From an uncultured Spartobacteria bacterium (lineage in GTDB: Bacteria; Verrucomicrobiota; Verrucomicrobiia; Chthoniobacterales; Chthoniobacteraceae): a stretch of DNA of 37,098 bases. The DNA is taken from positions 1 to 37,098 of the forward strand of contig CAIURC010000026.1 in NCBI GenBank assembly GCA_903901425.1, given 5' to 3'. The position numbers and the translations under genes are program-made. Positions 1 to 37,098 of this stretch are shown in pieces (the first letter of the stretch is position 1; the number at the start of each line of letters is the position of its first letter). The notes under the pieces are model-generated. The model was not told the DNA's origin. It saw only the letters and a list, made by a program, of their open reading frames with translations, and did no database searches.

Positions 1-58
1 CAACAACATTCAACCGGAACATTGCCCGCCAAGGCATCCCGTTCCAAATTTCGGCTGA

Positions 59-970
59 TTGCACTCCCAGACTGAGCCACCGTTTTTTGATTCCGTTTTC
101 CTCGCGAAACTGGAGCAGCTTTCCCTTCTGTGCCGGCGGCTCTTCAAAAGCGAAAACCGCGCGGACCGGCCCTCCCGGCACAACGGCTCCAGCCTTGAAT
201 TCGCCGACTACCGGAACTACACGCTTGGCGACGACCCGAGATCTGTGGACTGGTCCATCTACGCAAGGCTGGAACGGCTGGTCGTCAAACTCTACGAGCA
301 GGAGCAGGACCTCCCCGTCCATATTCTGGTGGATTCAAGCACTTCCATGCGCTGGACGCCGGACCCGGACCGCGCCCCGCCTCAAAAACTTAACACCGCC
401 CGACGGATCGCTGCGGCTCTGGCTTACATTGGCCTCTCCAACCAAGACCGGGTCCATCTGTCCTGGTTTGACCATTCCCACGGCCCGGAACTCGCCGCGG
501 GCCGTGCCAGGGGCCACTTTCACAAGGTCCTCGGATTTCTTTCCCAACCGCCCCCCGAAGGCCCGACCTCCCTCCTCACTGCCATCCGACAGTTCACCCG
601 CAAAACCCGGAAGCGTGGCGTGGCCATTCTCATCACCGATCTTCTGGACCCGGCCGGCTATCAGGAACCGCTCAGTCTTCTCAACGCCGCTCAGTTCGAA
701 ACCGAAATCCTCCAGCTTTTGCACCCCGCAGAGCTCCACCCTGAACTGCTCGGCGAACTGCAGCTCGTCGATTCTGAGTCCGGAGCGGAACTGGCCTTCA
801 CAGCAACCCCCGACGCTCTGGGCCGCTACCGGGAACTGCTTGGAAACCTGCTCGAGCAACAACGCCAGTTCTGCATGGAACACCGGATCGGGTTGGTGCG
901 GTTGTCCTCTCAAATCCCTTTTGAGGATGCCGTGCTCAAACTCCTCCGCGAGGGGAGGTTGCTCAAATGA
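59..970 (+). CDS. DUF58 domain protein (MoxR/BatA-cluster type)
   Basis: A 303-residue soluble protein of the DUF58 family. These proteins are usually encoded next to MoxR AAA ATPases and VWA membrane proteins and are thought to work in chaperone-like or envelope stress complexes. The DUF58 signature is visible at residues 49-70 (FADYRNYTLGDDPRSVDW, then YARLERLVVK). It is followed by a VWA-like metal-site motif DSSTS at residues 92-96, which is intact. The only plausible start in frame is TTG at 59, directly after an in-frame TGA at 56-58; the next ATG (residue 97) would delete the signature. The stop overlaps the next start (ATGA, 967-970), so it is translationally coupled to the BatA-like gene. 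A moxR gene would be expected just before the window but cannot be confirmed. Confidence 0.9.
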   Translation: MHSQTEPPFFDSVFLAKLEQLSLLCRRLFKSENRADRPSRHNGSSLEFADYRNYTLGDDPRSVDWSIYARLERLVVKLYEQEQDLPVHILVDSSTSMRWTPDPDRAPPQKLNTARRIAAALAYIGLSNQDRVHLSWFDHSHGPELAAGRARGHFHKVLGFLSQPPPEGPTSLLTAIRQFTRKTRKRGVAILITDLLDPAGYQEPLSLLNAAQFETEILQLLHPAELHPELLGELQLVDSESGAELAFTATPDALGRYRELLGNLLEQQRQFCMEHRIGLVRLSSQIPFEDAVLKLLREGRLLK

Positions 971-2850
971 CTTTTCTCTCCCCTTGGGCGGCATGGTTCC
1001 TCGCCGGGATCCCGGTCATCTGTCTGCTCTACCTGCTCAAGGTGCGGCGCGAAAAAAGGAGTGTCTCAGCCCTCTTCCTCTGGGAACGCGTTCTCCTTGA
1101 AAACCGGCACCGGGCATTGTTCCAGCGCCTCCGGCACCCGCTCTCCCTCCTGCTCCAGTTGCTCATCTTTCTCACCCTCGTTGCGGCCCTTGCAAAACCC
1201 AACCTCCATCCCGGCGCCCTCGCAGGCGGCGCCACTGTTTTGGTGCTGGATTCCCGGGCACGGATGCAGGCCATTGAACCCGATGGCCGCACACGGTTTG
1301 CACACGCCATTCAAACCGCGCGATCCCTCGTCTCCAACGCCTCAGAAAAAAACCCGTTTGCGATCGTCCTTGCAGGTGCACAAACCCGCGCCGTTTCAGG
1401 TTTCTCAGCGCATCCCAATATCCTTGCTGGAACCCTGCAGAATCTGGAACCCACGGATGCCGGCGGTTCTCTCTCCGACGCACTCCTACTCGCCTCCCAA
1501 CTCAGCCGCTCCTGCACGCAACCGGCCCGCATCCTCCTCTTCTCCGATGCTCTCCCCACATCCCGCCTCCCTGAAAACGTCCAGCTGATCCCCTGCGGGC
1601 GCCCCTCAGAAAACCTCGCGATCACGCGCCTCGCCTCCCGCCCCCTCCCCAACAGCCCAGAAACCTGCGAAATTCTCCTCGAGCTGGCCAACTTCGGCGC
1701 CCAACCCGCATCCCCCAGCGTGGACCTCCGGCTCGACGGAAAACTCCTCGAAGTCAAACCGTTCCAACTCGCTCCGGGCCAACAGATCCGCGAGTTCTTC
1801 AGGGTGCCGCTCCCCGCAAACCGCTCCGCACAAGGCCGCCTGGTGGCAACCCTCTCCACCTCCGATGCGCTGCCGCTCGACAATCAGGCCTTTGCTGTTC
1901 TTCCACCCCGCCCCAAACTGCGCGTTCTTCTGGTTTCCCAAGGCAACTGGTTCCTCGAAAAACTGCTCGAGGCCAACCAGCAGTGCTCCTACGAACTGGT
2001 CTCGCCCCCCGAGTTCATGCCCGACCTTGCGGCCTCTTTTGATGCCCTCATTCTCGATACCCCCACGGTTCCAGCCCCCGAAGCACTGCCCAAAAACACC
2101 CTTTCCCTCCAGGGCTCCCCGTGGGGACCGCTGGGCCCGGAAATCGCCCCCCCGCTTTTCCCCGAAACCGACCCCACCAGCCCCCTGATGCGGCTGGTCG
2201 ATTTTTCCACCGTCACTCTCCTCAAGGCCCGCTCCATCTCCGTCCCTGATTCCGCACACCCGTGGAGCTTTCAGTCGCCCCTCCGGCATCTGGACCACCC
2301 CCTCATCCTAACCGCGGAACACCCAGAAAACTCCCGTCGGATCGCAATTCTTGGGTTCCAGATCGCAGACTCCAACCTTCCCCTCCGCATCGCGTTTCCC
2401 ATTCTTCTCAACAACCTTCTCCAATGGTTCTCCCTCAGCCCGGACTCCCTCCCGCTTCAACTCAGCGCCGGCCAGTCCCTGGAACTTCCCGCGCACCATT
2501 CCGTGATCCGCGCCCCCCAGAAAGTCCTCCAGAACCCGCCGACCCCTGCCCCCCCCCACTCTCAGGAAATCCCGGCACAGACCCGCCCAGAACGGGTTTT
2601 CCTGCCGCTGCAGGCCGGGTTCTACGAGATTCAGTCCGACACGGCCATCAGACAGTTGGCAGTCAATCTTTTCTCCAAAGACGAATCCAAACTCTCGGGC
2701 ACAGACCCCGGCTCTGGCAGGCCCATGCCCGGATTTTCCACCCAACTCCCAGCTCCGGCTGACGCCAGTCCCGCACACTGGCTCCTGACGCTCGCACTCT
2801 TTCTGAGCCTCGTGGAGTGGCACCTTTTCCACCGGAGACGCATCGAATGA
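967..2850 (+). CDS. BatA-like N-terminal membrane protein with degenerate VWA domain
   Basis: A 627-residue protein starting with the BatA/aerotolerance-regulator N-terminal domain: a hydrophobic segment at about residues 8-24 (WAAWFLAGIPVICLLYLLKV), a basic loop, and a second membrane segment at about 58-78. A VWA-like domain follows at about 88-200. Its metal-site motif is DSRAR at residues 95-99 instead of DxSxS, so divalent-metal adhesion is probably lost. A last membrane helix lies near the C-terminus (HWLLTLALFLSLVEW), leaving a large domain on the outside of the membrane. It overlaps its neighbours by 4 nt at both ends (ATGA at 967 and at 2847), so the three genes form one operon. Family assignment is firm; the physiological role is not known from sequence. 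Confidence 0.88.
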   Translation: MTFLSPWAAWFLAGIPVICLLYLLKVRREKRSVSALFLWERVLLENRHRALFQRLRHPLSLLLQLLIFLTLVAALAKPNLHPGALAGGATVLVLDSRARMQAIEPDGRTRFAHAIQTARSLVSNASEKNPFAIVLAGAQTRAVSGFSAHPNILAGTLQNLEPTDAGGSLSDALLLASQLSRSCTQPARILLFSDALPTSRLPENVQLIPCGRPSENLAITRLASRPLPNSPETCEILLELANFGAQPASPSVDLRLDGKLLEVKPFQLAPGQQIREFFRVPLPANRSAQGRLVATLSTSDALPLDNQAFAVLPPRPKLRVLLVSQGNWFLEKLLEANQQCSYELVSPPEFMPDLAASFDALILDTPTVPAPEALPKNTLSLQGSPWGPLGPEIAPPLFPETDPTSPLMRLVDFSTVTLLKARSISVPDSAHPWSFQSPLRHLDHPLILTAEHPENSRRIAILGFQIADSNLPLRIAFPILLNNLLQWFSLSPDSLPLQLSAGQSLELPAHHSVIRAPQKVLQNPPTPAPPHSQEIPAQTRPERVFLPLQAGFYEIQSDTAIRQLAVNLFSKDESKLSGTDPGSGRPMPGFSTQLPAPADASPAHWLLTLALFLSLVEWHLFHRRRIE

Positions 2851-5489
2851 AACTTCCCGTGGAATTTGCACATCCTCTACTCCTGTGCGGACTGGCCCTG
2901 ATCCCCGCGCTGTTGAGCGTTTCACTCAGAAAATCCCTCGCCCCCCTTTCTTCCACACAACGCAGACTCGCTTTCCTGCTCCGTTTCGCGTTCCTCGCAC
3001 TCCTGATCCTCTGCCTCTCCGGCCCCCGCTGGATCCGGGATGCCAAACACACGGCCCTCATTTTCGCCCTGGACCAGTCTGCCAGCATCTCGTCCGAGGC
3101 CGCCGCACAAGCCGAGTCGTACATTTCCAAGGCCACTGCCGCGCTCCGCGCCGGGGACAGGGTCGGCGTGGTCGGGTTCGCCACTCAACCTGCACTCCTG
3201 CATGCGCCCTCCGAACCGAGCTTGCTGCGGTCCCAACTCCCGCACCCATTCCCGCCTGCCGAATCCCGTTCAACCCACATCGCTGGGGCACTCCGCTTTT
3301 CGCACTCCCTTTTCCCCGAGGGATTCCACCGCAGGATTGTCCTGCTCTCCGATGGAAACGAGTCCCAACCAGAGGCGTTGGCCGCCGCCCAAGCCTTGGC
3401 CGCCGATGGTGTTCAGATCCACGCGGTGCCCCTCCTGAACCCCGATCACCCTGAAGCCCTGGTCAAGTCCGTGGACACGCCGCGCCGGATCAAACCCGGC
3501 GAACCCTTCCACCTCTCCGCCACCCTTTACTCCAACCGCGCCTCCGAGGCACGGGTCAAACTCTACCAGAACCAGTTTCTGATCGAGACCCGGCGAATCC
3601 AACTCCAACCGGGCCTACAACAGTTCCACGCCAAAAACCTTCAGGCCGAGGGTAGCTTCAGCCTTTTCGAGGTCGAGCTTGAGACGGAGGCCGATACCCG
3701 GCCCGAAAACAACCGCGCCCAGAGCGTCACCTGCCTCCGGGGTGAACCCTCGGTGCTCCTCGTCGAAGGCGACCAACCCCGGGCCCAACCCCTCGCACAG
3801 GCGCTGCAACGGGAAAAAATCCGGGTGCAAACCCGCTCCCCGCTCGGCCTCCCGCGCTCTGTGGAGGAATTGCAACCGTTTGACCTCCTCATCCTCAGCG
3901 ATGTCTCCTCGCTCTCCATCGGCCACGAAACCATGGAACTCTACAGGCGCTGGGTCCAGCAGTTCGGGGGCGGGTTCCTGATGCTCGGTGGCGAAAACAG
4001 CTTCGGCGTTGGCGGCTACTTCAGGACCCCCGTCGAACAAATGCTTCCCGTCCGCATGGAACATGAAGACCGCCAGGACATCCCGTCGGTCGCCCTCCTC
4101 CTGGTTCTGGACCGGTCCGGCTCGATGTCCGCCTCTGTCCGAGGCCAAACCAAAATGGCACTCGCCAACCAAGGCGCCGCCCTTGCCCTCGGTGTTCTCC
4201 AACCCCGCGACTACTTCGGCGTGCTCGCCGTCGACACCCGCGCCCACACCGTTGCCCCGCTCCAGCAACACCCCACCAAAGGCCCGACTGAACAGAAAAT
4301 CCTCTCCGTGACCCCCGGCGGCGGCGGGATCTACATCTACACCTCCCTCGCAGAAGCCGCTCAAATCCTCCGCGACGCCCCAGCCCGGGTCAAACACCTC
4401 ATCCTGTTCTCCGACGCCGCTGACGCTGAGGAAAAAAACGCCGGCGACATGAACGATGGCACCCGCGGCAGCGGCTCCGCCCTCGAACTGGCCTCCGCCC
4501 TTTCCGCCTCCCGGATTTCCATCTCCGTCGTTGCCTTGGGCAGCGAGGCCGACAAGGACACTCCTTTTCTGCGCGAACTGGCCGAACGCGGCAACGGCAG
4601 GTTTTACCTCACCAGCGACGCCACATCGCTCCCCCAGATCTTCACCACCGAAACCCTCAAAGTCGCCCAGTCCAGCCTCGTGGAAGAACCTTTTCTCGCC
4701 GTCCCCGCCTCCCCGCATCCGGCCCTGCAGGGAATCGAGTGGGCCCAAGCCCCCCTCCTCCTCGGATACAACTCCACCAAACCCAAGGCCGCCGCCGAAA
4801 TCCTCCTCGCCACGGAGCGCGGCGAACCCCTGCTTGCGCTCTGGCGGTACGGACTCGGACAGACCGCCGCGTTCACCAGCGACGCCAAGGGCCGCTGGGC
4901 CTCCGAATGGCTCCAGTGGCCCGGCTACAGCCAGTTCTGGCCCCAGCTCACCCGCGCCCTCCTGCGCCAGTCCGAAGAGGCCACCCTTCAGGTCCAAACC
5001 CACCAGACCCAAGGCCAGCTCCATCTCCAGATCGATGCCCTCACCCAGGAGGGCGCCTTCCAAAACCGGCTCCCCCTCCAGGTCTCGGCTCTCCCGGCCC
5101 AGCCCGGCTCGGCGCCCCCCTTCCAATCCCAACCCGAACAATCCGCGCCCGGCTCCTACGGCACCTCCTTTGCGCTCCCGGAAACAGGCACCACCCTCGT
5201 GCGGATCTCCGGGGACCAGAAAAACCCGGTATCCTACGAATTCGGCGTCTCCCAAGCCGTCCCCCCAGAGTTCCTCCAGCTCCAGCCCAACACCCCTCTG
5301 CTCGAATCCATTGCCCAGGCCGGAACCGGCTCCCTGTCCCCGGCCCCGGAAGGGGTCGCTGCCCCGCCCCCATCCTCCATTCCGCACTCCACGGACCTCC
5401 TTCCCGCCCTGCTGGCTGCGGCCCTGTGCCTCTTTCCAATCGACCTCTGGATCCGGCGCACCCCCTGGGTGCGGAGCACTCGCTCCTGA
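2847..5489 (+). CDS. Large membrane VWA protein with glutamine-amidotransferase-like domain
   Basis: About 880 residues from the ATG at 2847, chosen because it overlaps the upstream stop (ATGA); the frame is open 30 nt further upstream. Two membrane helices lie at about residues 8-28 and 43-60. A first VWA-like domain carries an intact DQSAS motif (residues 76-80). An amidotransferase-like (DUF1355-type) domain spans about 300-405, with the pattern GGGFLMLGGENSFGVGGY. A second VWA domain follows with DRSGS at residues 422-426 (preceded by LLLVL), and a final helix lies at about 852-872. This architecture is common in Verrucomicrobiota and Planctomycetota as the last gene of DUF58/BatA clusters. 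It probably forms an envelope complex with the two preceding products. No enzymatic activity can be claimed, since a classical amidotransferase Cys-His-Glu triad is not evident. Confidence 0.87.
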   Translation: MKLPVEFAHPLLLCGLALIPALLSVSLRKSLAPLSSTQRRLAFLLRFAFLALLILCLSGPRWIRDAKHTALIFALDQSASISSEAAAQAESYISKATAALRAGDRVGVVGFATQPALLHAPSEPSLLRSQLPHPFPPAESRSTHIAGALRFSHSLFPEGFHRRIVLLSDGNESQPEALAAAQALAADGVQIHAVPLLNPDHPEALVKSVDTPRRIKPGEPFHLSATLYSNRASEARVKLYQNQFLIETRRIQLQPGLQQFHAKNLQAEGSFSLFEVELETEADTRPENNRAQSVTCLRGEPSVLLVEGDQPRAQPLAQALQREKIRVQTRSPLGLPRSVEELQPFDLLILSDVSSLSIGHETMELYRRWVQQFGGGFLMLGGENSFGVGGYFRTPVEQMLPVRMEHEDRQDIPSVALLLVLDRSGSMSASVRGQTKMALANQGAALALGVLQPRDYFGVLAVDTRAHTVAPLQQHPTKGPTEQKILSVTPGGGGIYIYTSLAEAAQILRDAPARVKHLILFSDAADAEEKNAGDMNDGTRGSGSALELASALSASRISISVVALGSEADKDTPFLRELAERGNGRFYLTSDATSLPQIFTTETLKVAQSSLVEEPFLAVPASPHPALQGIEWAQAPLLLGYNSTKPKAAAEILLATERGEPLLALWRYGLGQTAAFTSDAKGRWASEWLQWPGYSQFWPQLTRALLRQSEEATLQVQTHQTQGQLHLQIDALTQEGAFQNRLPLQVSALPAQPGSAPPFQSQPEQSAPGSYGTSFALPETGTTLVRISGDQKNPVSYEFGVSQAVPPEFLQLQPNTPLLESIAQAGTGSLSPAPEGVAAPPPSSIPHSTDLLPALLAAALCLFPIDLWIRRTPWVRSTRS

Positions 5490-5527
5490 GATGCACCGGG
5501 GCCCGATCCAAAATGTGGCCCGCTTCG

Positions 5528-5566
5528 ATTGCGCTCCCGAATTGCGCTTCCCGAATTGCCCGCCCG
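5528..5566. repeat. Short imperfect tandem repeat, unit 13-14 bp
   Basis: Copies are ATTGCGCTCCCGA (5528-5540), ATTGCGCTTCCCGA (5541-5554) and a partial ATTGCCCGCCCG (5555-5566). It lies just downstream of the VWA gene in a non-coding spacer. A weak hairpin (CCGGGA 5567-5572 with TCCCGG 5583-5588) follows and could be the operon's terminator, but it has no T-tract. Confidence 0.5.
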
Positions 5567-5675
5567 CCGGGATTCCCCAACTTCCCGGGCATTCGGCTCA
5601 AATCGCGTTGTCTCTGGCGCCCTGTTCGGTTTCGATGGGGCGGTTGGGCAGAAACCGCGCGTCCACCTGGCCCAG

Positions 5676-5744
5676 AAACCGTAAGCAAACCGTAAACAAA
5701 CCGTACACAACCCGTCGAAGAAACCGTAAAATAAACTGTCAAAG
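5676..5744. repeat. Six tandem 11-12 bp direct repeats (consensus AAACCGTAAAC)
   Basis: Units are AAACCGTAAGC (5676-5686), AAACCGTAAAC (5687-5697), AAACCGTACAC (5698-5708), AACCCGTCGAAG (5709-5720), AAACCGTAAAAT (5721-5732) and AAACTGTCAAAG (5733-5744). The array is A-rich in a GC-rich genome and ends 26 nt before the start of the YhcH-family gene. The spacing of about one helical turn would suit cooperative binding of a direct-repeat regulator. A chance slippage-derived minisatellite is the alternative. Confidence 0.7.
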
Positions 5745-5770
5745 AACCCCGGTCGACGGAAACAAACCCC

Positions 5771-6226
5771 ATGATCCACGCCCCCATGGCCCAAGCCGGC
5801 CGCTACATTTGCCTCCACCCGCTTTTTCCAAAGGCATTTGCCTTCCTTGAGGGATTCGAAAAAGGCACCCCGGATGGACGGGTGGAAATTGAGGGAGACC
5901 GCCTCTTTGCCGTGGTTCAACGCTACCAGCCTGGCTCCGGCAAACTCTGGGAGGCGCACAGGACCTACGGCGACATCCAGATGATTTTTGAGGGCGCTGA
6001 AGCCTGCGGCGTTGCACCCACCCCTCTCCTCACCCCCATCGCCCCCTACCTGCCCGAAAAAGACATCGAAAAATTTCAGCCCCCGGGGCCCGCCCCCTCG
6101 CTCCTCGCGCTTCGCACGGGCGAGTTCGCCGTGTTCTACCCCGAGGATGCCCACCAACCCGGACTCCCGCTGACCGGTCACGCGGGTCCAGTCCTCAAAG
6201 TGGTCGTGAAATTTCTGCTCGGGTGA
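5771..6226 (+). CDS. YhcH/YjgK/YiaL (DUF386) family protein
   Basis: A 151-residue single-domain cupin-like protein of the YhcH/YjgK/YiaL family, the group that includes EbgC. These proteins are linked to sugar or sialic-acid metabolism, probably as anomerases or isomerases. The signature WEAHRTYGDIQMIFEG (about residues 61-76) and the C-terminal FYPEDAHQPGL with KVVVKF fit the conserved metal-binding His/Glu/Asp positions of the family. The start at 5771 (MIHAPMAQ) could instead be the second Met, six codons later. It is preceded by the 11-bp repeat array and stands alone: spacers of 281 nt upstream and 179 nt downstream separate it from same-strand genes. A hairpin (CCGGTGT 6247-6253 with ACACCGG 6267-6273) lies just after it. 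The sugar substrate cannot be told from sequence. Confidence 0.85.
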   Translation: MIHAPMAQAGRYICLHPLFPKAFAFLEGFEKGTPDGRVEIEGDRLFAVVQRYQPGSGKLWEAHRTYGDIQMIFEGAEACGVAPTPLLTPIAPYLPEKDIEKFQPPGPAPSLLALRTGEFAVFYPEDAHQPGLPLTGHAGPVLKVVVKFLLG

Positions 6227-6405
6227 AGCCCGAAAAGCCTGGACCGCCGGTGTGGAAAACAGGGGAACACCGGGGCCCCCGCTCCCATTTTTGAACGCCC
6301 ACGCTTGGAAGCTGTCTCAAAAGGCCGAGGCTCTGGAATCCTGCCAGCCCACGTCCGGACCGCCGCACTCCCACGATTCACGTTTTGAAAACCCAGCCAT
6401 TTCCC

Positions 6406-8028
6406 ATGAACACGACCCCCACCGCCACGGACCTGAACCCCACCCTGCCCAACCGCCCTTCCTGGGGCTCTCCCAGCAGTTCTCCCAGCAGTTCCCCCAG
6501 CGGCACGCTCCGCCGGCTCCCGCGGATCTTGACGGGCACCGCCGCGCTTTTTGCCGCCTGCCTCTGGATCCCAGGCGCCTCCGCCCAGGAAACCCAGGGC
6601 CGGACCGAGCCCCCCGAGATCCGGCTGGACCCCGCCCCGGTCCAGGCCAGGCCGGGGTTTGTCCAGAGCTTTGCGCCGATCGTGGAAAAGGTGGCCCCGA
6701 GCGTGGTCACGATTTCCACCTCCAAAAACGTCAAGAACTCGCTCCGGAACCACCCCATGCTGAACGATCCCACGTTCCGGAAGTTTTTCGGGATCCCGGA
6801 GGAAGAAGATGAGGAGGAAAACGGGCGTGGAAAACGGGGGGGCAAGAACGGCAGCCATCCCCAGGCCCTGGGTCTGGGCTCGGGAGTGATCATCAGCGCC
6901 GATGGACACATCCTCACCAACAACCATGTCATCCAGGGCGCGGACGAAATCGAGGTGACGCTCAGTGGCAGCCAGAAAAAGTACAAGGCCAAGAAGGTGG
7001 CCGGGGATGCCGGCACCGACATCGCCGTGCTCAAGATTGAGGCCAAAAATCTCCAACCGGTGGTGTTCGGGGACAGCGACAAGCTGCGGGTGGGCGACAT
7101 TGTGCTGGCGGTGGGCAACCCGTTTGGACTCTCCCAATCGGTCTCCATGGGGGTGGTGAGCGCCATGGGCCGCGGGGACATGGGGATCGTGGACTACGAA
7201 AACTTCATCCAGACGGACGCCTCCATCAACCCTGGCAACTCGGGCGGAGCGCTGGTGGACGTGGAGGGCCGGCTGGTGGGAATCAACACCGCCATCTACA
7301 GCCGTTCCGGGGGCAACCAGGGAATCGGGTTCGCCGTGCCAGCCAACCTGGCCCATTCGACCATGGACAGCCTGCTCAAAAACGGCCGGGTCGTCCGGGG
7401 CTACCTCGGCATCGGCATCCAACCCCTTTCCGAGGACCTGGCGCAGAAGTTCCGCATCTCGGACCAGACTGGAACTCTGGTCACCCATGTGGAACCTGGC
7501 GGCCCCTCGGCCAAGGCTGGATTGAAACCGGGCGACGTGGTGTTGGAGGTGGGGGGCAGGAAAGTGGACGGACCCCGGGAACTGCGGCTTCTGGTCAGCG
7601 GCATGGCGCCCGGAGCCACCGTGGCGGTGAAACTGGTGCGCGAAGGCAAACCCCAGACGGTGAAAGTGCAACTGGGTGAAATGCCGTCCAAAGGAAGCGC
7701 CCCATCGGGTCCAGACGACTCCCAGCAGTCCCCACCCGACGTGCTGGACGGAGTGGAAGTCCAGGACATCACCGGGGCACTGCGCAAGGAGCTTGACCTG
7801 CCTGAAAACGTTCAGGGCGTGGTGATCACCAACGTGGATCCCGACTCGCCCAGTGCCGCTGCTGGACTCAAACGGGGCGACGTAATCCATGAGATTGAAC
7901 GCGAACCGGTGACCAGTGCCAAGCAGGCCGAGGAATTGAGCGAAAAAATCAAGGCCCAGAAAAAAGTGCTTCTGAGGGTGTCGCGGGCAGGGCAGAGCCG
8001 GTACGTGGTTGTAACCGAGAAGGAGTGA
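6406..8028 (+). CDS. HtrA/Deg-family periplasmic serine protease, two PDZ domains
   Basis: A 540-residue Do/DegQ-type protease for quality control of envelope proteins. The ATG at 6406 is chosen over a TTG seven codons upstream. A Ser/Pro-rich leader precedes a hydrophobic signal segment ending GASAQE (about residues 45-62). The catalytic triad is visible as His174 (TNNHVI), Asp205 (GTDIAVL) and Ser279 (GNSGGAL); the spacings of 31 and 74 match DegP-type enzymes. An acidic/basic low-complexity LA-loop-like insert (EEEDEEENGRGKRGG) sits before the His. PDZ1 lies at about 330-420 (GYLGIGIQPL) and PDZ2 at about 450-535. The N-terminal tail before the signal core is unusually long and repetitive (SPSSSPSSSPSG). 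The protein is monocistronic by context, with a strong hairpin just downstream. Confidence 0.95.
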   Translation: MNTTPTATDLNPTLPNRPSWGSPSSSPSSSPSGTLRRLPRILTGTAALFAACLWIPGASAQETQGRTEPPEIRLDPAPVQARPGFVQSFAPIVEKVAPSVVTISTSKNVKNSLRNHPMLNDPTFRKFFGIPEEEDEEENGRGKRGGKNGSHPQALGLGSGVIISADGHILTNNHVIQGADEIEVTLSGSQKKYKAKKVAGDAGTDIAVLKIEAKNLQPVVFGDSDKLRVGDIVLAVGNPFGLSQSVSMGVVSAMGRGDMGIVDYENFIQTDASINPGNSGGALVDVEGRLVGINTAIYSRSGGNQGIGFAVPANLAHSTMDSLLKNGRVVRGYLGIGIQPLSEDLAQKFRISDQTGTLVTHVEPGGPSAKAGLKPGDVVLEVGGRKVDGPRELRLLVSGMAPGATVAVKLVREGKPQTVKVQLGEMPSKGSAPSGPDDSQQSPPDVLDGVEVQDITGALRKELDLPENVQGVVITNVDPDSPSAAAGLKRGDVIHEIEREPVTSAKQAEELSEKIKAQKKVLLRVSRAGQSRYVVVTEKE

Positions 8029-8038
8029 AGACCTGCGG

Positions 8039-8068
8039 CCGTTTTGGGTCCTTCCGGACCCAAAACGG
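8039..8068 (+). terminator. Perfect 13-bp hairpin after the Deg protease gene
   Basis: Stem 8039-8051 (core GTTTTGGGTCC) pairs exactly with 8056-8068 around a TTCC loop. It starts 10 nt after the stop codon and fits an intrinsic terminator position, but no T-tract follows, so it may act as an mRNA 3' stabiliser or part of a factor-dependent terminator. Confidence 0.65.
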
Positions 8069-8110
8069 GCGCTCAGGCACCTGCTGGGCTGAACCGGCTT
8101 CCGGTTCGCC

Positions 8111-8138
8111 TTGCATTCCGGTGGTTCCCGGATATTCT
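8111..8138 (+). promoter_or_regulatory. Possible weak promoter for rpsA
   Basis: TTGCAT (8111-8116) and TATTCT (8133-8138) are 16 nt apart, each a partial match to the sigma-70 boxes. They would give a leader of about 80-90 nt containing an inverted repeat GGGGCC (8141-8146)/GGCCCC (8161-8166). Box scores are low; this is a suggestion only. Confidence 0.25.
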
Positions 8139-8228
8139 TCGGGGCCCTTTTTCCGAAATTGGCCCCTTGTTTGAGGGACCCGGACCCAGAGGGAAAACCG
8201 GAACCCGTGGAATGAAAGAAAGAGTATT

Positions 8229-9908
8229 ATGATCGAAATGAAGGACCTGATCGCGAAGTCCATGCGCGATTTCAAGGAAGGCAGCATCGTCAAAGGCAGA
8301 GTGCTCGAAATCCGGCCTCGCGAGGTGTTGGTGGACATTGGCTACAAGAGCGAAGGCGTGATTTCCGCCGGCGAGTTCGACGACATCGACGACCTCCAGG
8401 TGGGTGACGAAGTCGAAGTGCTCCTCTGCCGCCTGGAAAACGACGAGGGCATGGTGGTCCTCTCCAAGGAAAAAGCGGCCTACAAGCAGAACTGGGAGAA
8501 GATCGTCAAAGTGTTCCAGGGTGACGGGCTCATCAAGGGCAAGGTCAAGGCCGTGGTCAAAGGCGGGCTCACCGTGAACATCGGTGTGGAGGCCTTCCTG
8601 CCCGGGTCCCAGATCGACATCGTCCCGCCGCGCGACCTCCAGCAGTTCGTCGGCAACACCTACGATTTCAAGATCGTCAAGATCAACGACGACCGGAAGA
8701 ATGTCGTGCTCAGCCGCCGCGAAATCATCGAGGCCGAACGGAGCGAAAAACGGCAGCGTTTCCTCGAAACCATCAAAGTCGGCGACACCGTCAAGGGTGC
8801 TGTCAAGAACCTCACCGATTTCGGGGCGTTCATCGACTTGGACGGCATGGACGGCCTGCTCCACATCACGGACATGACCTGGGGCCGGCTCGGACATCCG
8901 AGCGAACTCCTCAAGGTGGGCCAGGAACTCGAAGTTCTGGTGCTCGACATCAACAAGGAGAAGGAACGCGTTTCCCTCGGCCTCAAGCAGACCCAGAAGA
9001 ATCCCTGGGACCAGACCGAAGCCCGGTTCCCCGTGGGATCCAAGGTCAAGGGAACGGTCACCAACCTGGTTCCCTACGGCGCATTTGTGGCGATCGAGGA
9101 AGGCGTGGAAGGTCTCATTCACGTTTCCGAACTGTCGTGGACCAAGCGGATCGCGCGTCCGAGCGACGTGCTTTCGGTCGGCCAGGAAGTCGAAGCAATC
9201 GTGCTGGGCATCAACAAGGACGAGCAGAAGATCAGCCTCGGTGTCCGCCAGCTCGAACCCAATCCTTGGGACGAAATCGAGCACCGCTACCAGATCGGCA
9301 AGCAGGTCAAGGGTGTTGTCCGCAACATGACCGCCTACGGCGCGTTCCTCGAGCTGGAAGAAGGCATCGACGGCATGATCCACGTGTCCGACATGAGCTG
9401 GACCCGGAAGATCAATCACCCCAGCGAGATGATCAAGAAGGGCGACGAACTCGAAGCCGTCGTGATCGACATCGACAAGCAAAACCAGCGGATCAGCCTC
9501 GGGATGAAACAGCTCGAGAACGATCCTTGGAAAGAAATCGACCAGCGCTACAAGATCGGCGATTTGGTCAAGGGCAAGGTCAGCAAGATCGCCACCTTCG
9601 GTGCGTTCATCGCGCTGGAAGGCGACATCGACGGCCTCGTCCACATCTCGCAGATCTCCGAATCCCACGTCTCCAAGGTCAAGGACGTGCTCAAGCCGGG
9701 TCAGGAAATCGAAGCCCGCGTCATCAAGGTCGACAAGACCGAACGCCGGATCGGTCTGTCTGTCAAAGCTGCCAACTACAGCGAAGAAGACCTCAAACGC
9801 GAAGCCGCCGCATTCGACACCCTCAAACCGGGTGAAGACATGGTCGGCCTCGAACAGGCCTTCGCCGCTGCTGCCGAGGAATACCGCCCCGGCGACCGCA
9901 AAAAGTAA
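8229..9908 (+). CDS. rpsA: 30S ribosomal protein bS1
   Basis: A 559-residue ribosomal protein S1, which binds mRNA on the 30S subunit and helps initiate translation of leaders with weak Shine-Dalgarno sites. Six S1 (OB-fold) repeats are readable at about residues 17-85, 100-167, 183-255, 270-340, 355-425 and 440-511. The last four share the strong pattern TxFGAFI/YGAFV, then GLIHVSELSW and VSLGxKQ. The first two are divergent, as expected for the ribosome-binding domains. Length and domain number match the full-length Gram-negative form. The ATG at 8229 is preceded by a purine-rich GAAAGAAAGAG that could serve as ribosome binding site. The gene is flanked by hairpins on both sides, indicating its own transcription unit. 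Confidence 0.97.
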   Translation: MIEMKDLIAKSMRDFKEGSIVKGRVLEIRPREVLVDIGYKSEGVISAGEFDDIDDLQVGDEVEVLLCRLENDEGMVVLSKEKAAYKQNWEKIVKVFQGDGLIKGKVKAVVKGGLTVNIGVEAFLPGSQIDIVPPRDLQQFVGNTYDFKIVKINDDRKNVVLSRREIIEAERSEKRQRFLETIKVGDTVKGAVKNLTDFGAFIDLDGMDGLLHITDMTWGRLGHPSELLKVGQELEVLVLDINKEKERVSLGLKQTQKNPWDQTEARFPVGSKVKGTVTNLVPYGAFVAIEEGVEGLIHVSELSWTKRIARPSDVLSVGQEVEAIVLGINKDEQKISLGVRQLEPNPWDEIEHRYQIGKQVKGVVRNMTAYGAFLELEEGIDGMIHVSDMSWTRKINHPSEMIKKGDELEAVVIDIDKQNQRISLGMKQLENDPWKEIDQRYKIGDLVKGKVSKIATFGAFIALEGDIDGLVHISQISESHVSKVKDVLKPGQEIEARVIKVDKTERRIGLSVKAANYSEEDLKREAAAFDTLKPGEDMVGLEQAFAAAAEEYRPGDRKK

Positions 9909-9918
9909 ACCCTCAACC

Positions 9919-9946
9919 GGGGCTGCCGGCATTTGCCGGCAGCCCC
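9919..9946 (+). terminator. Intrinsic-type terminator after rpsA
   Basis: A perfect 12-bp GC-rich stem (GGGGCTGCCGGC, 9919-9930, with its complement at 9935-9946) around a 4-nt ATTT loop, followed by the pyrimidine-rich TCCTGTCTCT. It ends 10 nt before the glutaredoxin-like start, so that gene may depend on read-through. Confidence 0.8.
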
Positions 9947-9956
9947 TCCTGTCTCT

Positions 9957-10307
9957 ATGTCCAAGCCTGAAATCACCGCCTACCTCAAAACCCACTGTGG
10001 ATGGAGCAACGGCGTCCGCGCCGTGCTCAAGAAGTATGACCTTCCCTATACCGAGAAGGACATCATCGTGAACCCGGCATTCCGCTGGGAGATGGAGCAG
10101 AAAAGTGGCCAACCGCTGAGCCCCTGCGTGGAAGTCAACGGCTCCATGCTTCCGGATATCTCCGGGGAGGAACTCGAGCAGTACCTGCTCCAGAACCAAC
10201 TGGTCGGCACCACCGACAGGACCACGAGCGTCCCGCTCAACGCCCCGTGCTCGGATGCCCAGCATGAGGCCATGCGCCGGGGTGAACCCATTCCCTTCAA
10301 CCCCTGA
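9957..10307 (+). CDS. Glutaredoxin-like protein with CGWS motif
   Basis: A 116-residue thioredoxin-fold protein. The start is the ATG at 9957; an earlier in-frame ATG at 9933 lies inside the rpsA terminator hairpin and is unlikely. The N-terminal strand EITAYLKTHCGWS gives a CGWS active-site-like motif, closer to monothiol CGFS than dithiol CPYC. The usual TVP loop before the glutathione-binding NG is replaced by PLSPCVEVNG, with a second cysteine. A 30-residue C-terminal tail contains one more cysteine (LNAPCSDAQ). A redox or Fe-S role is inferred from the fold; the altered motif makes the exact activity uncertain. It is the last plus-strand gene before a strong bidirectional terminator. Confidence 0.8.
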   Translation: MSKPEITAYLKTHCGWSNGVRAVLKKYDLPYTEKDIIVNPAFRWEMEQKSGQPLSPCVEVNGSMLPDISGEELEQYLLQNQLVGTTDRTTSVPLNAPCSDAQHEAMRRGEPIPFNP

Positions 10308-10371
10308 CACGGAACTGATCCCCTTCCCGGTTTGATTCCGGGGAGAATCCTTTCCACAGACTGAAGGCCGC

Positions 10372-10405
10372 AAAAAAGCCGCATCCTTTCGGATGCGGCT
10401 TTTTT
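10372..10405. terminator. Strong bidirectional intrinsic terminator
   Basis: A-tract, 9-bp GC-rich core (GCCGCATCC/GGATGCGGC), TTTC loop and T-tract give a 15-bp stem in total (10372-10386 with 10391-10405). It sits between the convergent glutaredoxin-like gene (+) and DUF2490 gene (-), and reads as a terminator on both strands. Confidence 0.93.
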
Positions 10406-10427
10406 CTTTGCGTGAAGCGCCTCTGGA

Positions 10428-11186
10428 TCAGCGGCTCTGACCCGGGAAAAAGGGCAGATTGGACATCAACCAGACGCAGACCGTGTGGTTGTTCTCCCAG
10501 TTCTCGCCGCCACGCCGGTGCAGGCTTTGCTCCATGTAACCGACCTCGAGTTTCACATGGTCGGTGAGTTTGCGTCCGATGCCCGCAAACGCACGGTTCT
10601 GGTCAAAGTGATTCCCGAGAATGTTCCCCCCGAAGTTGAAGAACACCTCGTCCCAGAGAGCAAAATACGTCTTTTTGTCTTTGGTGAGGGGGATATCGCT
10701 CCGGAGCAAGTATCGGGCGCGCTGTTCGCCGCGCCAATTCGCAGTCTCGAAATCCCCATCGGTCCTCTGGCGCAGTTCCTCGATCCAGCGCTGTTCAAAC
10801 CGGACCCGGTGGGTCCAGCCGATTCCTAGCCAGTCGCCCTTGTACTGGACCTGTTCCCAGATCCGGTTCTCGTCGAAGGAATGCGCAACGGGCAACTCGC
10901 CGTAGGGATCGGTCCGGACATAAGCGTACCCTGCACTCACGCTCCAATGCGGATCGATCTGGTAGTTGATCCCGGGCCGGACGAGAAGCTGCTGCCAGTC
11001 CGCCCCCCAGTCTGAGAGCCGGTTTTGCACCTCCAAGTGCACCCCCCAAGGGCTGCTGAACAGGGGATGATCTCCCACGTAGTTCAGCCAGAGGTTGTTG
11101 TTGTCGGCCGTTGCTGCCTCCGAATGAAACCCGGTCCCGAGCAGTGCAACTCCCGCAAAAACCGACGGGATATACTTGTTTTTCAT
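10428..11186 (-). CDS. DUF2490 family outer-membrane beta-barrel protein
   Basis: A 252-residue exported protein with an N-terminal signal peptide (MKNKYIPSVFAGVALLGTGF, cleavage near HSEAATA). The mature part is rich in alternating aromatic/polar strands such as WSVSAGYAYVRTD and WTHRVRFEQRW, and ends with a strand-like segment. This is typical of DUF2490 proteins, which are predicted outer-membrane barrels of unknown function. It starts 17 nt downstream of the SulP stop and is almost certainly co-transcribed with it. A porin-like or structural role linked to anion uptake is an inference from position only. Confidence 0.82.
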   Translation of the reverse strand: MKNKYIPSVFAGVALLGTGFHSEAATADNNNLWLNYVGDHPLFSSPWGVHLEVQNRLSDWGADWQQLLVRPGINYQIDPHWSVSAGYAYVRTDPYGELPVAHSFDENRIWEQVQYKGDWLGIGWTHRVRFEQRWIEELRQRTDGDFETANWRGEQRARYLLRSDIPLTKDKKTYFALWDEVFFNFGGNILGNHFDQNRAFAGIGRKLTDHVKLEVGYMEQSLHRRGGENWENNHTVCVWLMSNLPFFPGQSR

Positions 11187-11203
11187 AAAAACTGATCCCG
11201 GCT

Positions 11204-12832
11204 TCAGGCAGCTTTACGATTGAGGACCCGGGCTGCGAGCGGATGTTTTGATACCGGGCGGTGTTGATCAAGCCCGGCAATGATCAACTCTCGGTTCTCG
11301 AGTTTCCAGTCCTGCGCCATCTCCTCGAGTTTCTTCATCACAGTGTGGTCCACCAACCGGGCCTGCGAAAGGTCCACACGCACTACGGCGTGCTCTTTCA
11401 TCGCTAGCAACCGGCCACGCATCGAAAGCCAGTTGCTGAAGATCAACGACTTTTCCACCACCACCACAGGGTGACCATCTCCCTCTGCAGTGCTCGCCTT
11501 GGGCACAAAGAGATTCACCGGGGATGTTCCCGAAAACACGTGGATCCCCAGTTTCACCAAAATCCCCACCCCGATCCCAATCAGCAGGTCCGTAGCAAGG
11601 GTCGCAACCATGGTGGAAACAAAAACCAGCAACTGGCCCTTGCCCACCTCCCACATGTGGAAGAACTCCTTCGGCGAAGCTAGGTTGTAGCCCGTAAACA
11701 CCAGCATTCCCGCCAGAGCCGCCAGCGGGATGTTGTTCAACAACCAAGGCACACTTGCCACCAACACCAGGAGGAACGTGCCGTGCCAGAAGTTCGCCCA
11801 GCGCGTCCGCGCCCCGTTGTTCCGGTTGGCCGAAGAACGCACAATCTCCGAGATCATCGGAATCCCGCCGATGAATGACACCAGCGTGTTGGCCACCCCC
11901 ACCGCAAGAAGATCCCTGTTCAGGTTCGTCCGACGCTGCCAAGGGTCCAGCAGATCCACCGCCTTCGCGCTCAGGAGCGACTCCAGAGATCCCACCAGCG
12001 AATACATCATGATCCACTTCAGGCTCGGCCCCGAAAAAACTGCGGAAAAATCCGGGTGCCGGATGCCGCTCAACATGTTCAGAGGAAGCGCCACCAAGTT
12101 TTTTGGCCCCACCGCGTACTCCGCACCATGGAACTGGTACATGTGCTGGTGTTGGATATCGAAGGCAAAACCGAGTGGCGTTGCCACCATCAATACCAGC
12201 ATCGGCCCTGGAATCGCTTGGACCCACCGCTTTTTGATGAGCATCCGTCCAAACAGCAGCAGGAGTGAGATGGCGCCAATCAGGGCGATCTCGGGGTTGA
12301 GATTTTGCAGACTGTGCGGAATCTCCGCCAGCAATTCCAGCGGTTCCTTGGCATGCGCAGCGACTCCGAGCGCCACGTGGACCTGCTTGGAAATGATGAT
12401 CACCCCAATAGCCGCCAGCATTCCATGCACCGCTGCCACCGGAAAGAACTCCCCGAGGGTCCCCATTCGGAGAGCCCCGAAGAGGATCTGAATTGCACCC
12501 GCCACAACGCCCACCGCCAGCGCCTTCTCGTAACCAAGCTCCTGCACCGTCCCGAGCACGATCACAATCATGCCCGCCGCCGGCCCTTTGATCGTCAGCT
12601 CAGAGTTGCTCAAAAATGGGGTCAACATCCCGCCCACCACCGCGGTGAAGATCCCCGCAATCGGCGGAACCCCTGAGGCCACCGAGATCCCAAGACACAG
12701 GGGAAGCGCGATCAAAAAAACGAGAAACCCGGACAGCAAATCCTTTCCCAGGTTCCTTTGGAGCCCGGAAAAGTTACCGACGGGAACTTCCCCGGACTCC
12801 CGGGGCACTGAGGTGGTGGCGTGTGAGGACAT
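11204..12832 (-). CDS. SulP family anion transporter with STAS domain
   Basis: A 542-residue SulP/SLC26-type transporter, probably for bicarbonate or sulfate. An N-terminal soluble stretch is followed by many hydrophobic helices from about residue 32 ([21 protein letters not shown]). The family core is visible, including the [13 protein letters not shown] and [12 protein letters not shown] segments typical of TM2-TM3. The C-terminal STAS domain runs from about residue 455 to the end, with the phosphoregulatory-loop-like region [20 protein letters not shown]. It is divergent from dabA across a 177-nt spacer and shares its transcript with DUF2490. Its position beside a DAB system favours bicarbonate as substrate (BicA-like), but sulfate cannot be excluded from sequence. 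Confidence 0.9.
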
Positions 12833-12844
12833 AGAGGTACAGGT

Positions 12845-12857
12845 TCAAAAAATTTGA
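12845..12857. promoter_or_regulatory. Possible LysR-type operator (T-N11-A palindrome)
   Basis: TCAAA-AAA-TTTGA is a 5-3-5 palindrome of the T-N11-A type used by LysR-family regulators. It lies 12 nt upstream of the SulP start codon, in the spacer shared with dabA. No LysR gene is present in this window, so the regulator is unidentified. It is also A/T-rich enough to be part of a promoter. Confidence 0.35.
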
Positions 12858-12892
12858 CCTGTGTGTTCTACGCGCCTCCCGCCCCCCGCACT

Positions 12893-12932
12893 ATCCCCCC
12901 GGAAGGGGATTCCACCCCCCTGCGATGGGGGT
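12893..12932. promoter_or_regulatory. Clustered G/C-run inverted repeats in the SulP-dabA spacer
   Basis: ATCCCC (12893-12898) pairs with GGGGAT (12905-12910), followed at once by ACCCC (from 12914) pairing with GGGGT (12928-12932). The element ACCCCCTGCG then recurs as a near copy at about 12974-12983. The arrangement suggests operator sites or leader hairpins controlling the divergent genes; no factor can be named. Confidence 0.35.
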
Positions 12933-13009
12933 ACCGCCCTTCAGGTGGGTTTTACCCCCTGCGCACGGGATAACAGAGCACCCGGATTTCCCGTACGCTC
13001 CTGCCCGCC

Positions 13010-15961
13010 ATGAGCGCCCAAAGCGAAAACCCCCACCCTACCCCCTGTCTTCCGACCGCCTCAGGAGCCGCATGCCAACACGACTCGGCTCGCCCCATCG
13101 ATCATCTGCAGCACGCGCTCAAGCATGCCGCCCATTACCTTCCCGCACAGGGCCCCATCGGCGTTTTTGTCCACCACAACACCCTTCACGCATTCCAGCA
13201 TCTCCCGTTTGATCAGGCCGTTGCGCAAGCCGCGCAACTCTTTGGTACGGAACCGTTTCTGTCCGAGGAGGCTTACCAGACCCAGCGCGCCCGCGGCCGC
13301 ATCCTCGAATCCGACATCGATGCGATCCTTGGACGGGAGCCAGACGCCCAAATTCTCCCGGGCCGACTCACCCGCAGAGGGCTGCGCCGGGCACTGCTGG
13401 TTCCGGGCGTCCGGCAGGTGAACGGGCGGAACATCGCATGGCAGATTGAGGAGGGCGGCCTTCTGGAATCGTTCCGCTCTGATCTCCCCCCTACAGCGGC
13501 TCGGGCGCTTGCCTCGGATCTCCCCGAAAACCTGTGGAACATTTGCTGCGAGCGGCTCGCCCCCTCAGTGCCGCCCTCCCCCCCCCGCGCTCCCCGGCGG
13601 CCCAGGGCGGCGCTCCTTTCCCTGCCAGAACCTCTGGACCTCGACAGCGTGGTGCACCCCCCGCTCATCCGCCTGACTGGCGCATTCCTTGACCAAGGCG
13701 TTGCCTACTGGCCCATGCCGCTCCGGGAACTCGGACTTTTGGGTGCCGTGCGCAAAATCATGGCTCAATCCGGTTCGATCAGCAGGGAGTTTTTGGACAC
13801 GGTTCCTGCCGAACTACGCCGGCAGGAAAAAGAGGGGCTCGACGCAGGAGCCACTGCTCTCCAGATGCTCGAACGTCTGGGAGTCCCCGAAGACGACTGG
13901 GAGTCCTTTCTGACGGCGGAACTCCTTGCCCTTCCGGGCTGGGCAGGAATGGTGCACTGCTTGGAAATCGATCCTGCTCTGGCCCCCCATGAAAAGGTAC
14001 ATGCATCGCTTTTGGACTTTTTGGCGTTGCGCCTCACGTACACGGTCGCTGCCCTCGAAAAGATCCTCGGCAACGCGCGGTCATGGCGCACCCTGCAGCA
14101 GTCCATCCCGGCATCTGATCCTTTGGTCCACCGAGCCCGTCTTTTCGACTCCGCTCAGTTGCTCGGACTCGACAGCCATACGCTCTTGGGACTTTCGGAT
14201 CCGGAGTTTAACACCCTCTGCACGGAACTTGAGTCCTTCAATTCCTTCGAGCGCAGGCGGGTTCTTCATCTTGCGTACGAACTGCGCCATGAACGCCAGA
14301 TCTTGATCCCGTTTTCCAAACACCTCACGAGCCCGGTCCCCAAGTCTGAAAGGCTTTCCGCACAAGTCATATTCTGCATCGACGAACGCGAGGAATCCAT
14401 CCGACGCGCCCTTGAGGAAGTGGATCCTTCAGTGGAAACCTTCGGAGCCGCGGGTTTCTTTGGATGCGCCATGGACTACGCCGGTATCGATGACCCCCGA
14501 GGGGTCTCCCTCTGCCCGGTCGTGGTCAAGCCTGCACACGCCGTCCGGGAGAAGGCGCGTAGCGAAGACACGCACCTGCACGGCAAACGTCAGGCATTGC
14601 GCCGGGCGTGGGCAACGCTGGTCCGCCACGGCAATATTTCGTCGCGAACCTTGGTGCGCGGATCCATCAGCACCGCGCTGCTCGGTTTTCTGAGCCTGTT
14701 TCCCATGGCGATCCGCCTTTTGAGCCCGCTTTCCTACGGCCGCCTCGCCCGGAAACTCAACGCGTTCTTTCTTCCTGAACCGAGGACCGAGCTTCAGTTC
14801 ATGCGGGACGACGATTCGGCACGCGAGGCGACTGCCGGGCTGATGGCCGGCTTCAGTATAGACGAAATGGCCGACCGCGTGGCCAGCGTGCTCGGCCCCA
14901 TCGGCCTAAGAACCGGGCACGCCCGCCTTGTGGCAGTGCTTGGGCACGGCAGCACCAGCCTGAACAACCCCCACGAATCCGCCTACAACTGCGGCGCATG
15001 CGGAGGACGCACAGGCGCCCCCAACGCACGTCTCTTTGCCGTGATGGCCAACCGGCCGGATGTCCGGAACGCCCTGCGCAGCCGGGGCATCCTGATTCCA
15101 GACGATGTGTGGTTCCTGGGCGGCTACCACGACACCTGCAATGACGAAGTCCAAATCTTTGATCTAGACCTGCTCCCCTCTTCGCACCGGTCCGATTTCG
15201 ACCACCTCGAAAAGGTCCTCGATACTGCGCGGGCACTCAGCGCCCATGAACGTTCCAGACGCTTTGAAGCGGCTGCCCCGTCCATTCCTCCGGAGAAAGC
15301 CCTGCGCCATGTTCAGGAACGGGCCGAACACATCAGCGAGGCCCGCCCCGAGTATGGGCACAGCACCAATGCCGCTGCATTTGTCGGACGCCGATCCAAA
15401 ACGCGGGGTCTGTTTCTGGACCGCCGCTCATTTCTCATCAGCTACGACCCCACGCTCGACCCTGAAGACCGCGCTCTGGCCGCCGTTCTCGGTGCCGTGG
15501 TTCCCGTGTGCGGGGGCATCAACCTCGAGTACTACTTCTCCACAGTGGACAACGAGGGCTACGGGTGCGGCACCAAACTTCCGCACAACATCTCAGGCCT
15601 GCTCGGCGTCATGAACGGCTATCAAGGCGACCTGCGGACCGGGCTTCCCCTGCAGACGGTGGAGATCCATGAACCCGTCCGGATCCTGTTCATCGTGGAG
15701 TCCAAACCCGAACGGGTACTCCGCGTGATCCACGCCAACGCGCTGCTCAAGGAGTTTCTTGAAAACCAGTGGATCCGCCTCGCCAGCCTCGATCCCGACA
15801 CTCAGGACATCCGAGTTTACCGCGGGGCCGGCGTGTGGGAATCCCTTTCGGGAAGCGAGGAACCTTTGCCTGTCGCCGAAAGCTCCAGGTCTTATTACTC
15901 CGGAAAAATCGACCACCTCCCTGTGGCCCGGATTGTCCCGGACCTGTCCAATGTCGCCTAA
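13010..15961 (+). CDS. dabA: DabA-type inorganic carbon accumulation subunit (DUF2309)
   Basis: A 983-residue DUF2309 protein, the soluble carbonic-anhydrase-like subunit of DAB (DabA-DabB) inorganic-carbon pumps. It is thought to turn CO2 into bicarbonate in the cytoplasm, driven by ion flow through the membrane partner. The zinc-site residues described for DabA are recognisable: Cys456 and Asp458 in VIFCIDERE, His646 in AVLGHGS and Cys661 in YNCGACGG. The His-to-Cys spacing of 15 equals that of the characterised enzyme. The N-terminal HHNTLHAFQHLPF (about residue 53) is the family's conserved HxNxL-like region. The protein appears longer than the roughly 800-residue chemoautotroph forms, with extra sequence before the first zinc ligand. 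It is followed after 12 nt by dabB. Confidence 0.95.
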   Translation: MSAQSENPHPTPCLPTASGAACQHDSARPIDHLQHALKHAAHYLPAQGPIGVFVHHNTLHAFQHLPFDQAVAQAAQLFGTEPFLSEEAYQTQRARGRILESDIDAILGREPDAQILPGRLTRRGLRRALLVPGVRQVNGRNIAWQIEEGGLLESFRSDLPPTAARALASDLPENLWNICCERLAPSVPPSPPRAPRRPRAALLSLPEPLDLDSVVHPPLIRLTGAFLDQGVAYWPMPLRELGLLGAVRKIMAQSGSISREFLDTVPAELRRQEKEGLDAGATALQMLERLGVPEDDWESFLTAELLALPGWAGMVHCLEIDPALAPHEKVHASLLDFLALRLTYTVAALEKILGNARSWRTLQQSIPASDPLVHRARLFDSAQLLGLDSHTLLGLSDPEFNTLCTELESFNSFERRRVLHLAYELRHERQILIPFSKHLTSPVPKSERLSAQVIFCIDEREESIRRALEEVDPSVETFGAAGFFGCAMDYAGIDDPRGVSLCPVVVKPAHAVREKARSEDTHLHGKRQALRRAWATLVRHGNISSRTLVRGSISTALLGFLSLFPMAIRLLSPLSYGRLARKLNAFFLPEPRTELQFMRDDDSAREATAGLMAGFSIDEMADRVASVLGPIGLRTGHARLVAVLGHGSTSLNNPHESAYNCGACGGRTGAPNARLFAVMANRPDVRNALRSRGILIPDDVWFLGGYHDTCNDEVQIFDLDLLPSSHRSDFDHLEKVLDTARALSAHERSRRFEAAAPSIPPEKALRHVQERAEHISEARPEYGHSTNAAAFVGRRSKTRGLFLDRRSFLISYDPTLDPEDRALAAVLGAVVPVCGGINLEYYFSTVDNEGYGCGTKLPHNISGLLGVMNGYQGDLRTGLPLQTVEIHEPVRILFIVESKPERVLRVIHANALLKEFLENQWIRLASLDPDTQDIRVYRGAGVWESLSGSEEPLPVAESSRSYYSGKIDHLPVARIVPDLSNVA

Positions 15962-15973
15962 CTTACTCATCCT

Positions 15974-17317
15974 GTGAACCCGCTTCTGATCGCAATTATC
16001 GCTGCACCAGCGGTCCTGTTTCTTCTGCTGGGAGCACTCTGGCTGGCCGGCTTCACCCTCCCCGAGCGGATCGTGGCCCGGCTGACAACCTCCGTGTACG
16101 CACTGCTCACTGTCGCTGTTTCGATTCTGGGATGGCGGCTTGCCCGCACCCCAGGACACTCCATCCATGCATCTCTCGGCGACTGGTTCACCGTGGGAGA
16201 TTACGGCTTCCCCATCGAACTGCTTGCAGACACGGTTTCATTCCCCCTCATCGCTGCAACCGTCATCCTCGTCGGCTTGGTGGGCTCCTTCTCCGTCCGC
16301 TACCTCCACCGGGACCCTGGCTTCCTCCGGTTTTTCCTCCTCCTCAACCTTTTTGCTTTCGGGGCACTGCTGGTCTTTGCATCAGCTTCCATGGATCTGC
16401 TGGTCGCGGGCTGGGAGTTTGTCGGGATCACCTCCGTTCTCCTGATCTCCTTCTTCCAGTACCGCCCGGAACCGGTCCGGAACGCGCTCCGGGTGTTTGC
16501 GACCTACCGCCTTGCAGACCTCTTCATCCTTCTCGCAGTCTTTCTGGCTCACCACTGGGCAGGGTCAGCCGCATGGACCGACCTGTTTGGTACCGGTGCA
16601 GTTTCCGGAGCCAAGACGGAAGTACTCGCGATCCTCCTGGTGTTTGCCGCCAGCGGAAAATCCGCCCAGGGCCCGTTCTCAGGCTGGCTGCCGCGGGCCA
16701 TGGAAGGCCCCACGCCGTCCAGCGCGGTTTTTTACGGGGCGATATCGGTGCACGCGGGCGCGTATCTGCTGCTCCGGGCAGAACCGCTGGTCCAGGGCTC
16801 GCACGTTGCACGAGGGCTCCTTTTCGCGATTGGCGGAGGAACGGCTTTAGTGAGCACGATGGTTCACCGGACCTGTGCGGATGCCAAGACGTCGCTGGCT
16901 TATGCCTCGCAGACTCAGCTGGGCATCATCTTCTGCGAGATCGCTGCCGGATGGTCCACCCTCGCACTCCTCCACATCTGCAGCCACGCGATGGTGCGCT
17001 CCATGCAGTTCCTCAGAGCTCCCTCTATGCTGTATGATCATCACCGGATTCATTCGGCGTCCGGAGGAACCCTCCAGCCCACCGGCGAACATCTCGAATC
17101 CCTGCTCCCGAAGTTTATTCAGATTTACCTCTACCGAGTGGCACTCGGCCGGGGATTTTATGACGCCATCGTCGACCGCTGGATCCTTGCCCCAGCCCGT
17201 TCGCTCGCCGGTTCGCTGCGCATTTTTGAACCCGACTGGATCCGAATCGCCCCTCAGAACATCGAGTCCAAGTCTCCCGCAGAACCCACACACACCGCCG
17301 AATCCTCTCACGCCTGA
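15974..17317 (+). CDS. dabB: DabB-type NuoL-like proton-channel subunit
   Basis: A 447-residue, multi-helix membrane protein of the Mrp-antiporter/NuoL family (PF00361), the usual membrane partner of DabA. It starts at GTG 15974, 12 nt after dabA. Key channel residues of NuoL are kept: Glu148 in AGWEFVGITS (TM5) and Lys229 in SGKSAQGPFSGWLP (TM7), followed by GPTPSSA. Also kept are the DAKTSLAYASQTQLG loop (about 303-317) and the HICSHAMVRSMQF helix (334-346). It is shorter than NuoL and lacks the later G-x-P-G-F-x-G-F-type segment; after residue 350 there is a soluble tail with LPKFIQIYLYRVALG. Proton or sodium as coupling ion cannot be decided from sequence. Confidence 0.92.
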   Translation: MNPLLIAIIAAPAVLFLLLGALWLAGFTLPERIVARLTTSVYALLTVAVSILGWRLARTPGHSIHASLGDWFTVGDYGFPIELLADTVSFPLIAATVILVGLVGSFSVRYLHRDPGFLRFFLLLNLFAFGALLVFASASMDLLVAGWEFVGITSVLLISFFQYRPEPVRNALRVFATYRLADLFILLAVFLAHHWAGSAAWTDLFGTGAVSGAKTEVLAILLVFAASGKSAQGPFSGWLPRAMEGPTPSSAVFYGAISVHAGAYLLLRAEPLVQGSHVARGLLFAIGGGTALVSTMVHRTCADAKTSLAYASQTQLGIIFCEIAAGWSTLALLHICSHAMVRSMQFLRAPSMLYDHHRIHSASGGTLQPTGEHLESLLPKFIQIYLYRVALGRGFYDAIVDRWILAPARSLAGSLRIFEPDWIRIAPQNIESKSPAEPTHTAESSHA

Positions 17318-17325
17318 GTTTTTTC

Positions 17326-18720
17326 ATGGACTCGATTCCCTTCCTTTCCCTTGGCCTCGGCACCCTTCTGGGCACCGCAGTCCTCACCCTTCGTCCGCGG
17401 AGCGGCAACCGGAAGACAGCCATCGGAGCGGTCTGCTTTGCGCTCCTGTGTTTTGCTGGTGCAGCAACCGAAGTCCTTGGACACAGCCACGCCCCCTTCG
17501 AGGATCCGTGGGTGAAAAGCCTTCGGGCCGACGTGCTCACCGTGCTGCCGATGGTGTTCTACACGGTCCTCACCCTGGTATCCCTCATACTCGCCCCGAA
17601 ACGGGACACCATGGGTGCCGCGCCGGCCGGAATGCTGCTGCTCGCAACGGGAACGGTCACCGCTTACTGCGCGGCAAGTCTTCCGCTGCTGGCTGCGGGA
17701 TGGTGGATCACTGCAGTTCCCTTTGTTTTGAACCTGTTCGGACCATCACCCGCCCGCGGCATTCACTCGCTCTTTCTGTGCACCAGCGCCGCCTTGGTGA
17801 CCGCATTCTGCATTCTCATCCACTCCAGCTCACTCGAGTCATTCTCCCGGGCAGGCTCCGTTGCATTCCTACTCGTCATTGCAGCAGTGGTGGTGCGCAA
17901 AGGGCTTTTCCCCCTCCACTCCTGGGTGGTGACTTCCTTTGAACACGGGCCGCTCATCCCTGCCGTGCTCCTTTTCAACGGGCATCTGGGGGCGCTGCTC
18001 ACGGCGAGAACCGAGGCGGTCAAACTCCCGGGTTTCGCCCACAGCGCACTGGACTGGCTTTCCATCGCCGCCCTGCTGACGGCTTTGATCTCCAGTTTCC
18101 GCGGGTTTGCCGAAAAGACACCGCGCCGCCTGCTGGCCTTTGTGTGTATCAGCCAGGCGTCCTTCATCCTTGCCGGCCTGGCCACGTGCAACCGCCAAGG
18201 CATCACCGGGGCGCTCTTGCACTGGTTTGTCGTCGCCGTGGCTTCCACCCTGCTCGCCTCAATTCTCCGCATCCTGGAAGTCCGCGTCTTGGACGTTGCC
18301 AATCCCTCTGGCCACCTCGGTCTCGCAATCCGCGCCCCGCGGCTCGCCACATTTTTTCTCATCGGCGCACTGGCCTTGATTGGTCTCCCGGGCACCCTCG
18401 GGTACAATGCCGAGGATCTCCTTTTCCACGGGGCACTGCAGAGCCATCCCTGGCTCGGGATCTGTCTGCTGGCCGCAACGGCATTCAACGCGATCAACCT
18501 TCTCCGACTCCACTCCACCCTCTTCCTTGGCGTTCTCCCGAAACACGTGCTCCACATTCCCGACGCGCTCCCGAGAGAACGCTGGCCGGCCGCGGCCTGT
18601 GTGGTCGCACTCGTAGCGGGAAGCCTGCTTTCTTCCCGCGTCCTGCCGTTCATCTCCGGTGTCACAGACGGTCTGCATCCCACCCCAACCCATCACGCAC
18701 CGAACTCCGTCGGCGACTAA
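17326..18720 (+). CDS. Second antiporter-like (NuoM/NuoN-type) subunit of the DAB operon
   Basis: A 464-residue integral membrane protein starting 8 nt after dabB, so in the same operon. It resembles the proton-pumping subunits of complex I. The TM7-region lysine motif is present (VVRKGLFPLHSWV, about residue 190, then GPLIPAVLLFNGHLGALL), as is a KTPRRLLAFVCISQASF helix boundary. So is the late ALIGLPGTLGYNAEDLLF segment that dabB's product lacks. In the place of the TM5 glutamate (GWE in NuoL) it reads LLAAGWWITAVPF, so that acid is missing. It could complete or regulate the ion path of the DabA-DabB complex. A degenerate DabB duplicate without transport function is the alternative. The family is certain enough; the exact role is not. 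Confidence 0.82.
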   Translation: MDSIPFLSLGLGTLLGTAVLTLRPRSGNRKTAIGAVCFALLCFAGAATEVLGHSHAPFEDPWVKSLRADVLTVLPMVFYTVLTLVSLILAPKRDTMGAAPAGMLLLATGTVTAYCAASLPLLAAGWWITAVPFVLNLFGPSPARGIHSLFLCTSAALVTAFCILIHSSSLESFSRAGSVAFLLVIAAVVVRKGLFPLHSWVVTSFEHGPLIPAVLLFNGHLGALLTARTEAVKLPGFAHSALDWLSIAALLTALISSFRGFAEKTPRRLLAFVCISQASFILAGLATCNRQGITGALLHWFVVAVASTLLASILRILEVRVLDVANPSGHLGLAIRAPRLATFFLIGALALIGLPGTLGYNAEDLLFHGALQSHPWLGICLLAATAFNAINLLRLHSTLFLGVLPKHVLHIPDALPRERWPAAACVVALVAGSLLSSRVLPFISGVTDGLHPTPTHHAPNSVGD

Positions 18721-18786
18721 CCCAGACCCGGGAAGACGGAATTGGGTCCGTCTCAAGTCGCTCCACAAGAGTCGCTCCAAAAGAAA

Positions 18787-18820
18787 AAGCGGTATCCGGA
18801 GTTCGTCCCGGATACCGCTT
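18787..18820 (-). terminator. Terminator for the minus-strand secreted-protein gene
   Basis: A perfect 13-bp stem (AAGCGGTATCCGG 18787-18799 with 18808-18820) and 8-nt loop. On the minus strand it is followed by TTTCTTTT, so it terminates the 18840-19436 gene. It lies between convergent genes and may also stop the DAB operon. A near direct repeat, AGTCGCTCCACAAG then AGTCGCTCCAAAAG, precedes it. Confidence 0.82.
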
Positions 18821-18839
18821 AAAGCAAAATAGGTTGTCC

Positions 18840-19436
18840 TTATTTCTTGGCGGGAACCAGAGGTGCCAACGCGGTCACGATCTCCTTGGCTTGCCCGGAC
18901 CACGCGGCGCTCAGCTTGGACATCTGGGGATCCGTGGACTTGGCGACTTTGTCCAAAACTTTGCTCAACTCCGTCATCTCCTCGCTCATCAGGAGACACC
19001 ACGCCGCAGAGTACTCGAGCTTCTTATCGTCCTTCCGTGCGCGGGGTGCCTTGGGATTTCCCGGCTTCGCAGGGGAGAGAATTTCCATCCGTTTCCGATC
19101 CTTGGGAGAAACGGCCGTGGGCAATTCGGCAGTCGGAATGAGGACAGCCGCATCACCGTACAACCCGTTCTTAAGTTTCGAAGCAGCAGTCATCGCCTTC
19201 CAACCTTCCTCCGGCAGGAGCGTCGGCTCGTCCTTTCTCCGGTGCACTACGGCGGTCAACAAAGTGTCCACCAAGTAGAGGCTTTCCAAGATCTCCTTTA
19301 CCACCGTCTTGTCAGATCCCGAGACCAGTTTGGGTTTGGCTGGAGCCGCCGCAGGCGTAGTCGCGGGAGACTGAGCAAAGATCGGGGTACCCAGCAGAAG
19401 ACTGCCGGCCAGCAGGACAGAGGGGAGAGTTCTCAT
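18840..19436 (-). CDS. Secreted protein of unknown function
   Basis: I do not recognise this 198-residue protein. An N-terminal signal peptide is clear (TLPSVLLAGSLLLGTPIFAQ, cleavage near residue 22). It is followed by an Ala/Pro-rich linker and then a mostly helical, Lys-rich domain with amphipathic stretches such as KTVVKEILESLYLVDTLL and EEMTELSKVLDKVAK. There is a single cysteine in the mature part (AAWCLL), and no lipobox or membrane helix after the signal. Likely periplasmic. It has its own terminator downstream, and the kinase gene upstream ends 99 nt away, so the two might be co-transcribed. No enzymatic motif is seen. Confidence 0.75.
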   Translation of the reverse strand: MRTLPSVLLAGSLLLGTPIFAQSPATTPAAAPAKPKLVSGSDKTVVKEILESLYLVDTLLTAVVHRRKDEPTLLPEEGWKAMTAASKLKNGLYGDAAVLIPTAELPTAVSPKDRKRMEILSPAKPGNPKAPRARKDDKKLEYSAAWCLLMSEEMTELSKVLDKVAKSTDPQMSKLSAAWSGQAKEIVTALAPLVPAKK

Positions 19437-19493
19437 GCGCTGCGTTTAGTGTAACTCAGCCCGGCTTGGCAAGCACACCCCGGAATTTTTTGC

Positions 19494-19543
19494 GCCCCAC
19501 TGAGACTGGCTCGACGCCGCCCCACAGAAACTGGCTCAACGCC
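19494..19543. repeat. 25-bp tandem duplication over the kinase stop codon
   Basis: Two adjacent 25-bp copies (19494-19518 and 19519-19543) differ at four positions; both contain CTGGCTC followed by R-ACGCC. The second copy holds the TGA stop of the sugar kinase (complement of 19536-19538); in the first copy the matching triplet is TCG. The other copy is therefore non-coding 3' sequence. Confidence 0.7.
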
Positions 19544-20540
19544 GAACCCGGCCACCGCCCACGCCGTTCACCAAAGCCATTGCCTCGTGCAAATTCACGC
19601 GGGCGTAATCTCCCGGAATCGTGTGCTTCAACGCGCTCACCGCAACCGCCAGATTGAGGGCATCCCCCGGAGACTGCCCACGCAGCAGCCCGAAAATTAA
19701 TCCCCCGGTAAAACTGTCTCCGGCTCCCAGCCGGTCCACAATCTTGACCTCGTGCCATGGTGTCTCCCAGAACTGCCCCCCCTCAAAAAAAGCTCCTCCC
19801 CACTGGCAGGCGTCCGCATGTTCTGCCCTACGCCGGCTCATGGCGACCTGTTTGAACCCATACCGCTCCATGAGTTCCTGCGCAACCGGGTGTTCCCCCT
19901 CCGATTTCACCCCGAGAATGCCACGGGCCTCTTCGGGGCCGCACAGACAAAGGTGCGCCCCCTCCACCAGCGGCCTCAAAACCTGCCCAGCACGCTCTTG
20001 GGTCCAGAGTTTTGCCCGGTAGTTCATGTCAAAACTCACCCGGATCCCAAGACGCCGCGCGGCGACCACCGCTTCCCGTGTCAACTCCGCCGCCTTGTCG
20101 GACAGCGCGGGCGTGATTCCCGACCAGTGCAGCCAAGACGCTCCCGCCAGCAACGACTCCCAGTCAAACTCGGCCGGATCCGCCATCGCGATGGCACTTC
20201 CTGCCCTGTCGTAGATCACGTTCCCAGGCCGCTGCCCCACCCCCTGCTCCAGAAAATACACCCCGATCCGGTCCCCCCCGCGTACGGAACGATCCACGCG
20301 CACCCCCAAAGCCCGGAGTTCGTCCAAGGCGCGCTGGGCAACCGGGTTCTCAGGGAGCTTAGTGAGAAACTCAGCCCCCCCTCCCAGTTGGGCCACCGTC
20401 ACCGCCACGTTCGCCTCGGCTCCGCCAAATGTAACCTCGAAACTCTCTGCCTGCGCAAAACGCTGCCGGCCCGGAGTCGTGAGCCTAAGCATCAACTCAC
20501 CAAAGGTGACCAGCATGGAATCAGAGGGGCTTGATTTCAT
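19536..20540 (-). CDS. kdgK: PfkB-family sugar kinase, probably 2-keto-3-deoxygluconate kinase
   Basis: A 334-residue ribokinase/PfkB-family enzyme, probably phosphorylating 2-keto-3-deoxygluconate with ATP in uronate or pectin-type sugar breakdown. The N-terminal part has VTFGELMLRLTTPG and the substrate-side FGGAEANVAV (about residues 36-45). The C-terminal PfkB signature is DRLGAGDSFTGGLIFGLL, with the catalytic Asp in GAGD. The combination of GE.M.RL...P and FGGAEANVA fits KDG kinases better than ribokinase or fructokinase. The ATG at 20540 is preferred to a TTG two codons upstream; no clear Shine-Dalgarno decides. The upstream spacer holds the terminator of the small basic protein gene, so the kinase likely has its own promoter or depends on read-through. 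Substrate assignment is moderate. Confidence 0.82.
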   Translation of the reverse strand: MKSSPSDSMLVTFGELMLRLTTPGRQRFAQAESFEVTFGGAEANVAVTVAQLGGGAEFLTKLPENPVAQRALDELRALGVRVDRSVRGGDRIGVYFLEQGVGQRPGNVIYDRAGSAIAMADPAEFDWESLLAGASWLHWSGITPALSDKAAELTREAVVAARRLGIRVSFDMNYRAKLWTQERAGQVLRPLVEGAHLCLCGPEEARGILGVKSEGEHPVAQELMERYGFKQVAMSRRRAEHADACQWGGAFFEGGQFWETPWHEVKIVDRLGAGDSFTGGLIFGLLRGQSPGDALNLAVAVSALKHTIPGDYARVNLHEAMALVNGVGGGRVRR

Positions 20541-20582
20541 CGCCAAATTTCACGGCACAATCCGCAAGCGAGGATCCGCCCA

Positions 20583-20611
20583 AAAAAAGAAAGCGGAGTG
20601 TGAGCTCCGCT
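20583..20611 (-). terminator. Terminator of the small basic protein gene
   Basis: A 7-bp stem (AGCGGAG 20592-20598 with CTCCGCT 20605-20611) with a 6-nt loop, followed on the minus strand by TTTCTTTTTTTG. Classic intrinsic form, 53 nt after the stop codon. Confidence 0.8.
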
Positions 20612-20663
20612 CTCTTAAAGACTTGGATCACCGATCGAAGCGGCAAGCACTCCAGATCCGGTG

Positions 20664-20819
20664 CTATTCCTCAGGCTTGGTCTTCCGAAGACCAATGACT
20701 TTGTCTCCAGCCTGGAACTGGCCCCGCTTCTTGAGCAGATCCACACGTTCAAACCGTTTGAGCACGTTCCGCTTGGCTGCAATGGTGCTCGTTCCTTTCA
20801 AACTCCGATGTTGCGACAT
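20664..20819 (-). CDS. Small basic protein (Verrucomicrobia/Chlamydia type, ribosome-linked?)
   Basis: A 51-residue, highly basic protein beginning MSQHRSLKGTSTIAAKRNVL and ending KVIGLRKTKPEE. It matches what I recall of the 'small basic protein' family that is nearly universal in Verrucomicrobiota and Chlamydiota and has been suggested to be ribosome-associated. It has 15 Lys/Arg against 6 Asp/Glu and no hydrophobic segment. A GGGAG lies about 12 nt upstream, and a -10-like TATAGT is on the minus strand at 20854-20859, about 35 nt before the ATG. A strong terminator follows. It therefore looks like an independently transcribed, highly expressed gene. The family name is from memory; function is unproven. 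Confidence 0.85.
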   Translation of the reverse strand: MSQHRSLKGTSTIAAKRNVLKRFERVDLLKKRGQFQAGDKVIGLRKTKPEE

Positions 20820-20927
20820 AAAAATTGATTCTCCCTTTGTCTGGGGGGCCGAAACTATAGATGCCTGATCCTGCTAGGGAAGTCCTAATTTCGCCGAACA
20901 CACCTTTTTTAATGTCCGCCCCCCGGT

Positions 20928-21386
20928 TCATCCCCCCGCACGACGCCGGATGGTGACCCGCTTCATCCGGGCATCACCCGGCGGACTCCATGTCGCCAGA
21001 GTTTCGTCCCCCGCAAACATCTGGTGCACCAAGCGCCGCTCGTAGGAGTTCATCGGATCCAACGCCACGGAACGCCCAGTCTCCCTCACCCCCTGCGCCA
21101 ATTCACGAACGCGGCCCAGAAAATCCTCGTCCCGCCTTTGCCTCCACTGGTCCACGTCCAACTGAACCCTGCCCCCTTCGTACCCGGAAGCCTGAAGAAT
21201 CCGGTTCAACAGGAGCTGCAGGTCCTCAAGGTTGCCCCCTCCGGCGTCACCCAACAGTTCACGACCACCCCCGTGCATCTGCAAAACCAGACCCAGAGGG
21301 CCATTCTGCTCCTCAATCTGGCAATCCACGGCGAGCAAACCCAGAAACGTTTCCAACACTTCTTTGGGATCCTTCGGACTGTTCAT
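20928..21386 (-). CDS. jag: KH-R3H RNA-binding protein, Jag/KhpB type
   Basis: A 152-residue RNA-binding protein with a type II KH domain (LVLQMHGGGRELLGDAGGG then NLEDLQLLLNRIL, about residues 30-65). An R3H domain follows (VALDPMNSYERRLVHQMFAG, with the Arg-x3-His pair RRLVH), ending VTIRRR. The N-terminal Jag-N domain of longer homologues is absent. The ATG at 21386 is chosen; the frame is open to 21497, but the upstream part has no family resemblance. Its place directly after yidC in the rpmH-rnpA-yidD-yidC series is the classical one for jag and supports the call. It probably modulates RNA and cell-envelope processes in the cytoplasm. The spacer to yidC is 151 nt. Confidence 0.88.
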   Translation of the reverse strand: MNSPKDPKEVLETFLGLLAVDCQIEEQNGPLGLVLQMHGGGRELLGDAGGGNLEDLQLLLNRILQASGYEGGRVQLDVDQWRQRRDEDFLGRVRELAQGVRETGRSVALDPMNSYERRLVHQMFAGDETLATWSPPGDARMKRVTIRRRAGG

Positions 21387-21537
21387 GCTGTTTGAAAACT
21401 CCGGGAGCAACTCGAGATCGCCCCACCGTCTTTGAACGGACTGAGCTCCCAAGCACACCCCAACCTCCCAAGACCCAACCAGCGGAGTCCGCCGCACTCA
21501 AGGCGGAATATTTTACGCCCCAAAAAACAACGCCAAC

Positions 21538-23370
21538 TCAGGCCCGTGCCCGGGTCCGTCCCAACATTTTCTCCAGCTTGGGCGTCTCCTGATTCTTGGT
21601 TGCAAGAAGCTGAACAATCGAAAACAGGTTCTGAACCGTCCAGTACAACGCCAGCGCAGAGGCAAAGTTGTAGCAGAAGAAAATGAAGATCAACGGCATG
21701 AACATGAAGATCCGCTGCTGGGCCGGGTCTCCGCTCTTGGGCTGGATCGCCATCTGAACAAACATGGTGACCGCCATGATCAGGGGCAGCACGTTGATCG
21801 GAAAGTTCAACAGGCGCGCCACCGTGTCCGGCTGGGAGAGGTCCTGCACCCAGAGAAAACTGCTGTTCCTGAGCTCCACCGCCTTGCCGAGCATGTTGTA
21901 AAACCCGAAGAAAATTGGGATCTGGACGAGCATCGGGAGGCACCCCCCGAACGGATTCACCTGGTAGTCCTTGTACAACTGCATCACCTCGGCATTCAAC
22001 CGAGCCGGGTCGTCCTTGTACTTCTCGCGCAACTGGGTCATCAGGGGCTGCAGCGCAGACATACGCTTCATGGAGGCCGTCGCCTTGTTCTGCATCGGCC
22101 AGAGCACCGTCTTGATGATCAACGTCAGCACGACAATCGCCCAGGCGTAGCTTCCCAACCAACCCTTCAACACGTTCATCGAACTGAGCAGAAACTTGCT
22201 CACCAAACCAAATGTCCCGAACGCCAGGATGTCAGCCTGATCCTGGCCCATCTTGGCCAGACGCCCGTACTCCCTCGGCCCAACGTACAAATCGAACCCC
22301 TGTGTGAAGCCCTCGCCAGAATTGAGCACCCGCCCGGGCAAACCCAGCGCCGCATCCACCCCCTGCCGCGGAACCCCCGCCTTGGCACCCTCCGTAGACC
22401 GCCCGGAAGCCAGCCATGCAGCATCCGAAACCGAAAATCGCCGCGCCCAAGCTTGGTTGCCGTACTGCAAGCGCTGCACTTCGCTCGTTGCCTTCAGGTC
22501 CACGTCCGAAGTCACCAGCGAACAGAAGTACTGGTTGGTCACGCCGACCCAACTGAGCTTTTCCGCAGACTCAGTGAAAGTCTCGCTTGCAGTCCGCCTG
22601 GAGAAAAATCCGCCCCCGTTAAACCAGTTGAGATCCACGAACTTTCCGCCATTGTCGCGGTACATGTGGAACCCGGTGTAAATCGGCATGTCCCTCTGGT
22701 GCAGGGGCGCTGCGGAACCGGCATGAACGTAATAACCCGGCAGAGTCAGCGGTTCACCGCCTTGGTTGGTCACCGTCAGCTCCAGCCGCAACCCGTACTC
22801 GCCTGCTCCCCCCTTCGAAACGGATTCTTCAGGCGGCAAAACAAACCGTTTCACCCAGCGGACCTGACGCGCGTCCGTCCGCTCAAAACGAATCGCCCGG
22901 CCTCCCGGCTCCACCTCAAAACTGTGCGGCTTCCGGACACCGTCCCCAGCCACCTCGGTGACCGCGCCGATCGGGACTTCGCCAAACTCGTTCAAAACCA
23001 AAACCGCACCCTGCTCAGATTTGTGGCCCAACAAACGGGCGGCCACCACCCCGCCCCCGAGATTGCTGAAAACGTACTCGGTGGATCCGATCTTCAACGG
23101 CGTTTTTTCCTCCTTCACGGAAACCGCTGCCGTGCCACCCGCTGCAGCCGTTTCCGGTGCCGGCTGAGATGCGGCACCCGGAGCCGACTGGCTTCCGGCA
23201 GAGCCCGTCACAACCGCAGGTTCCGCCGCTTTCGCTGCCTGAGCTGTCTGGGCTGCCTGCTTCTGTGCATCGGCCGCACGCTGAACCTGCCGGGTGTAAT
23301 ACACCTGCCACCCGCCAAAACCCAAAACGGCCAGAACAATTCCAACGATTCCTTTGCGATCTATATTCAT
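21538..23370 (-). CDS. yidC: Membrane protein insertase YidC
   Basis: A 610-residue YidC/Oxa1 insertase of the Gram-negative form. The N-terminal helix is at about residues 5-25 ([20 protein letters not shown]), followed by an Ala/Gln-rich linker and a large periplasmic P1 domain (about 80-370). The insertase core has the helices [18 protein letters not shown], then [20 protein letters not shown], and the last ones [20 protein letters not shown] and [13 protein letters not shown]. The hydrophilic-groove arginine expected of the family is not marked here. The ATG at 23370 overlaps the yidD stop (ATGA), so the two are coupled. The frame is open 58 codons further upstream, but that stretch overlaps yidD and is rejected. 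Confidence 0.96.
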
Positions 23371-23702
23371 GACTTCTGATCTTTCTCGCTTTTGCCGGCA
23401 CCAACCGAAACACACTCGCAGCGGGCTACCGTCCACGGCTCCCCGCACGCCGAACCGCAGTTCGCGGAAACAGGCCTCGGAACCGGATCCCAGCCGGCCC
23501 CGCCCCACGGCTGACACCTCCCAATCCTCAGCAACCCCAACCAAGCCCCCTTGAAAACGCCGTGAACCTCCATCGCCTCAAGGCAGTAATTGGAACACGT
23601 TGGCTGATACCGGCACCCCCCTCCAGGACCCGTGATCCATGCAAGCACCGGAGAAACCGTCTTCTGATACCCCCAGATTAACCAGCGGAAAATCAGCAGC
23701 AT
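23367..23702 (-). CDS. yidD: YidD membrane protein insertion efficiency factor
   Basis: A small inner-membrane-associated protein that assists YidC-dependent insertion. The family core is [20 protein letters not shown] then [20 protein letters not shown], with the conserved Cys pair and the G-x-W-L-x-L-x-R-I-x-R-C-x-P-W-G-x-x-G-x-D-P-V pattern. ATG 23702 gives 111 residues. A TTG at 23714, overlapping the rnpA stop (TTGA), would add MKDC and is equally possible. A 30-residue C-terminal tail has four extra cysteines ([18 protein letters not shown]) and is not part of the usual domain. It is coupled by 4-nt overlap to yidC. Confidence 0.93.
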
Positions 23703-23710
23703 ACAGTCTT

Positions 23711-24085
23711 TCAACCGGGAAGACCGGCCTTCCGGCCCAGATTGACCCAGTCCCGAAAAATCCCGTCAAACGTGGCTTCACCCGCAGACCTGCGGGCCAC
23801 CACCACCAACCAAAACCCTTCCAATCGGGTGCGCTCCCTCCGGAAAACCTCCCGCACATAACGGCGGACACGGTTTCGTTCCACCGCTCCACCCACTTTC
23901 CTTGAAGTAATCACCCCAAGACGCCCCGTGGCACCCACAGAAGCGCCATTTGGCGAGACAGGCGGGACACGAAGCACGTTCAGGAAAAGGAACCGCCCAG
24001 CATACGACCGCCCCTCCTTCCGAACCTGACCGAACTCGGAGGAGTCTACAATGCGAGCAGACCGCGGAAAAGTCTGGGTCACCAT
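23711..24085 (-). CDS. rnpA: Ribonuclease P protein component
   Basis: A 124-residue RNase P protein subunit, which binds the RNA subunit and pre-tRNA leaders during 5' maturation. The diagnostic RNR motif is [18 protein letters not shown] (about residues 66-83), preceded by [11 protein letters not shown]. The N-terminal [20 protein letters not shown] is the usual leader-binding region. ATG 24085 is the only good start. It ends one nucleotide from, or overlapping, yidD. The spacer to rpmH is 159 nt, wider than the frequent few-nucleotide arrangement. Confidence 0.95.
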
Positions 24086-24244
24086 AGGGCTCTAAACCGG
24101 TGCCGCCGCAGAATACGGACGGAACGTGAGCAAAGACATGCACCACATGGGACGAGACGGATGGCATCCCGCACCAACTGCAGGCGAACCACCCAGGAAA
24201 CGAGCAACCTCGATCGCAGCTTGGGCCCAGCTTCAGGCCGTTGT

Positions 24245-24418
24245 TTAGGCCTGAGTGTGACGCGCAAAGTGCACTTCCACACCCTTGGGAAGCAAGCGCT
24301 TCCGCCCGTGCGCCCGGCGCCGGGAAAGAATCGCACGCCCATTCTTGGTTTTCATCCGCGCACGAAAACCAAACTGCTGTTTCCGGGTCCGCTTGGAAGC
24401 CTGATAAGTCCGTTTCAT
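24245..24418 (-). CDS. rpmH: 50S ribosomal protein bL34
   Basis: A 57-residue bL34, starting [20 protein letters not shown], then [20 protein letters not shown], with the highly conserved GFRARM-x-TKNGR-x-xL-x-RRR-x-x-GR core. It carries about 12 residues beyond the usual end ([12 protein letters not shown]), a C-terminal extension relative to the 46-residue E. coli protein. It is the first gene of the minus-strand rpmH-rnpA-yidD-yidC-jag group, and a good sigma-70-type promoter lies about 86-113 nt upstream. Confidence 0.96.
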
Positions 24419-24503
24419 AAAGCCTGTTGTGTTTAAATTCTTTCAGTTTCCTCGGTATCCGACCGCTGTTCGGCCCGGATGCGACCGGAAAAAATAGGGC
24501 GCA

Positions 24504-24531
24504 AAGATACCCGTCAACCCCGCCCTGTCAA
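24504..24531 (-). promoter_or_regulatory. Sigma-70-like promoter of rpmH
   Basis: On the minus strand, TTGACA (complement of 24526-24531) is separated by 16 nt from TATCTT (complement of 24504-24509). A perfect -35 and 4/6 -10 match, facing rpmH, with a leader of about 80 nt. Confidence 0.65.
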
Positions 24532-24577
24532 CCCAGGACCTGGAAATATGCAAGGGTTTCCTGCGTTTCCCAAAAGG

Positions 24578-24709
24578 TTAGTGCCCTTTTGACTCCGGTT
24601 TCTCGGCCTGAACAGGCGGGTTCCCAGGCAGCGGATGCTTCTCGCAACCCGCAACAAAAACCAACCCCGCCACAATCACAGCACAAGCAAACAACGATTT
24701 CCGGTTCAT
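24578..24709 (-). CDS. Small lipoprotein of unknown function
   Basis: A 43-residue lipoprotein precursor. It has a basic start (MNRKS), a hydrophobic helix (LFACAVIVAGLVFVAG) and a lipobox VAGC with the acylated cysteine at residue 22. A short Pro-rich mature tail follows (EKHPLPGNPPVQAEKPESKG, then H). Mature length would be only 22 residues. It is divergent from trpA, 113 nt away, and ends about 45 nt upstream of the rpmH promoter. A 7-bp hairpin (CAAAAGG 24571-24577 with CCTTTTG 24585-24591) overlaps its stop codon and may end the transcript. No homologue is recognised. The intact signal, lipobox and stop make it a credible gene. Confidence 0.72.
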   Translation of the reverse strand: MNRKSLFACAVIVAGLVFVAGCEKHPLPGNPPVQAEKPESKGH

Positions 24710-24822
24710 ACGGCCCGCACCCTAGGATCTCCAGAGCCTCTTGCCAACCGCGTTTTCCGACTCCTGATAACCCCCAAAAAATCCTGTGCATTCTCGCAGA
24801 TCCCTCCAGAATCCCCCACCCC

Positions 24823-25620
24823 ATGGCCAACCGCATTGACGAGAAATTCCGGACCCTCCAAGCCCAGGGTCGAAAGGCACTGATCGCCTACATCTGCGCA
24901 GGCGATCCCAGTCTCGAAGCCACCTGCTCCCTGGCGCTGGCCTTCGAATCTGCAGGCGTCGACGTCTTGGAACTCGGGGTCCCCTTCTCCGACCCCCTCG
25001 CAGACGGCATCGTAAACCAACTTGCCGCAGCCCGTGCTCTTGAAGCCGGCACCACGGTGTCCGGCGTCTTGGACTGCGTTCGGAATATCCGCACGAAATC
25101 CCAACTCCCAATTGTTCTCTACACCTACATGAACCCGATCTACCGCTACGGGTTTGAACGCTTCCACCACGATGCCGCTGCGGCCGGCGTGGACGGGCTC
25201 CTCATCTTGGACCTCCCTCCGGACGAAGACGTCCTCAGTCCGGAATTCCGCGAAGACTCGGGCCTCAAACGGATCCGGCTCATCGCCCCGACCACGCCTC
25301 CGGCTCGGATCGCGATGCTGACCCGGGACGCCGGCGGTTTCCTCTACTACGTTTCCCGCGAAGGGGTCACAGGGGAACGCAGTGACGTGGCCGAATCCCT
25401 GCCCGAACGCGTTGCTGAAATCCGGAAAACCACCCCGCTTCCTGTTGCGGTCGGATTCGGCATCTCCACCCCGGAACAGGTGCGCCAGGTCGCCCTGCAC
25501 GCCGATGGCGTGGTGGTCGGAAGCGCCATTGTCAAACGGATTGCAGATGCGGGATCCGCCCCGGACCTGACAGAACGGCTGGCAAACTTCATCCGCCCTT
25601 TGGCGGAAGCGCTGCGCTAA
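24823..25620 (+). CDS. trpA: Tryptophan synthase alpha chain
   Basis: A 265-residue TrpA that cleaves indole-3-glycerol phosphate to indole and glyceraldehyde-3-phosphate for the beta subunit. The start is ATG 24823 (MANRIDEKFRTLQAQGRKAL); the frame is open far upstream but the extension is non-homologous and overlaps the lipoprotein. Catalytic Glu50 (LELGVPFSDPLADG) and Asp61 correspond to Glu49 and Asp60 of the Salmonella enzyme. Phosphate-site features GFGIS and VVVGSAIV are present near the end. The loop after Asp61 reads ADGIVNQLA instead of ADGPTIQxA, a mild departure. No trpB or other trp gene is nearby, so the pathway is scattered. It ends 37 nt before the convergent ABC permease stop. 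Confidence 0.95.
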   Translation: MANRIDEKFRTLQAQGRKALIAYICAGDPSLEATCSLALAFESAGVDVLELGVPFSDPLADGIVNQLAAARALEAGTTVSGVLDCVRNIRTKSQLPIVLYTYMNPIYRYGFERFHHDAAAAGVDGLLILDLPPDEDVLSPEFREDSGLKRIRLIAPTTPPARIAMLTRDAGGFLYYVSREGVTGERSDVAESLPERVAEIRKTTPLPVAVGFGISTPEQVRQVALHADGVVVGSAIVKRIADAGSAPDLTERLANFIRPLAEALR

Positions 25621-25657
25621 ACTGCGCGCTCCACAGCACTGAAATGGGTCCGCTCGG

Positions 25658-28219
25658 CTAGCCCGAGCGCAACCCTTTCAGGATGTTTTCGTGCCGCCAC
25701 AGGGGCAGCATCCCTGCAACCACTGCCGCACCCACAATCCATAAAGGCACGCAGACCAAGTCCAGGACCGGAATCCGGAACCCGATGGTCCAACCAAAAA
25801 AAGCCGGGTTCACCACGTGGGTGAGTACGACGGACAGGCACACTCCGGAGATCAACCCCAGCAGCGAAGCCAGAAACCCCACCATCGCCGCCTCCGCCAG
25901 AAACAGCGCGCACACCTGCCCCCGGGAGGCCCCGAGCGCCCGCAGGAGCGCAACCTCCGTCCTTCTCTCCTCCACCAGCGTGCCCACCGCGAGGGCCATC
26001 CCGACCAGCGCCACAAAAACCGCAATCCACCGCAGCACACGGGTCACTGCAAAAGTCTGGTCAAACACCGCAAATATCCGTTCCCGCAAGTCCCGGTTCG
26101 AATAGACCGACAACTCCATTTCCCGCGCAAACACCGCGCGCAACCGGTTCTCAAGCTCCGCCGGATCGGCACCTTTTTTCAAATAAACCGCTGCGGAATG
26201 CGTTCCCGGTTCCGACCAAAACTTTTCAAACAGCCCCCGACTCATCAGCACGACTCCCTGATCGCGGCTGTAGTCGGAAAAAACTCCAGCCACTCCAAAC
26301 CCCTGCCTTCCCCGAGGCGTCTCCAACTCGACCCTGCTGCCCGCGTTCACCCTGAAATGCGATGCAAAACTCTCGCTCACCGCCACTCCGCTTCCCGAAA
26401 GAACCGCAGACATCTTTTCTCCTCCGTCCCCGCCACGGAACCGGAGGTTTCCCCGGTCTTTGCCCTCAAAAACTGAAAGCATCACGGGGCGCCCGGCGAT
26501 CCTCACTTTTTTCTCAAAAAAAACGTCCACCCCCTCCACCCCTTCCTGTTCGCGAAGCCAGCCAATCACGGTATCGGGCAGCAACGGCCCCAGCCCCACA
26601 AGTTCGTTGGATGCCGGCGCCACAAACAGGTCCGCAACCACCGTCTGCCCCACCCATTCCCCCACCGTCTCCCGGAAGGAGTAAATCATCACCATGAGAG
26701 CCGTCAGCATCGCCACGGCCACCCCCAACGCGCCGGCGGTAATCCCGTTCCGGTAAACGTGCCGCCCGAGATTTGCCGCAGCCAGTCTTCCGAGGATCCG
26801 CCCCCCAAAAATCCAGGCCCCCAACTGCGCCATCCGCACCGTGCCCGCCGAGGCACACGCCGCAAAGCTCGTCAGCACAAAAAACGCAGCCCCAAACCCC
26901 AGCCATGGAGGCCCGACCCACCGCGCCACCCCTGAGAGCACAACCGCCACACCTCCCAACCCCAACGCCAATCGCCCACCGCAAAGCGCCTGTGTTTCCC
27001 GCTCCCAAGCAAGACTGCCGGAACGCAGCGCCGCCATCGGCGAAACTCGCGCCGCCTCGGAAGCCGGCACCCATGCCCCCACCAGCACTGAAGCCAACAC
27101 GGCAATACCAGCCACACAAAAATACGCGCCCCCAAGATCCAGCGCCTCCACCTCCACAAGCACGTACAACGACGATACCGTCCGAGCCACCGCCCCCACC
27201 AAAAACCGGGCCAGCCACACTCCGCCCACCGCACCCAGCAATCCCCCGGCAACTCCGTACAGGAGCCCTTCCCCGAGAAACAGGCAGCGCACCTGAAAAG
27301 CACTCCCACCCAGCGCCCGCAAAATTCCGATCTCCGTCCGCCGTCGGATCACTGATCCGGACACCGTTCCGTAGATGAGAAAAGTCCCGACCAGCAAAGA
27401 CACCATGCTGAGCGCCGTCAGGTTCAGTTCGAATGCCGCAAGCATCTTCTGAGCCTTCATGCTCCTCTGCAGCGGCGGCTCCACCTCCAAGTCTGGGGGA
27501 AGGCCCGCCCTCAACTCCTCCGCAATCTCCTCCCCGCGAAGTGGTTCCCTGAGTACCAGTTCTACCGCATCCAAAAAACCCGCTTTTCCGAACAGCTCCT
27601 GCGCCCAGCCCAAATCCATCAGAGCCAGCCTCGATTGGCCGCCCACTTGGGCTTTTTCGAACTCCAACAATCCAAGCACGGTGAGTTGGCGCCGCTCACT
27701 ATTGGCGAGCACCTCCAAAACATCCCCCGGTTTCACACCGAGGCGCGCCGCCATGGAGGGATGCAACACCACCCCGTACGGCGCCGAAAGCCACTGTTCA
27801 AATCCGCCAGCCCATTCCGATCCCTCCGTCCGGAAGGTGTGAAACGGACCGTTGGTAAACAGGTCCACCCCCATCACCTTCAAATACTCTCCAGGCTTGC
27901 CCGGAATCGTCACCACGCCCTCCACCACCCCCGTGGCCGCACGCACGCCCCGGTCCGCTGCCAGTCTCCGCCAGACCCCGTCCGCCATCCTCCCACGCAC
28001 CTCCAAATCCGCGCGCCCAGAAACCACCTCCATCCCCGAACGGAAAGACCGGTTCGCACTCCCGTTGGCAATCTGGATAGCCAGAAAAACCGCCATCCCA
28101 AGTCCGATCGCAAGCACGTTCAACACCCCCAACCCCCATTGCCCCACCAACCCCCTCCCAAGGTACCTCAAAAAAAGACCCCAAAAACCCCGCACCCCGC
28201 TGAGTCCGTTTCCTTTCAC
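25658..28219 (-). CDS. FtsX-like ABC transporter permease (double FtsX domain)
   Basis: An 853-residue permease with two FtsX/MacB-type units, as in lipoprotein- or lysophospholipid-type exporters (YbbP-like). An N-terminal membrane helix (LNVLAIGLGMAVFLAIQIA) is followed by an extracytoplasmic domain. The first FtsX core has RRRTEIGILRALGG (about residue 290) and a central helix pair. A second extracytoplasmic domain leads to the second FtsX core with RRTEVALLRALGAS (about residue 750) and C-terminal helices ending ILKGLRSG. It starts with GTG 28219 overlapping the glnD stop (GTGA). The next gene downstream is convergent, and no ATP-binding protein gene is present in the window, so its ATPase partner is elsewhere. 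Substrate unknown. Confidence 0.88.
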   Translation of the reverse strand: MKGNGLSGVRGFWGLFLRYLGRGLVGQWGLGVLNVLAIGLGMAVFLAIQIANGSANRSFRSGMEVVSGRADLEVRGRMADGVWRRLAADRGVRAATGVVEGVVTIPGKPGEYLKVMGVDLFTNGPFHTFRTEGSEWAGGFEQWLSAPYGVVLHPSMAARLGVKPGDVLEVLANSERRQLTVLGLLEFEKAQVGGQSRLALMDLGWAQELFGKAGFLDAVELVLREPLRGEEIAEELRAGLPPDLEVEPPLQRSMKAQKMLAAFELNLTALSMVSLLVGTFLIYGTVSGSVIRRRTEIGILRALGGSAFQVRCLFLGEGLLYGVAGGLLGAVGGVWLARFLVGAVARTVSSLYVLVEVEALDLGGAYFCVAGIAVLASVLVGAWVPASEAARVSPMAALRSGSLAWERETQALCGGRLALGLGGVAVVLSGVARWVGPPWLGFGAAFFVLTSFAACASAGTVRMAQLGAWIFGGRILGRLAAANLGRHVYRNGITAGALGVAVAMLTALMVMIYSFRETVGEWVGQTVVADLFVAPASNELVGLGPLLPDTVIGWLREQEGVEGVDVFFEKKVRIAGRPVMLSVFEGKDRGNLRFRGGDGGEKMSAVLSGSGVAVSESFASHFRVNAGSRVELETPRGRQGFGVAGVFSDYSRDQGVVLMSRGLFEKFWSEPGTHSAAVYLKKGADPAELENRLRAVFAREMELSVYSNRDLRERIFAVFDQTFAVTRVLRWIAVFVALVGMALAVGTLVEERRTEVALLRALGASRGQVCALFLAEAAMVGFLASLLGLISGVCLSVVLTHVVNPAFFGWTIGFRIPVLDLVCVPLWIVGAAVVAGMLPLWRHENILKGLRSG

Positions 28220-30993
28220 TGCTGACCAGGCATCCAGTGAGAGGCAGTTCGGAGCGCCTCCTGCATTTTGGCCAGACTCTTGATGTCCCGGATTTTCTGT
28301 CCCTCGGCGTCCGTCACGTAAAAGCTGTCAATCGCCGCCCCCTTTTCCGTGGAAATCCGCGAAAAGGAGATCTGCACCCCGAGGCGCCCCAGGGCTTTCA
28401 ACAGGAAGTACAGGAGCCCCAACCGGTCAGGCGTCTGGATGTCCACCAAGGTGAAGTTCGGATGCGCATCGTTCTCGATCGTAATCCGGGTCGGAAAACC
28501 CATCTCCGCTGCGATCCCAGCCGAACGCCGGATGCTGGATCCCGTCAAATGTGGGGAGAAATCAAAGTCTCCGGCTTCGAGAGATTTCCGCAGCAGCTTT
28601 TCCACCTTCTGGATCTCCTTCGGCTCGGTGACAGCTTCCAAGCGGGTGGTGCACACCCGGAAAATGTCAAACACCAAGCCGTCCGTCCGGGTAAACACAT
28701 CCGCCCCGAGGATGTTAAGCTGCGCACTCGCAAACGAGCCGGCGATCCGGGCCAGAAGATATTTCCGGTCCCAACCACAGATCCAGACCTCGCTATGCCC
28801 AAGGTTGGGACGCGCAATCCATGCCACCGCGGGCTGCAACGGGTCCCCGCCAGGAGCCGCGCGCTGCTCGAGAAAACGCCGGAAATGCTTCACATGACGC
28901 GCAATGTCCTGAACCCCGTAGTTCTGGAAGTATCGCTCGGGCATGTGCTCGAAATGCGCCTCGACCTCCTCCTGATAGTCAGCGCTCAACTCTTCCCGAA
29001 CCGCCTCGCACAAGCTCTCCCGTTCAATCGTCCGCTGCCGGTAAAACGCTTCTCCGCCCCTCAAGTACTCGGCGGTGTTCCGGTACAGCTGCCACATCAA
29101 TGCTTCCTTCCAGTCCGACCAGTTCTCGTCTCCGGTTCCCTGTCCGTCCGCAAGACTCAACAACATGAGGGCGTCAAGATCCGCTTGGTTCTTCACCAAA
29201 GCCGCAAACTCCGCCACCGTCGTCGGATCCTCCACGTTCCGCCTCTGGGCCGTGCTCGACATCAGGATGTGGTTGTCCACCAGGAAAAGGAGCGACTTGC
29301 GCTGGGCCGACGTGAGTTGCAGCCGCCGGGCCACGCGCTGCGCGTACACCGCACTGGCCTCCGCATGCACCAGCGCGTTCGCCGCCTTCCCCGTGTCATG
29401 CAGCAGCAACGCCAAATACAGCACGTAGGGATCCTCCAGCCGCTGGAAAATGGACCGGTACGCCGCCAGCTTTGGGTTCTCCGTGTCCACGATCGCATCC
29501 AGCTTCTCCACACAAACCAGAGTGTGTTCGTCCGCCGTGTACCGGTGGAAAAACTCGTGCTGCACAAGGCATGTCAACTGACCAAACTCCGGAATGTAAC
29601 GACCAAGGAAATCCACCTGGTGCATGGACCGAAGGATCCGGCCCACCTCCCCTTTGCGGGAGCAAATCGCCATGAACACCTCCCGGTTCGCCTTCGAATA
29701 CTGGAAAACCCGGTCCACCAAGTGCAGCCTTCTCCGCACCAACTGCTGGAGGTCCGCGCTCATCTGCAAATCCCTCTGCTGCAGGTGCTGGAAGAGACGC
29801 ATCAACCGCGGCGGATCCTGGTTGAAAACGTCCCGCGCCTCTGCATCCATCCGACCGCCCTGCGCAACAAACCCGTCAAACCGCTCGCGCCCGTCCGGCG
29901 TAGCCTTGCGCAGAAAACCAAAAATCGTCCGGGGCTTGACCGGCACAGGAGCAGTCACACTCAGCCTCTGCGAGAGCAACTCGGTCACATTGAAGATGTT
30001 CCGCGCGTGCTGGTAGTAATCCCGCATGAACGCCTCGCCGCGCCTGAGCAGGTTCTTCTGGGGGTACTTGAGCCGCGTGGCCAACTGCACCTGCTGGCTC
30101 AGCACAATCGCATCCACACTGCGCTTGTTCAGGTAGTGCAACTCCGTCCGCACCCGCAACAGAAAGTCGTACCCGCGGTCCAGCAGGCGCCGCTCCGACT
30201 CGTTCAGTAATTTGTGCGCCACCAGACCGGCTGTCCCTTGGATCCGCTCCTTGAAAAAGCTGATCCACAGCAGGTTCTGGTAATCCCTCAAACTCCCGCA
30301 GCCGTTTTTAATGTTCGGCTCCTGCATGTACACGCTACAGCCAAACTTGGCATGCCGCTCGGCTTGGTTGGTCACCCGGTCCGCAATGTACTCCTCCACG
30401 TGGCTCTCCACGCATTCCTCAATGAACTTCTTCCGGAACTTGCGAAACAAAGGCTCGTCCCCAGCCACCAAACGCGCCTCCAAGAGTGATGTCTTGGAGA
30501 GCATGTTCGCGTTCGCCTCCGACACCGCCTCCGGAATGCTCCGCGTAGAGTGCCCCACCTTGAATCCCACGTCCCAGAGCATGTACAGGATCTGTTGCAC
30601 CACCTCACCGGCACGCGGATCTAGTTTTCCAGGCCCGTTGTCCGCCAGAAACATGATGTCCACATCGCTGAACGGGTTGAGTTCCCCGCGCCCGTATCCC
30701 CCGATCGCCACCACCGCCAGCTTCAGCCCTTTCCCTGCCTTGGGCAGCCCCGAAAGCGCCGCCGCCAACAAATGCCTGAGCACAATGTCCACCAGACTGG
30801 CCCGCGCCTCGCAGATCTCGCGTCCGCCGGCCCCACTGTTGTGCTTTAAACGGATCCTGTGATTCTCAATCTTTAAAAACTTCCGGTACAGATTGAGAAG
30901 ATCCGCAGAGTTCAGCTTCCCCTCGGAAAGCAACTGCTGCTCCGCGTGCGCCAGCACCTTCTCACGGTGACTGAGAATGTTGGAGGCTTTCAC
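28216..30993 (-). CDS. glnD: [Protein-PII] uridylyltransferase/uridylyl-removing enzyme
   Basis: A 925-residue GlnD, the nitrogen sensor that uridylylates PII at low glutamine and removes UMP at high glutamine. The nucleotidyltransferase motif is GGYGRGELNPFSDVD at residues 98-112. A helical linker region follows, then the HD hydrolase domain with LLLHDTGKAANALVH, where His532-Asp533 form the HD pair. Two C-terminal ACT domains bind glutamine (from about residue 715 and from about 825, ending near KMQEALRTASH). All four expected parts are present and the length is normal. It is overlapped by the permease gene and preceded 104 nt upstream by pgi on the same strand. No glnB or amtB is in the window. 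Confidence 0.95.
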   Translation of the reverse strand: MKASNILSHREKVLAHAEQQLLSEGKLNSADLLNLYRKFLKIENHRIRLKHNSGAGGREICEARASLVDIVLRHLLAAALSGLPKAGKGLKLAVVAIGGYGRGELNPFSDVDIMFLADNGPGKLDPRAGEVVQQILYMLWDVGFKVGHSTRSIPEAVSEANANMLSKTSLLEARLVAGDEPLFRKFRKKFIEECVESHVEEYIADRVTNQAERHAKFGCSVYMQEPNIKNGCGSLRDYQNLLWISFFKERIQGTAGLVAHKLLNESERRLLDRGYDFLLRVRTELHYLNKRSVDAIVLSQQVQLATRLKYPQKNLLRRGEAFMRDYYQHARNIFNVTELLSQRLSVTAPVPVKPRTIFGFLRKATPDGRERFDGFVAQGGRMDAEARDVFNQDPPRLMRLFQHLQQRDLQMSADLQQLVRRRLHLVDRVFQYSKANREVFMAICSRKGEVGRILRSMHQVDFLGRYIPEFGQLTCLVQHEFFHRYTADEHTLVCVEKLDAIVDTENPKLAAYRSIFQRLEDPYVLYLALLLHDTGKAANALVHAEASAVYAQRVARRLQLTSAQRKSLLFLVDNHILMSSTAQRRNVEDPTTVAEFAALVKNQADLDALMLLSLADGQGTGDENWSDWKEALMWQLYRNTAEYLRGGEAFYRQRTIERESLCEAVREELSADYQEEVEAHFEHMPERYFQNYGVQDIARHVKHFRRFLEQRAAPGGDPLQPAVAWIARPNLGHSEVWICGWDRKYLLARIAGSFASAQLNILGADVFTRTDGLVFDIFRVCTTRLEAVTEPKEIQKVEKLLRKSLEAGDFDFSPHLTGSSIRRSAGIAAEMGFPTRITIENDAHPNFTLVDIQTPDRLGLLYFLLKALGRLGVQISFSRISTEKGAAIDSFYVTDAEGQKIRDIKSLAKMQEALRTASHWMPGQQ

Positions 30994-31097
30994 TCCGAGA
31001 CCTCCGCCGTCGAGTCATCCCAAGGACAACTTGCCCCCCCGAATCCCTGCGCACCAAACACGTCGCGGAGAAGGTTCATGGGATCGCGGAACCCCAC

Positions 31098-32657
31098 TCA
31101 GAGACGCTCGAATCGGTCGTTTCCGGCTCCCTCGCCGGGATGCCATCGGAGCGCCTTCCCGTTCGAAGCCACATGACAGAGCACATGGTACACCGCCTCC
31201 GGGTCTTCCCCAAGCGCCCCAGCCACTTCTCCAGCTGTAACCGCCCCGCGCCCGCCCAAATCCCCGCCAAAGGCTCCCAGCACCCTCTTCTGCAACTCGA
31301 GCACCGCAGTCGCCGCCTTTTTGCCGGCCTCCACCCCTGGCTGGTGATACGCGTTGATGTTCACCAAGCTCGCGTAAAATCCCACCGCCCTCTCGTAAAG
31401 CGCAATCAACGCTCCCACACTGGGCGCGTCCACACTCGGAAGGCTTACTGTAATCGAGTCCCGCCCCCCCTCGTACAACGCCGTCCGTGTTCCCCGCAGG
31501 AACCCCTGCAGGTAATCCCCACTCGTCGCGCCAGCCTCCACGTCCAACGATGGCCGTGTCCGGTCCAGACGCACCTCGATGAACGTCGCAAAAAAGTTCG
31601 CCACACCGTCCCGCAACTGCTGCACGTACGCGTGTTGGTCGGTCGAACCCTTGTTCCCGTACACCGCAATCCCTTGGTTCACCCGGTTCCCGTCCAGATC
31701 CAGCTCCTTGCCCAGCGACTCCATCACCAACTGCTGGAGGTACTTCGAAAACAACACCAGCCGGTCTTTATACGGCAAAACCACCATGTCCTTCGCCCCG
31801 CGCCCGCCACCCGCGTGATGCCACATCAGCGCCAGCATCATCGCCGGATTGCGCCGGGCGTCCTTCCCCCGGGTCCATTCGTCCATCAGCGCGGCCCCCG
31901 CCAGAAAACCCTCCATGTCCAGTCCCTGCAACTGAAGCGGCAACACGCCCACGGCGCTCATCACCGAGGTCCGCCCCCCCACCCAATCCCACATCGGAAA
32001 ACGACGCATCCACCCGTGCGCAGTGGCATACCGGTCCAGTTCGCTCCCGGGCCCCGTCACGGCCACCGCGTGCCGGCCAAAATCCAGACCCACCCGCTCG
32101 TACCGCACCTTGGCCTCCAACATCCCGTTCCGCGTCTCCTTGGTCCCGCCCGACTTCGAAATCACCACTGTCAGAGTGTGCTCCAACCGGTTCTCAAGCC
32201 CGTCCAAAACCCGGTCAATGCCGTCCGGATCCGTGTTGTCCAAAAAATGAAGCGTCATCGCGTCATCCGCGCTCCCGAGCGCATCCGAAACGAACTGGGG
32301 CCCCAATGCCGACCCCCCAATCCCCACCACCAGCACCTCGGTAAACCGGCCCTTCCCATGGATCTCCCGCGCAAACTCGCGGATGGACTCAAACGTGGAT
32401 TCCACCTCGGCACGAAGCTCGGCAGTTGGAGCCAGTTTCGGCGCTCGCAACCAGTAATGCCCCACCATCCGTTTCTCGTCCGGATTCGCCTCCGCCCCCG
32501 CCTCCAGTAGATCCATCGCCGCAAACGCTTTCCGGGCCGGCTCCTCCATCCTTGCCAGGTACTCCTCGTCAAACCGCATCCGGCTCACATCCAGCGAGAT
32601 CCCGGTAGATTCATTCCGAAGGATGTACTTTTGGTATCGGTCCCACAGCGCGCTCAT
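31098..32657 (-). CDS. pgi: Glucose-6-phosphate isomerase
   Basis: A 519-residue phosphoglucose isomerase linking glucose-6-phosphate and fructose-6-phosphate in glycolysis and gluconeogenesis. Motifs include [13 protein letters not shown] (about residue 110), [15 protein letters not shown] (about 165) and [13 protein letters not shown], plus [15 protein letters not shown] with the conserved DQH, and a Lys-containing GVEAGKKAA near the active site. After this a C-terminal segment looks like a small winged-helix-type domain ([20 protein letters not shown], then LCHVASNG). A similar extension is known in some bacterial Pgi proteins. ATG 32657 is chosen over a TTG three codons upstream. It precedes glnD by 104 nt. 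Confidence 0.93.
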
Positions 32658-32862
32658 ATGCCGCAATAGGAGCCTTCCACCGCTCCTGTGTCGAGCGCGG
32701 ACTCAGCAACTTTCCGTCCTGCCCCCGCCTGCCCCCAAACCCGCCGGCACAGCCCCTCCCGATGCGTCCTTCGGCGGACTGACCGATTCGAAGCGCAAGG
32801 CACTTGCGGCAGACTCCAGCCCGAAACCGTGCCCTGCACGCCGTTTCCGTCTCCTGCCGCCC

Positions 32863-33459
32863 ATGACTTCATCCATATCTCCCGTCTCCCGCCCATCCGA
32901 CTCCTCCTGTGACGAATCCCTCATGCAAGCCCTCGCCCGGAAACAACCCGGCGCCCTTGAAATCCTCCACCAACGCTACCAGCACATCATCCGAAGCGCC
33001 CTCGTCCGCCTCATGCACAACGAAACAGAGGCCGAGGACACACTGCAGGAAGTCTTCCTCCAAATCTGGACCCGGGCAGGAACCTACGATCCCTCCAAAG
33101 GCAGGCCCCTAGGCTGGCTGCTGACCTTGGCCCGACGCCGGGCCATTGACAAAATCCGCCAGAACCGCGCCTACGAAAACGCCACCCTCCGACTCGGGGA
33201 AGACGCCACCGCAGCCCTGTCCAACCCCTCCCAAACCGAATCCGACCGCGACTCCCACGACGCCCAGGAACTGCTCTCCCGCCTCCTGGAATCCATCCCG
33301 GCTCTTCAGCGACAAGCCATCGAAGGCACGTTTCTGAAGGGAATGACCCAACGCGAACTCGCCCAGAAAACCCGGATCCCCTTGGGCACCATCAAAACCC
33401 GGGTCGAACTGGGCTTGAAAAAAATGACCGCCGCCGCCGGGGAACTCGAAAACCCATGA
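32863..33459 (+). CDS. ECF-type RNA polymerase sigma factor
   Basis: A 198-residue extracytoplasmic-function sigma factor. Region 2 is at about residues 32-105 (GALEILHQRYQHIIRSALV, with the core-binding ETEAEDTLQEVFLQIW and the DNA-melting segment WLLTLARRRAIDKIR). After a linker, sigma region 4 (about 140-195) carries a helix-turn-helix, with TQRELAQKTRIPLGTIKTRV. ATG 32863 begins a Ser-rich N-terminus; the frame is open to 32623, but that part overlaps the divergent pgi start region and shows no sigma features. There is no anti-sigma gene after it; instead a convergent L,D-transpeptidase gene lies 52 nt away. Regulation and target promoters are unknown. Confidence 0.9.
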   Translation: MTSSISPVSRPSDSSCDESLMQALARKQPGALEILHQRYQHIIRSALVRLMHNETEAEDTLQEVFLQIWTRAGTYDPSKGRPLGWLLTLARRRAIDKIRQNRAYENATLRLGEDATAALSNPSQTESDRDSHDAQELLSRLLESIPALQRQAIEGTFLKGMTQRELAQKTRIPLGTIKTRVELGLKKMTAAAGELENP

Positions 33460-33511
33460 TCAGACCGACCATCAACGACCATCAACGATCGGCGCCGAGC
33501 GACCCACCGGG

Positions 33512-34522
33512 TCACTGGATCACCACGGTCATTCCCTTGGTGATCAACCGACTCAACCGGACCACGTCCCAGTTTGCCACCCGCATGCAACCATGGCTGG
33601 CTGCGCGCCCGATGGTCTGCGGATTGTTCGTCCCGTGGATCCCGATCCCGGGCCTGTTGAGCCCGCACCAAACCACACCCACCGGGTTGTTCGGACCGGG
33701 CGGCAGCATGTAAAATGTCTCACTCCGTTTCCCCGTCTCCAAAACACTCTTGTCCCAGCGGAAAGTCGGCAGCGTCGCCACCCCCATGATCTTCCAAGTG
33801 CCTTCCGGCGTCTCCAAGCCGCCCCCGCCGGGCGTGATCGGCAGACTGGCCAGCAACTTCTCTCCCTCCATCAAGTCCAGCATCCGTTCCGCACGGTTCA
33901 CCGTGATCACGCGCCCCTTGTACTCCTGGACTTCGGGCAGAAAACCAGGCTTCGACAGCGCCTCGATCAGGAACGGTTCCACGTTTGGGACCCGCACCTC
34001 GTCCCCGGGCTTCAACTGGTCCAATTTCAGGCCGGCGTTGAGCCGCTCCAAGAGCACCGGCGAACAATGGTAGCGTTCCGTCAGAAACTCCAGCAGCGAC
34101 CCGTAGGGAAGCGCCTTGAGTTTGGCCTGGTCTACGGGTTCCTCCGGCGCGTCCCCCACATACCGCAAATCCTCCTCGCGGAGCACGTAGGTCGTGTACA
34201 CGGGGGATACCGAGTCCACCGGAATCGCGCCGTCCACAACGCCCGTCTCCGGCAACCCGTGCGCGCGCTGGTACCGCATCAATGCCTTGGTCGTGAATTC
34301 CCCGGGACTCCCGTCAATCTTCCCAGGCCCGAACAACTGCTGGTCCAGAAAAATTTGAAGCCGGGCCGTCTCGTCCCGCTTGGAAACCGGCAACGCAGCC
34401 ACCGCCTTCAACTCCGCGCCTCCCGCGGGCACGGCTCCAAATCCGGCCACAAAAACGGACCCAATCAGGGCCCAGAGTCGGAGGCATTTCCGGGTGCGTG
34501 GTTCGGTGGAAAAATCTTTCAT
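33512..34522 (-). CDS. L,D-transpeptidase (YkuD family) with peptidoglycan-binding N-terminus
   Basis: A 336-residue exported enzyme that forms 3-3 crosslinks in peptidoglycan or attaches proteins to it. The signal peptide lies in the first 35 residues (LRLWALIGSVFVAGFG, then AVPAGGAE). A peptidoglycan-binding-like helical domain follows (about 45-95: GKIDGSPGEFTTKALMRYQR). A LysM-like segment appears further on (YGSLLEFLTERYHCSPVLLE with LNAGLKLDQLKPGDEVRVP). The catalytic YkuD motif near the end is IHGTNNPQTIGRAASHGCMR, with His296 and the nucleophile Cys312. ATG 34522 is preferred to an upstream GTG, as it starts right before the signal peptide. It is divergent from the glycosyltransferase gene across 70 nt. 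Confidence 0.93.
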   Translation of the reverse strand: MKDFSTEPRTRKCLRLWALIGSVFVAGFGAVPAGGAELKAVAALPVSKRDETARLQIFLDQQLFGPGKIDGSPGEFTTKALMRYQRAHGLPETGVVDGAIPVDSVSPVYTTYVLREEDLRYVGDAPEEPVDQAKLKALPYGSLLEFLTERYHCSPVLLERLNAGLKLDQLKPGDEVRVPNVEPFLIEALSKPGFLPEVQEYKGRVITVNRAERMLDLMEGEKLLASLPITPGGGGLETPEGTWKIMGVATLPTFRWDKSVLETGKRSETFYMLPPGPNNPVGVVWCGLNRPGIGIHGTNNPQTIGRAASHGCMRVANWDVVRLSRLITKGMTVVIQ

Positions 34523-34592
34523 GGTTCCATTGCGGGGCAATTGCGGGCAGCCTGCTGCACGTATCACTCACTCCGTGGATCTGCAAGTGCCG

Positions 34593-35711
34593 ATGAAAAA
34601 CGCCCCGCTCCGAATTGCCCAGGTCGCCCCCCTCTGGACCCCCATCCCTCCTTTCAACTACGGCGGCATCGAACTGCTCATGAAACTGCTCGTCGACGAT
34701 CTGGTCGACCGCGGCCACGCCGTCACCCTGTTCGCCTCCGCCGACTGCCAGACCCGCGGCCAACTCCATTCCGTCTGCGAAAAAAACCTCACCGACCTCA
34801 CCTCGGCCGGCGACGCCTACTGTTACGAGTATTACACCAATTCCCTGTTCGCCGAAGTCCTCCAGAACGCCCGGCACTTCGACCTCATCCACTTTCACCT
34901 CAGCACGGCATGGCTTCCCATGGCCTCCGCCTGCCCCACCCAAACCCTGTTCACCCTCCACACCAACCTCACCTGCGACGATCTTTGGGCTTTCAAACGC
35001 TGGCCCGAAATCCCCGTCAACGGGATCTCAAAAAACCAGATCGCCCCTGCCCAAACCCAGCTCGCCCGCCAGTTCCCCGTCGTCCACAACGGCTGCGATT
35101 TCGACGCCTACTCGCCCAACCTCCAACTCGAAACCGCCCAGCCGCGCTTGGCGTTTCTCGGACGGATGAGCCCCCAGAAAAATCCGCTCGGCGCCATTCA
35201 AATCGCCAAAGCTGCTGGACTCCCCATCGACCTCGCAGGACAACCCCAGAACGCCTCCGAACAACGCTACTTCGCGGAGCAGATCCAACCCCTCGTGGAC
35301 GGCTCCTCCGTACGCTGGATCGGCCCCGTGGATCATGCCGCAAAAAACCTTCTCCTCCGAAACTCCGCAGCCCTGATCTTTCCCATCCAGTGGGACGAAC
35401 CCTTCGGACTGGTCATGATCGAAGCCATGGCCTGCGGCACCCCAGTTGTCGCTCTCCGGCGGGGCTCCGTCCCGGAGGTGGTGGACCCGGGTCTCACCGG
35501 GTTCCATGCTCCGACTCTTGAGGAACTGCCCCCCCTCGTCGAACGAGCCCTTCAACTCGACCGCGCAACCGTCAGAACCCATGCCGAGTCCAGATTCGCG
35601 TACCGCAGGATGGTGGACTCCTACGTGGACCTCTACCGCACCCTCCTTTCCCCATCCCCAACCGCGCCCACACTTCCCGTCCACGCCCCAAGGCCGCCCT
35701 TCCTTCAATGA
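34593..35711 (+). CDS. GT4-family glycosyltransferase
   Basis: A 372-residue GT-B fold glycosyltransferase. The N-terminal acceptor domain starts RIAQVAPLWTPIPPFNYGGI, with a Gly-rich loop. The donor-binding half has LAFLGRMSPQKNP (about residue 190) and the EX7E motif EPFGLVMIEAMACGTPVV, followed by GSVPEVVDPGLTGF. These features identify family GT4. The donor and acceptor sugars cannot be told; it may act in envelope polysaccharide or glycogen-like synthesis. ATG 34593 is chosen, the frame being open upstream into the divergent L,D-transpeptidase gene. A 20-bp palindrome directly after the stop may form the terminator. Confidence 0.88.
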   Translation: MKNAPLRIAQVAPLWTPIPPFNYGGIELLMKLLVDDLVDRGHAVTLFASADCQTRGQLHSVCEKNLTDLTSAGDAYCYEYYTNSLFAEVLQNARHFDLIHFHLSTAWLPMASACPTQTLFTLHTNLTCDDLWAFKRWPEIPVNGISKNQIAPAQTQLARQFPVVHNGCDFDAYSPNLQLETAQPRLAFLGRMSPQKNPLGAIQIAKAAGLPIDLAGQPQNASEQRYFAEQIQPLVDGSSVRWIGPVDHAAKNLLLRNSAALIFPIQWDEPFGLVMIEAMACGTPVVALRRGSVPEVVDPGLTGFHAPTLEELPPLVERALQLDRATVRTHAESRFAYRRMVDSYVDLYRTLLSPSPTAPTLPVHAPRPPFLQ

Positions 35712-35712
35712 G

Positions 35713-35732
35713 AGTCAACTGCGCAGTTGACT
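35713..35732 (+). terminator. Perfect 20-bp palindrome after the glycosyltransferase gene
   Basis: AGTCAACTGC at 35713-35722 is followed by its exact reverse complement. It lies 2 nt past the stop and can fold as an 8-bp stem with a GCGC loop, followed by TTCCCCC. A terminator is likely, although a dyad-symmetric protein-binding site is also possible. Confidence 0.5.
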
Positions 35733-35794
35733 TTCCCCCTACTCTGCCTTTTTCTACCCGACCCGCGGAATTCCGTGCCGTTGAACCGAGGGCA

Positions 35795-35838
35795 ACTTCG
35801 GGGGCAGGTCGTAAGCCCGCCCCCAGGTCGCCTGAAGT
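35795..35838 (+). promoter_or_regulatory. Possible structured leader upstream of rplI
   Basis: The arms ACTTC (35795-35799) and GAAGT (35834-35838) enclose an inner pair, GGGGGC (35800-35805) and GCCCCC (35819-35824), and a direct repeat CAGGTCG (35805-35811 and 35824-35830). The element lies 88 nt before the rplI start and could be a ribosomal-protein leader or part of a terminator complex. No named family is matched. Confidence 0.3.
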
Positions 35839-35926
35839 CGCCTTAAAAGTTGCACGGAAGCCTTCTGGGAGACTTTTTGCCGCCAAAATCCAGCACTGAA
35901 CTTTCACCTCATTTCAAACACCTGCC

Positions 35927-36469
35927 ATGTCCACCACCGAAGTCATTCTCACTGAAAAAATCCAGAATCTGGGCGCTGAAGCCGACGTTGTGAAGGTCAA
36001 GCGGGGGTTTGCGCGCAATTACCTCGTGCCCCAGGGCAAGGCTTTGGAAGTCACCCCGGCCACTCTCAAGCGGATCAACTCCCTCAAGGCCAAACGCGCC
36101 GAACGCGAAGCCCGCGAACTCAACGAAGCCGAAGATCTGGCCCGCAAGATCAACAAACTGCGCCTCTCGTTCGAACTCGAAACCGGCGAAACCGGGAAAG
36201 CTTTCGGTTCCATCACCGCCGCCGACATTTCTGACCGGCTCCGTAAAGAACTCGGGGGCAGCGTCTCCGTGGACCGCCACCGGATTCACCTCGAGCGTCC
36301 GATCAAGGAGTCCGGCGAACACGAAGTCCAGATCAAGCTCCACTCCGACATCACTGCCAGCCTGACCCTGAACGTCAAAGCCAAGAGCCAGGCACCAGCG
36401 GAAGAGGAAGCTCCGAGCCAGGAAGAAAAAGGCTTCAAAGCCAAGCCCAAGGCCCGGCACTCCAAGTAA
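35927..36469 (+). CDS. rplI: 50S ribosomal protein bL9
   Basis: A 180-residue bL9. The N-terminal RNA-binding domain shows VILTEKIQNLGAEADVVKVK then GFARNYLVPQGKA, the family signature. A long connecting helix (about 45-75, Lys/Glu-rich) and the C-terminal domain (about 78-150, ending ASLTLNVKA) follow. A low-complexity charged tail of about 30 residues (PAEEEAPSQEEKGFKAKPKA) extends beyond the 149-residue E. coli form. It precedes dnaB as in many bacteria, but the usual rpsF and single-strand binding protein genes are not upstream; a glycosyltransferase gene is there instead. Confidence 0.96.
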   Translation: MSTTEVILTEKIQNLGAEADVVKVKRGFARNYLVPQGKALEVTPATLKRINSLKAKRAEREARELNEAEDLARKINKLRLSFELETGETGKAFGSITAADISDRLRKELGGSVSVDRHRIHLERPIKESGEHEVQIKLHSDITASLTLNVKAKSQAPAEEEAPSQEEKGFKAKPKARHSK

Positions 36470-36556
36470 GCCTCCAGGCTCAAGGCCACGCTATAGCCCG
36501 GCAACCAACCCCGGGCACACCAGCGCATCTAGAACGGTTCGCCGCCACACATCCTC

Positions 36557-37098
36557 ATGTCCGGGGACACCTCTTCTCCAGCGGACGGAAAGGCCGGGAA
36601 GCGCTTTTCAAAAAAAGGCGCCGATCTGCAGCCCCGGGTTTCTTATTTGCCCGAGGTGCACCGCATGCTCCCGCAGGCGCCAGACGCCGAACAGGGCGTT
36701 CTGTCTTCCTTCCTTCTCGCACCGAGGGACGTCGGTGGGCTCTGCGCCGAAAAACAGATCCGGGCTGAGCATTTCCACATCCCAGCTCACGCCACGATCT
36801 ACACCGTCCTCCTCGAGCTGTGGGACGCCAACAAGCCCATTGATTTCATCACCCTGACCCAGGTGCTCAGGGACCGCGCCCTTCTCGATCAGGTGGGCGG
36901 CCCGGGGTTCATCACCAGCCTCTTCACGTTCCTCCCCACGGCTGCCAACGCAACCTACTACATCGAGATCCTGGAGGAGAAGTTTACCCTCCGCGAGATC
37001 ATCCGGGTCTGCACCGAGTACGCTGCGCGCTCCTACGACGAACAGGGCGACGTTCCCAACCTCCTCAACGACGTCGAACAGAAAATCTTCGCCATCGC
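36557..37098 (+). CDS. dnaB: Replicative DNA helicase DnaB (5' part, cut by window end)
   Basis: The first 180 codons of the replicative helicase, running off the window edge. It begins MSGDTSSPADGKAGKRFSKK; after this roughly 35-residue basic tail comes the DnaB N-terminal domain. Visible pieces are LPQAPDAEQGVLSSFLLAP (the usual P.-.-.EAE..VLG..L pattern), HFHIPAHATIYTVLLELWD, PIDFITLTQVLRDRALLDQV and ATYYIEILEEKFTLREII. The RecA-like ATPase part lies beyond the window. The ATG at 36557 lies 87 nt after rplI; an earlier start is not excluded because the linker is non-conserved. Confidence 0.93.
   Translation, partial: MSGDTSSPADGKAGKRFSKKGADLQPRVSYLPEVHRMLPQAPDAEQGVLSSFLLAPRDVGGLCAEKQIRAEHFHIPAHATIYTVLLELWDANKPIDFITLTQVLRDRALLDQVGGPGFITSLFTFLPTAANATYYIEILEEKFTLREIIRVCTEYAARSYDEQGDVPNLLNDVEQKIFAI

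Follow-up and report, generated by a model that had tools for sequence, protein, structure and literature searches.

DAB2 of Halothiobacillus neapolitanus (DabA2-DabB2, PDB 9rd0) is known from a cryo-EM structure published in 2026, in which the membrane subunit DabB2 has 15 transmembrane (TM) helices, with TM12-14 rearranged and admitting a membrane 'finger' of DabA (PMC13144422). Glu444 in this finger stands for Lys399/Asp400 of NuoL and is essential; the interface residue Glu144 of NuoL is lost in DabB2, where Ile151 is found; and Leu658 replaces the Gln/His of beta-carbonic anhydrases (beta-CAs) and was described as 'strictly conserved' in 150 homologues (PMC13144422). When Leu658 was changed to Gln, Gly, Ala or Asn, growth support in vivo was kept (PMC13144422). 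The coupling model for DAB2 rests on finger Glu444 and on TM12-15 of DabB embracing the finger, and it also stresses the loss of the TM5 Glu and the presence of Leu658 (PMC13144422).

A further arrangement was noted in 2017 in the COGNAT paper, according to which genes for NuoM (COG1008) and a sulfate permease (COG0659) are frequently found nearby when ybcC (dabA) lies upstream of a nuoL homologue (PMC5700660). Its authors guessed that more membrane subunits would mean more ions moved, the function not being known to them; the passages on their clade C assign no function and describe neither residues nor a DabB truncation or a structure (PMC5700660). DAB1 of H. neapolitanus (hneap_0907-0909) is likewise a three-gene DAB, its extra protein being described as a small hypothetical transmembrane protein. 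In NDH-1MS, a NuoL-type and a NuoM-type subunit together carry a carbonic anhydrase (CA)-like protein. This cyanobacterial complex (NdhF3-NdhD3-CupA, PDB 6tjv) is driven by ferredoxin and has the rest of complex I.

The cluster in the window and its relation to known systems

The window, that is, the whole stretch of 37,098 nucleotides analysed here, contains a tight, co-directional cluster of dabA, a short dabB and a NuoM-like gene, hereafter the third gene, as determined from the ORF list and from Pfam/NCBIfam matches. The initial annotation had proposed this three-gene cluster from the sequence, and the ORFs are indeed in place, encoding a PF10070 protein, a NuoL-like protein and a PF00361 protein. 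It had also placed the third gene 8 nt after dabB and called its product antiporter-like; the measured gap is 8 nt, and NuoM is the best NCBIfam match. The gap between dabA and dabB is 12 nt. The features of the region are the following:

10428..11186, minus strand: DUF2490 protein, in the same block as the SulP gene (PF10677, E 3.7e-51)
11204..12832, minus strand: SulP-family anion permease, 542 aa, divergent from dabA (PF00916, E 5.7e-59)
13010..15961, plus strand: dabA, 983 aa, beta-carbonic-anhydrase-like cytoplasmic subunit (PF10070, E 3.5e-232; phmmer to 9rd0_A, E 1.8e-69)
14645..14722, plus strand: DabA membrane finger, residues about 546-571 (RTLVRGSISTALLGFLSLFPMAIRLL), with Ala556 at the place of DabA2 Glu444 and AF2 helices at DabA 518-587
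15359..15361, plus strand: codon of DabA His784, aligned with DabA2 Leu658, the beta-CA Gln/His transition-state position (role of the position from PMC13144422)
15974..17317, plus strand: dabB, 447 aa, GTG start, NuoL-like TM1-11 plus C-terminal helices, no TM12-15 (PF00361/PF00662, NCBIfam NuoL, tail length, hydropathy, AF2)
16415..16417, plus strand: codon of DabB Glu148, aligned with NuoL Glu144 (TM5 ion pair near the subunit interface)
17326..18720, plus strand: third gene, 464 aa, NuoM/MrpD-like 14-TM antiporter-type subunit (PF00361, E 1.2e-22; TIGR01972 NDH_I_M, E 1.5e-23; AF2 model of the L081 homologue)
17896..17898, plus strand: codon of third-protein Arg191, at the TM7 Lys position (motif RKG..PLHSW), Arg in 97 of 97 homologues
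18412..18417, plus strand: codons of third-protein Glu363-Asp364, at the TM12 position (NuoM Glu407, NuoL Lys399-Asp400), with an acid at 363 or 364 in 95 of 96 homologues
18787..18820, no strand assigned: 14-bp inverted repeat, terminator-like, between the third gene and the convergent gene (pattern scan, consensus match only; T run on the minus strand)

The scan, which covered part of the window's ORFs, took in the immediate neighbours of the cluster, namely the SulP gene, the DUF2490 gene and one unmatched ORF. Of the 54 three-gene clusters flanked on either side by 2 kb or more, 35 had a SulP gene nearby, and its product is a possible candidate for a bicarbonate transporter. The DUF2490 gene adjoins the three-gene cluster in many Verrucomicrobiota loci.

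The window has the PF10070 DabA with conserved Zn-site residues and the adjacent NuoL-like PF00361 subunit that characterise DAB/DAC systems. It shares with DAB2 the same Zn-site residues and a NuoL-like DabB TM1-11 with conserved cytoplasmic half-channel residues. Unlike DAB2, this class adds a NuoM-like subunit, its DabB is devoid of TM12-15, its DabA has no finger acid at the place of Glu444 and carries His at the position of Leu658, and DabB keeps the TM5 Glu where DabB2 has Ile151; four traits of the DAB2 type are thus absent from the class of the window. The gene order is dabA-dabB, whereas it is dabB-dabA in the canonical clusters examined. Compared by description, the extra protein of DAB1 differs from the 464-aa 14-TM NuoM-like protein found here. 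NDH-1MS offers a likeness in its L- plus M-type pair, but DabA belongs to PF10070, and no genes for the rest of complex I were seen in the window's cluster and its immediate neighbours scanned.

The initial annotation knew of no description of such a variant. This does not hold, because the arrangement was noted, with its function not known, in the 2017 paper (PMC5700660); going by the passages on clade C, which also combine dabA-nuoL with nearby NuoM and SulP genes, the three-gene clusters are very probably the same as that clade. What is new here is the molecular anatomy: a truncated DabB, four residue contrasts and a structural model, none of which was found described in the open-access papers searched, subscription papers and preprints being outside the scope of the search. 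We consider it fairly likely that dabA, dabB and the third gene encode a single heterotrimeric, membrane-potential-driven CO2 hydratase, a second DAB class in which the third subunit would give the periplasmic half-path.

A short DabB and a NuoM-like third protein

Three-gene DabB proteins have 86-127 residues after the TM11 His, compared with 152-204 in canonical DabB, and no sampled canonical DabB is this short after TM11, which bears out the earlier description of DabB as short. About 80-100 residues are gone after TM11, corresponding to TM12-15, and hydropathy shows no matching helices; the C-terminal helix of the short DabB matches the lateral helix (HL) region of NuoL. A missing G-x-P-G segment had been taken as the mark of the window's DabB, which did not hold: the motif G.PG..[GSN] occurs in 12 of 94 short DabB, in 4 of 28 canonical DabB and in 94 of 97 third proteins. 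Its absence was thus rejected as a DabB hallmark, the motif being rare in canonical DabB too, and the real difference is the loss of TM12-15.

All 94 three-gene DabB proteins carry the TM5 Glu, against 0 of 28 canonical ones. Its retention fits a NuoM-like neighbour, because NuoL Glu144 lies near the subunit interface. A set of odd types (L247-L253) has no finger acid in DabA and carries the TM5 Glu in DabB, and all of them but L252 are without a tight third gene; DabB is long in L247-L249, L251 and L253. Since these long-DabB types also show the TM5 Glu and no finger acid, the Glu swap is not tied to the third gene alone: as far as the sequences tell, it marks a DabB class, and it is the truncation of DabB that tracks the third gene.

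In a Prosthecobacter MAG (L081), dabB and the third gene share a single frame; with the dabB stop TGA read as Gly, they were modelled with AF2 as one fused chain, using 44 sequences. The model reached a pLDDT of 86.4 and a pTM of 0.87, with a low-confidence, disordered linker; a pTM of this size over two large halves suggests that DabB and the third protein pack in a defined way in the predicted structure. The model gives DabB 11 TM helices and, at the C terminus, two further helices. Residues 3-424 of the model matched residues 1-561 of Escherichia coli NuoL, with 400 aligned and Z 43.0 (VIA); we take NuoL TM12-15 to be skipped and the end of DabB to lie in the lateral-helix region, because only in this way do the aligned ranges fit. 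The third part folds like NuoM, with 14 TM helices of which TM7 and TM12 are broken, and matched NuoM (8e9h_M) with Z 42.2 over 457 residues and chain D of 6tjv, the NDH-1MS structure, with Z 41.9 (VIA). Overall, the NuoL/NuoM structure matches had Z of 42-44. A fusion of the window's own DabA (residues 370-983) and DabB gave a pLDDT of 81 and a pTM of 0.74, with the same NuoL match as the L081 model (AF2). The idea that the third gene is a piece split off a canonical DabB was rejected, its product having a full 14-TM NuoM-type fold and not NuoL TM12-15.

PF00361 matches the third protein only from about profile position 74-92 onward, the N-terminal half not being recognised, and the TM8 Lys is absent. 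Because of this unrecognised half and of the invariant replacement of the TM7 Lys by Arg, the third protein, as read from its sequence, probably does not form a full channel on its own. The initial annotation had envisaged a heterotrimer with two ion-path subunits; the conserved three-gene system stands, but a second full channel is less well supported. It is unlikely that the third protein is a complete second channel, with two protons (or Na+) moved by the complex in each turnover: the predicted NuoM fold with its two broken helices and the near-invariant TM12 acid would suit such a channel, as would the 2017 proposal linking membrane subunits to ion number (PMC5700660, in the passages on clade C), but the N-terminal half-channel looks degenerate in all three respects just given.

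DabA contrasts and distribution of the cluster

A quick maximum likelihood tree of 125 DabA sequences showed two deep clades (SH-aLRT 100). The canonical clade comprised 37 rows, including H. neapolitanus DabA2, while the other comprised 88 rows, with all three-gene DabA in one group (support 96) plus a few odd types, whose deep placement is unsure because of the long branches in the tree. The window DabA was compared with DAB2 (9rd0) at the sequence level, 9rd0 not being among the structure matches listed from a library that runs to 8 April 2026. Its Zn/active-site residues C456, D458, R460, H646 and C661 align with DabA2 C351/D353/R355/H524/C539, and these are invariant in 80-81 of 80-81 three-gene and in 36 of 36 canonical sequences. 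The finger segment has a D/E in 0 of 83 three-gene DabA versus 36 of 36 canonical ones (35 with Glu at the exact site), and at position 658 a His occurs in 78 of 80 three-gene DabA and in 10 of 10 related odd types versus Leu in all canonical sequences; all these residue counts represent few evolutionary events and are not independent, because the contrasts reflect few deep splits among related sequences.

A three-sequence profile of the third protein, run against one genome per species, retrieved 79 loci from Verrucomicrobiota, Acidobacteriota and Planctomycetota, with single records titled Bdellovibrionales, Myxococcales and Elusimicrobia; phylum counts from record titles are approximate, because several MAG titles look wrong. 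Titles that do not seem to suit the sequence include those of L083, L136, L104 and similar records, and one 'Bordetella parapertussis' falls among Acidobacteriota/Verrucomicrobiota rows. The order dabA-dabB-third was found in 62 of the 79 loci (55 by script and, by hand count, seven further loci whose dabB ORF extends at its start into dabA), and 11 end at the contig start. In the remaining six (L074, L091, L105, L109, L110 and L133), dabB-third is not directly preceded by an intact dabA, L091 having a dabA fragment and L133 an inverted dabA downstream. A third-gene start codon lies at most 30 nt from the dabB stop in 93 of 93 dabB-third pairs, with a 4-nt overlap in 38, the start nearest to the dabB stop having been chosen, which makes it a possible, not proven, start.

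A search with DabA only was added because the 79-locus scan had been seeded with the third protein. This unselected search detected DabA in 39 of 195 Planctomycetota genomes. Where the flanks were long enough, the third gene accompanied every cluster of the three-gene DabA clade (14 of 14), whereas in the same Planctomycetota flanks it was missing beside the canonical pairs, ordered dabB-dabA. Absence of the third gene from close relatives, which the initial annotation had named as the observation that would speak against a three-subunit system, was thus looked for and not encountered, and the system is conserved. In plasmid records, there was no match to the third protein, and DabA relatives occurred in 123 records, all below 60% identity.

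Complex formation in cells is something that we infer from sequence and models, and the third protein might instead help in assembly, play a structural part, or be an antiporter that acts independently and has no more than the operon in common with DabA and DabB. The six loci with dabB-third and no intact dabA directly upstream would be consistent with this, and so, by analogy, would mpsC of S. aureus, which lies downstream of mpsAB and is dispensable. Linkage in several phyla, co-occurrence with a truncated DabB, the TM5 Glu kept in DabB and the pTM of the fused pair all argue against it, and we regard such a role as improbable compared with membership in the heterotrimeric hydratase.

Several loci are worth recording in their own right. 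In L259 (G461 contig C267, 3-9260), the first branch in the clade of DabA without finger acid, such a DabA precedes four consecutive complex-I-type genes, for a NuoL-like (816 aa), two NuoM-like (555 and 519 aa) and an MrpD-like (486 aa) protein, in the same order as in the window. At L247, L248 and L249, dabA-dabB clusters stand in divergent pairs; their DabB is long (665 and 653 aa), and the finger acid is missing. L252 (547-5422) is a divergent three-gene cluster with a short DabB (tail of 95 aa) and a PF00361 protein, its DabA forming a long branch outside the main three-gene group. L183 (1035-5069) and L191 (1-3805) encode probable natural DabB-DabA fusions of the canonical clade (1344 and at least 1268 aa). 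One genome (L062 and G491 contig C1, 992558-1015752) holds three DAB systems in about 23 kb, two of them three-gene clusters from separate subclades and the other a canonical dabB-dabA pair. The window's own genome also has canonical-type dabA sequence, on contigs C21 and C88 (G000), very similar at their starts and one of them cut at the contig end, possibly representing one locus in two strain versions; its NuoL/M/N-like genes are on contig C8.

Proposed mechanism and significance

In the heterotrimeric hydratase that we favour, DabA would be a zinc CA-like enzyme performing the CO2 chemistry in the cytoplasm. The short DabB would correspond to a NuoL cut after TM11 and would keep the cytoplasmic half-channel (E148, R179/D182, K229, K305, H334, H338 and R342 as putative proton-carrying residues), with the NuoM-like subunit placed beside it as in complex I. 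The TM12 acid of the third subunit may then provide the periplasmic proton half-path, which in canonical DAB is formed by DabB TM12-13 together with finger Glu444 of DabA, and proton entry would drive the one-way conversion of CO2 to bicarbonate.

The direction of the chemistry we infer from the likeness to DAB2, and a reversed system, in which DabA chemistry drives ion export or Na+-bicarbonate transport takes the place of PMF-driven CO2 hydration, is very unlikely, since the Zn-site residues and the DabA family are those of DAB2, described as a PMF-driven CO2 user, even though His at the beta-CA transition-state position (versus Leu658) could permit reversible CA chemistry, ion export was proposed by the 2017 authors (PMC5700660, in the passages on clade C), MpsAB has been proposed as a Na+/bicarbonate system, and the host genome gave no RuBisCO match and two beta-CA matches. 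On the same grounds of gene content, no RuBisCO match and two beta-CA matches, it is plausible that the hydratase supplies bicarbonate to a heterotrophic host.

More tentatively, and with odds that we put somewhat short of even, these clusters could constitute a second class of vectorial carbonic anhydrase with a mechanism of its own, intermediate between two-gene DAB and NDH-1MS: a CA-like DabA on nothing more than a NuoL-NuoM-like pair. Such a class does without the essential finger Glu, the Leu658 block and the C-terminal DabB helices that DAB2 has, and its coupling would proceed via the NuoL/NuoM interface ion pair. A large clade spanning Verrucomicrobiota, Acidobacteriota and Planctomycetota departs from all four points of the DAB2 model and adds a NuoM-like subunit, and a whole branch of DAB pumps probably works otherwise than the solved DAB2. 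If functional, these systems would be a natural experiment on the coupling of ion flow to CO2 hydration, and they would allow NuoL-NuoM coupling to be studied simply, in two subunits and away from complex I.
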